DNA of 64,000 nt from Chloroflexota bacterium (GTDB lineage Bacteria > Chloroflexota > Anaerolineae > Anaerolineales > Villigracilaceae): positions 310,001-374,000 of the forward strand of contig JAIOOU010000017.1 of NCBI GenBank assembly GCA_021414245.1. The letters run 5' to 3'. This document shows, one piece after another, positions 1 through 64,000 of the stretch. The notes below the pieces were generated by a model. That model saw nothing but the letters and a program-made list of their open reading frames with translations, had not been told where the DNA came from and made no database searches. Position 1 is the first letter of the stretch; every line of letters begins with the position of its first letter. The position numbers were made by a program, and so were the translations under genes.

Positions 1-1
1 C

Positions 2-199
2 CTCTTTACCCGTGCAGACGAAGTGGAGACTGCCTGGTCGCTGATCGATCCCATTCTTCAGACGTGGGAAGCGCATCAGACTCCGCCCCTGGCTGCTTAC
101 AAACCAGGTAGTTGGGGCCCCCCTGAGGGATATGACCTCCTGGCTCGCGACGGACGTCGTTGGCTCAATGAAGAAACCAGTATGATGTTGGAGAAATAA
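2..199 (+). CDS. zwf: Glucose-6-phosphate dehydrogenase, C-terminal end (partial)
   Basis: Only the last 65 codons are in the window; the 5' part lies upstream. The reading frame carries the C-terminal signature of G6PD: an FTRADEVETAW segment, DPILQTWE, then a YKPGSWGP motif and a DGRRW near the end. The enzyme oxidises glucose-6-phosphate with NADP+ (or NAD+) in the oxidative pentose phosphate pathway. A strong terminator follows the stop codon at once, so this gene ends its transcription unit. The family call is by recognised motifs; cofactor preference cannot be judged from this fragment. Confidence 0.85.
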   Translation, partial: LFTRADEVETAWSLIDPILQTWEAHQTPPLAAYKPGSWGPPEGYDLLARDGRRWLNEETSMMLEK

Positions 200-214
200 A
201 CCCGAACACCGGTC

Positions 215-253
215 AAAAAGAGGCCTGACTTCAACGCCAGGCCTCTTTTTGTT
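215..253 (+). terminator. Rho-independent terminator after zwf
   Basis: A 13-bp perfect stem (positions 215-227 pairing with 238-250) with a 10-base loop ends in a run of T. It begins 15 bases after the zwf stop codon. The A-run on the 5' side makes it potentially bidirectional. Confidence 0.85.
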
Positions 254-289
254 TGGAAATCGTAAGTGCATTTTCCGCACAGGGTGTCG

Positions 290-295
290 TATAAT
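290..295 (+). promoter_or_regulatory. Putative -10 box for the PAS-GGDEF gene
   Basis: A perfect TATAAT lies 19 bases before the ATG at 315, just after the zwf terminator. The matching -35 position (267-272) is weak. This supports 315 as the real start, because an upstream in-frame start at 249 would lie inside the terminator and before the promoter. Confidence 0.5.
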
Positions 296-314
296 TGCGG
301 ATAGTAAAAGACCC

Positions 315-1877
315 ATGATCAATTCATCCAAGACAAGAAAGACCTTCACCCTGTTAATCATCGTCAGTCTGACGTTAACAGGGTTGTTTTTATTGTGGAA
401 ATTCATCCCTTGGGGAAATACTACCGGCATATTATTTTTTTTCACAGGCCTTTTTATCGGCATTGTCATTTTTGCCGCCATTCAGTACTTTCTGATAAGA
501 CCTTCCCCCGCACGCGTGGGGGGAAACAAGCTTGCCAGCCATCTTGATGAATTGGTATACAGCACCATTCTGGAGACCTCGTCCGATTCATTCGCAGTGG
601 TAGATCTGACAGGCCGGCTGATTTTTTGCAGCCCTCAAACAGCCAGCCTGCATGGATATGACAGCCCCGGGGAATTGATCGGCAAAAGAGCCTTTACCTT
701 GTTACCCTTAAAGGAAATCCTCCGCGCTACAAAATATATGCAGCTTACCCTGCAGAGCGGGATGATCAAGAACATCGAATTCACCCTTCTAAAAAAGAAC
801 GGAGACCCGTTCATTGCGGAAGTAAGCGCCTCCCTCATAAAAAACCGGAGCGGAGCATCGATTGCCTTTATGGTTACCGTCCGGGATATCACGGAACGCA
901 AATGGGTGGAGGAACAGATTCGGGAAAGTGAAGCGCGTTATCGCATTGTTGCCGACAACACCTTCGATTGGGAATTCTGGCAGGCGCCGAACGACCGTTT
1001 TATTTACATTTCCCCCTCCTGCAAACGCATCACCGGCTGGGACGCCACCGAGTTCATCAAGAATCCAGGCCTTGTCGAACGCATCATTCATCCCGACGAC
1101 CGGCAGCATTACCTGCTGCACTCAGTCGCAACAAAGCAAAATAAAACCCCCGGAGAGATCGAATTCCGCATCCAGCGCGCCGATGGCGTGGAGCGCTGGA
1201 TCAATCACATCTGCCAGCCAGTGTTCGATGAAAGCGGAAATTTTACGGGCACACGGGGCAGCAACCGGGATATTACAGAGCGCAAAATCGCCGAGGACAA
1301 CCTTCAGCAAGCAAACGAACAGCTTCGCCTTCAGCTCTCGGAAATTGAGCAATTGCAGATCATCCTGCGCCAGCAGGCCTTGCACGACCCATTGACCGGC
1401 TTGCATAACCGTCGATATATGGAGGAGGGTCTGCGAATGGAACTTGCCCGCGCTGCCAGGGAGGATTACCAGGTCACAATCGCCCTCCTGGACATGGATA
1501 ACTTAAAGGTCTTTAATGACACCCACGGTCATGCCGTTGGAGACAAGGCCCTGGTCCTGCTAGGCGAAAAGCTTCGTGAACTGACCAGGACCGATGACAT
1601 TATCTGCAGATATGGGGGGGATGAATTCCTGATCGTTCTCCATAAGACAAATCTAAAGGATGGTTTTAAGCGTGTCAACCAATGGCGGAAGGCCATGGAG
1701 GACCTGCGAATTCCACATGAACAGCTGCAGCTTCAAATTACCTTTACTGCGGGGATAGCGACCTATCCATTCCATGGAAGATCCCTGGAACAGATCATCA
1801 AGGCGGCCGACGATGCGCTATATGAGGCAAAGAAGAAGGGTCGTAATATTGTCATGGCCCCGGATGAACCCACATAA
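315..1877 (+). CDS. Membrane PAS-PAS-GGDEF diguanylate cyclase
   Basis: A 520-residue signalling protein predicted to make cyclic di-GMP. Two membrane helices lie near residues 11-31 and 38-61 with almost no loop between them. Two PAS domains follow (about 80-195 and 205-325), each ending in a PAC-type segment (RDITERK). After a short coiled coil comes a GGDEF domain with an intact active-site loop at residues 434-438. An RxxD product-inhibition motif lies five residues before it, so catalysis and feedback inhibition both look preserved. The start at 315 was chosen because the in-frame codon at 249 overlaps the upstream terminator. The signal sensed by the PAS domains is unknown. It is transcribed alone. 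Confidence 0.85.
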   Translation: MINSSKTRKTFTLLIIVSLTLTGLFLLWKFIPWGNTTGILFFFTGLFIGIVIFAAIQYFLIRPSPARVGGNKLASHLDELVYSTILETSSDSFAVVDLTGRLIFCSPQTASLHGYDSPGELIGKRAFTLLPLKEILRATKYMQLTLQSGMIKNIEFTLLKKNGDPFIAEVSASLIKNRSGASIAFMVTVRDITERKWVEEQIRESEARYRIVADNTFDWEFWQAPNDRFIYISPSCKRITGWDATEFIKNPGLVERIIHPDDRQHYLLHSVATKQNKTPGEIEFRIQRADGVERWINHICQPVFDESGNFTGTRGSNRDITERKIAEDNLQQANEQLRLQLSEIEQLQIILRQQALHDPLTGLHNRRYMEEGLRMELARAAREDYQVTIALLDMDNLKVFNDTHGHAVGDKALVLLGEKLRELTRTDDIICRYGGDEFLIVLHKTNLKDGFKRVNQWRKAMEDLRIPHEQLQLQITFTAGIATYPFHGRSLEQIIKAADDALYEAKKKGRNIVMAPDEPT

Positions 1878-1953
1878 TTACCACACATTCTCTTCACTTT
1901 CATTTTATCTGCAGGTGGGAAAATAAAGTCAAGTTTACAAATCGGAGGTAAAT

Positions 1954-2397
1954 ATGAAAAGTAAGAAATGGCTTTGGGTTACTCTGACCATCCTGCTTAC
2001 ATTGGTGGTTCTCACAGGTGTGGCAGGCGTAAGTTTTCGAATGGGTGTCATGCAAAGCGCGCGCTTTGCGACAACAAATGCCGGTCAAATCCAGGGACAA
2101 TTTCCACCTTTCGGGCACATGCGCGGCTATGAAGGGAATTTCCACGGTCAGGCCGGAGACAATCCGCATCTGATGCAGAGATTCAACCATGGAAGTTTCG
2201 GGCGCGATGGTTTTGAACACAGGCGCGGAGGGTCATGGCTCTCACCCATTTTCGGTCTCTTTCATGTGTTGATCCTTGCCCTGATTCTTTGGGGAGCCTA
2301 CAAGCTTTATCAGAATAGTGGCTGGAAATTTATGAAGGTTCCGGAAGCTGAAATCGCTCCCATTGAAGAAAAACCGGCGGCGAAGAAAAAGAAGTGA
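1954..2397 (+). CDS. Small membrane protein with His/Gly/Phe-rich loop
   Basis: A 147-residue protein of unknown function. An N-terminal membrane helix (about residues 6-28) is followed by a polar segment of some 60 residues rich in Gly, Phe, Arg and His (at least six His). A second helix (about 93-113) and a short lysine-rich tail ending in KKKK complete it. The start has a strong GGAGG site at 1944-1948. The layout suggests an envelope protein with an exposed, possibly metal-binding loop, but this is inference. A protein of similar architecture lies at 4864-5190, on the other side of the two-component system, so both may belong to the same envelope response. Confidence 0.6.
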   Translation: MKSKKWLWVTLTILLTLVVLTGVAGVSFRMGVMQSARFATTNAGQIQGQFPPFGHMRGYEGNFHGQAGDNPHLMQRFNHGSFGRDGFEHRRGGSWLSPIFGLFHVLILALILWGAYKLYQNSGWKFMKVPEAEIAPIEEKPAAKKKK

Positions 2398-2421
2398 TTC
2401 GGCCGCAATGCTCCATCTGAA

Positions 2422-2456
2422 AAAGACAATCGCCTTGCAAAAAGGCGATTGTCTTT
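2422..2456 (+). terminator. Rho-independent terminator
   Basis: A 15-bp perfect stem (2422-2436 with 2442-2456) with a five-base loop and T-rich 3' arm, 25 bases after the stop codon at 2397. It closes the small membrane protein gene. Confidence 0.85.
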
Positions 2457-2460
2457 TAAT

Positions 2461-2748
2461 CACATAATGTCTTCTTCATTCCACAACCTTGCCTTTACAT
2501 CCGATACATATACTGGTCTTTGATGCAAAGACAATACCAGCGGCACATCTGCTTCATCGCAGACAGGGCAGGCCTTCGGTCCGGGAGGAAACGGCACCGG
2601 ATACATACAGGGAGGATTCCCCGAAGGCGGGATGCCCGATATGGCCCGGGAAAATCCACACATTTCCTTCACAACCCCGGCAGGTGACCTTGTGGCATAA
2701 TTCATTCCATCGATATTTGAATTTCAACCTTTGACAAAAGAAGACAAC
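2461..2748. other. Intergenic region with possible decayed zinc-ribbon remnant
   Basis: About 290 bases without a convincing gene. On the minus strand three CxxC pairs can be read: at 2671-2682 and 2497-2508 in one frame, separated by a stop, and at 2559-2570 in another frame. A minus-strand frame of 81 codons (2460-2705) containing the CPVC pair is open, but has no clear ribosome site. This could be a small zinc-ribbon gene broken by frameshift or chance. The promoter of the response-regulator gene must also lie here; I see no clear -10/-35 pair. Confidence 0.25.
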
Positions 2749-3432
2749 ATGCCTCAAACTGTATTGATCGTTGATGATGAAAAACGCCTGGTATCCCTCG
2801 TGCAAAGCTACCTGACCCAGGAAGGCTACCGCGTGGTCACCGCCTACAATGGCAAAGAAGCCCTGGATGTATCCCGGAAGGAAAAACCGGATCTGATCAT
2901 CCTGGATATTATGATGCCGGAGATGAACGGCTATGACTTCATGCGTACCCATCGCACCGGGCGCGACACCCCTATTATTATGTTGACCGCTAAAGTGGAG
3001 GATGACGACAAGGTGATCGGACTTGAACTTGGCGCGGATGATTATGTGGCCAAACCCTTCAAACCACGCGAACTCATGGCGCGTGTCCGCAATGTGCTCC
3101 GCCGCGCGGGGAAATCCGAACCCAAGGGAAAAACCTTGCGGGTGGCGGATATCACCCTGGACCGCGACAGCCGCGAAGTATTCGTGGGCGAGCGCAGCAC
3201 AGACCTGACACCCTCTGAATTCGACCTGCTGGCCGCACTCATGACCACGCCCGGGCGGGTGTTTTCCCGGCTTGACCTTCTGGACGTGATCCAGGGAGTC
3301 CGCTACGAAGGCTATGAACGGACCATCGACACTCATGTCAAAAATCTACGGGCCAAGATCGAATCCGACCCGCGCAAACCCCTTCACATTGAAACAGTGT
3401 ATGGGGTTGGCTATCGCCTCAATAAAGGTTGA
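2749..3432 (+). CDS. OmpR/PhoB-type response regulator
   Basis: A 227-residue two-component regulator. The receiver domain (residues 3-115) has the acidic pair D9-D10, the phospho-acceptor D53 in an ILDIMMPE context, and the switch lysine in YVAKPF near 102. A winged-helix DNA-binding domain (about 130-225) ends with the usual VYGVGYRL strand. I chose the ATG at 2749, preceded by AAAAGAAG, over the TTG at 2731. Three bases separate it from the kinase gene downstream, so the two are co-transcribed and form a cognate pair. Targets are unknown; the flanking small membrane proteins are candidates. Confidence 0.92.
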   Translation: MPQTVLIVDDEKRLVSLVQSYLTQEGYRVVTAYNGKEALDVSRKEKPDLIILDIMMPEMNGYDFMRTHRTGRDTPIIMLTAKVEDDDKVIGLELGADDYVAKPFKPRELMARVRNVLRRAGKSEPKGKTLRVADITLDRDSREVFVGERSTDLTPSEFDLLAALMTTPGRVFSRLDLLDVIQGVRYEGYERTIDTHVKNLRAKIESDPRKPLHIETVYGVGYRLNKG

Positions 3433-3435
3433 CCC

Positions 3436-4776
3436 ATGCGATCCCTGACCTCAAAATTGATCCTGGCCTTTCTTGCCGTCAGCCTCATCAGCATTTTCGT
3501 GGTGGTGGCATCCACGCGCTTTTCCACCAACCGCGAATTTGACAAGTTTCTTTCCAACCAATACGAAACCGAACTGGCGACCGAACTGGCCAGATATTAT
3601 GAAATCAATAACACCTGGGATCAGGTAGACCGGGCCTATCTGGGTCAAACCGCCATGCAGTTCGGTCCACAAGGAGACCGGCCTTCGAATTTTTGCGTGA
3701 CCGATGCCAAAGGCATCGTCGTCATGGAAAGTTTCGCCCACAAAATCGGCGACACGGTCAACGCAGAAATTCTCAAGACAGCCACGCCCATTCAATCGAG
3801 CTCGCAGACCATTGGGTATTTGTTAATCGAAAGACCGCCGGATCGAAGGGATCCCATGGGGGATGAATTCATCAAACGCCTGGACCTCTCCCTGCTTGTG
3901 ACCGCCATTGGCACGATCATCCTGGCTTCCATCTTCGGAACCTTTCTATCACGCACCATCAGCCGCCCCATTCGCGAGTTGACCCGGGCCACGCACGAAA
4001 TGGCTGGTGGCAAATTCGGCCAGCAGGTCCCGGTCCGTTCCCGTGATGAGATCGGCGAACTGGCGTCCTCCTTCAACAAAATGAACGACGATCTGGCCCG
4101 CTCCTTCAATCTTCGCAAACAAATGACCGCCGACATTGCCCACGAATTGCGCACACCGCTCAGCCTCATCATCGGCCACGCCGAAGGAGTCCACGATGGT
4201 GTCCTGCCGCCTTCCAGGGAAAACTTTGAGATCATCCGCGAGGAGGCGGGCCGCCTCGAACAACTCGTCAACGATCTGCGGACTCTCTCCCTTGCCGACG
4301 CCGGGGAACTCTCGATGGATTTCCAAAGCGTTGAGATCAACAAACTCCTGGGCGATCTCAAATCTCATTACATGGTTCATTTCAATCAGAAACGCATCGC
4401 TCTTGACCTCGAGCCTGCCCCGGCCAGCCTGCGGGCAAATCTTGACCCGGTCCGTTTCACGCAGGTGTTGACCAACATCCTTGAAAATGCGCTTCGCTAT
4501 ACACCCGAGAATGGGCGCGTACTCATTGCCAGCATTGAGAAAAATGGAAATATTGAAATCGTAATTCAAGACAACGGCGAGGGGGTTTCCCCCGGGGATG
4601 CCGCCCATCTTTTTGACCGATTCTACCGGGCAGATTCCTCGCGCACCCGCGATGAAGGCGGCTCAGGCCTGGGGCTGGCGATTGCCAAATCCATCATTGA
4701 AATGCATCACGGAAGGGTCTGGGCCGAAAGCCAAAAAGGCAAGGGCCTGGCAGTCCATATTCTATTACCATCCTAA
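3436..4776 (+). CDS. Sensor histidine kinase (HAMP-HisKA-HATPase)
   Basis: A 446-residue membrane kinase partnered with the regulator just upstream. It has an N-terminal helix (about 7-27), an extracytoplasmic sensor segment (30-145), and a second helix (about 152-173). A HAMP linker follows (175-225), then HisKA with the phosphorylated His236 in an AHELRTPL box, and a HATPase_c domain with N box (ENALRYTPE), DNGEG and GSGLGLAI motifs. All catalytic boxes are intact. The stimulus cannot be read from sequence. It ends before a bidirectional terminator at 4804-4843. Confidence 0.92.
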   Translation: MRSLTSKLILAFLAVSLISIFVVVASTRFSTNREFDKFLSNQYETELATELARYYEINNTWDQVDRAYLGQTAMQFGPQGDRPSNFCVTDAKGIVVMESFAHKIGDTVNAEILKTATPIQSSSQTIGYLLIERPPDRRDPMGDEFIKRLDLSLLVTAIGTIILASIFGTFLSRTISRPIRELTRATHEMAGGKFGQQVPVRSRDEIGELASSFNKMNDDLARSFNLRKQMTADIAHELRTPLSLIIGHAEGVHDGVLPPSRENFEIIREEAGRLEQLVNDLRTLSLADAGELSMDFQSVEINKLLGDLKSHYMVHFNQKRIALDLEPAPASLRANLDPVRFTQVLTNILENALRYTPENGRVLIASIEKNGNIEIVIQDNGEGVSPGDAAHLFDRFYRADSSRTRDEGGSGLGLAIAKSIIEMHHGRVWAESQKGKGLAVHILLPS

Positions 4777-4803
4777 ATTACATTCAATTCTCTCCACTAA
4801 GAA

Positions 4804-4843
4804 AATAAGAAAAGGTGTCCGGAATCGGACACCTTTTCTTATT
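4804..4843. terminator. Bidirectional terminator between convergent genes
   Basis: An 18-bp perfect inverted repeat (4804-4821 with 4826-4843), with A-rich and T-rich outer arms, placed between the kinase gene (plus) and the minus-strand gene ending at 4864. It can serve both strands. Confidence 0.85.
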
Positions 4844-4863
4844 GGAGAACCCCACCTCAACGA

Positions 4864-5190
4864 TCAAGGCGCAAGCCGTTTCCGGTTTTTTCTTGCAATG
4901 CTCCTCGGCCACACGATGGCTGTCACCAACAAACCGATCACAGCGACATTCTTGATCGGTCCCAACAACCAAAATTCTCCTGCTTCCCGGCCTTCTTCCC
5001 TGCCCTGACCGGGTCTGTTTCCATCAAAAGGAGGCCTAAATCCCTCGCCTCCTCCGCCACCCGGGCGAAATTGAGGGCCGTCCCCAAAACCGGGGGCGTT
5101 TGCGCCGCTCGCATTGACGATTATCACGATCAACGCTGTCACAACGGAAAATACCAATCCAAGGGCAAGAATACGTCCCAAAGTTCTCAT
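4864..5190 (-). CDS. Small membrane protein with Gly/Arg-rich loop
   Basis: A 108-residue protein of unknown function. The N-terminal helix (about 5-27) could be a signal anchor. A loop (30-72) is very rich in Gly, Pro, Arg and Phe with a GGGGGEGF stretch, and a second helix (about 75-95) ends in a basic tail. The start overlaps the stop of the DUF4405 gene by four bases (ATGA), so translation is coupled. Its two-helix, loop-in-the-middle plan parallels the protein at 1954-2397, although the loops differ in composition (His-rich there, Pro/Gly-rich here). Confidence 0.6.
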   Translation of the reverse strand: MRTLGRILALGLVFSVVTALIVIIVNASGANAPGFGDGPQFRPGGGGGEGFRPPFDGNRPGQGREEGREAGEFWLLGPIKNVAVIGLLVTAIVWPRSIARKNRKRLAP

Positions 5191-5705
5191 TTGGCACCAT
5201 CCTTCCCTGCCTTCAAGGAGAAGAGGTTTTTAAATGGCTGGATTAAATATTTACTAAATGTGTTCACAATCCAATTCCAATGCAGAGCCGTATGGACACC
5301 CAGCAGCAACAGTACGATATTTGCAGACATGTCATGCAGGCGTCTCCATGCAAATCCGATTGGAAGCTTGATTCCAAGATACGGGAGCGCAACTTCAGAG
5401 ATCATGATCCCCGATATCATCAGAAGGGTTCCATCAATAAAGAGCAGCCAGTTTAAAATATAATTGAGCCGGTTTTGAAGGCCCAGCCTTCCAGCGAACC
5501 GCCGGGTAATTTCGATAATCCATTCCCAGCTTAAGAGCAGGTGAACAGTGATCGTCGCCAGCATGGACAATCCCAGCCATTCATGAACGGCAAGTCCGCT
5601 TGAACGCGGTTCCATCATGACCAGAAAAACAATAAAAATAAGAATGTCCATCCATATTTTCGTTTTCGTCTGGCCGGTTGAGGTCTTCACAATTTCATCA
5701 GTCAT
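5187..5705 (-). CDS. DUF4405-type integral membrane protein
   Basis: A 172-residue membrane protein with four predicted helices (about 20-35, 42-65, 85-105, 125-147). Histidines near or within the helices (VHEWLG, TVHLLLSWEW, RRLHDMSAN, GVHTALHWNW) match the DUF4405 family, whose fold resembles a small b-type cytochrome that could bind haem between helices. Haem binding is inference. A good ribosome site (GAAGGAGG) precedes the ATG at 5705. The gene overlaps the next one by four bases, forming a two-gene unit. Confidence 0.7.
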   Translation of the reverse strand: MTDEIVKTSTGQTKTKIWMDILIFIVFLVMMEPRSSGLAVHEWLGLSMLATITVHLLLSWEWIIEITRRFAGRLGLQNRLNYILNWLLFIDGTLLMISGIMISEVALPYLGIKLPIGFAWRRLHDMSANIVLLLLGVHTALHWNWIVNTFSKYLIQPFKNLFSLKAGKDGAK

Positions 5706-6097
5706 AATGCCTCCTTCAGAGGATTGATTTTATGGGGTTTCTGATAATTCCGGTCATAAAAATGCGGGGAAATTGTGTAGATATTGTAAAAGGAATCGCC
5801 CTTCATTTAATGTGTCTGCAGAGTGATTCTTTTTAATGACCATCCAGTTAATCCCACAGGAGTCTTTTTCAGGATCATCCACCGGCTTGTATTCAAACAA
5901 GCCGCACTGACCGCCATGATAATGGCCAGGTTTTTCAAGGCTTCCATCGGGAATTGCCCGGTCTCTTCCCGATCTGCCCAATCAGATCGATAACTGCCCG
6001 TCGTCGGCAGAGGTGATTGAATGTTGCCATTCTAAGAACAAAGAGCCGGAATTGGATGACGAAAATGCAGAAGAATTTGTAAATCAACCTCAAACTT
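5706..6097. other. Intergenic region, possible short minus-strand frame
   Basis: About 390 bases between the DUF4405 gene and yigZ. A minus-strand open frame of 75 codons (5754-5981) has coding-like composition but no clear ribosome site, no recognised domain and an unremarkable start. It could be a fragment of a lost gene. I see no hairpin terminator and no RNA gene here. Confidence 0.25.
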
Positions 6098-6733
6098 TCA
6101 AACTGCCACGACCATCTCTTTCACCTCAATAACCTCTGCCTGAATTTTGCCGGCGCTGAGCTCACGGAGATCATTTTGAAAGGCGTCGAAAGAATCCACT
6201 GGAAAGCGAACAGTCATGGTTATGTCTGCGCCGAAATCTTCTCCCAGCACGGAACCCTGCCTTCGGGCTGCAACCAGTCGCAATCTTTCCAACATATTGT
6301 ACGGGAAGGCTACCATGGCTATATAAACTTCCATTCTTTTTCCCCGTGCGACTTGATTTACCGCCAACTGGGCAGCTTCGGTATACGCTTTGACCAACCC
6401 GCCTGTTCCCAATAGTGTTCCGCCAAAATAACGCGTAATGACCAGCACCACATCCCCAAGGCCGCTGCCCCGCAGCACCGCCAGGGCCGGCCTGCCCGAA
6501 GTCCCGGCCGGTTCACCATCATCGGAAAAATATTCCGTTACTGTATTTCCTCCGCCAATCACATAAACAGGCACATGATGCGAAGCGTCAGGAAACTCCC
6601 GTCGGATGCGGGCCATGAATGCCCGGGCTTCGTCAATGCCAAACGCAGGGGCAATCGTGGTGATAAATCGGGAATTGAGGACAACAAGCTCCTTTCGAAG
6701 CTCGGTCAGGGGAACAAAGTAAGGTCTTTGCAT
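6098..6733 (-). CDS. yigZ: YigZ/IMPACT family protein
   Basis: A 211-residue member of the UPF0029/IMPACT family. The N-terminal domain (about 10-125) has the family's hallmark run: SRFITTIAP, then SDDGEPAGTSGRP, then LVITRYFGGTLLGTGGLVKAY. A smaller ferredoxin-like C-terminal domain follows (about 135-205). In eukaryotes IMPACT modulates Gcn2; the bacterial role is unclear and may involve nucleic acid or ribosome binding. The ATG at 6733 was chosen; a TTG at 6751 would overlap the upstream kinase stop by a few bases. Neither has a strong ribosome site, so expression may depend on coupling to the upstream gene. Confidence 0.88.
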   Translation of the reverse strand: MQRPYFVPLTELRKELVVLNSRFITTIAPAFGIDEARAFMARIRREFPDASHHVPVYVIGGGNTVTEYFSDDGEPAGTSGRPALAVLRGSGLGDVVLVITRYFGGTLLGTGGLVKAYTEAAQLAVNQVARGKRMEVYIAMVAFPYNMLERLRLVAARRQGSVLGEDFGADITMTVRFPVDSFDAFQNDLRELSAGKIQAEVIEVKEMVVAV

Positions 6734-6747
6734 GCTAAACAGGGCGG

Positions 6748-8949
6748 TCAAGCTTTTGAAGATTGAGCATTGGCAAGCGTAAAATAAAAGGTGGTCCCTT
6801 TGTTTCTGCCCTCAGATTCCAGCCAAATTCTTCCGCCATGGACCTCCACGATCCGCTTGACCAGGGTCAGCCCAATTCCGGTGCCATCCTGGTCATTACC
6901 TAATCGATTAAACAAACCAAATACCCGCTCCCGGAATTGCGGTTCGATCCCAATCCCATTGTCTTTAATAAAGAATGTGGAAAAACCGGGCTGAACCTCA
7001 ATATCCACGAGACCGATCTGAATCAGTGGATTCAGCTGGTTACCCATGAATTTCATGGAATTCCCAACAAGGTTTTGAACCACTTCCACGATCCGCGTTC
7101 GATCACACTGGATGATCGGCAGCGATTCATGCACTTCCACCCGTATCTTTTGAAAGTGATCTGGATTCATCACCAGATTCAACGCTTCCTGGACAATATC
7201 AGCAAATGCAACATTTTCGAGGGAATTGATGATCTGCCCGATCCGGGAAAGTTCCAACAGGTCATTTAATAGGTTCTGCATCGTTTCCGTGGCCTGGATC
7301 ACACGGGCAAGGTCCTGATCAAAATGAGCCAGATCCCCTTTTTGAGCATCCTGACGCAAATACCCCAAAAAACCACGAATGGTCACCAATGGCGACTTCA
7401 AATCATGTGAAACTGTGTAGGTAAAACGTTCCAGTTCGGCATTCTTGGTTTCGAGCTCTTTGATCAACTGTGAACGCTCCTTAAATAGTCTGGCGGTCTC
7501 GATGGCATTCGCCACCTGGTCCGTCATGTTTTGCAGGGCGGTAATGTCAGCATCCGTGAAGGCTGCCTCCCGGGCGGATTGAATCGTCATGGCTCCGATC
7601 ACCTGTCCGCGGGCGCGCAAAGGAAGTGCAAGTTCCGAGCGGGTTAAGGGCAGAATTGGGTTCTTAAACCTGACCGCATCCTTGCCCACATCCAGCGCGA
7701 TTCGGGCCTCATCATTGGCAACACACCAACCGACCATGGAGGAGTTGCCAACAGGCAGTGAATGTTGCGAGAGCAACATCTGACGTCCCATTTCGCCGGT
7801 GGCCGCCTGCAAAGTCAGGGTCTCATGATTTTCGTCAGCCAGAAAAATGCCGACATAATAATACTCAAAATGCGAACGGATCAATTCGACCACCATCGCC
7901 AGCAACTCATTGAGGTCGAGCATGGACGATGCCGCACCGGAGATCTCACTCGCCGTCTGAAGTTGATTCGTACGCTTGGTCAGGGCGGCCACCGCATCGC
8001 TCTGCAGCTTTTCCGATTTCTTTCTCTCTGTCACATCCGTCCAAATCCCGAGCCAGTAACGCGGGTCTCCGTTCTCATCCCGAATCAAGGCGGCCTCATC
8101 GCGCACCCAAACAACGCCGCCATCCTTTGCCTGCATGCGATATTCCATCACAAAGGGATCGCCTGTTTCGGATGTTCTCACATTTTCCGCAAGCACTGCC
8201 TCGCGATCTTCTGAATAAATAAGTTCCATCCATAAAGTCTGGTTAGCCAGAAACTCCTCACTCGCATACCCCAAAACATTCTTCACCTGCGGGCTGACAT
8301 AAGTGGTTAACGTCTGCGGAGAAACATCATTGATATAGGTAACGGTTGAAATGTTCTCAAGAAAGGAACGGTATTGGGTCTCGCTGGATTGGGCCCACAA
8401 GATGGCATTCCTGGTGGTGTCCACCGCAGCTTTTTGAAGAAGGAGGATTAAAAAAAAGAAAAATGCATAGATGAACAGACGGGCTGCTGCGGAGTATTGC
8501 GTAGCCTCTGGCAGGCTTTGGCTCGCATCTGCATAGGTCAGGTATCCGCCAAAACCCACGCTCAACGCCGCCAGCACAAATCCACTGGCATTCCCCAACA
8601 CCAGGGCACCGATCAGGATGACCGCCATATAACCAAACATAATCGGGGCTATCAAACCGCCGGTGCGGTAGGCTGCAAAGGATATCATCAGCCACAAAAA
8701 AGCCACAAACATAACTCCAGCCTGGCGCAGCAAGCTGCGCCGAATCATCCACAGGATGACCAGGCTGATAACGATCGCATTCCCGCCCAGGATGACTGCA
8801 CGTGTAATCAACTCGCGAAAAAAGAAAAGGGAGATCAGGATAAACAAAAATGAAATAATCAGCAGACCAAGTGCAAGCGAACGCAACAAATCTCCTGACA
8901 GGGATTCCTGGGTGTCTCGGGGGAAAACAAAAAAGGATTTTTTCTTCAT
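6748..8949 (-). CDS. Multi-domain sensor histidine kinase (membrane-PAS-GAF)
   Basis: A 733-residue kinase. The N-terminal third (about 25-175) holds several membrane helices, resembling a MASE-type sensor. A PAS domain follows (about 195-310), ending with the PAC segment DVTERKK. Next come a GAF domain (about 330-490), a HisKA domain with the phospho-acceptor His515 in a SHDLKSPL box, and a HATPase_c domain with N box (VGNSMKFM), DNGIGIE and GTGIGLTL motifs. No receiver or cognate regulator is adjacent, so it is an orphan kinase. Its end overlaps the region just before yigZ, so the two genes are probably one unit. Confidence 0.88.
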   Translation of the reverse strand: MKKKSFFVFPRDTQESLSGDLLRSLALGLLIISFLFILISLFFFRELITRAVILGGNAIVISLVILWMIRRSLLRQAGVMFVAFLWLMISFAAYRTGGLIAPIMFGYMAVILIGALVLGNASGFVLAALSVGFGGYLTYADASQSLPEATQYSAAARLFIYAFFFFLILLLQKAAVDTTRNAILWAQSSETQYRSFLENISTVTYINDVSPQTLTTYVSPQVKNVLGYASEEFLANQTLWMELIYSEDREAVLAENVRTSETGDPFVMEYRMQAKDGGVVWVRDEAALIRDENGDPRYWLGIWTDVTERKKSEKLQSDAVAALTKRTNQLQTASEISGAASSMLDLNELLAMVVELIRSHFEYYYVGIFLADENHETLTLQAATGEMGRQMLLSQHSLPVGNSSMVGWCVANDEARIALDVGKDAVRFKNPILPLTRSELALPLRARGQVIGAMTIQSAREAAFTDADITALQNMTDQVANAIETARLFKERSQLIKELETKNAELERFTYTVSHDLKSPLVTIRGFLGYLRQDAQKGDLAHFDQDLARVIQATETMQNLLNDLLELSRIGQIINSLENVAFADIVQEALNLVMNPDHFQKIRVEVHESLPIIQCDRTRIVEVVQNLVGNSMKFMGNQLNPLIQIGLVDIEVQPGFSTFFIKDNGIGIEPQFRERVFGLFNRLGNDQDGTGIGLTLVKRIVEVHGGRIWLESEGRNKGTTFYFTLANAQSSKA

Positions 8950-9010
8950 GGACGGACTGAAGATAATTTTACTTTAATTACAAAATGGGCCGCAAAGCAT
9001 CATTTCAAAC

Positions 9011-9043
9011 AATAAGACCTTGACGAATGATCAAGGCCTTATT
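9011..9043 (-). terminator. Terminator after the formate dehydrogenase operon
   Basis: A 13-bp stem (9011-9023 with 9031-9043) with one G-T wobble, located just after the minus-strand fdhA stop at 9051. The outer arms are A/T-rich on both sides. Confidence 0.75.
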
Positions 9044-9050
9044 GTTATTG

Positions 9051-11210
9051 TTAATATCTGCCCCTGTTCAGAATTACATCCGCCCGGGGAAGGTCATTTT
9101 CCTGCGCTGAAAAAACTTGAACAGCACAGGCTTTAAATTCAGGAATCTTGGCCTGCGGGTCCAACGCGTCATTGGTCAGTAAATTGGCTGCCGCCTCCGC
9201 AAAATGAAATGGAATGAAAACCACACCCACTGACGTTTTTTCGGTGACCGTTGCCCTCAGGATGACTTCCCCGCGTCTGCTTTGGACTTTGACCGGGTCA
9301 CCGTTTCGAATTCCATGAATTTCGGCGTCGGCCGGGTGCATCTCCACGCGTGCCTCCGGGTAGGCATCATTCAGTACGGAATTCCGGGTCATCGAACCGC
9401 CATGCCAGTGTTCCAACACCCGCCCGGTGGTAAGAATAAAGGGATATTCGTCGCTGGGTTCTTCATTCACCGGGACATAATCCAATGCATGGAATTTTCC
9501 GCGGCCGCGCGGAAACGATTCTGTGAAAAGGGTTGGCGTGCCCGGATGAGTCAGGTCCGGCACAGGGTAGATCAGGCCAACTTTATCAATGCGGTCATAT
9601 GTGATGCCGGCATAATCCGAATTCACATTCCCCATCTCGCGCAGAATTTCCTCAGGGTTGGAATATTTCCAGTAAGCAGAAGCAACTCCAAGTCGCGATT
9701 CGATGCGCTGGGCCACATCGCAAATGATCTGCCAATCCACTCGTGCCTGTCCGCGCGGGGCATGGGCCGCGCGCACACGCTGTACGCGGCGATCCGTATT
9801 GGAGAAGGTTCCATCCTTTTCGGCAAAGGGAGTCGCGGGCAGGAACACATCTGCGAAGGCTCCACTTTCATTCATGAAAATATCCTGGGCAACCAGAAAT
9901 TCCAGCTGTTCCATGTGCTTGCGGGTTTCATTCAAATTCGGTTCGGACATCATCGGGTTCTCACCCATGATGTACAGTGAGCGGATACCGCCTTCATGCG
10001 CATGACTTAATATTTCAGTGGTCGTCAGACCGAGCTTGAGACTCAACCCGCCCTCTTCGATATTCCAGGCTTTCTCCCATTTGGCCCGGTTCTCAGGATT
10101 ATCCACACGCATGTAACCCGGATAATGGAAGGGCATACAGCCCATATCGCTTGCGCCCTGTACATTGTTTTGTCCGCGCAAGGGATTTAAACCCGTACCC
10201 TCACGCCCGATATGACCGGTAAGAAAGGCAAGGTTGATTAACGCCAGCGCGGAAGCTGTCCCGTGGGAGAGTTGCGAGATGCCCATACCCCAATAGATGG
10301 CCGCTTTCCCTGCATTTGCATACATGCGCGCCGCCTTGCGAATATCCCCGGCGGGCACGCCGGAAATTTTCTCTGCATATTCGGGCGTGAATTTATCCAG
10401 CGACTCGATAAAATCGTTATAACCCTCGGTTCGATCCGCAATAAACTGGTGATTGACAAGGTTCTCCCTGACGATCACATGCGCCATGGCCGAGAAGACG
10501 GGCACATTTGTGCCGGGTTTCAAGGGGAGCCACATCTCCGCAAAATCAACCAGCTCGATCCTGCGCGGGTCGATGACGATCATTTTCGCGCCATGTTGTC
10601 TGACCGCCTCCTTCATCTGCAGGGAAATGATGGGATGATTCTCGCTGGTGTTGGACCCCGTCACAATGAAAACATCGTTCTGAATAACCTGCGAGGCGGT
10701 GTTACTCATCGCCGAGGAGCCGGTCGCCTGCTGCAGGGCAACCACCGAACCGGCGTGACACAGGCGGGTGCAATGGTCCACATTGTTGGTGCGGAACAGC
10801 GCACGATACATTTTCTGTAAAAGATAATTATCCTCATTGGTGGCCTTCGCACAGGCGTAGACGGCCATCGCATCCGAACCATCGCGTTTATAGATCTCGA
10901 CCAGCCGGTCTGCGACATAATCCAGGGCCTCGTCCCAGGTGGCCTCGCGCCACTCGGACAGGTCAAAAGCCTGACTGCGCTTTCCCGCCTCCTGCCGTGT
11001 CCTTCGAATTAGGGGGGTCGTGACCCGCTTTGGATGATAAATATAGTCATACCCAAAACGTCCCTTTACACAGAGATTGCCATGATTAACCGGTGAATCG
11101 AAAGGTGTGGTGACCTTGAAAATATAATCATCCTTCACATGCAGCTGCAGGGCGCAGCCAACGCCGCAATAGGGACAGGTCGATGTGACAACGCGATCCG
11201 CCTTGATCAT
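9051..11210 (-). CDS. fdhA: Formate dehydrogenase catalytic subunit, molybdopterin type, Cys form
   Basis: A 719-residue bis-MGD oxidoreductase that oxidises formate to CO2 or runs in reverse. The N terminus has the [4Fe-4S] ligand pattern CPYCGVGC with a fourth Cys in NLCVKG. The active-site segment [14 protein letters not shown] carries cysteine (codon at 10758-10760) where many homologues have selenocysteine, followed by the conserved His. The C-terminal domain has [13 protein letters not shown] and a molybdopterin dinucleotide-binding region. It overlaps the upstream ferredoxin-like gene by four bases and lies in an operon with a NuoE-NuoF fusion, which points to an NAD(P)-linked soluble enzyme. 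A related non-formate role is possible but less likely. Confidence 0.88.
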
Positions 11211-11899
11211 TTTGCCTTCCTTTGTTTTCTACCGGTATTCATGATGGAGATCTCGCCCGCACTGATGCCTTGCTCCAGTAAATATTCACGTTTCGGTTTT
11301 AATGCCCCGGTCGGGCAGACCCCCACACATTGCCCGCACAAAACACACGAGGTTTCGGGGATGGAAATGTCAAAGAAAGTGCCGATCTGGGTTTCGAATC
11401 CGCGACCGTCAAAATTGATCGCGAAGGTGTATTGGGCATCATCCGCACAAACCTGCACACAGCGCCAGCACAGCAAACACTTCGAGTAATCGCGGATATA
11501 CATCGGATTGTCATCAATGACCGCCGATTCACGTCTTTCTGCATCAGGGAAGCGGTCTGTGGACGCACCGTACTCCCTCATCATCGCCTGAATTTCAGGC
11601 GCTTCGGACAGGTCCATGGTGGAGGCAAGCATTTCCAAAATGGTCCTTCTTGCCCGAACAACTTTTTCGCTTCGGGTCCTGACCTGCATGCCTGCTCCCG
11701 CCTTGACAATGCACGCCGGCTGAAGCACCCTTTGCCCCTCCACTTCAACAACGCAGATGCGGCAAAGGGCATTGGCTGTGGTGGCTTCGTGGAAACAGAT
11801 GGTTGGAATTTCCTTCCCCATCTCCCGGGCCACTTCCAGAAGGGTTTGCTCCAGCTCGGCGTTCACTTCCTGTCCATCGATTGTGAGGGTGATTGTCAT
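11207..11899 (-). CDS. Ferredoxin-like electron-transfer subunit (NuoG-N/HoxU type)
   Basis: A 230-residue iron-sulfur protein. Residues 1-80 form a plant-type [2Fe-2S] domain with cysteines in TICFHE, ALCRIC and PAC. A His/Cys-type [4Fe-4S] region follows. Two CxxCxxC[x3]C-P ferredoxin motifs come near residues 140-200 (CLLCWRC...C and [12 protein letters not shown]). This is the wiring unit seen between diaphorase and catalytic subunits in HoxU and in NAD-dependent formate dehydrogenases. It overlaps fdhA by four bases. It carries electrons from the NuoEF-like diaphorase to FdhA or back. Confidence 0.88.
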
Positions 11900-11926
11900 T
11901 TTTGGCCTTTGACTTGATCAACGATA

Positions 11927-13822
11927 TTATTTCTTTGATCCGGTTTTTTTCACCGGCTTCTTCGTACGGACAGGCTTTACGGATTTCACAGGTTTTTTAG
12001 CCTGAACCCGCTTTGTCTTTTTTTCCAGGTTTGATTTCGGCCTGGCTGTTTTTCCGGTTTTTTTGGCTTCGGGTTTTGTTTTGGAAGCCTTCATTTTTAC
12101 TGAAGATGCCGCCAATCCGGGCGGTTCATTAAGCGCTGCAGTCCGGGGAAGCTTATGGTCAAATAATTCAGGCCATAATTTCATTGCCGATAGAACTGCA
12201 CTTGCTGCCGTTTGGCCCAAGCCGCACAGGGAAGCGTCCGTCATTGTCCAACCTACATCCTGCAAACGCACAAAGTCGCCTTCCACAACGCTGCCTTTCG
12301 CCACCCGGTTGAGGATCTCCATCTGACGCTGGGTGCCCATTTGACAGGGATAGCACTTCCCGCAGGATTCATGGGCAAAGAATTTTCCAAGTCGCTTCAG
12401 AACATCACGGATATCACGTGTTTCATCGAAAACCATGACCACGCCGGAGCCCAAAGGTAGGCCGGCCGCGCGCAGGTCTTCAAAGGTTAATTTCACATCC
12501 AGATGGTCGGATGTCGCAAAAGCGCCCGCCGCCCCGCCAAAGAGAACGGCCTTTAGCGACTGGCCAGCGGCGACTCCACCAGCCATCACCAATAGCTCCC
12601 GCAATGTAACCCCGAAAGGAATTTCATACAGGCCCGGCTGTCCTACATCACCGGAAACACAAAATAATTTCGGGCCGGGCGATTTTTCCGTGCCGATCTT
12701 TCGATATTCAGCGGAGCCTTTTGAAATGATAAGGGGCACATTACATAAAGTCTCAACGTTATTGATCACCGTTGGTTTGTCGAACAAGCCATTTGTTATT
12801 GGAAATGGAGGCTTGACACGCGGAAATCCGCGCTTGCCTTCGATCGACTCGAACAGGGCCGTTTCCTCCCCGCAAATATAGGCCCCGGCGCCCACCCGGA
12901 TCTCGATATCAAAATGGTCACCCAAATAACCGGCTGCGCGAGCCTCATCCAGAGCGGCCTCGAGCACAGGCACAATGTAAGGATATTCGGCGCGAATATA
13001 TAAATAGCCTTTGTTTGCACCGATGGCATGCGCGGCAATGCACATCCCCTCGATGGTACGATGTGGGTCCTCCAGCAATAAGATCCTGTCTTTGAAAGTA
13101 CCCGGTTCGGATTCATCTGCATTGCAAACAACAAATTTTTGGGACCCGGCCGCCTTTGCCGCCCCTTCCCACTTAACCCCGGTTGGAAAAGCAGCACCGC
13201 CGCGGCCCACCAGGCCCGAGGCTTTAATTTCTGAAACTACAACCTCCGGGGGCATGTCCAGCGCTTTTTTATAGGCTTTATATTCGCCATATTTGGCAAG
13301 GGTTGTTGTACCTTCGCCACAATTCGCGGTTAATTCGCGCAGAGAACCATACACAAAAGACTGCGGAATCCCCAGGTCATAAGAGTGAAAATCAGGGGCG
13401 ATATTTGTTTCCGCATCTTCATCCACCAGGGCTGCAGGCGCCTGTTCACAAAGCCCAAGGCAGGGACTGCGCTCAATGGTCAGAGACAGGTCATCCGTCG
13501 TCTGACCCGGTTCAATGTCATAATGACTGCATAAATGCCGCAATAACCGGTCTGATCCCTTCAGCGCACAAGCCTGGTCCGTGCAGACCCGGATGAATTT
13601 TTGGCCGACCTGTTCATTGTAAAAAAGGGAATAAAACTCGATCACCCCATGGACATCTGCAAGCGGTATCCGCAACAATCGGGCCACCTCTGCAGCCACT
13701 TCCTTTGGAAGCCAGCCATAAATTTTTTGAGCCGCATGCAGGGCAGGCAAAAGCCCCGAGCGGCCCATTGGAATACAGGATTCAACTGCAGGTTTCAAAT
13801 GAGTCAGATCGATTTCTGTCAT
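11927..13822 (-). CDS. NuoE-NuoF fusion diaphorase with lysine-rich tail
   Basis: A 631-residue NADH-handling subunit. Residues 1-150 are a NuoE-like thioredoxin-fold domain with four [2Fe-2S] cysteines (CTDQAC and CLGLC). Residues 190-560 are NuoF-like: the FMN/NADH-binding segment [16 protein letters not shown], the [13 protein letters not shown] motif, and a [4Fe-4S] site (SCGKCYPC with a later Cys in SLCGLG). The last 55 or so residues are almost pure Lys/Pro/Ala/Thr, unusual for this family. The ATG at 13822 has GGAG eight bases upstream and was preferred over the codon at 13864. With the next two genes it forms an NAD-linked formate dehydrogenase. Confidence 0.88.
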
Positions 13823-13840
13823 GATTGCTCCAGTACATCG

Positions 13841-13846
13841 AGTATA
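13841..13846 (-). promoter_or_regulatory. Putative -10 box for the formate dehydrogenase operon
   Basis: TATACT on the minus strand lies 18 bases before the ATG at 13822, leaving room for the GGAG ribosome site. The matching -35 region is T-rich and weak. Confidence 0.4.
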
Positions 13847-13915
13847 ACCGAAAGAAATTGCCAAAAAACAAAAACAATCCTCATCCCGCAGCTGTTTATT
13901 TTAGTGACAATCGAC

Positions 13916-13926
13916 ATGTTCTACAA
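13916..13926. promoter_or_regulatory. Candidate GntR/FCD operator
   Basis: The 11-base palindrome ATGTTCTACAA fits the FCD-type GntR consensus TNGTNNNACNA with one mismatch at the first position. It lies between the divergent formate dehydrogenase operon and the gntR gene, just upstream of the expected -35 of gntR. Autoregulation and joint control of both operons are inferences. Confidence 0.45.
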
Positions 13927-13952
13927 GACTTCCAAATTCCCTGTTAATTATA

Positions 13953-13958
13953 TATAAT
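13953..13958 (+). promoter_or_regulatory. Putative -10 box for gntR, leaderless layout
   Basis: TATAAT ends eight bases before the gntR ATG at 13967, so transcription would begin at or next to the start codon. A second TATAAT at 13960-13965 abuts the ATG and is too close to be used for this gene. No ribosome site is visible. The -35 position (13930-13935, TTCCAA) is weak, as expected for a regulated promoter. Confidence 0.5.
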
Positions 13959-13966
13959 ATATAATC

Positions 13967-14710
13967 ATGGTGTCAATACAAGACCGGGAACTCTCCCACA
14001 AACCCCTAAAGGAAGAAATCTTCGATGCGCTTCACCGTCATATCATCGCGGGTAAATACGGACCCGGTGATTGGCTGCGCCAGGAGGATATTGCCAGCCA
14101 AATGGGCGTCAGCATGACCCCCGTCCGCGAAGCGCTGGATTTGCTCGTGGCCAGCGGACTTGCAGAACGAGTCCCTTACCGCGGAGTGCGGGTGCGCGAA
14201 ATGTCCACAAAGGATATCGTCGAAGCATACGGCATGAGATTGGTGCTTGAAGCCATGATCGCGCGGGATGCGGCGCTCAATATCACGCCCGACCAGATCT
14301 CCGGCTTAAAAAAAATACTCGACGAAATGAAGAAGCACGTTAAGTTGAATGAAATGCCAAAGGAAAGACAATTAAGCCGCGAATTTCATGCAGCCATTGC
14401 CGAGGCATCCGGAAACAGCCTGCTGATCAAATTATACGCCGTGGTTGCCAACGCCTTTCCGGACTGGCTGTTGTACGAGGCGTTGTACCGCATCCCGGAT
14501 CTGGTCAACAGCAGTGTTGCACAAACATTTGAAGAGCATACCTCCATATTGAACGCGCTCAGCCACGGAGACGCAGACAAAGCCGTCCGGGCATCGATCG
14601 AACATGTTCAAGACTCCGGAAAATGGCTTAAAGAGTATCTGGATGTTCCGGCGGAGTTATTGAGGGAAAAAGAACAGCAAGTGATGCACTTGATCAAGAA
14701 ATCCAAATAG
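13967..14710 (+). CDS. GntR-family regulator, FCD subfamily
   Basis: A 247-residue DNA-binding regulator. The N-terminal winged helix (about 15-80) has the GntR pattern DWLRQEDIASQMGVSMTPVREALDLLVASGL. The C-terminal all-helical FCD domain (about 88-220) has the spaced Asp/His residues (FHAAI, EEH, and a later EH) that bind a metal and an organic acid in this family. It heads the methyltransferase locus, ten bases before the corrinoid protein gene, and diverges from the formate dehydrogenase operon. It probably controls this locus in response to the methylated substrate or a product; the ligand is unknown. Confidence 0.9.
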   Translation: MVSIQDRELSHKPLKEEIFDALHRHIIAGKYGPGDWLRQEDIASQMGVSMTPVREALDLLVASGLAERVPYRGVRVREMSTKDIVEAYGMRLVLEAMIARDAALNITPDQISGLKKILDEMKKHVKLNEMPKERQLSREFHAAIAEASGNSLLIKLYAVVANAFPDWLLYEALYRIPDLVNSSVAQTFEEHTSILNALSHGDADKAVRASIEHVQDSGKWLKEYLDVPAELLREKEQQVMHLIKKSK

Positions 14711-14719
14711 GAGGCAGGC

Positions 14720-15376
14720 ATGTCAGAAGAACTGTATAAAGAAATGGCTCAAAGCATTATTGATGGCGACTCGGATATAGCGATCGAGCTGGCAAAAAAA
14801 TCGATAGAATTGAAAATGCATCCGCTGGAAACCATCACCAAAGGGTTCGTGATCGGCGTCAATTACATCGGCGATCAATTTGGGGCGGGCGAGGCCTTTC
14901 TGCCGGAACTGGTGATGGCGGGAGAGGCAATGAAAGCCGCTGTGGCGGTTTTGGAACCGGAACTGCTCAAACTCGGGGAGGCCCGCGAAATGATGGGCAA
15001 GGTGGTCCTCGCGACCGTGGAAGGCGACATCCATGAGATCGGAAAAACCCTGGTCGGGACTATGTTAAGCGCGTCAGGGTTTGAGGTGGTGGATCTGGGG
15101 GTGGACCAGCCAGCCGACAAGATCATCGGCAAGGCCCTGGAAATTAATGCGGACATTATCGGCATGAGCGCGCTGTTGACCACAACCATGGTGCGCCAGC
15201 GCGAAGTGATCGAGGAGCTGGACAAGGAGGGTCTGCGGCCGCGCATCAAAGTAATGGTTGGCGGTGCGCCGATCACGAGGGACTGGGTTACGAAGATCAA
15301 GGCGGACGGTTATTCCGAAGACGCGATCGGCGCTGTGAAGATCGCGAAGGAATTGGTGGGGAAGGCAGATCAATAA
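14720..15376 (+). CDS. Corrinoid methyl carrier protein (MttC/MtbC type)
   Basis: A 218-residue methyl carrier. Residues 1-88 form the helical cap of B12-binding methyltransferases. Residues 92-215 form the Rossmann-like cobalamin domain with the DxHxxG motif at 103-108, where His105 is the lower axial ligand to cobalt. GMSALLTTTM and VMVGGAPIT match the other cobalamin contacts. The protein accepts a methyl group from an MttB-type enzyme and gives it to the pterin methyltransferase at the end of the locus. AGGAGG at 14709-14714 is a strong ribosome site. It is the only corrinoid protein here and would have to serve all four MttB homologues. Confidence 0.92.
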   Translation: MSEELYKEMAQSIIDGDSDIAIELAKKSIELKMHPLETITKGFVIGVNYIGDQFGAGEAFLPELVMAGEAMKAAVAVLEPELLKLGEAREMMGKVVLATVEGDIHEIGKTLVGTMLSASGFEVVDLGVDQPADKIIGKALEINADIIGMSALLTTTMVRQREVIEELDKEGLRPRIKVMVGGAPITRDWVTKIKADGYSEDAIGAVKIAKELVGKADQ

Positions 15377-15427
15377 CGAAGATACAACCAGAGAGAGCTG
15401 GAGAGACATTGGCCTCGGGAGGGCCCC

Positions 15428-16879
15428 ATGTCTTCAAAGAATATAAAGAGCATCAGCAATCCAAAGTTGAAACTCGAAATACTGAGTCCGGACGAAGTCA
15501 AGAAAATTCACGAAGCAACCCTGCAGATCATCGAAAAAGTCGGGGTCAGATTTCCTTCAAAACGTGCACTGGAAATCTGGGATGCTCACGGCGCGGATGT
15601 GAATTACGAAAAAAAGATCGTGCGCGTCAAGCCTCAAACGATTGAGGATGCGCTCAAGAAAGCGCCGCCCGCGTACAAACTCGCTGCCCGCGACCCGCAG
15701 CAGGATCTGCAGCTGGACGGAAATCACGTCTACCTGGGAACCGACGGCTGCGGTGTGGAAGTCATGGACATTCATACCGGGCAGAAGCGCACTTCATGTT
15801 TGCAGGATGTGCATGACATCGCTCGAGTCGCAGATGCAACCGAGGAAGTTGCCTTTCACTGGGTTCCGGTCTCCGCACAGGATACCCCCGCAGAAGCGCG
15901 CGGACTTCACGAGATCAAGGCTGTTTGGGAAAATTCCACCAAACATGTCCAGACCGAATCCATTTACAACATTGAAGAGGCAAAAGCTGCGATTGAAATG
16001 GCAGCCTTGATCGTGGGCGGAACGGATAAACTTCGCGAGCGGCCCGTGCTTTCCCTGATGCAATGTACCGCTCCACCGCTGGGGCACGACGGGGGAAGTT
16101 TGGATGCGGCCTTATTAGCGGCGGAAGCGGGCATCCCAACAGGTTTTATGACCATGGCGGCCTGCGCAACGACTGGCCCGACCACCATGGCAGGTAATCT
16201 TGCCGTGGGAAATGCCGAGGTGATCGCCGGCACGGCTCTTTTACAACTTGCATTTCCAGGCGCACCTGTGTTTTACGCAGCGGCCCAAACCGCATCCGAC
16301 CTGCGCACAGGCGCCTATACCGGCGGCGGGCCGGAGGATTTCCTTTTTGGCGCTGCCACCAATGTGTTGGCAGACTTTTACAACATTCCCTTGTCCATGG
16401 GCGCATTTGCCACCGGCGCCAAGGAGCCGAACTGGCAGGCCGGGCTGGAAGGCAGTCTTTCCAGCTTTATGGCCAGCGTGGTGATGTCGGACATGCTGCT
16501 TGGGTGCGGATTTCTACACGGCAGCCGCATTTGGTCCTATGCCGAGATGATGATGGATTGCGAGATCTTTTCCATCATTCACAAGATGATGGCCGGCATC
16601 GAGGTCAACGACGAAACACTTGCCTTGCAGGCGATCGCGGCTGTCGGTCCCGGCGGACATTATTTGGCCCAGAAGCATACCCGCAACCACATGCGCGAAC
16701 TGTTCATGCCGAAATTCATGGACCGCCGACCCTATTCAGAATGGGAAACCAAAAAAGATGACGCCCGTGACTGGGCTTTGACACGGGCGCGCAAGATATT
16801 GAACGAACATCAACCTGAACCATTGGACGGAGGTCTTCGCAGGGAAATGGAAAAGATCATCAAATCGGTTGAAAAATAA
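15428..16879 (+). CDS. MttB-superfamily methyltransferase 1 (non-pyrrolysine)
   Basis: A 483-residue TIM-barrel methyltransferase of the trimethylamine methyltransferase superfamily. The frame is complete with no in-frame amber codon, so it belongs to the non-pyrrolysine group. Known members act on quaternary amines such as glycine betaine, proline betaine, carnitine or gamma-butyrobetaine. Family segments include SPDEVKKIHEATLQIIEKVG at the start and GPGGHYLAQKHTRNHMRE near the C terminus. GGGAGGG at 15418-15424 precedes the ATG. It lies next to the corrinoid gene and is distinct in sequence from the other three homologues, suggesting a separate substrate or step. Confidence 0.88.
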   Translation: MSSKNIKSISNPKLKLEILSPDEVKKIHEATLQIIEKVGVRFPSKRALEIWDAHGADVNYEKKIVRVKPQTIEDALKKAPPAYKLAARDPQQDLQLDGNHVYLGTDGCGVEVMDIHTGQKRTSCLQDVHDIARVADATEEVAFHWVPVSAQDTPAEARGLHEIKAVWENSTKHVQTESIYNIEEAKAAIEMAALIVGGTDKLRERPVLSLMQCTAPPLGHDGGSLDAALLAAEAGIPTGFMTMAACATTGPTTMAGNLAVGNAEVIAGTALLQLAFPGAPVFYAAAQTASDLRTGAYTGGGPEDFLFGAATNVLADFYNIPLSMGAFATGAKEPNWQAGLEGSLSSFMASVVMSDMLLGCGFLHGSRIWSYAEMMMDCEIFSIIHKMMAGIEVNDETLALQAIAAVGPGGHYLAQKHTRNHMRELFMPKFMDRRPYSEWETKKDDARDWALTRARKILNEHQPEPLDGGLRREMEKIIKSVEK

Positions 16880-16992
16880 GCACTGCCTTTGAGGGTTGTA
16901 TGTTGCTCCTGTAAAAGCGGTTTCCAGCCTGCAACCCTCAATACCGCCCACTCTCTTCGCCAAAGAGAAGCTCATTTTATTAGAGGTGCCGC

Positions 16993-18471
16993 ATGCAGCC
17001 CAAACTTTTACTCCTTGAAGAAGAAATGATCATCCGCATCCTGGATGAGGCCTATCAACTTTTATTGAAACCCGGCATAAAAGTTAACAACGAGGAAGCC
17101 CGGGACTTGCTCGCCTTGGCCGGGGCCAAGGTGGATTCAGAGACCAATATCGTACAAATTCCCGAACAGATCGTGCACAAGGCGCTGGAAAGCACTCCGC
17201 GTGAATTCCATCTTTATGATTATGAAGGCAATCCAACGGTCCGGTATGGAGGCGATGCGGTCCATTTCGACCCAGGTTCTTCCGGCATCACCATGCTCAA
17301 TCCTGAAACCCTCGAACACGACACCACCGAGACACCGCACCTGATCAAACTGCTCAAAGTGGCGGAGCAGCTGCCTCAATACGATGCGCAATCCACGGCG
17401 GTTGTCTGCCACGACGTCCCGCAAACCATCCAGGATTCATACCGGCTGTATCTGTCGTTGATCTATTCGAGAAAACCGATCGTGACCGGTGCGTTCACGA
17501 ACAAGACCGTCACTGAAATGATCGACATGCTGGCCATCCTGGCGGGGGGACACGCGGCTTCGCGCGAAAAACCCCGCGCCATCTTTGATGTTTGTCCTGC
17601 TCCGCCCTTGATCTGGAGCAACTTTGGTGCAGGCAACCTGATCGCCCTTGCCAGAGCCGGCGTACCAGCAGAGATCGTTTCCGTTCCCCTGTCCGGCGCC
17701 GCCGCGCCTGTGACCATGCTGGGAACCGTCACCCAGCACGCCGCGGAATGTCTTGCAGGCATCACGATCCATCAGCTCGCACACGCGGGGTCTCCCATTG
17801 TGTGGGGCGGCGCTGCTGCGATCTTCGATATGCGCAAAGGCGCGACCCCCATGGGCGCAGTGGAAACCGCCATGCTGGATTGCTCCTATGCCCAGGTTGC
17901 AAAATACATTGGCATGCCCACACACACCTATCTGGGCGCAACCGACTCCAAGCTGGTGGATGCCCAGGCCGGCCTGGAAAGCGGAATCTCCGCCATGATC
18001 GGCGCCCTGAGCGGCATCAATATGATCTCCGGCTCCGGCATGCTGGATTTCCTTTCCTGTCACAGCGCGGAAAAGCTGGTCATCGACGCCGAGGGCATTT
18101 CCATGGCAAAGCGCATGCTGGGAGGCGTTCAGCTGCATACGGAAACCCTTGCAACGGGCTTTTATGATCACAATATCAACTTCAAAGGCGGCGACTTTCT
18201 CAAGCAGAAGATCACCATGCAGCTCTTCCGCAAGGAACAACACCTGCCCAGCGATGTCATCGATCGCGCATCCATGCGGGACTGGAAAAAAGCCGGCTCC
18301 CTGGACACTTTTGAACGGGCAAAGGTCATGGTAACGAATCTGCTCGCTTCGTACAAACGACCGGAAATTGATCCCGCCAAATTAACAGCGCTCCACGTCT
18401 TCATGCTTGACCTTGCCCGGAAAGCCGGCGTTGAGTCCCTGCCTCTGATCGAAGATTTTCAACCCGCATAA
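16993..18471 (+). CDS. MttB-superfamily methyltransferase 2 (non-pyrrolysine)
   Basis: A 492-residue homologue, first of a tandem pair with the gene at 18605. By eye the two share roughly 70% identity along the full length, including the start MQPKL, YGGDAV, FDPGSSG, QYDAQSTAVVCHDVP, IFDVCP, GAGNLI and the ending LIEDFQPA / MLEDFQPV. No amber codon interrupts it. Both lack the GGH-LAQKHT C-terminal signature of homologue 1 and have GGDFLKQKITMQLF instead, so this pair forms its own branch. GAGGTG lies just before the ATG. The substrate is unknown; methyl transfer from a quaternary or tertiary amine to the corrinoid protein is inferred from family. Confidence 0.86.
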   Translation: MQPKLLLLEEEMIIRILDEAYQLLLKPGIKVNNEEARDLLALAGAKVDSETNIVQIPEQIVHKALESTPREFHLYDYEGNPTVRYGGDAVHFDPGSSGITMLNPETLEHDTTETPHLIKLLKVAEQLPQYDAQSTAVVCHDVPQTIQDSYRLYLSLIYSRKPIVTGAFTNKTVTEMIDMLAILAGGHAASREKPRAIFDVCPAPPLIWSNFGAGNLIALARAGVPAEIVSVPLSGAAAPVTMLGTVTQHAAECLAGITIHQLAHAGSPIVWGGAAAIFDMRKGATPMGAVETAMLDCSYAQVAKYIGMPTHTYLGATDSKLVDAQAGLESGISAMIGALSGINMISGSGMLDFLSCHSAEKLVIDAEGISMAKRMLGGVQLHTETLATGFYDHNINFKGGDFLKQKITMQLFRKEQHLPSDVIDRASMRDWKKAGSLDTFERAKVMVTNLLASYKRPEIDPAKLTALHVFMLDLARKAGVESLPLIEDFQPA

Positions 18472-18604
18472 ACAGCCCGACTTTAGAAGTGACCGGATTT
18501 AATTAAGCTTATCGGTGAATACATAAATCAACAACGTGTCGCCGACACGCAAATTCATCACTTCCCTCTCATAAATAAAGAGGAGACCAAACTCGAGGTG
18601 TGGC

Positions 18605-20080
18605 ATGCAGCCAAAACTTAATCTGCTGGACGAGGATCTCAACGGCCGTATCATTGAAGAAGCCTTTCAACTCATGCTCAAGCCGGGCATTAAAGTGCAA
18701 AATGCAGAAGCCCGCAGCCTGCTCGCAGAAGCGGGGGCGCTGGTAGACGAAGAGACCCTGGTGGTAAAAATCCCCGGGCAGATTGTGCACAAAGCCCTGG
18801 AGACCGTCCCACGCCAGTTCCATTTATACGACTACGATGGCAATCCAAAGGTCCAGTACGGAGGCGATGCGGTTCAGTTCGACCCCGGTTCCTCGGGGGT
18901 CACCGTCCTTAACCCAATCACACTCGAACACAAGACCGCCGAGTCTGAAGACTTGATCCGCATCATCAAAGTGGCGGAAAGCCTGCCGCAATATGATGCC
19001 CAATCGACAGCAGTTGTCTGCCATGACGTGCCGAAGGATCTGCATGACCTGTATCGACTGTATCTGGTCATGCTCTTTTCAAAAAAGCCGATCGTGACAG
19101 GCGCGTTTTCCAACACGACCGTGCACCACATGATCGACATGCTGGCCATCTTTGCAGGCGGGCGTGAGAACCTGCGCGAGCATCCGCGCGCCATCTTCGA
19201 TGTTTGCCCTTCCCCTCCGCTGATCTGGTCCAACTTTGGTGCGGGTAATTTAATCACCCTGGCACGGGCCGGGGTCCCTGCCGAGATCGTATCCATGCCG
19301 CTGGCTGGGGCGGCATCCCCGGTCACATTGCTTGGCTCGGTCACCCAGCACGCCGCGGAATGTTTATCGGGCATTACCATTCATCAACTTGCACATCCGG
19401 GTTCACCGATCGTCTGGGGCGGCGCCCCGGCCATCTTTGATATGCGCAAAGGCGGCACACCGTTCGGCGCAGTGGAAACCGGGATGATCGATTCGTCCTA
19501 CGCACAGGTCGGAAAATCGCTTGGACTGCCCACCCATGCGTATTTAGGCGCCACCGAATCCAAGCTTTTGGACACACAGGCCGGCCTTGAGAGCGGCGTG
19601 GGCGCCATGATCGGCGCATTGAGCGGCATCAACATGATCTCCGGTTCGGGCATGCTGGATTCGCTAATCTGCCAGAGCGCTGAAAAACTGGTCACGGATG
19701 CCGAGGGAGTCGCCATGGCCAAGCGCATGGTGCAGGGCATGAAGGTCCACACTGAAACGCTCGCGACTCAATTCTACGAAGGCGTCAACTTTAAAGGCGG
19801 CGACTTCCTCAAACAAAAGGCAACCATGCAGCTCTTCCAAAAGGAACAACACATGCCCAGCAAGGTCATTGACCGGGACTCGATGCGCGGCTGGCGCGAA
19901 TCCGGTTCGATGGACACCTTCACCCGTGCAAAGATCCGCGTGGATGAGATCCTGGCTGCCTATCGCCGCCCCGAGCTTGACATTGCAAAAGAAAACGAAC
20001 TGCATGCCTTTGTACTCGACCTCGCCCAAAAGGCAGGCGTCGAACACCTGCCCATGCTGGAGGATTTTCAACCTGTCTAA
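18605..20080 (+). CDS. MttB-superfamily methyltransferase 3 (tandem paralogue)
   Basis: A 491-residue paralogue of the gene at 16993, with matching length and sequence throughout. The context just before the start (GAGGTG, then GCATGCAGCC) is also shared, so the duplication included the ribosome site. Differences cluster in residues 100-190 and near 305-320, which may change substrate range or create a two-protein assembly. The frame is complete with no pyrrolysine codon. One base separates its stop from the S9 peptidase start. Confidence 0.86.
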   Translation: MQPKLNLLDEDLNGRIIEEAFQLMLKPGIKVQNAEARSLLAEAGALVDEETLVVKIPGQIVHKALETVPRQFHLYDYDGNPKVQYGGDAVQFDPGSSGVTVLNPITLEHKTAESEDLIRIIKVAESLPQYDAQSTAVVCHDVPKDLHDLYRLYLVMLFSKKPIVTGAFSNTTVHHMIDMLAIFAGGRENLREHPRAIFDVCPSPPLIWSNFGAGNLITLARAGVPAEIVSMPLAGAASPVTLLGSVTQHAAECLSGITIHQLAHPGSPIVWGGAPAIFDMRKGGTPFGAVETGMIDSSYAQVGKSLGLPTHAYLGATESKLLDTQAGLESGVGAMIGALSGINMISGSGMLDSLICQSAEKLVTDAEGVAMAKRMVQGMKVHTETLATQFYEGVNFKGGDFLKQKATMQLFQKEQHMPSKVIDRDSMRGWRESGSMDTFTRAKIRVDEILAAYRRPELDIAKENELHAFVLDLAQKAGVEHLPMLEDFQPV

Positions 20081-20081
20081 C

Positions 20082-21887
20082 ATGCTCAATCTTGCCCAAC
20101 TTCTGCACGTCCCGCATGTTGATAATGGCTTGCAATATGACGTTTCACCCGACGGTCGGCGGCTGGTCTTTTCATGGAACAAAACCGGCGGATGGGAACT
20201 ATATGAAATGCGACTCCACGAAAAAGGCGCATCCACCTCCCCGCTGCCTGTTTCTCAAAAACAAGGCAGTAAATTCTCCCCGCTACATTCGCCTGATGGC
20301 ACAATGCTCGCATATGCATTGGATCTGGACGGCAGCGAGTCGTATCATATCTTTATTCATGATCTCAGCACAAACACTTGTCGTGACCTGACTCCTCAAA
20401 TTGCCTACGCGCATCAACCAAATATCTCCTGGTCCCCGGACTGCAAGATGCTGGCTGTGCTTTCCGATAAACACGGTCAGTTTGCCTTGCACTTGTTGCC
20501 CGTGGACGGAACTCCAGGCAGGCTGATCAAAAATGTCTTTCATCCCTGCTGGGATGCGAAATGGTCGCCGGACGGCCAATGGATCGCCATCGAAGCTGAA
20601 TCCACAGCCAGCGACCGCAGCCTCTACATCATGCCGGTCAATCGTCCGCGCAAGGGAATCCGCGTCAATACCACCCAGTTGAAGATCGATGGACAATTAT
20701 TGAACGCACAGCAGCCAGCCTGGTCACCCGATTCGAAATTTCTGGCTTTCTCGGGTGAAAATGACGAATGGCACGATATCGGATTATTCAATGTCGAAAC
20801 ACAGGAAATTACCTGGGTCAATGAATCCGAGGGTGATGACACCCAGCCAGCCTGGTCACGCAAGGGTGAATGTCTAGGCTGGGTCCATTCCGAAGGAGCA
20901 CGAACCAGCTTTCAGTTTAAAAAAGGAAACGATGCAGTCAAGCAGAAAAAGATCGGGGACGGAGTCCACTACTTTCCGCGCTTCACTGGGGACGAACTCG
21001 TCATTCTCTATGAAGATCCACACCATCCCTGTGACTTGTGGAAAATTAACCTCGAAAGTGGAACTCTGCAACAATTAACAAATTCACTTCCCGATGATCT
21101 GCGCGATGAAGAGTTCATTCAGCCCGAGGAGGTTTGGTATTCAGGCAGGGACGGAACCCGGGTGCCCGCACTTTTATATCGTCCAAGGAATGCCGGCCCG
21201 AATTCACCGGCGGTGATCAGCATTCACGGCGGACCCAACTGGCTGTATCAATTCCTGTGGCAACCGATGATGAGTCACCTCGCCTCGCGCGGCTGGACAG
21301 TGCTGGCACCCAACTATCGCGGCTCGACCGGCTACGGCAAAAAATGGCAGAACGCCAGCCGCTACGATATGGGCGGCGTGGACATGGAGGATTGCGCGGC
21401 AGGCGTACAATATTTAATCGATAACGACCTGGCCGATAAGAATAAAATTGCCGTCACAGGCAGAAGTCACGGCGGATTCCTGACCATGTCCTGCCTGACC
21501 AGCCACCCGGAGCTGTGGGCGGTCGGATCGGCCGTGGTGCCTTTCCTGAATTGGTTTAAATCACACAAGGACTCACGCGAGGATCTGCAGCACTGGAATA
21601 TCGAAAACATGGGCGACCCCGAAGACAACCGCGAATTGTGGACTGCACGATCACCATATTTTTTTCTGGACAGGGTCACCGCCCCGGTGCAAATGATCTG
21701 TGGAGGCAATGACCCGCGCTGCCCGGCATCTGATTCGATCGAAGCCCGTGATAAACTGGTTGAATTGGGCAAACAAGTGGAACTGTTGATCTACAAGGAT
21801 GAAGGCCACGCATTTCTGGACATCAACAATGTGATGGATGCGGATGAAAAATGCGTGCAATTTATGGCTAAGGTGCTGGAGAAATAA
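20082..21887 (+). CDS. S9 family serine peptidase (acylaminoacyl-peptidase type)
   Basis: A 601-residue cytoplasmic peptidase. Residues 1-330 are a beta-propeller built of repeats such as WSPDGQW, AWSPDSKFLAFSG and PAWSRKGE. Residues 345-600 are the alpha/beta hydrolase domain with the nucleophile Ser462 in GRSHGG, an Asp in GGNDPRCP and a His in DEGHAFLD. No signal peptide is present. The start at 20082 was chosen because it opens directly after the MttB stop and matches the family N terminus. It is embedded in the methyltransferase operon and overlaps the next gene by one base, so it probably frees a methylated amino acid or peptide for demethylation. That role is inference. Confidence 0.88.
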   Translation: MLNLAQLLHVPHVDNGLQYDVSPDGRRLVFSWNKTGGWELYEMRLHEKGASTSPLPVSQKQGSKFSPLHSPDGTMLAYALDLDGSESYHIFIHDLSTNTCRDLTPQIAYAHQPNISWSPDCKMLAVLSDKHGQFALHLLPVDGTPGRLIKNVFHPCWDAKWSPDGQWIAIEAESTASDRSLYIMPVNRPRKGIRVNTTQLKIDGQLLNAQQPAWSPDSKFLAFSGENDEWHDIGLFNVETQEITWVNESEGDDTQPAWSRKGECLGWVHSEGARTSFQFKKGNDAVKQKKIGDGVHYFPRFTGDELVILYEDPHHPCDLWKINLESGTLQQLTNSLPDDLRDEEFIQPEEVWYSGRDGTRVPALLYRPRNAGPNSPAVISIHGGPNWLYQFLWQPMMSHLASRGWTVLAPNYRGSTGYGKKWQNASRYDMGGVDMEDCAAGVQYLIDNDLADKNKIAVTGRSHGGFLTMSCLTSHPELWAVGSAVVPFLNWFKSHKDSREDLQHWNIENMGDPEDNRELWTARSPYFFLDRVTAPVQMICGGNDPRCPASDSIEARDKLVELGKQVELLIYKDEGHAFLDINNVMDADEKCVQFMAKVLEK

Positions 21888-23305
21888 TGGAGCCGTTGAA
21901 GTTTCTGAGCAATGAGGACGTACAGGCGATGCATGAAGCCACACTTCACATCATGAGTGAAGTGGGTTTTGTCTGGACCCACAAGGAAAGCCTGGATATT
22001 CTGATGGAAGCAGGTTGTTCCATAAAAAACAACCGCCTGTGTTTTCCGCCCGAATTGGTCAATGACTCCATGGCAAAGGCAAACAAACGCCCGGTCATAC
22101 GCGGACGCAACGGAGCAGTCAACGAGTTCGGCGGCGGAAATCTATACTTTCACAACCTGGGCGGCGCGCGCGATGTTTTTGACGCAAGAAGCGGCACCCA
22201 TCACTCCGCCACAAATCAGGATGCGATCGATGCGGTCCGCCTGCTGGATGCACTGGAAAACTGTCACACGGTCACACCTTTTTTTACACCTCCGGACATT
22301 GCAAACGAGATGATGTCCCTGCACATGTACCGTCACACCCTGCCGCATACAACCAAACCGGTGCAGGGACCGGGTATTCAATTCCCGCATGAAGTCAAAT
22401 ATGCGGTCGAGATGGCCGGCGTGGTTGGTACACCCGCACACGAATTAACCTTGTCCCTCTCCCCCGTCAGCCCGCTGACCATGCACGATGTGGCCGCAGC
22501 CGCCATCATTGAAATGGCAAAGGCGGGCGTGATCCAATCCAACCTGCCCGCGCCCACCGGCGGGGCGACTTCCCCCATGACCATGACAGGCAGTATCGTG
22601 CAGCAAAGTGCAGAGACGCTCGCCCCGCTGGTCCTGGCCCAACTCGTCAACCCGGGTTGCGGCGTGATCTATTGCGGACGACTCGGCATGCTCGAACCGC
22701 GCACCGGCCTGATCTGGGGCGGCGTGGAACTGGGTCTGTCATCGGCTGCCACGGTTCAACTCGGACATTATTACGGATTCAGTGTCAATGTGTATGGGTT
22801 TTCAACGAACGCACACACTCTTGACGCCCAAAACGCCTTCGAGCGCGGTTTGAACGCAACCATCCCTGCCCTTGCAGGCGCGGATGAACTTTCCGGTATT
22901 GGAGAAATGGAAGCTGGCGTGATGGGTTCATTTGCGCAAATGGTGCTGGACAACGAGTTTGCGAGCAGTGTTCTTCGACTGAGAAAAGGTCTCTCCGCAG
23001 ACTCAACCCACCTGGCAGTGGACATCATCGCCAACGTCATGAACGGCACGCGCAATTTTTTGGGTCAGCGGCACACCATGAACCACATTAAAGCCGGCGA
23101 ACTCGCCCTGACAAAGCTGGCCGAGCGCAACTCCTGGGACACCTGGGAGGACAAACTGGGCCGCAAGCAGATCGCAGATCATGCCACCGATGAAGCCGAA
23201 AGAATCCTGCGCGAGCACCAGGTCCCGCCGCTGGAGCCACAGCAGGAAAAGGAACTTGATAGAATCATGGCGGCGGTAGAAAAAGAAACGGCAAAAAGGA
23301 AATAA
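21887..23305 (+). CDS. MttB-superfamily methyltransferase 4 (non-pyrrolysine)
   Basis: A 472-residue homologue, divergent from the other three. It begins with MEPLKFLSNEDVQAMHEATLHIM and has FLGQRHTMNHIKAGE in the C-terminal region, a pattern common in MttB-like proteins. Its ATG overlaps the peptidase stop codon, so translation is coupled. No amber codon interrupts it. Its position between two hydrolase genes suggests that it acts on the product of one of them. The substrate cannot be assigned. Confidence 0.86.
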   Translation: MEPLKFLSNEDVQAMHEATLHIMSEVGFVWTHKESLDILMEAGCSIKNNRLCFPPELVNDSMAKANKRPVIRGRNGAVNEFGGGNLYFHNLGGARDVFDARSGTHHSATNQDAIDAVRLLDALENCHTVTPFFTPPDIANEMMSLHMYRHTLPHTTKPVQGPGIQFPHEVKYAVEMAGVVGTPAHELTLSLSPVSPLTMHDVAAAAIIEMAKAGVIQSNLPAPTGGATSPMTMTGSIVQQSAETLAPLVLAQLVNPGCGVIYCGRLGMLEPRTGLIWGGVELGLSSAATVQLGHYYGFSVNVYGFSTNAHTLDAQNAFERGLNATIPALAGADELSGIGEMEAGVMGSFAQMVLDNEFASSVLRLRKGLSADSTHLAVDIIANVMNGTRNFLGQRHTMNHIKAGELALTKLAERNSWDTWEDKLGRKQIADHATDEAERILREHQVPPLEPQQEKELDRIMAAVEKETAKRK

Positions 23306-23318
23306 TTTTGGAGGTATT

Positions 23319-24479
23319 ATGCTAAAACAGGCACACGCAATATCAGAGGAATTGATCGAATGGCGACGGGATTTTCACATGCATCCTGAAACGGGGTTCG
23401 ATGTCCATCGTACGGCCGGCATCGTAGCCGACGAACTGGAGAAAATGGGATATCGGGTCAAGCGGGGCGTCGGCAAGACCGGGGTGGTGGCCGAGATCGG
23501 CGAAGGCGGAAAATTGGTCGCCATCCGGGCGGACATGGACGCATTGCCCATCCTTGAACAGAACGAAACTGATTACGTCTCCGAAAATAGCGGAAAAATG
23601 CATGCCTGCGGACACGACTCGCATACCGCCATGGCATTAGGTGCCGCACATTTGCTCTCGAAGGAGAAATTAAACGGACGCATCCGCTTCCTGTTTCAAC
23701 CTTCCGAGGAAACAGCCGATGACGAAGGCCTCAGCGGCGCACAGCGCATGGAGCGCGAGGGTGCGGTCGAAGGCGTGGATTATGTCATTGCCCAGCACGT
23801 GGACCCAACCAGCCCGGTTGGCACGATCGCTATCAACGAAGGCCCGAGCGGCGGGGGCGTGGACACTTTCTACGCGACCATTATCGGCAAAGGCGGCCAC
23901 GGCGCTTATCCGCACACAACCATTGACCCATTCTCCCTGCTGGCACACGTGATCATGGCTCTGAACGGAATTGTCTCGCGCAGGTTAAATCCATTTGAAC
24001 CGGCGGCCGTCAGCATTGGCGTGATCAATGGCGGCTTCGCTGAAAATGTAATTCCTGAAACGGTCAGCATGAAAGGCACCCTGCGTTTCACCTCTCTCGA
24101 AGTGCAAAAACAGATCCGCGAGGAAGTGACCCGGGCCTTTGAAGTGACAAAAACCCTGGGTGGAACATATAAACTGGATTTCGAGTTCGGCGGCCTGCCC
24201 CTCATCAACGATAAGTATGTCTCCAAAGTAATCGAGGAAGTCGGTACGGACCTGCTCGGCAGGGAGAATGTCCACGAGATGCACAAAACCCTGGGCGCCG
24301 AGGATTTTCCGGAATTTCTCAAGAACGCCCCTGGTGCGATGTACACCCTCGGCACGATGATCCCGGGCCGGGAAGTCTATGAACTCCATCACCCCAAATT
24401 CGATCTGGACGAACGCGCATTGCCGATCGGCACGGCGGTGCTGGTTGAAACGGCCAAACGATTTTTGAAGTCGGCTTAA
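23319..24479 (+). CDS. M20-family amidohydrolase (hippurate hydrolase type)
   Basis: A 386-residue metallo-amidohydrolase. The first metal-binding segment is HACGHDSHTAM near residues 90-100, followed by FQPSEE, a dimerisation domain (about 180-290) beginning GGGVDTFYATIIGKGGHGAYPH, and the last ligand region MHKTLGAEDFPEF. This subgroup cleaves N-acyl amino acids or similar amides. GGAGG seven bases before the ATG is strong. Its place in the operon suggests that it releases an N-methylated or quaternary amine from an acyl conjugate, which the MttB enzymes then demethylate; this is inference. Confidence 0.9.
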   Translation: MLKQAHAISEELIEWRRDFHMHPETGFDVHRTAGIVADELEKMGYRVKRGVGKTGVVAEIGEGGKLVAIRADMDALPILEQNETDYVSENSGKMHACGHDSHTAMALGAAHLLSKEKLNGRIRFLFQPSEETADDEGLSGAQRMEREGAVEGVDYVIAQHVDPTSPVGTIAINEGPSGGGVDTFYATIIGKGGHGAYPHTTIDPFSLLAHVIMALNGIVSRRLNPFEPAAVSIGVINGGFAENVIPETVSMKGTLRFTSLEVQKQIREEVTRAFEVTKTLGGTYKLDFEFGGLPLINDKYVSKVIEEVGTDLLGRENVHEMHKTLGAEDFPEFLKNAPGAMYTLGTMIPGREVYELHHPKFDLDERALPIGTAVLVETAKRFLKSA

Positions 24480-24485
24480 TGGCAC

Positions 24486-24512
24486 CCTGAGCGCACTTGA
24501 AGTGCACTCAGG
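24486..24512 (+). terminator. Hairpin between the amidohydrolase and pterin methyltransferase genes
   Basis: A 13-bp stem with one mismatch (24486-24498 with 24500-24512) is followed by a short A run and TTTT. The loop is only one base as drawn, so the inner pairs would open. It could be a partial terminator or attenuator that lowers expression of the last gene. Confidence 0.4.
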
Positions 24513-24533
24513 AAAAATTTTGTGGAGGGCAGA

Positions 24534-25406
24534 ATGCACACCATATTAAGATCGGAAAAGAAGGAAATCGTCATCGGCATCGACAAACCCTTTGTCATCA
24601 TCGGGGAGAAGATCAACCCGACCGGCATGAAAAAACTGGGGCAGGCGCTGGTGGACGGGAACATGGAATATGTCATCCAGCTGGCCCAACGACAGGTTGC
24701 CTGGGGTGCGGATGTGCTGGATGTCAATATCGGGCATCCCCAACTGGATGAGGTATCGGTCATGCCCGTCGTTGTGGATGCCGTCAAGGCTGCCGTGGAC
24801 GTGCCGCTCTGCATCGATTCAAACGACCCAAAGATCCTGGAGGCAGGACTCAGAAATGCGCCGGGCAAGCCCTTGGTGAACTCCGTCAACGGCGAGGAAA
24901 AACAATTGGCGAGTGTCCTGCCGCTGGTTAAAGAAAGAGGCGCAGCCGTCATCGGGTTAACCATCGGCGAGGAGGGCATCCCCGCCACAGCCGAGGAAAG
25001 ACTGGCGGTCGCCGGTCATATCATTGAACGTGCCGCAAAGATGGGCATCCCCGCCGAGGACATTATCATCGATCCGCTGGTGATGACCGTGGGACACAAC
25101 AGCAAGGCCGCAACGATCACCTTGATGGCGATCGAATTAATCAGAAAAGAATTTGGTGTCAACATGAGCCTGGGCGCAAGCAATGTCTCCTTTGGCCTGC
25201 CGGATCGCCACTCCGTGAACAGCGCATTTTTGGCGCTCGCGATTCAGGCCGGTGTGACCTGCTCGATCACCGACCCGATCAAATTGGGAAGTTCGATCCG
25301 CGCAATTGACCTGCTGCTTGGGCGCGATGCGAATTCCATGCGTTATTTGAAATATTTCAGGACCACGGAGAAACTGCGCGAGCAGGAAGCATCTGCAAAG
25401 GCCTAG
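24534..25406 (+). CDS. Methyltetrahydrofolate:corrinoid protein methyltransferase
   Basis: A 290-residue pterin-binding TIM barrel related to AcsE and MtvA/MtqA. Family segments include IGEKINPTG at the start of the barrel, WGADVLDVNIGHP, CIDSNDPKILEAGL, NSVNGEE and MSLGASNVSFGLP. It moves the methyl group between the corrinoid protein and tetrahydrofolate, feeding it into the C1 pathway. The ATG at 24534 has GGAGGG five bases upstream and was preferred over GTG at 24522. It is the last gene of the locus, closed by a terminator at 25433-25459. Confidence 0.9.
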   Translation: MHTILRSEKKEIVIGIDKPFVIIGEKINPTGMKKLGQALVDGNMEYVIQLAQRQVAWGADVLDVNIGHPQLDEVSVMPVVVDAVKAAVDVPLCIDSNDPKILEAGLRNAPGKPLVNSVNGEEKQLASVLPLVKERGAAVIGLTIGEEGIPATAEERLAVAGHIIERAAKMGIPAEDIIIDPLVMTVGHNSKAATITLMAIELIRKEFGVNMSLGASNVSFGLPDRHSVNSAFLALAIQAGVTCSITDPIKLGSSIRAIDLLLGRDANSMRYLKYFRTTEKLREQEASAKA

Positions 25407-25432
25407 CAGTTGGGCAACCGGAAAAGGGAATT

Positions 25433-25459
25433 GGGGAGGCGGTAATTAACCGCCTCCTC
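25433..25459 (+). terminator. Terminator of the methyl-transfer operon
   Basis: An 11-bp stem (25433-25443 with 25449-25459, one G-T pair) with a five-base loop is followed by TTGTTTTCT. It closes the operon that begins at 13967. Confidence 0.8.
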
Positions 25460-25491
25460 TTGTTTTCTAAACTGACAAGGAGTTTTTATTC

Positions 25492-26565
25492 GTGATGAAG
25501 AAATTTTTACCTGCATGGATCCAAATCCTATTCCTCCTGATGGCCTGCTCAGCGCAGGTCGTCACGCCAGCCAACACGCTCATTCCAGTAACCGCAGGCA
25601 TTGCGGCAACCAACACGCCTGTAATTCCTGTCAGCAATACCACGGCACCCCTCCCAACCGCCACACCCATACTCTACCCGATGAGCATTCCCGCTCTGCG
25701 GCTGGGAAATTATCCCGGAAGTCAGATCACCATCGTCAAGGAATTGCAAAAGGGCGGCAACTATCGCCGATATTATGCCTATTATCTTTCAGAAGGATTA
25801 AAGATCTATGCCCTGCTGACCGTTCCAGAAGGGTCAGCTCCGGAAGGCGGCTGGCCTGTGATCGTGTTCAATCACGGCTATATTCCCCCTGATATATACA
25901 AGACTACCGAACGATATATCGCCTATGTGGATGAAATCGCAAAAGCCGGGTATGTCGTCTTTCGGATTGACTATCGCGGCCACGACGCCTCCGAAGGCGA
26001 GGCTACAGGCGCCTATGGAAATCCTGGCTACCAGATCGACGTTCTCAACGCAGTCTCTTCGCTTGAACAATATCCGGGTGTCAATCCGGAGAAGATCGGA
26101 ATGTGGGGGCATTCCATGGGCGGATATCTGACCCTGCGCAGCATGGTAATCTCAAGGGACGTAAAAGTGGGTGTGATCTGGGCCGGCGTGGTTGCCTCGT
26201 ATCCGGACCTGCTTTACAACTGGCACCGGAGCGGTGCCTTCACCCCTTCGCCCAGTTCACGCGGAGTCGGCTGGCGGACGGAATGGATCGAGACCTTTGG
26301 CACACCCGAACAGAATCCAGCGTTTTGGAATTCGGTCTCGGCCACTTCATACCTGGCCGATCTTTCCGGACCGTTGGAGCTGCATCACGGGACTGCGGAT
26401 GAAGACGTCCCCGTGGAGTTTTCCATCCGGCTGGCCGAGCTGGCTCGCTCAGCCGGCCAAACCGCGGACCTATATACATATGAAGGCGATAATCACAACA
26501 TATCCGGGAACTTCTCCATCGCCATGAACAGGACGATCGCCTTTTTTGATGCGCACTTAAAATAA
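25492..26565 (+). CDS. Lipoprotein alpha/beta hydrolase (prolyl-oligopeptidase-like)
   Basis: A 357-residue secreted esterase or peptidase. The N terminus is a lipoprotein signal with lipobox LLMAC, so the mature protein is anchored outside the membrane. A Thr/Pro-rich linker follows (about 25-60). The hydrolase domain has the nucleophile Ser208 in WGHSMGGYL, an oxyanion strand VFNHGY, and acid/His residues in HGTADEDVP and EGDNHNI. GTG at 25492 fits the AAGGAG spacing better than ATG at 25495; the difference is one residue. It lies just after the methyl-transfer operon terminator, so it is a separate unit, though a scavenging link is possible. Confidence 0.82.
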   Translation: MMKKFLPAWIQILFLLMACSAQVVTPANTLIPVTAGIAATNTPVIPVSNTTAPLPTATPILYPMSIPALRLGNYPGSQITIVKELQKGGNYRRYYAYYLSEGLKIYALLTVPEGSAPEGGWPVIVFNHGYIPPDIYKTTERYIAYVDEIAKAGYVVFRIDYRGHDASEGEATGAYGNPGYQIDVLNAVSSLEQYPGVNPEKIGMWGHSMGGYLTLRSMVISRDVKVGVIWAGVVASYPDLLYNWHRSGAFTPSPSSRGVGWRTEWIETFGTPEQNPAFWNSVSATSYLADLSGPLELHHGTADEDVPVEFSIRLAELARSAGQTADLYTYEGDNHNISGNFSIAMNRTIAFFDAHLK

Positions 26566-26621
26566 ATGAATGCGGGGCCATTAGAGCTCCAGCATCCATT
26601 TGTCAAATCGAATTGTACGAT

Positions 26622-28592
26622 CTACTTGTCGAAGTGCAGGATCACCATATTGCCTTCGAAGGAATTGGCAAGCTGTTCGGGAATATTTCCAAGTGTATCC
26701 GAGACCCGTTTGCGTGAACCAAAGCCCGGCAGGACCAGGAAGTCGCTGACCGCCTCATGTTCAAGTTTTTCCGGGTTTAGCTGGTCCTTTAATACCTCCA
26801 GGCTGACTGGATGGTCCGTGCCGGCTGCGGCGAGGAGCGCCTCCAGAGTTTGCATATAGCTTTTATCGGCGCGGACAAGGAGAGGCACGTTCAACGCTGC
26901 AGCGATCGCCAGATTCGCATCCAACATACGGCGTAACACAATGGGAGGGACTGCCTTCGGCGGCACGAGAAAGACCACCCTTTGCATGCAATTTAATGGC
27001 TGGGTTAACTTTCCAACCATTACCGGCGTATCCGAACCCCAAATTACCTCATCCAAAACCGAGCCCAACACATTTTCGCGCAGAGTGCGTTTGCCGCGCC
27101 AGCCCATCAGGATGATCGAGGCATTTTTTTCCTGCTCCGTATGCAGAATACCCTGGGCATGCGATGCCGCCATACGCGGGATCAATTCGATCTCGGTGTC
27201 GGGATCGTTCATGGCCTCGGTAACCCGTCCCAACAGGTCCTTGTGAAGGTGAAAGCTGCTGTCCTTGTTCGGGCCCTGGTCCCGGGCAACGCTTACCGCA
27301 AGGACTTTTCCGTGAGACGTATTTGCCAGCAGACTTGCAAGCATGATCAGGCCTTCCGACTGGCCCACTTCGGATACCGGAACCAGTACTCTGCCGAACA
27401 GGGGTAACTGCTTCTCGTCTGTCTCCCCAGTTTGCAGGTCCGGGGCGAAGCGTTGAACAATTAAGGGGGATGTGATCGAGGTAAGCAAAATCATCAAGAT
27501 GGCCGCGTTGAAAAGAGTGGAATTAAAAAGTCCGGTCTCCAGGCCGATGACGAGGGTGGGAATCGTGACCGCAGCCTGTGCATGGGAAAGGCCGTAAACC
27601 GTCCAGAATTCCGAACGGGTGTATTTGTAAATCTTGGCCGTAATCCAGGCCGCGATTAACTTGGAGATATAAGCAACAATTGTCACACCGACAGCGACCA
27701 GGATCGTCTGCGGACTTTTCAGGAAGGTCAACGGATCCGTGATCAATCCGCTATATAACAGGAAGATCGGAATGAAAAACGATTCCCCAATGAATAGCAC
27801 ATGCCCGGTGACCGGACTGTGCCTCGGAAGCATCGAGTTCACAGCCAGGCCTGCCAGAAAGGCCCCGACCACCTCGTGTACACCGATCAACTCCGCCACG
27901 AAAGCGGCAATGAAAAGCGTGACGATCACAAATTGAAATTCAACGGCCCGGCCGGTCAGTTTTTGAAAGATCAGTTTCCCCAAACGCGGCAGGCCAAAGA
28001 TGATCACGGCGGTAAAGATCGCCAGCATGACCAGAAGTTCGGCGAAATAAATAAAAGTGATCCCGTCGCCCGATTTGGCACCCAGCACAACCGCCAGCAC
28101 AATAAAGGCGCCAATATCCGTCAGCACGGTTGCGCCCGTGGTGACCGCAACCGCTTCATTGCGGGTGACACCGAATTTGGTGAGCAGCGGGAAAGCGATC
28201 AGGGTGTGGGAGGCGAACGCGGAACCCAGCAGGATCATGCCCAGCCAGTCGAGGCCGAGAATGTAACCAAGTCCCATGCCCATCACCTGCGGGAAGAAAA
28301 ATGTGATCAGGCCGAAGACCAGCGCCCGTGCCCGCACGCGCATGAACTGATTAATGTCCACTTCAAGACCGGCGCTGAACATCAGGTAGACCAGACCGAT
28401 GGTGGCCAGGAACTCGATCCGGTCGCCGCCTTGCATCAAACCGAATCCGTGCGGACCGATCAGCATGCCGCCGATGATGATGCCGATAATGCCCGGCAGC
28501 TTTAATCTTTCGGAGAGCAATGGCGTAATGAGGATGATCGCCATTGCAAGCAGGAAAAAACCGACCGGTTTGTCAAACAATTCTATGAGCAT
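26622..28592 (-). CDS. CPA2-type cation:proton antiporter with USP-like domains
   Basis: A 656-residue transporter. Residues 5-385 form the 12-13 helix Na+/H+ exchanger domain of the KefB/CPA2 type, with GIIIGGMLIGPHGFGL early and the central FASHTLIAFPLL segment. The C-terminal part (about 400-650) holds two universal-stress-protein-like modules instead of the usual TrkA-N domain (GRVLVPVSEVGQSEGLIMLASLLA; RVVFLVPPKA). Such modules probably bind nucleotide and regulate transport. It probably exchanges K+ or Na+ for protons. It is convergent with the lipoprotein hydrolase; no clear terminator is seen in the 56-base gap. Confidence 0.87.
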   Translation of the reverse strand: MLIELFDKPVGFFLLAMAIILITPLLSERLKLPGIIGIIIGGMLIGPHGFGLMQGGDRIEFLATIGLVYLMFSAGLEVDINQFMRVRARALVFGLITFFFPQVMGMGLGYILGLDWLGMILLGSAFASHTLIAFPLLTKFGVTRNEAVAVTTGATVLTDIGAFIVLAVVLGAKSGDGITFIYFAELLVMLAIFTAVIIFGLPRLGKLIFQKLTGRAVEFQFVIVTLFIAAFVAELIGVHEVVGAFLAGLAVNSMLPRHSPVTGHVLFIGESFFIPIFLLYSGLITDPLTFLKSPQTILVAVGVTIVAYISKLIAAWITAKIYKYTRSEFWTVYGLSHAQAAVTIPTLVIGLETGLFNSTLFNAAILMILLTSITSPLIVQRFAPDLQTGETDEKQLPLFGRVLVPVSEVGQSEGLIMLASLLANTSHGKVLAVSVARDQGPNKDSSFHLHKDLLGRVTEAMNDPDTEIELIPRMAASHAQGILHTEQEKNASIILMGWRGKRTLRENVLGSVLDEVIWGSDTPVMVGKLTQPLNCMQRVVFLVPPKAVPPIVLRRMLDANLAIAAALNVPLLVRADKSYMQTLEALLAAAGTDHPVSLEVLKDQLNPEKLEHEAVSDFLVLPGFGSRKRVSDTLGNIPEQLANSFEGNMVILHFDK

Positions 28593-28635
28593 AAATGATC
28601 CTCGGGGAGAATAAGTCTAAAATATCAACTGTGAT

Positions 28636-29532
28636 TCACAGGGTCGATTTTAATTCGGAAATATGAGCCGGGGTGGTGCCGCAGCAGCCTCCGATGATCC
28701 TGGCCGGCCAGTTGGAGGCATGTTCACAGTACGCTTTGGGATTTTCCGAATCCGTGTTGACCCAGCCGACATTTTCATCGACATAGCCGATATTGCCATA
28801 GGCGATCAGCGGGAATTGTTTTCCACAGGCTGCCTGCAGTTCAGCGAGCGGCTTTGCCAGATTCGGAGTCGGCCCGCAGTTGACCCCGATGGCGGAAATC
28901 CCCAATGGCAGTAGTTGACCTGCCGCTTCGCTCAGTGTTTCGCCGGAAAGTATTCTTCCATCCCGGTCACAGACAAAACTCACCACCACGGGAATCCCGG
29001 CCGGCATTGCCAGCTTCGTCATGACCAGCGCTTCACGGATCGAGTTAATGGTTTCGATCAGAATCAGGTCCACCCCGCATTCGACCAGATGATGGATCCG
29101 TTCGGAATGTTCGGCGCGCAGCTCATCCTCGGGCGGGACAAGATCGGGCCGGTAGCAATCCTCAAGCGTGGAGAGCGAACCGGCCACAAAGCGGGGCGAA
29201 TCCGAAGGTACATTTGCAATTGCGGCGCGGGCGATGTCCACGGCGCGGCGGGTGAGCTCAAGGGATCGGTCCGCGTTACCGCTGGGGGCGAGCGCACGAC
29301 GATGGGTTCGGAAGGTATTGGTGGTGATAATATCCGCACCGGCGCGAAGATAATCCTCATGGATCTGTTGAAGGGTCTTTGCATCCCGGTCGTTCATCAG
29401 GGCATTGGCCGACCAGAGCGGCAGGCCGGTATCCACCCCGCGGCGGTTCAATTCGGTGCCGGTGGCTCCATCAAGGATCAATTTGCGGGGCCCGGAAAGT
29501 GCCGTGGAAAAATTCGTGGAACTCATTCTCAT
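28636..29532 (-). CDS. Homocysteine S-methyltransferase family protein
   Basis: A 298-residue TIM-barrel enzyme. It has the early LDGATGTELNRRG motif and zinc-binding cysteines in GVNCGP (about residue 217) and in IGGCCGTTP near the C terminus. Family members move a methyl group from S-methylmethionine, methyl-THF-linked donors or betaine to homocysteine, giving methionine. The protein lacks the cobalamin and folate domains of MetH. The start overlaps the PilZ gene stop by four bases. A link to the methyl-transfer operon 3 kb away is possible but not shown by sequence. Confidence 0.87.
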   Translation of the reverse strand: MRMSSTNFSTALSGPRKLILDGATGTELNRRGVDTGLPLWSANALMNDRDAKTLQQIHEDYLRAGADIITTNTFRTHRRALAPSGNADRSLELTRRAVDIARAAIANVPSDSPRFVAGSLSTLEDCYRPDLVPPEDELRAEHSERIHHLVECGVDLILIETINSIREALVMTKLAMPAGIPVVVSFVCDRDGRILSGETLSEAAGQLLPLGISAIGVNCGPTPNLAKPLAELQAACGKQFPLIAYGNIGYVDENVGWVNTDSENPKAYCEHASNWPARIIGGCCGTTPAHISELKSTL

Positions 29533-29885
29533 TTCACCTTTGAGGTGCCTGTCACAGGATTGAATTCATACCTGTCCAGGATCTGTTTGATGATCTTCAA
29601 GTTTTCAGGCGAGACATTCAGAAATTCAAAGCCCGTCATGTAATAAGAGGTATCCCCATCCCGTTTGCACCAGGCAGCGCGTGCGGAGATGGTAATGTGC
29701 ATGGAAAGCAATTCAAGACCGAGCATCAGATGCCGGTCAATCTCGACCGGCTTTTCGCCGATCACCATCAATCCCTTCAGGGTCAAATCCCCGACATAGC
29801 CGAGCAGCTTTCCATCCGTCATATCGCTGATGGGCGTGAACGCCACCAGCTTTTTTCGCGATTCTTTTCTTTTATTATTTGGCAT
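29529..29885 (-). CDS. PilZ-domain protein
   Basis: A 118-residue single-domain protein. The N terminus has a basic RKESRKKL segment matching the RxxxR cyclic-di-GMP motif, and DLTLKG about 30 residues on matches the D/NxSxxG motif with Thr for Ser. It probably binds cyclic di-GMP. The diguanylate cyclase at 315 and the HD-GYP protein at 60537 could set the level of this signal. Its end overlaps the homocysteine methyltransferase gene by four bases. Confidence 0.75.
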   Translation of the reverse strand: MPNNKRKESRKKLVAFTPISDMTDGKLLGYVGDLTLKGLMVIGEKPVEIDRHLMLGLELLSMHITISARAAWCKRDGDTSYYMTGFEFLNVSPENLKIIKQILDRYEFNPVTGTSKVK

Positions 29886-29912
29886 GGCAGGATCCTGTCG
29901 GTTTTAATTCCC

Positions 29913-31157
29913 TTATATCAGCACAACTTCGACGATCTCGCCCGCACTTAAACCGGTTGCGTCCGGATCAATGCGCAGCAGCCCGTCCGCGGCCGCAAGG
30001 GTGAAGATCAGGTTCGATTTACCAAAGATAGGCTCGGCTTCAAAATTAAAAGCCGGCGATCGACGGTCAACGATCAGTTTAACAGGCCACCAATCCTCTC
30101 GCCCGGCCTGCGACGGAAGGTTCACCGTCAACCTTGCCTGCACACTTGCTCTTGGTTTTGGCAGGGCGTTCAATAATTTTTCAATCACAGGTACCACAAA
30201 CAAATAACCATTTACCAGCGCGCTGACCGGGTTACCCGGCAGGCCGATGACCGCTTTCCCATCACACACGCCTAAAATGGTTGGCTTGCCGGGACGGGTG
30301 TTAATGCCATGCACCAGTACGCCTGGTTCGCCCAGCTGACGGATCACATCGGCGGTCATGTCCCGTGTGGATGCGGAGGAACCTGCGGTGATGATGACCA
30401 GATCGCATTCAGACAGCGCCTGCGCCGCCGCGTCTTTCAGAACCGTGAACTGGTCGCTAAAAATCCCGTAGCGGACCGCGACACCCCCGCATTTTTCCAC
30501 CAGGGCAGCCAGCGTGTATGAATTGATATCGCGCACCTGGCCTGGACGGGGCGACTGAGCCGGGTCAATCACCTCATCCCCGGTGGAGATCAGCCCCACA
30601 CGGGGTTTGCGGACAACGTCAATGGATGTAATGCCAAGCGCCATCAATCCGCCGATCTCAGCCGGGCGAATTTGCGTGCCTTTCGGAATCACCAATTGAC
30701 CCTGCGAAACATCCTCCCCGATGCGAATGACATTCTCTCCATCCGCAACAGACTTGAAGATTTCGATTTCATCTGCATGGGCGGATTGGGTGTATTCGAT
30801 CATTACGACCGCATCCGCGCCCCCGGGAAGCATGCCGCCGGTATGGATCAACGCGCATTGACCGGTATTCAATTCAAATACAGGCGAATCCCCCATCGGC
30901 ACTTCACCCACCAGATGTAGATAGGCCGGAAGCGAATCAGTTGCACCAAAGGTGTCTTTTGCGAGCAGGGCATACCCGTCCACGGTGGTGCGCGGGAAAT
31001 CAGGCAGGGGATGCGGCGCAATCGCGTCCGCGGCGGTGAAACGGCCTAGAGCGTGGATCACTGCCACAGATTCAGAAGCAGGATTCGGCGGAGGAAGATG
31101 CGCGAGCAATTCGTCGCGGGCTTGATCAGGTGGCAGGAGGGTCAAAAACTCGGGCAT
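29913..31157 (-). CDS. moeA: Molybdopterin molybdenumtransferase MoeA
   Basis: A 414-residue enzyme that inserts molybdate into molybdopterin. Segments include FPRTTVDGYALLA near the start, LPGGADAVVMIEYT, GEDVSQGQ, ISTGDEV and VIGLPGNPVSALV. The usual GGVSVGDYD loop reads TAGSSASTRDM here, a common variant of the MoeA/Glp group. The product would serve the formate dehydrogenase at 9 kb and the molybdenum hydroxylase at 57 kb. One base separates it from the upstream UbiA-like gene, so these genes are co-transcribed. Confidence 0.9.
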   Translation of the reverse strand: MPEFLTLLPPDQARDELLAHLPPPNPASESVAVIHALGRFTAADAIAPHPLPDFPRTTVDGYALLAKDTFGATDSLPAYLHLVGEVPMGDSPVFELNTGQCALIHTGGMLPGGADAVVMIEYTQSAHADEIEIFKSVADGENVIRIGEDVSQGQLVIPKGTQIRPAEIGGLMALGITSIDVVRKPRVGLISTGDEVIDPAQSPRPGQVRDINSYTLAALVEKCGGVAVRYGIFSDQFTVLKDAAAQALSECDLVIITAGSSASTRDMTADVIRQLGEPGVLVHGINTRPGKPTILGVCDGKAVIGLPGNPVSALVNGYLFVVPVIEKLLNALPKPRASVQARLTVNLPSQAGREDWWPVKLIVDRRSPAFNFEAEPIFGKSNLIFTLAAADGLLRIDPDATGLSAGEIVEVVLI

Positions 31158-31158
31158 G

Positions 31159-32034
31159 CTATCGAAGCCAGAAAGTCAGGGTCAGAAAATAAGTCGTCAA
31201 TCCAAAGACAGCCAGGGCAGTGGATGTGAGCAAAGGCCAGTTGGGCTTTCCGCCCAGGGAAATGTTCCGAAGCAGCAGCATCTGTAAGACAGCAAAGGGC
31301 AGGGTCAGGAAAGCGGGCCACAGAAAAGTAAAGCCGATAAAGGGCGCAGCGGCAAAAATGGTATATGCGATGAGGACGAGCGTATGGTGCAAAGGCACGG
31401 CCCGCTCCCAGGTCAGCAGGCGCAAGAGGGTTGCACGCTGATATTTCTGGTCGGCGGGAAAGGAGGAAAAATCGGCGATCAAAAAGTAGGCCAGCGCCAG
31501 CGCGGTCAGCGGGATGATGGTGATGACCAGCAGGCGGTGATATTCGCCGGCCTGTAGAAGAAAACCAATAGAGGGAATCACATACGCGAGCTGCACGGAA
31601 AGGATCAGCTCGCCAAACCCCCGGTCGACCATGCGCACCGGCGGAACTGCATACAGGACCACCAGAACCAGGGAAGACAAAAGAAAAAGAGAAGGCTGGA
31701 TGGCAAGGAAATGATTAATGTACAGTAAAAAGGCAATGACCGCGCTGACCGTCAGGGAGGCATAGGAAATGGACAGCAGGTTATTGCGAAGGGACTCCTT
31801 TTGCGCAGGCCTTTCATCCTCAAGTAAAGGTTCATTGTGCGGGCGGAAGGCCTCGGCCAGCAGAGACATGCTCAATTGCGCCGTCAGCACACCGCCCAGT
31901 CCCAGCCAGAAGGCCAGTGAATTCAAAGGCTTGCCCAAATAAGCAGGGATGCTTGTGCCGAAGGTATAGGTCAGCGCGGCGAGCAGGAGATGAAGGGGAC
32001 GGGAGAGACGAAAGATATTACGAAACATGTTCAA
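31159..32034 (-). CDS. UbiA-like prenyltransferase, divergent
   Basis: A 291-residue membrane protein with eight or nine helices, in the size range of UbiA/MenA prenyltransferases. A second acidic motif is visible (DFSSFPADQKYQRATLL) where the family has DxxxD. The first motif, normally NDxxD, reads FRPHNEPLLEDE, with the acidic residues shifted. It may still join a prenyl chain to an aromatic ring (menaquinone-type), or may be a diverged relative. The gene is next to moeA, but no functional link is evident. Confidence 0.65.
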   Translation of the reverse strand: MNMFRNIFRLSRPLHLLLAALTYTFGTSIPAYLGKPLNSLAFWLGLGGVLTAQLSMSLLAEAFRPHNEPLLEDERPAQKESLRNNLLSISYASLTVSAVIAFLLYINHFLAIQPSLFLLSSLVLVVLYAVPPVRMVDRGFGELILSVQLAYVIPSIGFLLQAGEYHRLLVITIIPLTALALAYFLIADFSSFPADQKYQRATLLRLLTWERAVPLHHTLVLIAYTIFAAAPFIGFTFLWPAFLTLPFAVLQMLLLRNISLGGKPNWPLLTSTALAVFGLTTYFLTLTFWLR

Positions 32035-32065
32035 GTTTTCCAGAAGGAATCAAGTGGTTTTAGGG

Positions 32066-33178
32066 TTAATTGGGTTTTGACAGGTATTGATCTACTCGTT
32101 CAACCGCCAATGGAAGATTCATCCTGCCCAATCCCATTCTAAAATGGTTTTCGGATTCATCATACATGGTCCCTGGCAGGAGCAGAACGCCTGCCTTCCT
32201 CACCAGATTATCACAAAAATCCTCGGCATCGCCTTTTAGCAGTTTGGGAAATCCCATCGAGCCGGCATGCGGACGAACCCACTGGAACAGGTCCGTGTGG
32301 CGGGAGAACAAGTCATCCACCACGCGCAGGTTGTGCTTGATGATCTCCAGGTTTCGATTGACAAGCACCTGTCGATTGCGCAAGGCAACTTCCGCGAGGA
32401 ACTCACTCGGCGCGGAATTGCAAATGGTGGTGTAGTCTTTGAGCGAAGCCATGGCCTGATAGATCTTCGTGTTCCTTGTGGCGACCCAGCCGATACGCAG
32501 ACCCGCCAAACCGTAAGTCTTCGAGGTCACACCGAGCGAAACGGCGTGCTCGCCCAGGTCACAGGCGGCAGGCAGGCGCGCGGCCGGATCGTACTCCGAT
32601 TCGCGATAGACCTCATCCGAGAACAGGATCAAATTGTTTTCACGGGCAAATTTGTTTACAGCTTCAAAGTCCGCCCGGGACATCAGGAATCCGGTTGGAT
32701 TATGAGGTGTGTTGATCACAATGCCCCTAGTGCTTGGGCGCAGGAGCCTGCGCAGTTCATCCAGGTCGAGCGCCCAATGATTTTCCTCCCGCGCCAGCCA
32801 GGGACTGACGTCGCAACCTACAGCGCGTGCCACTTCCGCAAGGGACTGATAACCCGGTGAATGCACAATGACATGGTCTCCTTTCTGGAAGGCGGCGTAC
32901 ATAAACAAATAGATCGCCTCTCCTGCGCCGGTATGAACCAGAATGTCCTCCGGCTCGATGGAAGTATACAATTTGCAGATCTCTGTTCGCAGGTCCGGGC
33001 TGCCCTGGGACTCAGTGTATCCCAGCCAGACGTTTTGGAATTTTTCGGCGGAACCGGGTTCCAGCGCGAGCAGGTCCGCCACGGACATGGCCTCACAGTC
33101 TGAGGAGCAGAGCAGGAATTCGGTGTTGAATTCGTATTTCGCAAAATAACGTTCAAGTTTGAAGGGTGGGAGATGCAT
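32066..33178 (-). CDS. PLP-dependent class I/II aminotransferase
   Basis: A 370-residue fold-type I enzyme. The PLP-binding lysine lies in the SKTYGLAGLRIGW segment; NTPHNPTG and the SDEVYRE strand provide the ring-facing Asn and Asp; GLGRMN near the C terminus supplies an arginine for the substrate carboxylate. It may transfer amino groups in amino-acid metabolism; the substrate is not predictable. A gap of 30 bases separates it from the UbiA-like gene. Confidence 0.87.
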   Translation of the reverse strand: MHLPPFKLERYFAKYEFNTEFLLCSSDCEAMSVADLLALEPGSAEKFQNVWLGYTESQGSPDLRTEICKLYTSIEPEDILVHTGAGEAIYLFMYAAFQKGDHVIVHSPGYQSLAEVARAVGCDVSPWLAREENHWALDLDELRRLLRPSTRGIVINTPHNPTGFLMSRADFEAVNKFARENNLILFSDEVYRESEYDPAARLPAACDLGEHAVSLGVTSKTYGLAGLRIGWVATRNTKIYQAMASLKDYTTICNSAPSEFLAEVALRNRQVLVNRNLEIIKHNLRVVDDLFSRHTDLFQWVRPHAGSMGFPKLLKGDAEDFCDNLVRKAGVLLLPGTMYDESENHFRMGLGRMNLPLAVERVDQYLSKPN

Positions 33179-33254
33179 ATATAACCTTTTCCACCACGAA
33201 GGACACCAGGATCACAAAGGAAAGCCCTTCATGATTCCTTATATTCCTTTGCGG

Positions 33255-33725
33255 TTATGAAATAATTTTTTTCAAATCACGATAGTGAATCTGATTGTGG
33301 ACATACAACATCTTGATCATCTCGCGAAGGGTGGTCACTTCGAGGAAAGGATGGCGGCCGGTGATCTCGAGCTCCTCCTCCTTTAATCCGGAAACCCAGG
33401 ACACGGTGTCCGCACGGATCTGCCGATATTGGGCGATCAACTCCGGGGGAGTCAGATCTCTGGTCTTTGCCTGCTGGGAAGCGTTATACCGGTCAATGGA
33501 AAAATCATCTGCAGCGCCCGCACTGCCCTGGCGAATGGACTCGAACAGCTTCACCAATCCGCGCTCGGAGGTCACAAAGTGAGCCAGCACATTGCGAATG
33601 GTCCACAACTCGCCTTCCGTGTAGACCCCGGCCTGCCATTGCTCTTCGGTCAGGCCTGAAAAGATTTCCACGAATTTGGCGCCTTCGGTTCTCAATTTCT
33701 GTGCAAGATCGGTGATTTCAGACAT
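33255..33725 (-). CDS. DinB-family protein
   Basis: A 156-residue four-helix-bundle protein of the DinB/YfiT type. His residues sit at the expected metal-binding positions: one in NVLAHFV (about residue 48) and two in YVHNQIHYRDL near the C terminus. Members are thiol-dependent transferases or have unknown roles. The final helix ends at LKKIIS. It is co-oriented with the aminotransferase, with a 76-base gap that contains short A/G-rich direct-repeat-like sequence. Confidence 0.75.
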   Translation of the reverse strand: MSEITDLAQKLRTEGAKFVEIFSGLTEEQWQAGVYTEGELWTIRNVLAHFVTSERGLVKLFESIRQGSAGAADDFSIDRYNASQQAKTRDLTPPELIAQYRQIRADTVSWVSGLKEEELEITGRHPFLEVTTLREMIKMLYVHNQIHYRDLKKIIS

Positions 33726-33740
33726 GGGAGCTCCCGGGAA

Positions 33741-35372
33741 TCAAGGTTGGGAATAAACGGCGTAGTTGATCGATTTCTTGCCCGTGGTGGGGTAGTAATA
33801 ATTCTTCATCGTCGAGATCTGTTCGACCAGGCGCCGGCTGTCCGCAAAATCCGGGCGCACATAATAATAATGTGTGTCGTATGGACTGTCACCGAAGACC
33901 GCGGCCAAGACATAGCCATGCGACTCGGCGTACTCCTTCATCAGAATGGTCATGCTGAACCATTTCTGCGCCAGGTTGGCTTCGGTCAACTTCGGAGGGA
34001 CCAGGGGCGAATAATAATCGTGGAACATGATGATCTGCGGCTTATATTCGTCCAAATATTCCACGGTCAGGCCGCCGTTATGAACAATGAACGGGTCGTT
34101 CAATCCCCACGTATCGACCGCATCCCAGCCTGAATAATATGGAAGCAGGCCCGCCTCGGTGGTTGCGATCACGTAGCCTTTGCCGCGATAGTCTGCAAGC
34201 AATTTGCCCATCTCATAACGGCCGTCGCGCTCATAGGCGGTCGTGCAGGTTTGCTGATGGGAAGTGAGAAAACAATTTTGAAACCAGGAATAGCAGACCA
34301 GACTCAAACACACGGCAATCAATGCGATGACGTACGCGCGTCTTTCCCGGACCTGGACCTGCCCGAGCCACGAGAAATTGAATCCACGCACGAGCGGAGT
34401 CCACGACAGGAGCGCAATCGGCAGAATGGCATATTGAAAGCGTGCGCCGTAATTCATCTCATCCGAGATCAGCATGAAAGCGACCGCAAAACCAAGAATA
34501 GGCAGAAGATATGCAAGGGTGAGTCTGGTCTTCTCTTGTGAACGAAATCCCAGTACGAATATGATCGCAACCGGCAGGCACAATCGCAGGCTGTTCAACA
34601 ACGAATGAACCAGAGAATCCCAATGCAGACCATGATCTCCTTTTTTATAAAAGGGATTTGGCAAAGGATAGCCGAAGTAATTCCATCGCCATAAAAAGTA
34701 GGCTCCACCCAAAACAAGGAAGACCGTGCCAAAGACGGCAATGATCGAGAAAGAATTCTTCAACCCGCGCAGGAGGACAACGGACAACAACATCAACGAA
34801 GCAAGGATGACCCCTTCGGGGCGGATCAGTCCGGTCACAAGAGCGCTCAAAGCAAAGGCCAGAGTTAATCCAAAGCGGGGACGCTCCTGCTTGATCAGAA
34901 GCAGGCCAAGGGTCCAGGTGGATGCGGCGGCGAGCGCAAAGAAAGGTGTCCCGAAATACGCGGCCACATAGGAGAGTCCCGTGCCGACAGCCAGGTAGAG
35001 TCCGCTCAGGAAAGCAAAGGCAATATTCGACTCGTGGATGCGGCGATTAGCCCAATAAACGATCAAAACCGTCAGGAGATGGGAGGCAAGTCCGATCCCG
35101 CGCACCGCCTGCGAAACTGTCCATCCCATCTTAATGAAAGCAGCCGAAAGGACCATGAAAAGGAAATCCGTGGCGCCGTCGACCGGATGCCCGCCGATGT
35201 TCCAGACGATACCCTGTCCCTGGGCCAGGTGTTGGGCGTAACGCATCAGCATGGCCGCATCTTCAAAAGGCGGAATCGAAAAATCCACAAAGCGCGCCGC
35301 ATAAAAAAGCGTGCATGCGATCAGCAGGATGCCATAGAAAAGGTCAGGGGGAAATATTTTTTTAGGAGTCAT
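33741..35372 (-). CDS. GT-C-like polytopic membrane glycosyltransferase
   Basis: A 543-residue protein with about ten membrane helices followed by a soluble C-terminal domain (about 370-540). The first extracytoplasmic loop has PPFEDAAMLMRYAQHLAQG and then PVDGATDFLF, a pattern typical of GT-C enzymes related to AftB, where the acidic residues (ED) activate the polyprenyl-phosphate sugar. It probably transfers a sugar to a cell-surface glycan; donor and acceptor are unknown. Its ATG overlaps the SDR gene stop by one base. Confidence 0.75.
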   Translation of the reverse strand: MTPKKIFPPDLFYGILLIACTLFYAARFVDFSIPPFEDAAMLMRYAQHLAQGQGIVWNIGGHPVDGATDFLFMVLSAAFIKMGWTVSQAVRGIGLASHLLTVLIVYWANRRIHESNIAFAFLSGLYLAVGTGLSYVAAYFGTPFFALAAASTWTLGLLLIKQERPRFGLTLAFALSALVTGLIRPEGVILASLMLLSVVLLRGLKNSFSIIAVFGTVFLVLGGAYFLWRWNYFGYPLPNPFYKKGDHGLHWDSLVHSLLNSLRLCLPVAIIFVLGFRSQEKTRLTLAYLLPILGFAVAFMLISDEMNYGARFQYAILPIALLSWTPLVRGFNFSWLGQVQVRERRAYVIALIAVCLSLVCYSWFQNCFLTSHQQTCTTAYERDGRYEMGKLLADYRGKGYVIATTEAGLLPYYSGWDAVDTWGLNDPFIVHNGGLTVEYLDEYKPQIIMFHDYYSPLVPPKLTEANLAQKWFSMTILMKEYAESHGYVLAAVFGDSPYDTHYYYVRPDFADSRRLVEQISTMKNYYYPTTGKKSINYAVYSQP

Positions 35373-36094
35373 CAGATCAAGGAGTATCCGCCGTCGACCA
35401 CAATGGTCTGGCCGGTCATGTATTCGTTATCGATCAGGAATTCGAGCGCCGAGGTAATCTCCTCCGGCTGCGCGGCCCGCCGAAGCGGCAGCCGCGCGAC
35501 AAGTTTATCCCATTGTTCCTCTGTAACCACATCGGACCTTAAGACCAGTCCCGGCGCAATGGCATTGACTCGTATTTGTGGAGCCAGGGAACGCGCCAGC
35601 AATTTGGTCAATGATTCAAGCGCGGCCTTGCTCACGGTATAGGAGGGATAGCGGCTCCAGGTTTTTTGTGCCCCAATATCCGAAATGTTGACGATCAGAC
35701 CGCCTGCAGTCATGCGCTTTGCAGCCTGCTGGGATAAAAGGAACGGCGCCCGCAGGTTGAGGTCAAGAGCCGAATCCCAGGCTTGAACTTCAAGTTCACG
35801 CGGATCACCGGCCGGCATGACAGCCGCGGAGTTAACCAATATTTTCAACGGGGATTTGAATTCATCCACAATGGAAAACAGAAAATCGATCTTTTCAGGC
35901 AGGGTCAGGTCGGCACGGATCGGGAGGCAGTCCACTCCCAGGTCTCGAATTTCCCGGACGGTGTGTTCGGCTTCATTCGCCGAGCCACGATAATGCAAGG
36001 CGATGGAATATCCCCTGCGGGCCAGGGTCAAGGCAAATGCCTTTCCCAAACGCTGGGCGCCGCCCGTGACAATGGCAAGAGACTTTGAAGTCAT
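35372..36094 (-). CDS. Short-chain dehydrogenase/reductase (SDR)
   Basis: A 240-residue Rossmann oxidoreductase. TGGAQRLG (about 10-17) is the cofactor loop, NSAAV is the NAAG equivalent, and the catalytic Ser, Tyr and Lys lie in NISDIG and YPSYTVSKAALE. The start at 36094 opens eight residues before TGG. An in-frame codon at 36265 would run back through the terminator and the proline dehydrogenase coding end. A -10-like box lies seven bases before the ATG. Substrate unknown; FabG- or pteridine-reductase-like roles are possible. Confidence 0.88.
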   Translation of the reverse strand: MTSKSLAIVTGGAQRLGKAFALTLARRGYSIALHYRGSANEAEHTVREIRDLGVDCLPIRADLTLPEKIDFLFSIVDEFKSPLKILVNSAAVMPAGDPRELEVQAWDSALDLNLRAPFLLSQQAAKRMTAGGLIVNISDIGAQKTWSRYPSYTVSKAALESLTKLLARSLAPQIRVNAIAPGLVLRSDVVTEEQWDKLVARLPLRRAAQPEEITSALEFLIDNEYMTGQTIVVDGGYSLI

Positions 36095-36101
36095 GGGCAG
36101 G

Positions 36102-36107
36102 ATTGTA
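36102..36107 (-). promoter_or_regulatory. Putative -10 box for the SDR gene, leaderless layout
   Basis: TACAAT on the minus strand ends seven bases before the ATG at 36094, with no ribosome site between. The -35 region falls inside the proline dehydrogenase terminator and is weak. Confidence 0.4.
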
Positions 36108-36111
36108 AACG

Positions 36112-36146
36112 AAAACAGCGGACACCGCCTGGTGTCCGCTGTTTTT
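36112..36146 (-). terminator. Terminator after proline dehydrogenase
   Basis: A 15-bp perfect stem (36112-36126 with 36131-36145) with a four-base loop, just after the minus-strand stop at 36159. It separates this gene from the SDR promoter. Confidence 0.85.
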
Positions 36147-36158
36147 TGGCTGTCGAGT

Positions 36159-37118
<960 letters not shown>

Positions 37119-37231
37119 ATCAGTCCTTTTTAGAGGGATGTGCCAACGGACCGGCAATATATTCTAGCACAGGCACCTCGAATCGGTGTGTTATACTTTT
37201 TGCGTGATATTTGTCATTATTTGGAGGCCGT
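37119..37231. promoter_or_regulatory. Divergent promoter region
   Basis: The gap between divergent proline dehydrogenase and serine hydrolase genes. On the plus strand TATACT lies at 37192-37197 with a GGAGG ribosome site at 37223-37227. On the minus strand TAGAAT reads from 37166 to 37161. The -35 elements are weak. Confidence 0.4.
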
Positions 37232-38722
37232 GTGCGAAATCGTAATACCAACACCATCCTTCGGGGCGTCTCGATCCTGTTTTTGACCGGTGCCCTCGTC
37301 CTCACCATCGTTTCCCTGATCAGCTACAGCCGTCAGCGTAATAACTATCCCGCCACCATGACCATCGGCGGCGTTCCCGTTGGCGGATTGAATCCCGCCG
37401 AGGCATCCCAACGATTGCTCGAAGTCTACACGTCCCCCATCGAGGTCGAATATAACAATGCCGTCATTCACATCGACCCGAATGTGGTCGGGTTCCAGGC
37501 CGATATTGAAACCATGCTGGCCGCCGCGGACTTAAATCGCACAGGCGGTTCATTTTGGGGCGGATTCTGGAATTTCTTGTGGAACCGCACCCAGGCGGAG
37601 ATCGCAATTCCCTTAAGCGATAATATTTCAGAGGAACGCCTGCGGGATTATCTGCAAAAAGAGATCGCGGCACGCTATGACCTGCCCCCTTCTCCTGCCC
37701 AGCCGATTCCAGGCGGGACCTCCTTCCTGCCCGGCCAGCCCGGTCAGACTCTTGACCTGGACCGTGCCGTGCGCCTGATCAGCGACGCCCTGCGTTCACC
37801 GACCAATCGTACCGTTGCACTAACCTTCACCCGCAGTTCCGCCGCGCGGCCCACGATCGAAAACCTTGAGATCCTACTGAAACAAATAGTGACGGTCTCC
37901 AACTTCGACGGCTTGATCGGCTTTTACATGGTCGATCTGCAGACCGGTCAGGAGATCCACTTCGCGATGGATAACAAGCAGGAGATCCCGGTCGATCCTG
38001 ACATCGCCTTCACGGCCTCCAGCACCATCAAGGTCCCGATTGTGACCTCGTATTTGATCAACCGTGGAAGTGACCTGGACGAAAACACCACCAATATCAT
38101 CTCGCGCGTCCTCGGCAAATCGGACAACGCCGCCACCGATCAAATCCTGGAAGCCATCGACAAGAATAACGGTCCCGTTATCGTCACCCGTGATATGGAA
38201 TCGATCGGATTGCAAAGTACATACATCGGCGGATTCTTTTATGTCGGCGCGCCAAACCTGCTTCCCGGCCGGCTCACACCCGCCAATCAAAGGACGGATG
38301 TGTTCACGGACCCGGATCCTTATTCACAGACCACACCCTCCGAAATGGGCACATTGCTTGCCGACCTGTATCAGTGTGCCGAAAGCGGCGGCGGTGCCCT
38401 GGTGGCAACTTTCCCGGGCAAGGTCACCCAGAAGACCTGCCAGCTTATGATCGACTTTATGGCCCAGGACAAGCTTGGCTCCCTCATTCAAGGCGGCGTG
38501 CCCGATGGGACCCTCGTCCCCCACAAGCACGGATATGTACCCGCCTCCGATGGAATTGTGCGGGACACCAGCGATGCCGGTATTGTCTACACACCAGGCG
38601 GAAATTTTGTGCTGGCCATATATTCCTACCATCCGGTCAACAATATCTGGGAAAACATAAATCCCCTGATCGGCAACCTCACGCGCGCCACCTATAATTA
38701 CTTCAACATTACAAGTCAATAA
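37232..38722 (+). CDS. Class A beta-lactamase-like serine hydrolase with VanW-type domain
   Basis: A 496-residue envelope protein. An N-terminal helix (about 12-33) acts as signal or anchor. Residues 45-195 resemble the peptidoglycan-binding (PG_binding_4/VanW-type) module, with TIGGVPVGGLNPAEASQRL. Residues 215-490 are a penicillin-recognising hydrolase domain with active Ser264 in a STIK motif, an SDN-like segment GKSDNAAT, and a C-terminal KHGYVP matching the KTG position. It may act on peptidoglycan or hydrolyse beta-lactams. GTG at 37232 follows GGAGG closely and was preferred over TTG at 37211. Confidence 0.8.
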   Translation: MRNRNTNTILRGVSILFLTGALVLTIVSLISYSRQRNNYPATMTIGGVPVGGLNPAEASQRLLEVYTSPIEVEYNNAVIHIDPNVVGFQADIETMLAAADLNRTGGSFWGGFWNFLWNRTQAEIAIPLSDNISEERLRDYLQKEIAARYDLPPSPAQPIPGGTSFLPGQPGQTLDLDRAVRLISDALRSPTNRTVALTFTRSSAARPTIENLEILLKQIVTVSNFDGLIGFYMVDLQTGQEIHFAMDNKQEIPVDPDIAFTASSTIKVPIVTSYLINRGSDLDENTTNIISRVLGKSDNAATDQILEAIDKNNGPVIVTRDMESIGLQSTYIGGFFYVGAPNLLPGRLTPANQRTDVFTDPDPYSQTTPSEMGTLLADLYQCAESGGGALVATFPGKVTQKTCQLMIDFMAQDKLGSLIQGGVPDGTLVPHKHGYVPASDGIVRDTSDAGIVYTPGGNFVLAIYSYHPVNNIWENINPLIGNLTRATYNYFNITSQ

Positions 38723-38729
38723 CCTTTCG

Positions 38730-38760
38730 ACCCGTTTTCAAGGAAAACGGGTCTTTTTTT
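38730..38760 (+). terminator. Terminator after serine hydrolase gene
   Basis: A nine-bp perfect stem (38730-38738 with 38744-38752), a five-base loop, and a run of T (38754-38760), eight bases after the stop codon. Confidence 0.85.
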
Positions 38761-38771
38761 CACACATCGTA

Positions 38772-38777
38772 TATAAT
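38772..38777 (+). promoter_or_regulatory. Putative -10 box, leaderless layout, head of F420-region operon
   Basis: TATAAT ends seven bases before the ATG at 38785 with no ribosome site. The -35 position is weak. Genes from 38785 to 47624 follow closely on the same strand, so this may drive the whole run. Confidence 0.5.
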
Positions 38778-38784
38778 TCAAGGT

Positions 38785-39486
38785 ATGAGCGCATCACTGG
38801 GACTTTACCGCCTGCAGCAGATCGACAGCCAGATCGACCGCGCCCGTGCCAAACTGGAAACCATCCAAAAAACACTGGATAACGACGTCGAATTAAAGGA
38901 TGCCCTTAACCGGGTCGCGAATGCCCAAACCGCGCAGCACCTTGCCCATCATGAATTAAAAAATGCAACAGCCGAAGCTGAATCGCAAAAGGAAAAGATC
39001 AAACACACGGAGTCGAGCCTGTACGGAGGCGGCGTACAAAATCCGAAGGAATTGCAGGACCTGCAAAAGGACGCCACATCCCTAAAGAAACATTTGATCA
39101 CGCTCGAGGAACGGGAATTGGAGGCAATGGTCAAATCTGAATCCGCGGACCAGGATCTGCAAAACGTCACAACCGAATTGGAAAAAATTCAATCCCGTCT
39201 CGGTGCGGAACACAAAAACCTGATCGTAAATCAGGCCGGATTAATCAAGGATCTCGAACAGCTGGCCGAGGAAAGGGAAGCCGCGCTTGGGCCCATTGAA
39301 GGGAACCTGCTGCAAACTTATGAAGAACTCCGGCAACAAAAACGCGGCGTGGCCGTAACCCAGGCAATTGACAACGCCTGCACCTCCTGCGGAACGATCC
39401 TGAGCGCTTCCCTGCAACAAAACGCCCGTTCGCAAAAGCAGCTGGCATATTGCTCCTCCTGCGGACGGATCATCTACGCCAACTAA
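38785..39486 (+). CDS. CT398-type coiled-coil zinc-ribbon protein
   Basis: A 233-residue protein. Residues 5-175 are a long heptad-rich coiled coil. The C terminus has a C4 zinc ribbon, CTSCGTIL and CSSCGRIIY, 20-odd residues apart. The layout matches the CT398/DUF164 family, whose members are thought to interact with nucleic acids or secretion components; the bacterial role is unsettled. Expression probably begins from a leaderless promoter. A gap of six bases leads to the NACHT gene. Confidence 0.82.
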   Translation: MSASLGLYRLQQIDSQIDRARAKLETIQKTLDNDVELKDALNRVANAQTAQHLAHHELKNATAEAESQKEKIKHTESSLYGGGVQNPKELQDLQKDATSLKKHLITLEERELEAMVKSESADQDLQNVTTELEKIQSRLGAEHKNLIVNQAGLIKDLEQLAEEREAALGPIEGNLLQTYEELRQQKRGVAVTQAIDNACTSCGTILSASLQQNARSQKQLAYCSSCGRIIYAN

Positions 39487-39492
39487 ATTCAC

Positions 39493-42033
39493 ATGCCCAG
39501 TATAGCCGTTGACCCCTTATCCTTTCTCGTAGGTTTTGCATTCGCTTCCACTGTCTGGTGGTTGCTTGCCCGCATTCGTCCGCTCTGGGCGGAAATCCGG
39601 ACCAATGCCAAGGAAAGCCGTGAAGAAGCCAAAACCCGCAAGACCAGTTCCGTCGAGGAAAATCACAGACGGATCACACTGCGCCGCGCGCAGGGAATGC
39701 ACCTTGCGGCACAGCTATTCGCATTAGACGAGATCATTCAGGAGCCCAGGTTATTAATTCCCCCGCAACGGGTGGAGCCGGGGACGGCCACAAAATTCGA
39801 AGATATCATTTCACAAACCCTTCCCTATCTGCCTTCGTGGCCGGAGATCGCAGCCGTCTACCAGGCACCCACACTCACTCTCCCGGAAGCTCTGGCAGGG
39901 AACACAAATATCGTCGTGATTGGCCAGCCCGGGGTTGGGAAGACCGTCGCCCTGGCCCATCTGGCTTCCCTGGCCGCCAATCGAAGCGAAAAGCTGGCGG
40001 GCCTGCAGGATGTGGTCCCGTTCCTCGTTCACGTTGCAAATCTAAAATTGCCCGTTTCAGATGCGAAGGATGTTCTCAATCCCCTCATAGAAGCGGCCTC
40101 TGAACACGCTCCCATGTTTGACGTCGGCCGTCTGCCTGCGTTTTTCCAAAACACTTTTAAGAGCGGCAACGCCCTGCTGCTCGTTGACGGATATGATGAG
40201 ATTCCCCCGGAACACCAGCTGATCATTTCGGATTATTTCAAACTTCTGATTCAAACCCATCCAAAGACTCATATCGTCACCACCGGCGCCCCTGAACATC
40301 TGGGTGGATTGATCACGCTTGGGTTCGCGCCTTTAACGCTGGTCACCTGGTCCGTTAAACAGGCGGAAAAATTCATCGAGCGCTGGGGCCAAATTTGGTC
40401 CCAGACGATCGCGATGGAGGCCTGGGCCCAAACCGGAGCCGAACAGGTTGATCCGCTCCTGCTTAACGTCTGGCTGAGCGCCGATAATGCAAATTTATCG
40501 CCCCTTGAGTTGACTCTCAAAGCCTGGGGAGCCTATGCAGGTGACAGCCTCGGTCCGCATGTTTTGGAGGCGATCGCCACCCACATTCGCAGGCTGGCGC
40601 CCGCGAACACACCGCTGGCTGCCCTGGAAACCCTTGCCATGCAGGTTATCCTGAGCACGCAGCCGGTATTTGACCCGCGCAAGGCTCGTGAATGGGTGAA
40701 GTCCTTTGAAGTCGCTGAAGAAAGCGTAAAGCCCGAGGGTGAAACCACAGAAACATCCGATGACAATACCATCGAGGAGGGAAAACCCAAAAAGGGAAAG
40801 AGGGTCGAAAAGGTTGTACCCACCCCCTCTTTTGGTTTGCTCGGGAAGATGGTTTCGAGCGGATTACTGGTCAGTTATCCCAATAATAAAATGCGTTTCA
40901 CCCATCCCGTCTTTGCCGGTTATTTAGCAGGACACGCGCTTACGAATTACAATGCGGAAGAACCCCTGTTGAATCAACCGGACTGGTCCGGAAAATACCT
41001 GGCCATGCGTTACTTCGCCGCGCATGGAGACGCCACGAAACTGGTGCAGACTCTGATGGAATTCTCGCGTCTGCCGATGCATCGGCCGCTGTTTGCAGCC
41101 GCCCGCTGGCTGCGGGACGCGCCGAAGAACGCGCCCTGGCGCGGAAAATTGTTTGGCACCCTGGCCGCCATCATGCAAACAGAGGGAGTCCCGCTCAGTT
41201 TGCGCGGACAGGCCATGGCAGCCTTCGTCGTCAGCAACGATCCGAATGCGGCGCCGTTATTCCGTCAATTCGAGACCACGCTGTCCTTTGACCTCGTTCA
41301 TCTTGCCGTTCTCGGCACGGGAGCCATCCGCGATGGAAAGGCTGTAAAGATCATGGAGGGCGCCACCAGTGCTCCAAGTCTCGCCGTTCGGCGCGCGGCA
41401 TGCATGGCACTCGTGGCGATCGGAACTACCGAGGCCCTTGAAGCGGTTGCGCATACCCTGTTGAACGGCGATGAAGACCTGCGGCGTGCAGCAGGTGAAG
41501 CGCTTGCAAACGATCCCTCGGATGGACATGCAATGCTGAAGGACGGGATCACGATGAGTGATATTCTTCTGCGCCGTGCAGTCGTGTATGGCCTGGGCAG
41601 GGTCAATGAACCCTGGGCCATCGAAGCCCTGCAGAAAATACAGATCGATGACGATCAATGGGTTGTACGCAACTCGGCCACTGAGGTCCTCGAATATAGA
41701 ACCAACATCAGTTCCAATGCTCCACGGAAGTTAAAAGCTCCGTCAGAGTCAGCCTGGCTGATCGAGTTTGCCGGCAAGCAGGGCATGGGCATTTCCCCTG
41801 GTGCTCCTGCGACGGACGTTCTTCTGCTTGCCCTGAAGAGTGAAAACCCGGACACGCGACTTGCCGCCCTGCCTTATCTGAAATTCACCCCCAACGAAGG
41901 GGTGGTCGCCCAGCTTTACGGTGCTATGTACAAGGATGACCCCGAACTGCGCGAAGCCGCCTATAACGTCCTATGGGAATTGGGTGCATCCGGCACGAAA
42001 CTTCCCCATCCCAGTCAGTACGGATTCGGTTAA
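39493..42033 (+). CDS. Membrane-anchored NACHT-HEAT protein
   Basis: An 846-residue STAND-type NTPase. Residues 9-28 form a membrane helix. The NTPase core has a P-loop GQPGVGKT at 144-151 and a Walker B segment LLLVDGYDEIP around Asp232. A highly charged spacer (about 415-440) separates it from the rest. The C-terminal half (about 500-840) has repeated helical pairs with HEAT/PBS-lyase character (AVRRAACMALVAIGTTEALEA; LRRAVVYGLGRVNEP). Such proteins act as scaffolds or signalling switches, some in phage defence. Here it lies in a metabolic operon with no effector domain visible, so defence is only one option. Confidence 0.72.
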   Translation: MPSIAVDPLSFLVGFAFASTVWWLLARIRPLWAEIRTNAKESREEAKTRKTSSVEENHRRITLRRAQGMHLAAQLFALDEIIQEPRLLIPPQRVEPGTATKFEDIISQTLPYLPSWPEIAAVYQAPTLTLPEALAGNTNIVVIGQPGVGKTVALAHLASLAANRSEKLAGLQDVVPFLVHVANLKLPVSDAKDVLNPLIEAASEHAPMFDVGRLPAFFQNTFKSGNALLLVDGYDEIPPEHQLIISDYFKLLIQTHPKTHIVTTGAPEHLGGLITLGFAPLTLVTWSVKQAEKFIERWGQIWSQTIAMEAWAQTGAEQVDPLLLNVWLSADNANLSPLELTLKAWGAYAGDSLGPHVLEAIATHIRRLAPANTPLAALETLAMQVILSTQPVFDPRKAREWVKSFEVAEESVKPEGETTETSDDNTIEEGKPKKGKRVEKVVPTPSFGLLGKMVSSGLLVSYPNNKMRFTHPVFAGYLAGHALTNYNAEEPLLNQPDWSGKYLAMRYFAAHGDATKLVQTLMEFSRLPMHRPLFAAARWLRDAPKNAPWRGKLFGTLAAIMQTEGVPLSLRGQAMAAFVVSNDPNAAPLFRQFETTLSFDLVHLAVLGTGAIRDGKAVKIMEGATSAPSLAVRRAACMALVAIGTTEALEAVAHTLLNGDEDLRRAAGEALANDPSDGHAMLKDGITMSDILLRRAVVYGLGRVNEPWAIEALQKIQIDDDQWVVRNSATEVLEYRTNISSNAPRKLKAPSESAWLIEFAGKQGMGISPGAPATDVLLLALKSENPDTRLAALPYLKFTPNEGVVAQLYGAMYKDDPELREAAYNVLWELGASGTKLPHPSQYGFG

Positions 42034-42035
42034 AC

Positions 42036-43388
42036 ATGCTAATTACAAATGCAAATGTCATTACCTGGGAGTCCCCAAATCGGATCCTGGAAAACCATGC
42101 CATCTATATTGAAAGCGACCATATAAAAGAAGTCGCCACCACCAAGGCTCTCACCGCAAAATATCCCAAAGCCAAGACCCTTGATGCGCACGGGCAATAT
42201 GTGATGCCGGGAGGCATCTGTGCGCACACGCATTTTTACGGCGCATTTGCACGCGGGCTGGCAATCCCCGGCCCTGCGCCAAAGGATTTCCCGGAAATCC
42301 TCAGAAAATTGTGGTGGCCCCTTGATCGTTCGCTGGATGCGGAGGCCGTTCGTTACTCGGCGCTTGTCTCGCTGGTGGATGCGATCAAACACGGGACCAC
42401 AACTCTGATCGATCATCATGCCTCTCCAAATTATATTGACGGTTCCCTTGATTTGATCGCCGATGCCGTGGACAGGAGCGGACTGCGCGGAGTACTTTGC
42501 TACGAGGTCACAGACCGGGATGGAAGCGAAAGGGCGAACTCAGGCATCAACGAGAACGTGCGTTTTCTAAAACGCCTGGCAGCCGATCCGCACCCGCGTC
42601 TCGCCGGGACCTTCGGCCTGCACGCCAGCCTGACGCTTTCCGGAGTGACCCTGCAGGCCTGCCGCGCCGCCGCGCCCGATGGTATAGGTTTTCACATCCA
42701 CACGGCGGAACACGAATCGGACGAGTATGACAGCCTGAACAAAAGCGAAATGCGCGTGGTCGACCGGCTGTTGAAACACAACATTCTCGGTCCCAACACC
42801 ATCACTGCGCACGGCGTGCATTTCGATGTCCGTGAAATGGAGATTCTGAAGGAAACCGGCACCTGGTTGACCCACCAGCCCCGTTCCAATATGAACAATG
42901 GCGTGGGTGTGGCCCAGGTCGAATCGATGCTGAGGCTGGGCATACCGGTCTGTCTCGGTAATGACGGGTTTTCCAATGCCATGTGGGAGGAATGGAAGAC
43001 CGCCTATTTATTGCACAAGGTCCATCACCGTGACCCGCGCCGAATGGGCGGTTACGATGTCACTCAGATGGCAGTCTACAACAATGCCGCGCTGGCAAAT
43101 TTATTTTTCCCCGCCGCACCCATTGGACAGGTCACACCCGGCGCCTTTGCCGACTTGATCTTTGTCGATTATCACCCGTTTACCCCCCTGACCGCCGGCA
43201 ATCTGCCCTGGCACATCATCTTTGGTTTCCAGCAAAGCATGGTTACCACCACCATCGCGGCCGGAAAGGTCCTGATGAAGGACCGTCAATTGTTGACATT
43301 GGACGAGGAGGAGATTGCCGCCCGTGCACGGGAGATCTCACCGCGTATTTGGAAGAAATATGAAGAAGAAGTGGCCAAAGTTTCCTGA
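42036..43388 (+). CDS. ssnA: SsnA-like amidohydrolase/aminohydrolase
   Basis: A 450-residue metal-dependent hydrolase. Family marks include the early metal site HTHFYGAFARG, the DHHASPNYIDGSLD segment characteristic of SsnA, FHIHTAEHESD, TAHGVHFD, and the PRSNMNNGVG and CLGNDGFSN motifs. SsnA is part of the ygfK-ssnA-ygfM-xdhD group in E. coli, linked to purine or selenium-dependent hydroxylase metabolism. The ATG at 42036 is two bases after the NACHT stop. Partners resembling YgfM and XdhD lie 10-18 kb further on. The reaction is probably deamination of a heterocycle, not proven. Confidence 0.82.
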   Translation: MLITNANVITWESPNRILENHAIYIESDHIKEVATTKALTAKYPKAKTLDAHGQYVMPGGICAHTHFYGAFARGLAIPGPAPKDFPEILRKLWWPLDRSLDAEAVRYSALVSLVDAIKHGTTTLIDHHASPNYIDGSLDLIADAVDRSGLRGVLCYEVTDRDGSERANSGINENVRFLKRLAADPHPRLAGTFGLHASLTLSGVTLQACRAAAPDGIGFHIHTAEHESDEYDSLNKSEMRVVDRLLKHNILGPNTITAHGVHFDVREMEILKETGTWLTHQPRSNMNNGVGVAQVESMLRLGIPVCLGNDGFSNAMWEEWKTAYLLHKVHHRDPRRMGGYDVTQMAVYNNAALANLFFPAAPIGQVTPGAFADLIFVDYHPFTPLTAGNLPWHIIFGFQQSMVTTTIAAGKVLMKDRQLLTLDEEEIAARAREISPRIWKKYEEEVAKVS

Positions 43389-43415
43389 CCGCCATAAACC
43401 GATCTGGGAGAGCAC

Positions 43416-44090
43416 ATGAACGATTCGCATTTGTTATTATCCATTGCAGTTTTAGGCGGCACCGGCAAGGAGGGCAAGGGACTGGCTTATCGTTGGGCGC
43501 GTGCCGGCTATCATGTCCGGGTCGGATCACGCAGCGCAGAGAAGGCCGTCATCGCCGCGAATGAGATCAGGGAAATGCTCGGTGAGGGAATCTCCATCGA
43601 AGGAATGAGCAACGCCGAGGCTGCGAAGGATGCGAATATCGTCGTGTTAACTGTTCCTTATTCCGCCCACCGCGAGACCCTGGAATCCGTCAAAGCAGAC
43701 CTGCAAGGAAAGATCCTGATCGATGTGACTGTCCCGCTTGTCCCTCCCAAGGTAGCCACCGTGCAGATGCCTGCAGCGGGTTCCGCCGCACAGGAAGCCC
43801 GGGAGATCCTTGGCGAAGGCGTGCAGGTTTGTGCAGCTTTTCAGAATATCGGGTATGACCATTTGCTCGACAATTCGGAGGTGGAATGTGACGTGCTGGT
43901 GACCGGCACCAGCAAGGAAGCCCGCGCTGAAGCAATCAAACTGGTGCAGGCTGCCGGCTTGAAAGGCTGGGATGCCGGCCCGCTTGAAAACTCGGTCGTT
44001 GTGGAAGGAATGACCAGCATCCTGATCGGCATCAACAAAAAATACGGTTCGACCCATGCCGGGATCAAGATTACCGGGGCCAGCCAGTAA
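43416..44090 (+). CDS. npdG: NADPH:F420 oxidoreductase (NpdG)
   Basis: A 224-residue reductase that moves hydride between NADPH and F420. The N terminus holds a GGTGKEGKGLAYRWARAGY nucleotide loop and VGSRSAEKA, the pattern that selects NADPH. Later segments SYPF-like VTVPYSAH and FQNIGYDHL are shared with archaeal and actinobacterial homologues. GGGAG precedes the ATG. It opens the F420 cluster, just before cofE. Confidence 0.88.
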   Translation: MNDSHLLLSIAVLGGTGKEGKGLAYRWARAGYHVRVGSRSAEKAVIAANEIREMLGEGISIEGMSNAEAAKDANIVVLTVPYSAHRETLESVKADLQGKILIDVTVPLVPPKVATVQMPAAGSAAQEAREILGEGVQVCAAFQNIGYDHLLDNSEVECDVLVTGTSKEARAEAIKLVQAAGLKGWDAGPLENSVVVEGMTSILIGINKKYGSTHAGIKITGASQ

Positions 44091-44122
44091 AACCATAAAG
44101 GTCACGGCCCGCCTGCAAATAC

Positions 44123-44890
44123 ATGTCCCTTACCCTCACCTCCTTGAAGAACATTCCCATCATCCGCCAAGAGGACTCCTTGGCGGATATCGTTGTTGAT
44201 TCCCTGCAGGCTTCCTCGATCCAGCTTCACAACGAAGATATTCTGGTGCTTGCCCAAAAGATCGTCAGCAAAGCCGAGGGGCGAACGGTGAATTTGAACA
44301 GCGTCATCCCTTCTGACCGCGCCATTCAGATCGCGGTCGAGGCAGAGAAGGATGCGCGCCTGGTCGAACTCATGCTTCAGGAAAGCAAAGAGGTTTTGCG
44401 GGTGCGACCCGGTGTCATCATTGTGGAACACAAGCTCGGATTTGTATGCGCGAATGCCGGCATCGACCACTCCAATGTTGGAAGCCCTGGGGATGACAAG
44501 GCGGAGTATGTCCTGCTGCTTCCCCGGGACCCGGACGAATCAGCAAGAGTGATTCGAGAACGCATCAAGGAAAAAACGGGATTAACTACCGGCGTGATGA
44601 TCATCGATTCTCATGGACGCGCCTGGCGGAATGGGACGGTCGGCACATGCATCGGTCTGAGTGGACTGCCGGCCCTGGTCGATGAAAGAGGCTGGAAGGA
44701 TCTTTTCGGCTACACCCTCAAAGCCACGATCGTCGCGGTCGCGGATGAACTCGCGGCTGCAGCCTCCCTGGTGATGGGACAGGCCGCCGAAGGGATCCCT
44801 GCCGTGCATGTGCGCGGGTTTCCATATCCACTTGGAGAAGGGTCACTCAAGGAACTGATCCGTCCCAAAAATCTGGATATGTTCCGATAA
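44123..44890 (+). CDS. cofE: Coenzyme F420-0:L-glutamate ligase
   Basis: A 255-residue enzyme that adds glutamates to F420-0 using GTP. Family features include the N-terminal SLKNIPII, LVLAQKIVSKAEG, FVCANAGIDHSNV, LPRDPD and DSHGRAWRNGTVGTCIG. It matches stand-alone CofE, not the two-domain FbiB of actinobacteria; the FbiB C-terminal-like domain is encoded separately at 45483-46091. It follows npdG by 32 bases. Confidence 0.93.
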   Translation: MSLTLTSLKNIPIIRQEDSLADIVVDSLQASSIQLHNEDILVLAQKIVSKAEGRTVNLNSVIPSDRAIQIAVEAEKDARLVELMLQESKEVLRVRPGVIIVEHKLGFVCANAGIDHSNVGSPGDDKAEYVLLLPRDPDESARVIRERIKEKTGLTTGVMIIDSHGRAWRNGTVGTCIGLSGLPALVDERGWKDLFGYTLKATIVAVADELAAAASLVMGQAAEGIPAVHVRGFPYPLGEGSLKELIRPKNLDMFR

Positions 44891-44909
44891 TGAAACACAA
44901 CAAACAAAC

Positions 44910-45104
44910 GTGGCGGATTTCGTTTTTCGGCGTGGTCTTGTGAACTTCAAAACGCTAACAGGAATCTTATGCGCTTTTGATAAACTCGAACGGGATGCGG
45001 AAATCAAATTCCTGGCCGCGCCCCCAACAGACATACACGATATTTTGATTTTTTATCATGAGGGAATGAGCGTTCTTTTCATCCCCAATCTACTGGAGGC
45101 TTGA
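44910..45104 (+). CDS. Short hypothetical protein
   Basis: A possible 64-residue product opening with GTG 19 bases after cofE and ending in a TGATG overlap with the next gene. Composition is protein-like, and the overlap hints at coupling, but no domain is recognised and the start lacks a clear ribosome site. It might be a leader for the PPOX gene or simply an open frame by chance. Confidence 0.3.
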   Translation: MADFVFRRGLVNFKTLTGILCAFDKLERDAEIKFLAAPPTDIHDILIFYHEGMSVLFIPNLLEA

Positions 45105-45496
45105 TGAAGGATTTTCCACAGGATTATTTTGACCTGCTCAAGGACGAGACCAAGGCCTTTCTCTTCCTTGCAACCACGATGGCCGACGGTTCCCCCCAGG
45201 TCACCCCCATCTGGTTCAACACCGATAACGACCATATCCTGATCAACACCAATGAAGGCCGCACCAAGGACCGCAACATGAAGGCGCGGCCGAAAGTTGC
45301 CCTGGTCATTCAAGACCCCGGGGATGTCTACCGTTATGTTGGCATCCGCGGTGAAGTTGTCGAATATACCAGGGAGGGCGCGGATGAACACATCAATCAA
45401 CTTGCACTCAAATATGACAACGAACCCTGGAAGTACCGCGAAGGCCAAAAGCGGATCATCTTCAAGATCAAGCCGACGCACATTGACCCCCACTGA
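45104..45496 (+). CDS. PPOX-class F420-dependent oxidoreductase
   Basis: A 130-residue split-barrel flavin/deazaflavin-binding protein. Segments FLFLATTMADGSPQVTPIWFNTD, RTKDRNMKARPKVAL and YVGIRGEVVE match F420-dependent members of the pyridoxamine oxidase-like family. Its place between cofE and cofD supports F420 over FMN. The reaction and substrate are unknown. GGAGG precedes the ATG at 45104 closely. Confidence 0.85.
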   Translation: MKDFPQDYFDLLKDETKAFLFLATTMADGSPQVTPIWFNTDNDHILINTNEGRTKDRNMKARPKVALVIQDPGDVYRYVGIRGEVVEYTREGADEHINQLALKYDNEPWKYREGQKRIIFKIKPTHIDPH

Positions 45497-46091
45497 TCTG
45501 CACGACTTTCTGCGGACCCGGCGCTCGATCCGCCGCTTCAAACCGGACCCCGTGCCTGACGCCGTGATCGAACGCATTCTCACCACTGCTACCTACGCCC
45601 CGTCTGCACATCACCGCCAGCCATGGAGATTCGCCGTCCTGACAGATCCCGCCGCAAAGGAAAAGCTTGCCACGGCCATGGCGATTGAATTTCGCCGGGA
45701 CCTTACAGGGGACGCTCTTTCAGAGGAAGAAATCAATCAGAAAGCAAACCGCTCCATTGATCGGATCATCGGCGCGCCTGTGGTCATCGTCCTGTGTGCG
45801 GATATGAGCGACATGGATGCCTACCCGGACGAGCGCCGTAACAAGGCGGAATACAGTATGGCAGTTCAATCTGCCGCCAACGCCGGCATGCAGCTTTTGC
45901 TGGCCGCACACGCCGAGGGAATCGGAAGCGTGTGGGTCTGCAGCCCATTGTTTGCCCAGACATCCGTACGAACCGCCCTTGCCCTCCCAAATTCCTGGGA
46001 ACCCCAAGCCATGTATTTCATTGGTTATCCTGTCGGTATCCCGGAGCCAAGGCAAAGAAAATCAATCAAGGAAATCACCAAAACGTTTTAG
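45483..46091 (+). CDS. Nitroreductase-fold FMN enzyme, FbiB C-terminal-like
   Basis: A 202-residue FMN oxidoreductase. [13 protein letters not shown] and [12 protein letters not shown] near the N terminus are typical of the nitroreductase fold, and the C terminus has [12 protein letters not shown] and YPVG. It resembles the C-terminal domain of actinobacterial FbiB, which reduces dehydro-F420-0 during biosynthesis. Here it is a separate protein next to stand-alone cofE. The start is set at TTG 45483, 14 bases inside the PPOX gene; no ATG opens a full-length domain. The F420 role is inference from context. Confidence 0.78.
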
Positions 46092-46106
46092 ATTTCAAAC
46101 CCAATC

Positions 46107-47012
46107 ATGAAAATCGTTGCACTTGCAGGCGGAGTCGGCGGCGCAAAACTTGCGCACGGACTCGCCCAAAACCTGCCCCCCGAAGACCTGACCGTGATCG
46201 TCAACACAGGCGATGACTTTGAACATCTCGGCCTGACCATTTGCCCGGATCTGGACACCGTTTGTTATACGCTGGGCGGCCTCGCCAATCCTGAAACCGG
46301 CTGGGGACGGGTCAATGAATCCTGGAATACGATTGGTAATATTGAAAAACTGGGCGGGCCAGGCTGGTTCCGTCTGGGAGATCAGGATCTTGCGACCCAT
46401 CTTGAAAGAACCCGAAGATTGAAGGAAGGCCAGTCCCTCTCGGAAATTACCCGCGACTTTTGCAATGCCTGGGGGATCAAACAGATGGTATACCCAATGA
46501 GTGATTCCCGTGTCCGGACGATGGTGGACACGGATGAGGGGGAACTGGCCTTTCAGGAATATTTTGTGCACAGGCACTGTGAACCGCGAGTCAAAGGCTT
46601 TCGGTTCGACGGAGTCGAAGCCGCCAGACCAGTGACCGGCGCGCGTGAAGCGCTTGAATCAGCGGATGCCGTGGTGATCTGCCCGTCCAATCCCTGGGTG
46701 AGCGTCGACCCGATCCTCAAGGTCATCCAAAAAATAAACAGGCCGGTGGTTGCGGTCTCCCCCATCATTGGCGGGAAGACAGTCAAGGGTCCGGCTGCAA
46801 AAATGTACACCGAACTCGGCATCGAGCCTTCGGCCCTGGCAGTCGCCAGGCATTACCGAAGCTTTTTGAGCGGCTTCGTGTTGGACAATGTGGATTCAGA
46901 TTTATCAGCTAAAATAGAAGCCAGGACCCTGGTTACCCATACCCTCATGAATTCAAATGCAGATCGCGCCCGATTGGCGATGGATGTGCTACACTTTATC
47001 GGGAGTTTATAA
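46107..47012 (+). CDS. cofD: LPPG:FO 2-phospho-L-lactate transferase
   Basis: A 301-residue enzyme that joins the activated phospholactyl or phosphoenolpyruvyl unit to FO. The N-terminal [16 protein letters not shown], the [19 protein letters not shown] metal/FO site, and [13 protein letters not shown] are diagnostic. It lies between the FbiB-like and cofC genes with gaps of 15 and 3 bases. In bacteria using phosphoenolpyruvate, its product would be dehydro-F420-0. Confidence 0.94.
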
Positions 47013-47015
47013 AAA

Positions 47016-47624
47016 ATGTCACTTTGGGCGATTGTCCCAGTAAAACCACTGCGGCGCGGGAAATCCCGTCTCGCTGGAATTTTGACCGAAGACGAAAGAG
47101 CTGCATTAAATCAAGAACTGCTGGAGCGAACTTTGAAAACCCTTTCAACTCTCAAGGAGTTGAACCAAGTCCTGGTCGTCAGCCGCGATCCACATGCGTT
47201 GACCATTGCCCGCAATCATGGAGCCAAGACCGTTCAGGAGGATGGCCAGCCGCATCTTAACACGGCGCTGACAAGAGCCACCGTGGTGGCCCAGGTCCAT
47301 GCCACGCAGGGCGTGCTGATCCTGCCTGCAGACCTGCCCCTGCTCACGGCGGATGATGTACTGGCCCTGATCGACCGGGCTGCGAAACCTCCCGTGGTGG
47401 TGATCGCACCCGACCGGCACGGCAGGGGAACCAACGCTTTGCTGATGGTCCCGGCCGGACAGATCGAATATGATTTTGGCGAAGATTCCTTCCAGCGTCA
47501 TTGTGACCGGGCAATCAAATCCGGCGCACGGCTGGAGATCGTTGAACTGCCCACGCTTGCACTGGACCTTGACCTGCCTGAGGACCTTGAAATGGTTCGC
47601 AAACTGGATGCTTTGAAGATGTAA
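47016..47624 (+). CDS. cofC: 2-phospho-L-lactate (or PEP) guanylyltransferase
   Basis: A 202-residue nucleotidyltransferase related to CofC/Fbi[17 protein letters not shown] is the GTP-binding start, and [14 protein letters not shown] and [13 protein letters not shown] complete the family pattern. It makes the GDP- or GTP-activated three-carbon unit used by CofD. It is the last gene of the F420 biosynthesis run and is closed by a terminator. Confidence 0.93.
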
Positions 47625-47632
47625 AAACACAA

Positions 47633-47667
47633 GCCACAGAATTCCCTTGATTTCTGTGGCCATTTTT
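47633..47667 (+). terminator. Terminator after cofC
   Basis: A nine-bp perfect stem (47633-47641 with 47652-47660) and a T run (47663-47669). It separates F420 biosynthesis from the LLM oxidoreductase gene that follows. Confidence 0.8.
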
Positions 47668-47685
47668 TTATCCAAGGAGAATGCC

Positions 47686-48684
<999 letters not shown>

Positions 48685-48699
48685 TTCAGCCTATCGTAG

Positions 48700-48729
48700 A
48701 AAAAAGGCGGTCATGTGACCGCCTTTTTT
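48700..48729. terminator. Bidirectional terminator between convergent genes
   Basis: A 14-bp perfect stem (48700-48713 with 48716-48729) with A and T runs at the outer ends lies between the LLM gene (plus) and MFS gene (minus). Confidence 0.85.
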
Positions 48730-48748
48730 CTTTTAATCCAATTAATCC

Positions 48749-50023
48749 TTACGAAGCAACGGCCTGCGCATCTGCCCGTTGAAATTTCTCCCTCGCCCCC
48801 AGTTTGACATGCAGGACATAGAAAGCCAGCATGGCAATGATGCACAGGACCCCGCCGATATACCAGACATAATTTGGATCGAGATTATCGAAGACCAAAC
48901 CTGCCGCCCAGGGACCGATCATCGAGGGGACGGTCCAGGTGAGGCCGAAGACCGCCATGTAACGGGCGCGCATTTCCTCCGGAGCGAAGGAGGCGGCCAG
49001 CACATTGCTGGTGGGCATGCCGATCATCTCACCGACCGTGATAATGACCATGGCCACGACAAACAGAGGCACAGTGGCCACAAATCCATACATCGTGAAG
49101 CCGATCATGTAGAAAAACGTCGCGGCGGCCATCATTAAAAATGGAGGATATTTCTTGATGATCTTCGTAACCCCGAATTGGAAGATGACGACCGTGACCG
49201 CACTGGAGGACATGATCAACCCGTAGAACTGCGGGTCAACATGGTGCACATCCCGCAGGTAAACAGAGAGCGAACTGTACATTTGCTGATAGACCAGGAT
49301 CATTAAGATTGACGCGAAGATGAAAGCCAGATAGGGGCGATCCAGGAGGGCCACACGATATCCGGCAATCGTTTGCCATAATGATTCGTGCTCGGTTTTC
49401 TCCTTTGGCTGGGGTTTTGTTTCAGGCAGCAGACGAAAGACCAACAAAGCTGTGATGATACTGATGACCGCGTCGCTCAAAAAGAGGTACAGGAAGTTGT
49501 AGTGGGCAAGAAAACCGCCGATGGTGGGGCCGATGATCCAGGCAAAATTGGAGATCACACGCATCATGCCAAACCCCTCGCTGCGTTTCTCCGGAGGCAG
49601 GATGTCTGCGATCATGGCCTGATGAGCGGGTTGAGCGGAACTGCCCATCAAACCCACAAAAACGGACAGGCCGTAAAACGCATAGAATTTATTCACAAAG
49701 CCGAGGGTCAGTCCGCTCAGCGCGCTGACCACCAATCCAAACAAAATGATCCCACGCCGTCCAAACCGGTCCGCCAGGGCCCCGCCGATGGTGCTGCCGA
49801 TCATGCCTGCGACCGAATTCGTAGCCAGCAGGATACCCGCCTGGGTCATGCCCACACCGAATTTCTGGGTTACATACAGGGCAAAGAACGGCATCAACAG
49901 CGTATTGCCGATGACATCGATAAAATGGGTTCCCGCAACCACCCAATAGGTTCTGGGGAATTGATCGTAGGTCGCTCTTAATTTATCAAGCATTTTTCTC
50001 CGATGTTGGATCTGCTCTTCCAA
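48749..50023 (-). CDS. Major facilitator superfamily transporter
   Basis: A 424-residue transporter with 12 predicted helices. The loop between helices 2 and 3 has GGALADRFGRRG, the A-type MFS signature, and the central cytoplasmic loop is charged (KPQPKEKTEHE). It resembles drug-efflux or sugar exporters; substrate unknown. It lies 13 bases after the 2-hydroxyacid dehydrogenase gene on the same strand, so the two are probably co-transcribed. Confidence 0.88.
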   Translation of the reverse strand: MEEQIQHRRKMLDKLRATYDQFPRTYWVVAGTHFIDVIGNTLLMPFFALYVTQKFGVGMTQAGILLATNSVAGMIGSTIGGALADRFGRRGIILFGLVVSALSGLTLGFVNKFYAFYGLSVFVGLMGSSAQPAHQAMIADILPPEKRSEGFGMMRVISNFAWIIGPTIGGFLAHYNFLYLFLSDAVISIITALLVFRLLPETKPQPKEKTEHESLWQTIAGYRVALLDRPYLAFIFASILMILVYQQMYSSLSVYLRDVHHVDPQFYGLIMSSSAVTVVIFQFGVTKIIKKYPPFLMMAAATFFYMIGFTMYGFVATVPLFVVAMVIITVGEMIGMPTSNVLAASFAPEEMRARYMAVFGLTWTVPSMIGPWAAGLVFDNLDPNYVWYIGGVLCIIAMLAFYVLHVKLGAREKFQRADAQAVAS

Positions 50024-50036
50024 AAAATAAATGGTC

Positions 50037-51002
50037 TTAATACACCTGTGGATTTACGCAATTCGGCAGCCGCTCCCCTTTGAGACCTGCCACCAGGTTC
50101 TGCGCGGCGAGAAGGGACATCATATCACGCGTTTTTTTGCTGGCACTGCCCAAATGCGGGACGATCAGACAGTTCTCCAACTCAAGCAGCGGACTATTCA
50201 TCGGCAACGGCTCCGGGTCGGTAACATCCAGGGCTGCGGCCTGTATCTGTTTTGTTTTCAAAGCCTGATACAGGGCCTCCTGGTCGAGGACGGGTCCGCG
50301 AGTGGTGTTGATCAATATCGCATTGGGCTTCATTTTTGCCAGGAAATCCGCATTGACCAAATGTTTTGTTTCGGCGGTCAGCGGCACATGCAGGGAGATA
50401 AAATCGGATTCGCGCAGCAACGAATCCAGGCCAACAGGCTGGGCGCCATAGGCAGGCTGTGCACTCGGACTGTAATAGATCACCCGCATGTCAAATCCCT
50501 GGGCGCGTTTGGCAACCGCCTGACCGATCCGCCCAAAGCCAATAATGCCAAGCGTGGCACCGGCAAGATCGGCACCCAGCAGGAGATTTGGGATCCAGGT
50601 GACCCACCTTCCGGCGCGGACAAATCTCTCAGCTTCCGTGATCCGGCGGGCGGCGGCCAGCAGCAAGGCAAACGCCTGGTCGGCGGTTGCATCCGTCAGC
50701 ACGCCCGGCGTATTGCCAACCGGAATCTTCCGTGCGGTGGCCGCCGCAACATCGATATGGTCCACGCCCACCGACATGCTGCTGATGACCTTCAACTGCG
50801 GACCCATGACATCCATTAATTCCGCGTCCACCCGCTCGGTGAGCGTGCACAACAAACCCTCCACATGGCGGGACCTTTCGATCAGCTGTACGCGGGTTGG
50901 AGGCAGTTCGTGCGGCCAGATGTCCGCTTGGAAATTCTCCTTGACCAGGAGCAAACCCGGGTCAGGGATGAGGCGTGTAATGAATATTTTAGGGGGAGTC
51001 AT
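50037..51002 (-). CDS. D-2-hydroxyacid dehydrogenase (glyoxylate reductase type)
   Basis: A 321-residue NAD(P)-dependent enzyme. GATLGIIGFGRIGQAVAKRA is the Rossmann loop. The catalytic Arg lies in NTTRGPVLDQEAL, Glu in DVTDPEPLP, and His in VPHLGSAS. It reduces glyoxylate, hydroxypyruvate or a similar acid. The ATG at 51002 is 21 bases from a divergent start, with a -10-like TATACT six bases upstream and no ribosome site. Confidence 0.9.
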   Translation of the reverse strand: MTPPKIFITRLIPDPGLLLVKENFQADIWPHELPPTRVQLIERSRHVEGLLCTLTERVDAELMDVMGPQLKVISSMSVGVDHIDVAAATARKIPVGNTPGVLTDATADQAFALLLAAARRITEAERFVRAGRWVTWIPNLLLGADLAGATLGIIGFGRIGQAVAKRAQGFDMRVIYYSPSAQPAYGAQPVGLDSLLRESDFISLHVPLTAETKHLVNADFLAKMKPNAILINTTRGPVLDQEALYQALKTKQIQAAALDVTDPEPLPMNSPLLELENCLIVPHLGSASKKTRDMMSLLAAQNLVAGLKGERLPNCVNPQVY

Positions 51003-51023
51003 ACCCGGAGTATAATCGCACGC
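51003..51023. promoter_or_regulatory. Overlapping divergent -10 boxes, leaderless on both strands
   Basis: The 21-base gap contains TATAAT (plus, 51011-51016), seven bases before the thioesterase ATG, and TATACT (minus, 51014-51009), six bases before the dehydrogenase ATG. Four bases are shared between the boxes. Both -35 regions would fall inside the opposite coding sequence and are weak. Confidence 0.45.
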
Positions 51024-51521
51024 ATGTCAAAAATAAAACAGCCGAATTCACGTCAATGCTTTATTTGCGGATTGGAAAACCCGATCGGCCTTCATTTACA
51101 TATCTACGAAGTGGAGGAAGGGGTTGTGGAAACCCAATATATCGCACCCGATCACTTTCAAGGGTATCCGGGTGTGCTGCATGGAGGTATCGTGGCGGCC
51201 ATCATCGATGAGATCTCCGGGCGTGCACACATGGGCAGTGACCCGCTCCATCCGCGCTTCATGTTCACCGGCAAACTCGAAGTTAAATATCGCAAGAACG
51301 TGCCCGTTGGAAAATTGCTGAAGATCGTTGGTAAAGCAGGAAAAAGCAAGAGAAATCTGGCTGAAGCATGGGCGGGGATCTACGAAGCTGAGACCGATGA
51401 GCTTCTGGCGGAGGGAACGGCGGTGCATATCGACGTGCCGCAGGAGCAATTTGATGTAAGTCGTCTCGAGGAATTAGGCTGGAAGGTTTATCCCGACGAG
51501 CCCGTATTTGGAAATCAATGA
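51024..51521 (+). CDS. PaaI-type hotdog thioesterase
   Basis: A 165-residue single hotdog domain. CFICGLENPIGLHLH at the start, then GYPGVLHGGIVAAIIDEISGRA, which carries the catalytic acid and helix, match PaaI/YbgC-like thioesterases. It hydrolyses an acyl-CoA; substrate unknown. The start at 51024 was chosen because the next upstream in-frame codon (50865) lies inside the divergent gene. Its end overlaps the next gene by four bases. Confidence 0.85.
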   Translation: MSKIKQPNSRQCFICGLENPIGLHLHIYEVEEGVVETQYIAPDHFQGYPGVLHGGIVAAIIDEISGRAHMGSDPLHPRFMFTGKLEVKYRKNVPVGKLLKIVGKAGKSKRNLAEAWAGIYEAETDELLAEGTAVHIDVPQEQFDVSRLEELGWKVYPDEPVFGNQ

Positions 51522-51964
51522 CCATGCGAACCGTTTCACCGATTCTCCCATTGATCATCCTGTTCTTTGCCATCCCATTTTTTCCAGCGGACCATGCCAA
51601 AGCCCAGGCAGGTTGTGTGGACCCAACGACAGGACTGCCTATTTCATGTACGCCGGAGCCTGAAAACAACCAGCCAACAAAAACTTCATTACCGCCTGCC
51701 GTTCTGCCTTCCTCCACACTCACACCGACATCAACGGCGACTTTAACGTTTACGCCTTCGCCAACATCAACCTTCACATCCACCTTTACTGTAACTTGGA
51801 CATCAACGAGTTCGATCACCCCAGCTTCCACATTCACTCCACGGTTCTCAGATCCCGCCACGAACTGGATGCCGGGAATAGGGATTGGCGCTCTTATTTT
51901 GCTGTTGATCATTGGCCTGCTGCTGCCCGCCATTCAAAAAATCAGGGTCGCAAATCGCAGTTAG
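51518..51964 (+). CDS. Secreted Thr/Ser/Pro-rich small protein
   Basis: A 148-residue protein of unknown function. It has an N-terminal signal peptide (about 1-30), a short Cys-containing head (GCVDPTTGLPISCTPEPE), a Thr/Ser/Pro stalk (about 52-110), and a C-terminal helix with a basic tail (about 118-148). It is probably anchored to the membrane with an exposed, perhaps glycosylated, stalk. The ATG overlaps the thioesterase stop by four bases. Confidence 0.6.
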   Translation: MTMRTVSPILPLIILFFAIPFFPADHAKAQAGCVDPTTGLPISCTPEPENNQPTKTSLPPAVLPSSTLTPTSTATLTFTPSPTSTFTSTFTVTWTSTSSITPASTFTPRFSDPATNWMPGIGIGALILLLIIGLLLPAIQKIRVANRS

Positions 51965-51990
51965 TACCTTCCAATTAATTTCAATTCAAC

Positions 51991-52593
51991 ATGGAAAACA
52001 TCCTGCTGGTACTCACCTACGTCGCAGTGACTGCCTCCGCGGTGTCGGGCGCCCTGGAGGCGCGCAAGCATGAAATGGACATTGTCGGTGCAACCACCAT
52101 CGCCTTTGTCAACGCGTTCGGTGGCGGCACCATCCGGGACCTGCTGCTTGGTCGAACACCCGTGTTTTGGGTCGGCGATCCCTGGCTGACCGTCGTCACT
52201 TTTTCCATTGCGATCCTTTCTTTTTACCGCCTCGATCGAATATCGAACAGACTGTTGATCGTCGCCGACGCGATCGGCCTGGGTTTATTCAGCATCCTCG
52301 GTGCCACGTTCACCCTTCAATTGGATCTCTCTCCGATCGTGGCGGTACTGATGGGTGTGGTGACCGGCATTTTCGGGGGTGTGTTGCGTGACCTGCTCTG
52401 CAACCGCATCCCCAATGTCTTCCGACAAAGCACGGAACTGTACGCAACCTGCTCCTTTATTGGCACCTGCCTGTTCGTCCTTCTGATTTCCCTCAACATC
52501 GATTCACTGCCGGCTGCCGTGATCGGTGCCGCAGTCGTTTTCAGCCTGCGTCTGGCAGCTGTCCGTTATAAGATGACCCTGCCCGGACCCTGA
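51991..52593 (+). CDS. TRIC-type/UPF0126 cation channel family protein
   Basis: A 200-residue membrane protein with about six or seven helices in two similar halves. Each half has the family's glycine-rich motif: GGGTIRDLLLGRTPVFWV and GGVLRDLLCNRIPNVF. Bacterial members of the TRIC superfamily form trimeric K+-permeable channels. The protein may balance charge or movement of a small solute. It lies 26 bases after the Thr-rich protein gene. Confidence 0.88.
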   Translation: MENILLVLTYVAVTASAVSGALEARKHEMDIVGATTIAFVNAFGGGTIRDLLLGRTPVFWVGDPWLTVVTFSIAILSFYRLDRISNRLLIVADAIGLGLFSILGATFTLQLDLSPIVAVLMGVVTGIFGGVLRDLLCNRIPNVFRQSTELYATCSFIGTCLFVLLISLNIDSLPAAVIGAAVVFSLRLAAVRYKMTLPGP

Positions 52594-52598
52594 GGACT

Positions 52599-52627
52599 TT
52601 GCCCCGCGAGTCACACTGGCTTATAAT
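52599..52627 (+). promoter_or_regulatory. Putative sigma-70-type promoter for the FAD-subunit gene
   Basis: TTGCCC at 52599-52604 and TATAAT at 52622-52627 are separated by 17 bases, followed by GGAGG at 52640-52644 and ATG at 52650. This is the best-formed promoter in the window. Confidence 0.6.
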
Positions 52628-52649
52628 AAAGACACCTCCGGAGGCAAAT

Positions 52650-53402
52650 ATGATCACGACGTATCACCGCCCACAGACACTCGCAGAAGCCCTGACCCTT
52701 TTGTCTCAACCGAACAGCCTGCCCCTCGGAGGTGGGACGCTTCTCTCCCACCCGACAACTGATCCCGTCCAGGCCGTGGACTTGCAGGCCCTGGGCCTTA
52801 ATTCGATCAACAAAAAAGGCAACGACCTCGAGATCGGCGCAACCGCAAGCTTGCAATCCCTGCTGGAAAACAGCGCCTGTCCCGACGCCCTGAAAACCGC
52901 CATTAAACTTGAAGCACCGATCAACATCCGCAACTCCGCCACCGTCGCAGGAACCCTGGTTGCGAGTGACGGGCGTTCTCCATTTGCGACGGCGCTTCTT
53001 TCGATGGACACAAGGATCGAGCAGGTCACCCTTGCAGGTTTAAAGATCGAATCGAAGATCTTGAACAGCGGGGAATTCCTGCCACTGCGCCCCGCGAACC
53101 TGATCATAAAAATCCTCCTACCGCTCAATACAAAATTCGCCTTTGATTTCGTCTCCCGCACGCCCGCGGACAAACCCATCGTGTGTGCCGCGTTGACGCA
53201 ATGGGCTTCGGGCCGCACCCGGCTTGCGCTGGGCGGCTATGGCCGAAGTCCCATGCTGGCCATGGACGGGACAGAAGCCGACGGTCTTGAAACCGCGGCC
53301 CGAAATGCATATCATGAAGCCAATGACGAATGGGCCTCCGCCGAATATCGCATGGATATGGCTGCAACTCTGGCGAAAAGATGTTTGGAAACCTTCCAGT
53401 AA
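52650..53402 (+). CDS. FAD-binding subunit of a molybdenum hydroxylase (YgfM/XdhB/CoxM-like)
   Basis: A 250-residue FAD subunit. The N-terminal YHRPQTLAEALTLLSQPNSLPLGGGT is the standard start of the family, with the GGGT pyrophosphate loop, and IRNSATVAGTLV matches the second FAD contact. The CO dehydrogenase C-terminal domain follows (about 160-245). It lacks iron-sulfur cysteines. It would pass electrons from the XdhD-like subunit (57518-60475) to NAD+ or another acceptor, though two unrelated genes lie between. GGAGG at 52640 sets the start. Confidence 0.86.
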   Translation: MITTYHRPQTLAEALTLLSQPNSLPLGGGTLLSHPTTDPVQAVDLQALGLNSINKKGNDLEIGATASLQSLLENSACPDALKTAIKLEAPINIRNSATVAGTLVASDGRSPFATALLSMDTRIEQVTLAGLKIESKILNSGEFLPLRPANLIIKILLPLNTKFAFDFVSRTPADKPIVCAALTQWASGRTRLALGGYGRSPMLAMDGTEADGLETAARNAYHEANDEWASAEYRMDMAATLAKRCLETFQ

Positions 53403-53421
53403 GTTCCGGCCCCCAATCCCT

Positions 53422-54489
53422 GTGAGCACCCTGCCCTTGAACCAGATCCTGCATGGTAATTGCATCGAGATTCTCAATTCGCTTCCTGAGAACTCGGTGG
53501 ATTTGGTGTTCGCCGACCCCCCGTATAATCTGCAATTACAAAATGATCTGTATCGGCCGGACTTGAGCAAGGTGGATGCAGTCAATAATAAGTGGGACAA
53601 ATTTCATAGTTTCGCTGAGTACGACCAGTTCACGTACGAGTGGCTATCCGCAACGCAAAAGGTGTTGAAAGAGACCGGCACCATTTGGGTCATCGGGTCG
53701 TATCACAATATCTTTCGTGTGGGCGCGATCCTGCAGGACCTGGATTACTGGATCCTGAACGATATCATCTGGTTGAAGACCAATCCCATGCCGAATTTTC
53801 GCGGCGTGCGATTCACGAATGCACATGAGACCATGATCTGGGCGCAGAAGAAAAAAGGCGCGAAATACGTCTTTAATCATCATTCGATGAAAGCCTTGAA
53901 TGAGGATTTACAGATGCGGTCGGATTGGGTCCTTCCGCTGGCCACGGGCAGGGAACGTATCAAGTCCAACGGTTTAAAGGCGCATCCGACGCAGAAGCCG
54001 GAGTCCTTGCTGTATCGTGTGATCCTGTCCAGCAGTAATTCAGGAGACGTGATTCTCGATCCGTTCTTTGGGAGCGGCACCACCGGAGCGGTGGCAAAGA
54101 AATTGGGGCGCAACTACATTGGCATCGAACGTGACAAGAAATATGTCAAAGTTGCGCAAAAGCGAATCGACACGGTCGAGAGTTCCCCGCTGGAAACGCT
54201 GACCCTGCCCGAGAAACGGAATCAGGTTCGGGTTCCGTTTGGAGCGTTGCTGGAAGCCGGATTTCTCTCTCCAGGCCAAAGTCTGTACTTTAAAGAAGAT
54301 AAAACCATTCGCGGCGTCATCCAGTCGAATGGCCATTTGAAATACAAGGGCCAGGCGGGTTCGATCCACGGCCTGGCAAAATCCATTGCAGGCGGGGCAG
54401 TGAACGGCTGGGATATGTGGATGTATAAAGAGAACGGCAAGTTGAAAGCCATCGATGAATTGCGCGAAAAAATAAGAGCTTCAAAATAA
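53422..54489 (+). CDS. ccrM: CcrM-like DNA adenine methyltransferase with RAMA domain
   Basis: A 355-residue N6-adenine methyltransferase. DPPY lies at 32-35 and FFGSGTTG at 215-222, the beta-class order. The stretches NDLYRPDLSKVDAV, IWVIGSYHNIFRVGA, WLKTNPMPNFRG, NAHETMIWA, QMRSDW and HPTQKPE closely resemble Caulobacter CcrM, as does the C-terminal RAMA domain (about 265-355; VPFGALLEAGFLSPGQ, GSIH, NGW). CcrM recognises GANTC and is not partnered with a nuclease. No restriction gene is adjacent, so this is probably an orphan enzyme. GTG at 53422 is the best start; upstream in-frame codons would overlap the previous gene. Confidence 0.9.
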   Translation: MSTLPLNQILHGNCIEILNSLPENSVDLVFADPPYNLQLQNDLYRPDLSKVDAVNNKWDKFHSFAEYDQFTYEWLSATQKVLKETGTIWVIGSYHNIFRVGAILQDLDYWILNDIIWLKTNPMPNFRGVRFTNAHETMIWAQKKKGAKYVFNHHSMKALNEDLQMRSDWVLPLATGRERIKSNGLKAHPTQKPESLLYRVILSSSNSGDVILDPFFGSGTTGAVAKKLGRNYIGIERDKKYVKVAQKRIDTVESSPLETLTLPEKRNQVRVPFGALLEAGFLSPGQSLYFKEDKTIRGVIQSNGHLKYKGQAGSIHGLAKSIAGGAVNGWDMWMYKENGKLKAIDELREKIRASK

Positions 54490-54502
54490 ACAGGAGACCT
54501 GC

Positions 54503-57412
54503 ATGTCCAAATCCTTTAACCTGATCGAAGAAAAGCACATTCCCGAATTGAACGCAACCGCCAAATTGTACATTCACAAACGCACCGGTGCGCGCCTGCT
54601 CTCGGTGATCAACGACGATGAGAACAAGGTCTTCTCGATCAACTTCCGCACCACCCCCAGGGATTCGAGCGGGGTCGCACATATTCTGGAACACTCGGTT
54701 TTGGGCGGCTCGGAAAAATATCCCGTCAAGGAACCGTTCGTGGAATTGCTAAAAGGTTCGCTGGCCACCTTTGTCAACGCCTTCACCTACCCGGACAAAA
54801 CCTGTTATCCAGTCGCCAGCCAAAACCTGCAGGATTTTTACAACTTGATCGACGTGTATATCGACGCAGTCCTGCATCCTTTGATCACGGAAGAGACCCT
54901 GATGCAGGAAGGCTGGCATTTTGAACTGGACGACCCGGCAAATCCGCTCACCTACAAAGGCGTGGTCTTCAATGAAATGAAAGGTGCGTATTCATCGCCC
55001 GACAACCTGTTGGCGCGCACCATCCAGCAATCGCTCTTTCCGAAGCATGTCTACGGCGTGGACTCTGGCGGTGATCCGCGAAACATCCCGGACCTGACCT
55101 ACGAAGCCTTCAAGGCTTTTCATACGACCTATTACCACCCATCCAACTCCTTCATCTTTTTCTATGGCAATGACGATCCTGACAAACGCCTGAAGTTAAT
55201 GGACGGATATCTAAAACCCTACAAGAAACTCAAGGTTAAATCGCTTGTGCCGCTTGCCAAACCGTTCAAAAGCCCAAAGAAAGTCCAGTATTCATACGAC
55301 GCGGGCCAGGACACCAATATCAAGAAGAAGCATTATTTCACGATCAACTGGCTGCTGCCGGACACCTCCGACCCGGTCCTGGATTTCAGCCTGCAAATTC
55401 TCGCAAACATTTTGATCGGCACGCCCGCTTCGCCACTTAAGAAGTCCTTGCTGGATTCAGGACTGGGTGAAGATCTGGCGGGCATCGGTCTTGAAAATGA
55501 ATTACGCCAGCAGATATTTTCCACCGGTTTGAAGGGCACCCGCTCTGCAGATGCGAAGAAGATCGAAACCCTGATCTTTGACACCCTTGAATCCCTGGTC
55601 CGTGAAGGCATCGACCCGGACATGATCGCCGCCTCCATCAATACGCTCGAATTCCGCTTGCGTGAAAACAACACCGGTTCCTTCCCGCGCGGCATCGCCC
55701 TGATGCTGCGCGCCCTGACCACCTGGCTGCACGAGGACGATCCCTTCAAACTGCTGGCCTTCGAGGCCCCGCTCAATGAAATCAAATCCAGACTCGCCTC
55801 CGACAAACAGTATTTTGAAAAGATGGTTCAGACTCATTTACTGGAAAATGTCCACCGCACGACTCTGCGGTTCAAACCCGACCCGGAAATTGGGCGGCAA
55901 TTCGAGGAGGAGGAGAAATCCCGGCTGGCCGCCATCCGCGAATCGATGAGCACCACCCAGTTGAAGGAATGTGTGAAGAACACACAAAAGCTCAAAAAAC
56001 TTCAGGAGACCCCCAACTCACCGGATGCTCTGGCCACCATGCCTTTCCTGCAGCTTTCCGATCTGGAAAAACAAAACAAGACCATCCCGATCGAAACCAT
56101 CAAGGTGCAGGACACCACTGTGCTCTTTCACGATATCTTCACCAACGGGATTGTATATCTTGACCTGGGATTTGATCTGCACACGCTCCCCGCGGAATTA
56201 CTGCCGCTGACAGAGATCTTCGCGCGCGCCCTGGTCGAAATGGGCACGGACAAGGAGGATTACGTAAAACTCTCCCAGCGTATCGGCAAGAGCACCGGCG
56301 GCATCCATGGCAGTGCGGTCAGCACCACCATGCGCGGGTCCAGGGAGAATGTCAGCAAACTCTTCATGCGCGGCAAGGCCACCGCAGGCCAGGCCGGCGA
56401 ATTATTGAATATCTTCAAGGACATTTTGCTCAACACAAAATTCGACAACCGTGAACGCCTGAAGCAGATCGTGCTGGAGGAGAAATCCGGATTGGAATCC
56501 TCCCTGGTCCCGAGCGGGCATATTTACGCCAACCAGCGCGTGCGCGCTAAATTCGGCGGTGCAGGCTGGGTCAACGACCAGATAAGCGGCATTGGCTATC
56601 TCTTCGCGCTGCGCGATCTTGCAAAGGACATAGACAAAAAGTGGGACACGGTCCTGAAGAAGCTGGAGACCCTGCGTGACGCGTTGATCAGCAGCCGCTC
56701 TCTGATCTGCAATGTGACCCTCGACGCCGAACATTGGAAGACCTTCCGCCCCCGCCTGGAGAATTTCATTTTTGCCCTGCCCGACAAAGAAGTAACCCTG
56801 AAACCATTCGACATCAAGGCAAAGATCGAAAAGGAAGGTCTGACCATCCCGGCCCAGGTAAATTACGTGGGCAAGGCCGCCAGCTTATATGACCTCGGCT
56901 ATGAATACGACGGCTCGGCGGAGGTCATCACCGGCTATTTGAGAATGGCCTACCTGTGGGAAAAGATCCGCGTGCAGGGCGGAGCATATGGCGGCTTCTG
57001 CGTCTTTGACAGCAATTCCGGCGTGTTCTCCTTCCTCTCGTATCGCGACCCGAATCTCGACGCAACGCTGAAGCATTACGACCATGCCGCAGATTACCTA
57101 AAGGGTTTGGATGCCGGATCCTTGAGCGACGGCGAACTGACCAAGGCTATTATCGCCGCCATCGGCGATCTGGACGCCTACCAATTGCCGGATGCGAAAG
57201 GCTACACTTCCATGCTGCGCTACCTGACCGGCAGAACCGATGCGATCCGCCAAAAGGAACGCGATGAAATCCTGTCCACCAATGGCGAGGACTTTATCGC
57301 CTTTGGCGAAGTATTGGAAAAGGCCGCCAAATCCGAAGCCGTGGCCGTGATTGGTTCACAGTCCGCGATCGAAGGCTCGAAGGCCAAGCTGAAAGTGACA
57401 AAGGTTTTGTAA
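54503..57412 (+). CDS. M16C family metalloprotease (presequence-protease type)
   Basis: A 969-residue peptidasome. The inverted zinc motif HILEH (about residues 55-59) lies in DSSGVAHILEHSVLGGS, with the distal Glu in NEMKGAYSSP. Four tandem M16 half-domains are linked by a central helical hinge (about 480-540). Sequence and length match PreP, which degrades short unstructured peptides; no signal peptide is seen, so it is likely cytoplasmic. It lies 13 bases after ccrM, with GGAG-like sequence before the ATG. Confidence 0.92.
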   Translation: MSKSFNLIEEKHIPELNATAKLYIHKRTGARLLSVINDDENKVFSINFRTTPRDSSGVAHILEHSVLGGSEKYPVKEPFVELLKGSLATFVNAFTYPDKTCYPVASQNLQDFYNLIDVYIDAVLHPLITEETLMQEGWHFELDDPANPLTYKGVVFNEMKGAYSSPDNLLARTIQQSLFPKHVYGVDSGGDPRNIPDLTYEAFKAFHTTYYHPSNSFIFFYGNDDPDKRLKLMDGYLKPYKKLKVKSLVPLAKPFKSPKKVQYSYDAGQDTNIKKKHYFTINWLLPDTSDPVLDFSLQILANILIGTPASPLKKSLLDSGLGEDLAGIGLENELRQQIFSTGLKGTRSADAKKIETLIFDTLESLVREGIDPDMIAASINTLEFRLRENNTGSFPRGIALMLRALTTWLHEDDPFKLLAFEAPLNEIKSRLASDKQYFEKMVQTHLLENVHRTTLRFKPDPEIGRQFEEEEKSRLAAIRESMSTTQLKECVKNTQKLKKLQETPNSPDALATMPFLQLSDLEKQNKTIPIETIKVQDTTVLFHDIFTNGIVYLDLGFDLHTLPAELLPLTEIFARALVEMGTDKEDYVKLSQRIGKSTGGIHGSAVSTTMRGSRENVSKLFMRGKATAGQAGELLNIFKDILLNTKFDNRERLKQIVLEEKSGLESSLVPSGHIYANQRVRAKFGGAGWVNDQISGIGYLFALRDLAKDIDKKWDTVLKKLETLRDALISSRSLICNVTLDAEHWKTFRPRLENFIFALPDKEVTLKPFDIKAKIEKEGLTIPAQVNYVGKAASLYDLGYEYDGSAEVITGYLRMAYLWEKIRVQGGAYGGFCVFDSNSGVFSFLSYRDPNLDATLKHYDHAADYLKGLDAGSLSDGELTKAIIAAIGDLDAYQLPDAKGYTSMLRYLTGRTDAIRQKERDEILSTNGEDFIAFGEVLEKAAKSEAVAVIGSQSAIEGSKAKLKVTKVL

Positions 57413-57426
57413 AGATCATCTTGTGC

Positions 57427-57497
57427 GTGTCATTTTGAAGATGGCGAAGAATTTCAACGATAACAATAAAGACTCTTCGCGACATTCAGGGTGACAC
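57427..57497. repeat. Degenerate palindromic intergenic repeat
   Basis: Outer arms (57427-57439 and 57485-57497) form an imperfect inverted repeat sharing TGACAC/GTGTCA ends, and inner arms GCGAAGA and TCTTCGC (57443-57449, 57474-57480) are perfect. The pattern resembles REP-like elements (GTCATTCTGA...GCGAAGAATC) common in intergenic DNA of Chloroflexota and others. It could also act as a hairpin between two genes. Confidence 0.45.
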
Positions 57498-57517
57498 ATT
57501 CAAATGAAGGACCCAAC

Positions 57518-60475
57518 ATGAACATTACGCTAAAGATCAACGGCATTGAACACACGATGGATGCGGCTCCCTCCACTACCCTGCTTTCGGCCCTGCGCGG
57601 ACTGGGCTTCCATGGCGTCAAGTTCGGAGACGAAGGCGGATTATCCGGATCGGATACCGTTTTGCTGGAAGGCAGGCCGGTCAACGCGGGCTCATTGCTG
57701 GCGGCGCAGGCGGAAGGTCACAGCATCGCCACCATCGAGGCGCTCGGCGAACACCCGGAACAAGGCTGGAAATTAACCGATGGCCTTCATCCCCTGCAAA
57801 AAGCCTTCGTGGAAACAGGCGCAATCCAATGCGGATACTGCACACCCGCGCAAATTCTGGCCGCGAAATCCCTGCTGGAAAAAAATCCAAACCCAAGCGA
57901 AGCCGAAGTCCGCGAGGCGATCTCGGGGGTATTGTGCCGCTGTACGGGTTATCTGAAACCCGTGCAAGCCGTATTGAAAGCGGCCGCGGAAATCCGCGGG
58001 GACGAACCGGTGGAATGGAATGCGATCAACTGGGATTTTGGCGGCTCGCCAAAGGATTCCCCAAACAGCGATTTTTCCACCCCGCAAACCGCCGGCGTCA
58101 TGACGCGCCCCAAAGTGGTGCTCACCCCTGAATCAAAGACCTGGCAGACGGTCGGCAAGCCTGAAATAAAAGTGGATGCCGTCAAACTGGTGCAGGGCAA
58201 GCCTGCCTTCACAGCTGACTTTGAAAAACGCGGGTTATTGCATGCGAAAGTATTACACTCACCGCACGCGCATGCGCTCATTAAAAAAATAGACGCCAGC
58301 AAAGCAAAGGCCTTGGCAGGAGTCGCCGCCGTATTAACCTGGCAGGATATTCCGCGGGTCGTGTATTCCACTGCGGGTCAATCGGACCCGATTCCCGGTC
58401 CGCTGGATGCGTTTTCGTTGGATAAAAAGGTCCGCTTTGTTGGGGACCGGGTGGCTTTCGTGGCCGCCGAAACTGCCGAGATCGCCGAAAAAGCGCTTGC
58501 ATTGATCGAGGTCGAGTATGAGGTGCTGACTCCCATCCTTGATTCGAGACAGGCCATGGGGAGTCCGATCCGCATCCACGATGAGCCGGAGTATGTCAAC
58601 TTTGCGGATTCGAACCCTGAAAAGAATCTCGCGGCCGAGATCCGCATCGACATTGGCAATGTGGAAAAAGGATTCGCGGAAGCCGACCAAATCTTTGAAG
58701 CGGAATATGAAGTCCCCAAGGTGCAGCAGGCGCACATTGAACCGCATGTCTGTGTCACTTACTGGGATGAGGATGATCGATTGGTCATCCGGACATCCAC
58801 GCAGGTGCCGTTCCATGTAAGGAGGATGCTTGCCCCGGTGCTCGGATTGCCTGTTAAGAGAATCCGGGTGATCAAGCCGCGCATCGGCGGGGGATTTGGC
58901 GGCAAGCAGGAAGTTCTGATGGAAGATGTAGCAGCACACCTGACCATTGCCACCAAACAACCCGTGCTTTACGAATACTCGCGTGAAGAGGAGTTTATCG
59001 CTGCGCGTTCGCGCCACCCGATGCGGATCAAAATGAAGACCGGCGTGAAAAAGGACGGCACAATTACCGCCAACTCGATGTACGCGCTTTCAGATACAGG
59101 CGCATACGGCTGTCACGCACTGACCGTCACAGGCAACACCGGTCACAAGGCCATGGCTTTATATGTCGGCGATGGCGAATATCGCAAAGCGCCCAACATC
59201 CGCTTCTATGCAGATGTGGTCTACACCAACACACCGCCCTCCGGAGCCTTTCGCGGCTATGGCGTGCCGCAGGGTTATTGGCCGCTGGACCGCCACATGG
59301 AAAAGATCGCGCGCGCCATGGGTTTTGACCCGATCGACTTTCGTCTGAAGAACGCCATCCATCCAGGAGAATATCATCCGTTTTCGACCGCCTGGAACGA
59401 AGGACGCGAGCCGCGCCCGGAGATCATCCATACGGTTGGCCTGGAACAATGTGTGGCCCAGGGCCGCGCAGCCATTGGCTGGGACGATAAATTTGGAAAT
59501 GAGAAATGGCACAGCCAGATGATGCCAAGGACCAGAAAAGGCATCGGTGTTGCCATGGTCATGCAAGGGACAGCGATCCCCTATCTGGACATGGGCGGGG
59601 CATCCATCAAGATGAACGACGACGGCTCTTTCAATCTTTTGGTCGGCGCCACCGATCTCGGCACAGGCTCGGATACGGTCCTTGCCCAAATGGCCGCCGA
59701 GGTCCTGGGGATTCCCGTGGAAGACATGATCTGCTATTCCTCCGATACAGACTTCACACCTTTTGACAAGGGTGCCTACGCTTCCTCAACCACATATATC
59801 TCCGGGACGGCCGCGGTCAATGCTGCCAGGATCGTGGCGGAGCGGGTCAGGGTCCGTGCTGCGATGATGCTGAATCTTGAAAAACACGACGACATCAAAC
59901 TGGAGAATCGGCAGGCCATTGCACCGGACGGAAGGTCCGTAAGCATGGCCGAGATCGCCCTTGATTCGCTGCACAAAAATAATCAGGAGCAGATCATGGG
60001 CGTGGCGAGTTATGTTTCCCCGGTATCCCCTCCGCCTTTTGCGGCGCAATTTGCCGAGGTGACCGTGGATGTGGAAACCGGGCAGGTCACGGTCGACAGG
60101 CTGGTCATGGCGGTGGATTCGGGTGTGATCGTGAATCCGTTGACGGCCTCGGGTCAGATCGAAGGCGGGATGACCCAGGCACTCGGGTATGCAGTTTGCG
60201 AGGAAATGCGCTATGATGAAAAGGGAAATGCCATCGAACGTGATTTTGAACGGTATCACATCTTCCGCGCGGATGAAATGCCCGAGCTGGAGACCATCTT
60301 TGTCGAGACGTTTGAACCGAGCCATCCGTTCGGCGTGAAAGCGGTAGCCGAGATCCCGATGGACGGGGTGGCTCCGGCTGTGGGAAATGCCATACTCGAT
60401 GCGGTCGGCGCCAACGTGGATGACAATCCAGTCACGCCTGAAAAGGTGTGGCGGGCAATGAAAAAAATCAATTAG
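57518..60475 (+). CDS. XdhD-like molybdenum hydroxylase, fused FeS and Mo domains
   Basis: A 985-residue protein. Residues 1-80 are a ferredoxin-like domain whose cluster ligands are gone: the usual Cys positions are D38, S43, D46 and a Gly/Ser near 56. Residues 85-160 keep the second [2Fe-2S] site (C105, C108, C140, C142). Residues 210-985 are the molybdenum domain with KPRIGGGFGGKQE and AFRGYG. The missing first cluster also marks E. coli XdhD, which lacks both. Substrate may be a purine or related heterocycle. ATG 57518 follows GAAGGA. Confidence 0.85.
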   Translation: MNITLKINGIEHTMDAAPSTTLLSALRGLGFHGVKFGDEGGLSGSDTVLLEGRPVNAGSLLAAQAEGHSIATIEALGEHPEQGWKLTDGLHPLQKAFVETGAIQCGYCTPAQILAAKSLLEKNPNPSEAEVREAISGVLCRCTGYLKPVQAVLKAAAEIRGDEPVEWNAINWDFGGSPKDSPNSDFSTPQTAGVMTRPKVVLTPESKTWQTVGKPEIKVDAVKLVQGKPAFTADFEKRGLLHAKVLHSPHAHALIKKIDASKAKALAGVAAVLTWQDIPRVVYSTAGQSDPIPGPLDAFSLDKKVRFVGDRVAFVAAETAEIAEKALALIEVEYEVLTPILDSRQAMGSPIRIHDEPEYVNFADSNPEKNLAAEIRIDIGNVEKGFAEADQIFEAEYEVPKVQQAHIEPHVCVTYWDEDDRLVIRTSTQVPFHVRRMLAPVLGLPVKRIRVIKPRIGGGFGGKQEVLMEDVAAHLTIATKQPVLYEYSREEEFIAARSRHPMRIKMKTGVKKDGTITANSMYALSDTGAYGCHALTVTGNTGHKAMALYVGDGEYRKAPNIRFYADVVYTNTPPSGAFRGYGVPQGYWPLDRHMEKIARAMGFDPIDFRLKNAIHPGEYHPFSTAWNEGREPRPEIIHTVGLEQCVAQGRAAIGWDDKFGNEKWHSQMMPRTRKGIGVAMVMQGTAIPYLDMGGASIKMNDDGSFNLLVGATDLGTGSDTVLAQMAAEVLGIPVEDMICYSSDTDFTPFDKGAYASSTTYISGTAAVNAARIVAERVRVRAAMMLNLEKHDDIKLENRQAIAPDGRSVSMAEIALDSLHKNNQEQIMGVASYVSPVSPPPFAAQFAEVTVDVETGQVTVDRLVMAVDSGVIVNPLTASGQIEGGMTQALGYAVCEEMRYDEKGNAIERDFERYHIFRADEMPELETIFVETFEPSHPFGVKAVAEIPMDGVAPAVGNAILDAVGANVDDNPVTPEKVWRAMKKIN

Positions 60476-60518
60476 AATAAGGAACGGTTCCGGTCGCCAC
60501 GACGATCTCAAAGGTTGG

Positions 60519-60524
60519 TACAAT
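60519..60524 (+). promoter_or_regulatory. Putative -10 box for the HD-GYP gene
   Basis: TACAAT lies 12 bases before the ATG at 60537, with no ribosome site in the gap. The -35 region is weak. Confidence 0.35.
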
Positions 60525-60536
60525 AACGAACAGCGC

Positions 60537-62207
60537 ATGACCAGGGACGAATTCATCTACCTCTTCCCATATTTTGGATCACTTGCCATATCCTTCAGCG
60601 TGCTCGCCTACACATGGAGCCGAAGAAATGCGCAGGGCGCACTTGCGTTTGCCTGGTACGGACTGGGGCAGGTGCTCTGGATTTCCGGCTTTATCCTGGA
60701 AATGGTCAGCCGGGACATACACAGCAAGATATTCTGGGATGGGTTTCAATGGTTCGCCGGGTTCCTGATCATCGTTTCCCTGCCCGTGTTTGCCGTTGAA
60801 TATACCGGGTACAAACTTCCGCGCGCAAACCTTTTATTCCGCCTGTCGCTGATCGTCCCAGGCCTGTTCGCGATCTGTCTATTATCGGATCAATCCATCC
60901 ACCTGGTCTACGCAAATGTCCACCTGACGAATGCTGTTCCTTTTCGCGAATTGATCTATGAATACACCGTTGCGGTACTTGTATACGCCTTCTACAATTA
61001 CGCAATCGCGATCTGGAGCATCTACACGATCATCCGCCAGGCTACCAGGCCTCACAAGCTTTATCAATCCCAGGCCATATTGATCACGCTGGGATTTCTC
61101 ATTCCCATTATCGGCACAGTCTTCACTTTACTGAACATCCCCCTCGCCCCGCAGCGGGACGCAGCTCCCCTGTCTGCCGCAGTGGGAAATCTTTTCGTGG
61201 TCTGGGGGTTGTTTCGGTTTCGTATTTTCAACATTGTACCCATCCCGAGAGACAAGGTCTTTGAAGGGATGGTGGAACCGGTGGTCATTCTGGACAACCA
61301 GAACATCATTGTGGATGTAAACCTGTCCATGCTGGCCCTGCTCGGGAAATCCTCCACAGACGTGATCGGGGCGTCCGCCAAGACCATCTTCGCCAACTTC
61401 CCCATTCCCATCAAACTTTATACGGATGTTTCCTACGCAAGGGCGGATGCAACTTTTGAGCTCGGCGGTCTGACGATCCATTATGAATTAACGGTCTGGC
61501 CGCTTTACAATTCCAACAAGGAGATCATGGGACGGGTGTACATCTCCCATGATGTCACTGCCATGAAGGAACTTGAAAAAGACCTTCGCAAGTTGAATTC
61601 CGAACTTGAAGACAGGGTTCGGGCGCGGACCTGGGAACTGGCCGAAGCATACGACACCACGCTGGAAGGCTGGGCGCGCGCGCTGGAATTGCGGGACAAG
61701 GAAACCGAGGGGCATTCCCGCCGGGTGACCGAAAATACCCTCAAGATCGCAATTGCCATGGGCATCAACGGCGATTATCTTGAACACATCCGCAGGGGCG
61801 CGATTTTGCACGATATCGGAAAGATGAGCATCCCGGATGAGATCCTGCACAAACCCGATAAATTGACCGATGTAGAGCGCGAGATCATCCGGCAACACCC
61901 CACAACCGCGTATAACCTGCTGGCCCCGATACCCTTCCTCAAGAAAGCCATGGAGATCCCATACAGTCACCATGAAAAATGGGACGGAACCGGCTATCCG
62001 CAAGGATTAAAGGAACACGCCATTCCCATGTCTGCACGGATATTTGCCGTGGCAGATGTGTGGGATGCCCTAGTTTCCAACCGTTCCTATAACGAGGCCT
62101 GGCCTCGCGAAAAAATAATCGACTATTTCGTCAAGCAGGCCGGCGTGCATTTCGATCCGCGCGTGGTCAACATTTTCCTCGAACTGGTCGAACGCGGCGA
62201 GATATAA
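60537..62207 (+). CDS. Membrane 7TM-PAS-HD-GYP phosphodiesterase
   Basis: A 556-residue protein predicted to degrade cyclic di-GMP. Residues 8-225 contain seven helices of the histidine-kinase N-terminal type. A PAS domain (about 238-345) and a coiled coil (345-370) lead to an HD-GYP domain (about 375-550). The HD pair is H425-D426 in AILHDIGKMSIPDE, and the GYP loop is at 486-488 in HHEKWDGTGYP, so the active site looks intact. Opposed to the diguanylate cyclase at 315, it may help set signal levels for the PilZ protein at 29.5 kb. Confidence 0.88.
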   Translation: MTRDEFIYLFPYFGSLAISFSVLAYTWSRRNAQGALAFAWYGLGQVLWISGFILEMVSRDIHSKIFWDGFQWFAGFLIIVSLPVFAVEYTGYKLPRANLLFRLSLIVPGLFAICLLSDQSIHLVYANVHLTNAVPFRELIYEYTVAVLVYAFYNYAIAIWSIYTIIRQATRPHKLYQSQAILITLGFLIPIIGTVFTLLNIPLAPQRDAAPLSAAVGNLFVVWGLFRFRIFNIVPIPRDKVFEGMVEPVVILDNQNIIVDVNLSMLALLGKSSTDVIGASAKTIFANFPIPIKLYTDVSYARADATFELGGLTIHYELTVWPLYNSNKEIMGRVYISHDVTAMKELEKDLRKLNSELEDRVRARTWELAEAYDTTLEGWARALELRDKETEGHSRRVTENTLKIAIAMGINGDYLEHIRRGAILHDIGKMSIPDEILHKPDKLTDVEREIIRQHPTTAYNLLAPIPFLKKAMEIPYSHHEKWDGTGYPQGLKEHAIPMSARIFAVADVWDALVSNRSYNEAWPREKIIDYFVKQAGVHFDPRVVNIFLELVERGEI

Positions 62208-62267
62208 TCAGGCCCTTTCCTGGCCGCATCAAATCAGCTTTCAAATTACCGGAGTTTTTATTTCACC

Positions 62268-63611
62268 ATGCCCGACCAAATTTATGTCATTGGACACGTC
62301 AATCCCGATACCGATTCCATCGCCTCTGCGATGGGCTATGCCTGGCTGCTGCGCGAACGCGACGGGCTGAATTCCATTGCGGCGCGCGCCGGCGCCCTCA
62401 ATGCCCAAACCTCCTGGGTGCTAAAGACCAACAAGCTCGAAGCGCCCACCCTGTTGACAGATGCCTCGCCCCGTTTCGAATCAGTCATGCGCCGGCTGGA
62501 TACCCTGCATACTGACGCACAACTTGGCGCAGCCTGGACTCTGGCCAGCAAAACCGGCGGCATCGCACCCATCATCACCGAGGACGGAAAACCATTCGGA
62601 ATCATCAACGGCATGAGTCTCTTCAAATATTTTACGGAAACCCTGGGTCCCCGTCCCGGGGACACGACAGTCCGCGAAATGATGTCTGCAGAATGCAGGC
62701 ATGCTGCGGATACAACCGTTCCAAAATATGCAGCCAACGCGCATATTCGCGATTCACTGAACAAGATCCTACGGGATGAATTCAACGATTACTGGGTGGT
62801 GGACGAGCATGGCATTTATGTCGGCATCGCAAATCAACGCGAAGTGCTCAACCCGCCCCGATTGAAGATCATTCTCGTGGATCACAATGAACCCCGGCAG
62901 GCCATTGCCGCTCTTGAAGAGGCTGAACTGCTGGAGATCCTGGACCATCACCGGCTGGGAAATCCATATACACACCAACCGATCCGCTTTACGGTCGATG
63001 TGGTTGGGTCGACTTCCACGCTGGTGGCGGAGATGACCGCCGAGGCAGGACTCTCCATGCCTCCTCCTTTGGCAGGTACGCTTCTTGCCGGTCTGGTATC
63101 TGATACTCTCATCCTGACATCCCCCACTACCACGCCGCGCGACCACGCCGCTGCGGAACGTTTATCCCGCTGGGCCTTTGTCGGTGGAAGCCCGCTCAAA
63201 GGTGAGACGATCGAATCCTATGGAAAGGCTGTGCTGAGCGCAGGCGCAGGGCTTTCCAACCGGGACGCAAAGGATGTGGTCAGCACGGATATCAAGCCTT
63301 TTGAAGGCGGCGGCTTCAAATTTGCCGTAGCCCAGGCCGAAGTGACCGATATCCTGCAGCTGACGGAGCACCTCGGCCCGCTGCAATCCGCCCTGAATGA
63401 TCTGCGTGACAAGCGCGGCCTTGATTTTGCCATGCTGCTGGTCACTGATGTTGTGCGCGGTACGAGCCGCCTGCTGGTCACTGCAAATGCGCCTTCCGTT
63501 CTCGACGATCTACCCTACCCACCCCTCCCGGACGGCACCCGTGATGCGCAAGGCGTGGTATCCAGAAAGAAACAATTACTGCCTGCAGTGCTGGGGCTGC
63601 TGGAAAGATAA
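62268..63611 (+). CDS. ppaC: Manganese-dependent inorganic pyrophosphatase with CBS domains
   Basis: A 447-residue family II pyrophosphatase. The N terminus has GHVNPDTDSIASAMGYA with the metal-binding His and Asp residues. A pair of CBS motifs (about 70-190) interrupts the DHH domain, and the DHH loop LDHHRLGNP (D226) follows. The DHHA2 domain ends in SRKKQLLP, which binds pyrophosphate. CBS-type enzymes of this family are regulated by adenine nucleotides. Total length is short for the CBS-DRTGG type, so the DRTGG domain is absent. Confidence 0.92.
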   Translation: MPDQIYVIGHVNPDTDSIASAMGYAWLLRERDGLNSIAARAGALNAQTSWVLKTNKLEAPTLLTDASPRFESVMRRLDTLHTDAQLGAAWTLASKTGGIAPIITEDGKPFGIINGMSLFKYFTETLGPRPGDTTVREMMSAECRHAADTTVPKYAANAHIRDSLNKILRDEFNDYWVVDEHGIYVGIANQREVLNPPRLKIILVDHNEPRQAIAALEEAELLEILDHHRLGNPYTHQPIRFTVDVVGSTSTLVAEMTAEAGLSMPPPLAGTLLAGLVSDTLILTSPTTTPRDHAAAERLSRWAFVGGSPLKGETIESYGKAVLSAGAGLSNRDAKDVVSTDIKPFEGGGFKFAVAQAEVTDILQLTEHLGPLQSALNDLRDKRGLDFAMLLVTDVVRGTSRLLVTANAPSVLDDLPYPPLPDGTRDAQGVVSRKKQLLPAVLGLLER

Positions 63612-63744
63612 ACGAATAGACCGTCCGCCGAAGGGCGCCAAGTACGGTAAAATGGATGTATGATGAAGTTAGGTAAAATTCGCATGAGCACCCCACACAA
63701 ACCCAGCGCCTGCCTTTGTGTTGAAAACGACAAGGCGGCCCGCC

Positions 63745-64000
63745 ATGAACAAGGATGATTCCATCCTCCTGCAGCATATCGTTGAAGCGATGGATCAGAT
63801 CGACCGTTATACGCGAGGCATGTCTGAGAGCGAGTTCTTCTCCCGAACCATGGTCCAGGATGCCGTCATGCGGCAAATCCAGGTGATCGGGGAGGCTGCC
63901 GGCTGTATTTCAGGTGAATTTCAAAGCGAGCATCCCAAACTGCCATTATCCAACATCATTGATGTTTGCAAAAAAAGCCTGCCCCAAAACATCACCATCA
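63745..64000 (+). CDS. HepT-like/DUF86 protein, partial
   Basis: The gene runs off the end of the window after 85 codons. The segment DAVMRQIQVIGEAAGCISGEFQSEHPKLP matches the DUF86/HepT family, whose members are HEPN toxins paired with MntA nucleotidyltransferases. The expected RxxxxxH nuclease motif near the visible end reads CKKSLPQN, without Arg or His. No mntA precedes it. It may be a degenerate toxin or a diverged HEPN protein; a frameshift near 63970 is also possible. Confidence 0.6.
   Translation, partial: MNKDDSILLQHIVEAMDQIDRYTRGMSESEFFSRTMVQDAVMRQIQVIGEAAGCISGEFQSEHPKLPLSNIIDVCKKSLPQNITI

Follow-up and report, generated by a model that had tools for sequence, protein, structure and literature searches.

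The window, by which we mean the whole 64,000-nucleotide stretch that was analysed (contig JAIOOU010000017.1, positions 310,001 to 374,000), derives from a Chloroflexota bacterium of the order Anaerolineales and contains, among molybdenum-hydroxylase genes, a ccrM-like gene. The relevant features of the locus are the following.

52599-53402, plus strand: FAD subunit of a molybdenum hydroxylase, upstream, ending 19 bp before ccrM; it marks a locus conserved in the family
53422-54489, plus strand: ccrM-like gene (355 codons plus stop, 355 aa, GTG start) for a putative orphan beta-class adenine-N6 DNA methyltransferase with the predicted target GANTC
53497-54162, plus strand: N6_N4_Mtase domain (PF01555), residues 26-247 (Pfam E 8.5e-66)
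53515-53526, plus strand: DPPY catalytic motif, residues 32-35, read from sequence and alignment
54196-54480, plus strand: C-terminal DNA-binding RAMA domain (PF18755), residues 259-353 (Pfam E 6.2e-13)
54503-57412, plus strand: PreP-like M16 peptidase, downstream, 13 bp after ccrM
57491-60475, plus strand: fused Mo/Fe-S subunit of a molybdenum hydroxylase, the other side of the conserved locus

The first-pass annotation had described the gene as embedded between two molybdenum-hydroxylase genes; both are present, but the M16 peptidase gene also sits between ccrM and the gene for the Mo/Fe-S subunit. Since ccrM and the flanking hydroxylase and peptidase genes all lie on the plus strand, their expression as one transcription unit is plausible. 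The additional claim that no restriction partner is found nearby agrees with our scan of 11 neighbours (ten by Pfam, plus the Mo-hydroxylase gene), none of which encodes a nuclease.

Judged by its sequence, the window gene encodes a CcrM-family adenine methyltransferase. Its likeness to the Caulobacter enzyme over the full length, as proposed at the outset, is borne out by the Pfam match to RAMA and by the solved structures, among which Caulobacter CcrM (6pbd) ranks first (E 4.9e-134, residues 8-354) and is followed by 5hek (named DpnA), which matches only residues 8-250 of the window protein (E 1.1e-33). The window protein and Caulobacter CcrM are 58% identical over 346 aligned residues, with 66% identity for the methylase domain and 39% for RAMA. 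The score against NCBIfam model NF050803 is 545 bits and stays below the cut-off of 830 bits; the window protein is thus a homolog within the family and not an equivalog of the Caulobacter type. Among the matches listed, the top five named relatives are MAGs of Chloroflexota / Anaerolineales. The genome itself (3.87 Mb, 17 contigs, 98% complete) has a single ccrM copy; beyond it, the window protein matches only two fragments of another methylase at E <= 0.001.

The functional residues of CcrM were taken from the available part of the structure paper (PMC6787082) and read off an alignment of 109 proteins; 38 of the 45 positions are identical to those of Caulobacter CcrM. Differences occur at seven positions, namely G39 and G40 (lining the variable N of GANTC), L43 (a main-chain contact), N47 and K126 (protein-protein contacts, the main chain of K126 also touching C5), and the structural P271 and L283 (PMC6787082). 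K126 is replaced by R in the window protein, as it is in 16 of the 20 rows of the alphaproteobacterial clade. Identical to Caulobacter are the GANTC-reading residues R44, L38, L42, Y93, H94, F63, I110, M122, P123, F125 and R129, the catalytic-motif residues D31, P32, P33, Y34, T191 and K193 (DPPY and TQKP motifs), and the RAMA residues S315, H317, N330, W332 and R350. Because R44 (which reads the G), the A pocket, the T-reading residues and the remaining residues of the C-holding loop are all kept, GANTC is the predicted target, and the enzyme is probably GANTC-specific, in line with the motif named in the first-pass annotation. The text of the structure paper, as far as it was available, names Tyr109 in the recognition of T, but the Caulobacter chain in 6pbd has W at this position, a residue also present in the window protein and in all 107 rows counted in the alignment.

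The occurrence of such a gene outside the Proteobacteria had been put forward as a surprise; it has, however, been in print for some time. The tree of Gonzalez and others (2014; PMC3973325) holds CcrM homologs from "some Chloroflexi" that, like the window protein, possess the C-terminal domain, and Hiraoka and others (2019; PMC6329791) reported GANTC m6A in three Chloroflexi MAGs, at 87.6%, 92.8% and 98.7% of the sites. According to the sections of the latter paper available to us, the MAGs BS3 and BD1 (CL500-11, likely Anaerolineae) each carry a GANTC-type methylase without a nuclease, whose best REBASE match is the GANTC methylase M.SstE37II (58.9% identity), and 93% and 99% of the GANTC sites, respectively, bear m6A. 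These methylases share with the window gene the phylum, probably the class, and, as far as the scanned neighbours of the window gene show, the lack of a paired nuclease, a likeness drawn from their description and not from their sequences; the MAGs differ in that TTAA and GCWGC are also methylated there (PMC6329791). CcrM in Chloroflexota is therefore already known. Added here are its near-constancy within a family, its presence as one copy per genome, its apparent exchange, and the absence of a Caulobacter-type footprint; set against the available portion of PMC3973325, the locus, copy number and replacement of ccrM in Chloroflexota are treated only in the present analysis. Judging by titles and the openings of abstracts, we found no paper on either the replacement or the copy number of CcrM in this phylum.

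The ccrM gene is a core gene of its Anaerolineales family. With a match threshold of E <= 1e-60, a CcrM match was obtained in 85 of 100 family genomes, exactly one in each (two of these are truncated where a contig ends and a third contains an internal stop), in 60 of the 65 good genomes (at least 90% complete and at most 5% contaminated), and in 23 of 26 genera. The gene is not indispensable, since 15 of the 100 genomes, five of the 65 good ones among them, have no match. In the class, 64 of 298 genomes have a match, comprising all 14 of the own family, five of six from the rest of the order, and 45 of the 278 others. Matches in the phylum (62 of 301) stem most often from the own family and from families f70 and f80; some of the weaker matches span the methylase domain only. 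Among plasmids, 23 records matched at E 1e-60; they belong to six genera, all of which we take to be alphaproteobacterial. No INPHARED phage record matched at E 1e-50, and 39 loci of the viral_contigs collection matched, two of which (L283 and L284) are close.

A tree of CcrM-like proteins, a step suggested in the first-pass annotation, places the window gene in a Chloroflexota clade and the sampled alphaproteobacterial rows apart from it. This quick unrooted tree with SH-aLRT support contains 109 proteins: 87 from Chloroflexota, 20 that make up the alphaproteobacterial clade (19 and a viral row), one from Armatimonadota, and one other viral protein. Of 68 alphaproteobacterial loci (L058-L126 without L082), which had themselves been chosen by their likeness to the window protein among the matches listed, 15 were retained, and four duplicates (L048, L049, L258, L273) were left out. 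The sampled alphaproteobacterial rows group with one viral row into a clade of 20 members (support 99), and the window gene falls outside it. The window gene belongs to a clade of 38 (support 98), in which 36 rows come from the own family and the other two from named Chloroflexota MAGs. Further own-family rows lie outside this window clade, namely four of genus g5 (100), four of genus g23 (96), and seven in a mixed clade (99) whose 12 members further include a pair of rows each from class family f17 and phylum family f70, together with one phage contig. The window genus has rows in both the window clade and the mixed clade, and monophyly of its 11 rows is rejected (AU p 1.3e-72), with the group for this test picked by genus after two identity classes had been noticed.

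The composition of the window gene is ordinary: its GC content of 0.505 lies at the 14th percentile of 295 genes, its GC3 at the 64th, and its codon-usage distance at the 42nd percentile of 139 genes. Given this composition and the separate clade of the sampled alphaproteobacterial rows, recent transfer from Alphaproteobacteria is not supported. The horizontal transfer envisaged in the first-pass annotation thus lacks support, as an import from Alphaproteobacteria, for the window copy, which is found family-wide at a fixed locus and outside their sampled clade; among Chloroflexota lineages, transfer is supported for other copies by the mixed clade and the AU test. The window gene is under purifying selection, with dN/dS values of 0.057, 0.109 and 0.049 against three same-genus copies, of which only the direction can be trusted because dS is saturated (above 1.5) in all three pairs. 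On the IMG/VR contig L284 (18.3 kb; positions 3001-3855), a mixed-clade CcrM whose RAMA part is missing or diverged adjoins a gene for a head protein.

The position of the gene in other genomes was assessed by tblastn with the window's neighbours, and a copy was scored as lying at the hydroxylase locus when the fetched sequence, of up to about 8 kb, included at least one of the two hydroxylase genes in the same orientation (G099 was scored via the named contig L049). By this measure, 39 of 51 fetched own-family copies are at the locus. They comprise 35 of the 36 window-clade copies (the exception is G025) and all four from genus g23, which are for this reason probably resident copies too; none of the four g5 copies and none of the seven in the mixed clade lies there. 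Placement of both hydroxylase genes covered 21 genomes, five with CcrM at the locus, 14 with CcrM elsewhere, and G010 and G021 without CcrM. In the five, the hydroxylase matches are at least 1,150 bp apart. In the 14, no CcrM lies in the gap between the hydroxylase genes, which measures 8 bp in G041, 48 bp in G028 and 36 bp in G027, and which in ten further genomes spans unread sequence of 1.7 to 12.7 kb; in G002 the two genes are on different contigs. The gap is 23 bp in the CcrM-free genome G010, and in G021 the FAD gene was looked for and not found. A search for a remnant of the resident ccrM at the hydroxylase locus gave nothing at E <= 0.01 in nine genomes (eight with CcrM elsewhere, and G010).

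In the two best-sampled genera, g1 (12 genomes) and g17 (11 genomes), all 23 genomes have exactly one copy, 17 of them at the locus and six elsewhere, and the four of these six that were fetched all fall into the mixed clade. If the two sorts of copy occurred independently, such perfect exclusion would arise with a chance of 1 in 100,947, a value uncorrected for kinship. In g1 and g17, replacement of the resident gene fits these data best. Apparently, the resident CcrM has been exchanged in some genomes for a divergent CcrM lineage lying elsewhere, a pattern that rests on 12 fetched off-locus copies that are related to one another. The three mixed-clade copies for which 17-kb pieces were available have differing neighbourhoods: G044 has ligA, G078 an EcoRI-type methylase together with a GmrSD-like gene, and G041 an FHA gene. 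In G044 (L258:7953-11092), the mixed-clade ccrM and ligA are read in the same direction and share 4 bp at the end of ligA, which has the look of one operon with the DNA ligase gene, and in G078 (L259:5091-8814) the EcoRI-type methylase and the GmrSD/HNH gene near ccrM constitute a possible defence patch.

In the Alphaproteobacteria, GANTC is reported in the part of PMC3973325 consulted to be at least two-fold depleted and more than 1.5-fold enriched between genes. Using a simple codon-usage gene caller, we obtained for 68 pooled alphaproteobacterial loci (1.04 Mb), which all surround ccrM and are thus not a random sample, a coding O/E of 0.37 and an intergenic/coding density ratio of 2.09. A 464-kb sample of the own genome that includes the window has 1415 coding GANTC sites (O/E 0.88) and 174 intergenic ones (O/E 0.89). 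The density ratio is 1.01 (95% bootstrap 0.85-1.19), or 0.96 for the 100 bp of non-coding sequence that precede genes; the promoter bias for which the first-pass annotation had proposed to look is consequently not seen there. In other carriers the ratio is 1.00 (G008), 1.12 (G063), 0.79 (G058), 0.87 (G330) and 0.70 (G593), with coding O/E values of 0.80, 0.87, 1.36, 0.60 and 0.56, respectively. The non-carriers G340, G109 and G131 have ratios of 1.11, 2.03 and 1.35 and coding O/E values of 1.24, 0.33 and 0.42. Depletion is hence seen in two carriers (G330 and G593), but equally in two non-carriers (G109 and G131). GANTC bias was rejected as a CcrM footprint in Chloroflexota, as neither the density ratio nor the coding O/E follows the gene in the nine sampled genomes. 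The alphaproteobacteria-like bias of G109 (L173-L182), a CcrM-negative relative from the class, may be caused by composition, its GC content being 68%.

GcrA (PF07750) was found in none of 21 genomes, the own genome included and 14 of them of good quality, with a profile that matched in the Caulobacter control but also, oddly, in Sulfolobus. A dnaA gene could be placed in all 20 genomes searched for it. The Caulobacter-like cell-cycle role that had been considered for the gene loses ground, with GcrA and intergenic GANTC enrichment both absent and the respective controls positive in Caulobacter and Alphaproteobacteria. Since, according to the available part of PMC4752239, regulatory regions generally show no enrichment of the motifs of orphan methylases, even when they are enriched in unmethylated sites, a missing motif bias does not exclude regulation. 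The missing GcrA and the missing enrichment speak against the Caulobacter circuit with limited force. Taken side by side, the window gene and Caulobacter ccrM agree in domain order, the DPPY motif, the GANTC-contact and RAMA residues, and the lack of a nuclease among the scanned neighbours; the window gene differs by its sequence identity, its score below the NF050803 cut-off, its locus among molybdenum-hydroxylase genes, and the lack of both GcrA and intergenic GANTC enrichment.

On balance, we consider it probable that the window gene encodes an active orphan GANTC methylase, a core enzyme of the family that is usually kept, by vertical descent, at the hydroxylase locus, whose mark is itself selected, and that has a housekeeping role without the GcrA-CcrM circuit. 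The enzyme, whose activity and motif are predicted with high confidence, would methylate GANTC across the chromosome, and the resident copy at the molybdenum-hydroxylase locus would be passed on vertically, one per genome. Where it is absent, a divergent CcrM elsewhere may supply the GANTC methylation. The single copy and the exchange of lineages suggest that methylation itself is under selection, whichever enzyme makes the mark. Most likely, the enzyme would act by a chromosome-wide mark linked to replication or repair in a Dam-like manner, and not through GcrA and GANTC-enriched promoters. Dam (GATC) is an orphan enzyme that sets a chromosome-wide adenine mark linked to replication or repair; it differs from the window enzyme in motif and family, and we infer only a similarity of role. 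A housekeeping function, suggested mainly by conservation, is the most likely cellular role, and this is the weakest step of the explanation. A bolder version, to which we give slightly less than even chances, holds that GANTC methylation is a core trait of the family that outlives its enzyme, with a lost resident CcrM being succeeded by a mobile, possibly phage-carried CcrM of a distant lineage, one per genome, in a role outside the GcrA-promoter circuit.

True CcrM-type regulation, in which cell-cycle-timed methylation, aided by some partner that is not GcrA, would govern the promoters of genes for division and replication, appears unlikely. It would accord with the strong conservation within the family, with a fully conserved enzyme that includes S315 and W332, both needed in vivo in Caulobacter (PMC6787082, as far as available), and with the many orphan methylases for which regulatory regions contain unmethylated sites but no excess of the motif (PMC4752239, available part). 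Against it stand the failure to find GcrA in any of the 21 genomes and the intergenic/coding ratios of the own genome and the five other carriers (0.70-1.12 in the latter, compared with 2.09 in the Alphaproteobacteria); furthermore, enrichment in the CcrM-negative G109 indicates that it does not track the gene.

We regard as rather improbable the idea that the gene is an immunity determinant or restriction leftover, that is, a solitary methylase exchanged via phages and mobile DNA that shields the chromosome from GANTC-cutting restriction systems or phage nucleases. The second lineage, spread across distant Chloroflexota and present beside a head-protein gene on a phage contig, would fit such a function, as would the surroundings of the G078 copy. 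The window lineage, however, is under purifying selection and stays at a single locus in all but one of its 36 family rows, no nuclease was detected among the scanned neighbours, and 60 of the 65 good genomes keep one copy, which in our judgement is more than a defence gene would show. That the enzyme is inactive or of another specificity is highly improbable: five residues of the recognition loops (39, 40, 43, 47 and 126) do differ from Caulobacter, but D31, Y34, R44, Y93, H94, R129, T191 and K193 are invariant in all 87 Chloroflexota rows, the gene is under purifying selection, and GANTC methylation has been measured in Chloroflexi MAGs (PMC6329791, sections available to us).

CcrM and the cell-cycle circuit of the Alphaproteobacteria are usually taught together, and here they come apart: the enzyme is retained almost throughout the family as one copy, with its specificity residues intact, yet no GcrA and no GANTC footprint were found. 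The replacement pattern is, in our view, the part worth following. A lineage that seems to swap the enzyme but keep the mark offers a natural test of the purpose of GANTC methylation beyond the Alphaproteobacteria. The own genome also encodes a second methylase of the N6_N4_Mtase family (422 aa; G000:C6:635725-636993, corresponding to L160:15725-16993, plus strand). It is present in 75 of the 100 family genomes, in 52 of the 65 good ones and in all 26 genera, and is also carried by G010 and G021, the two genomes without a CcrM match.
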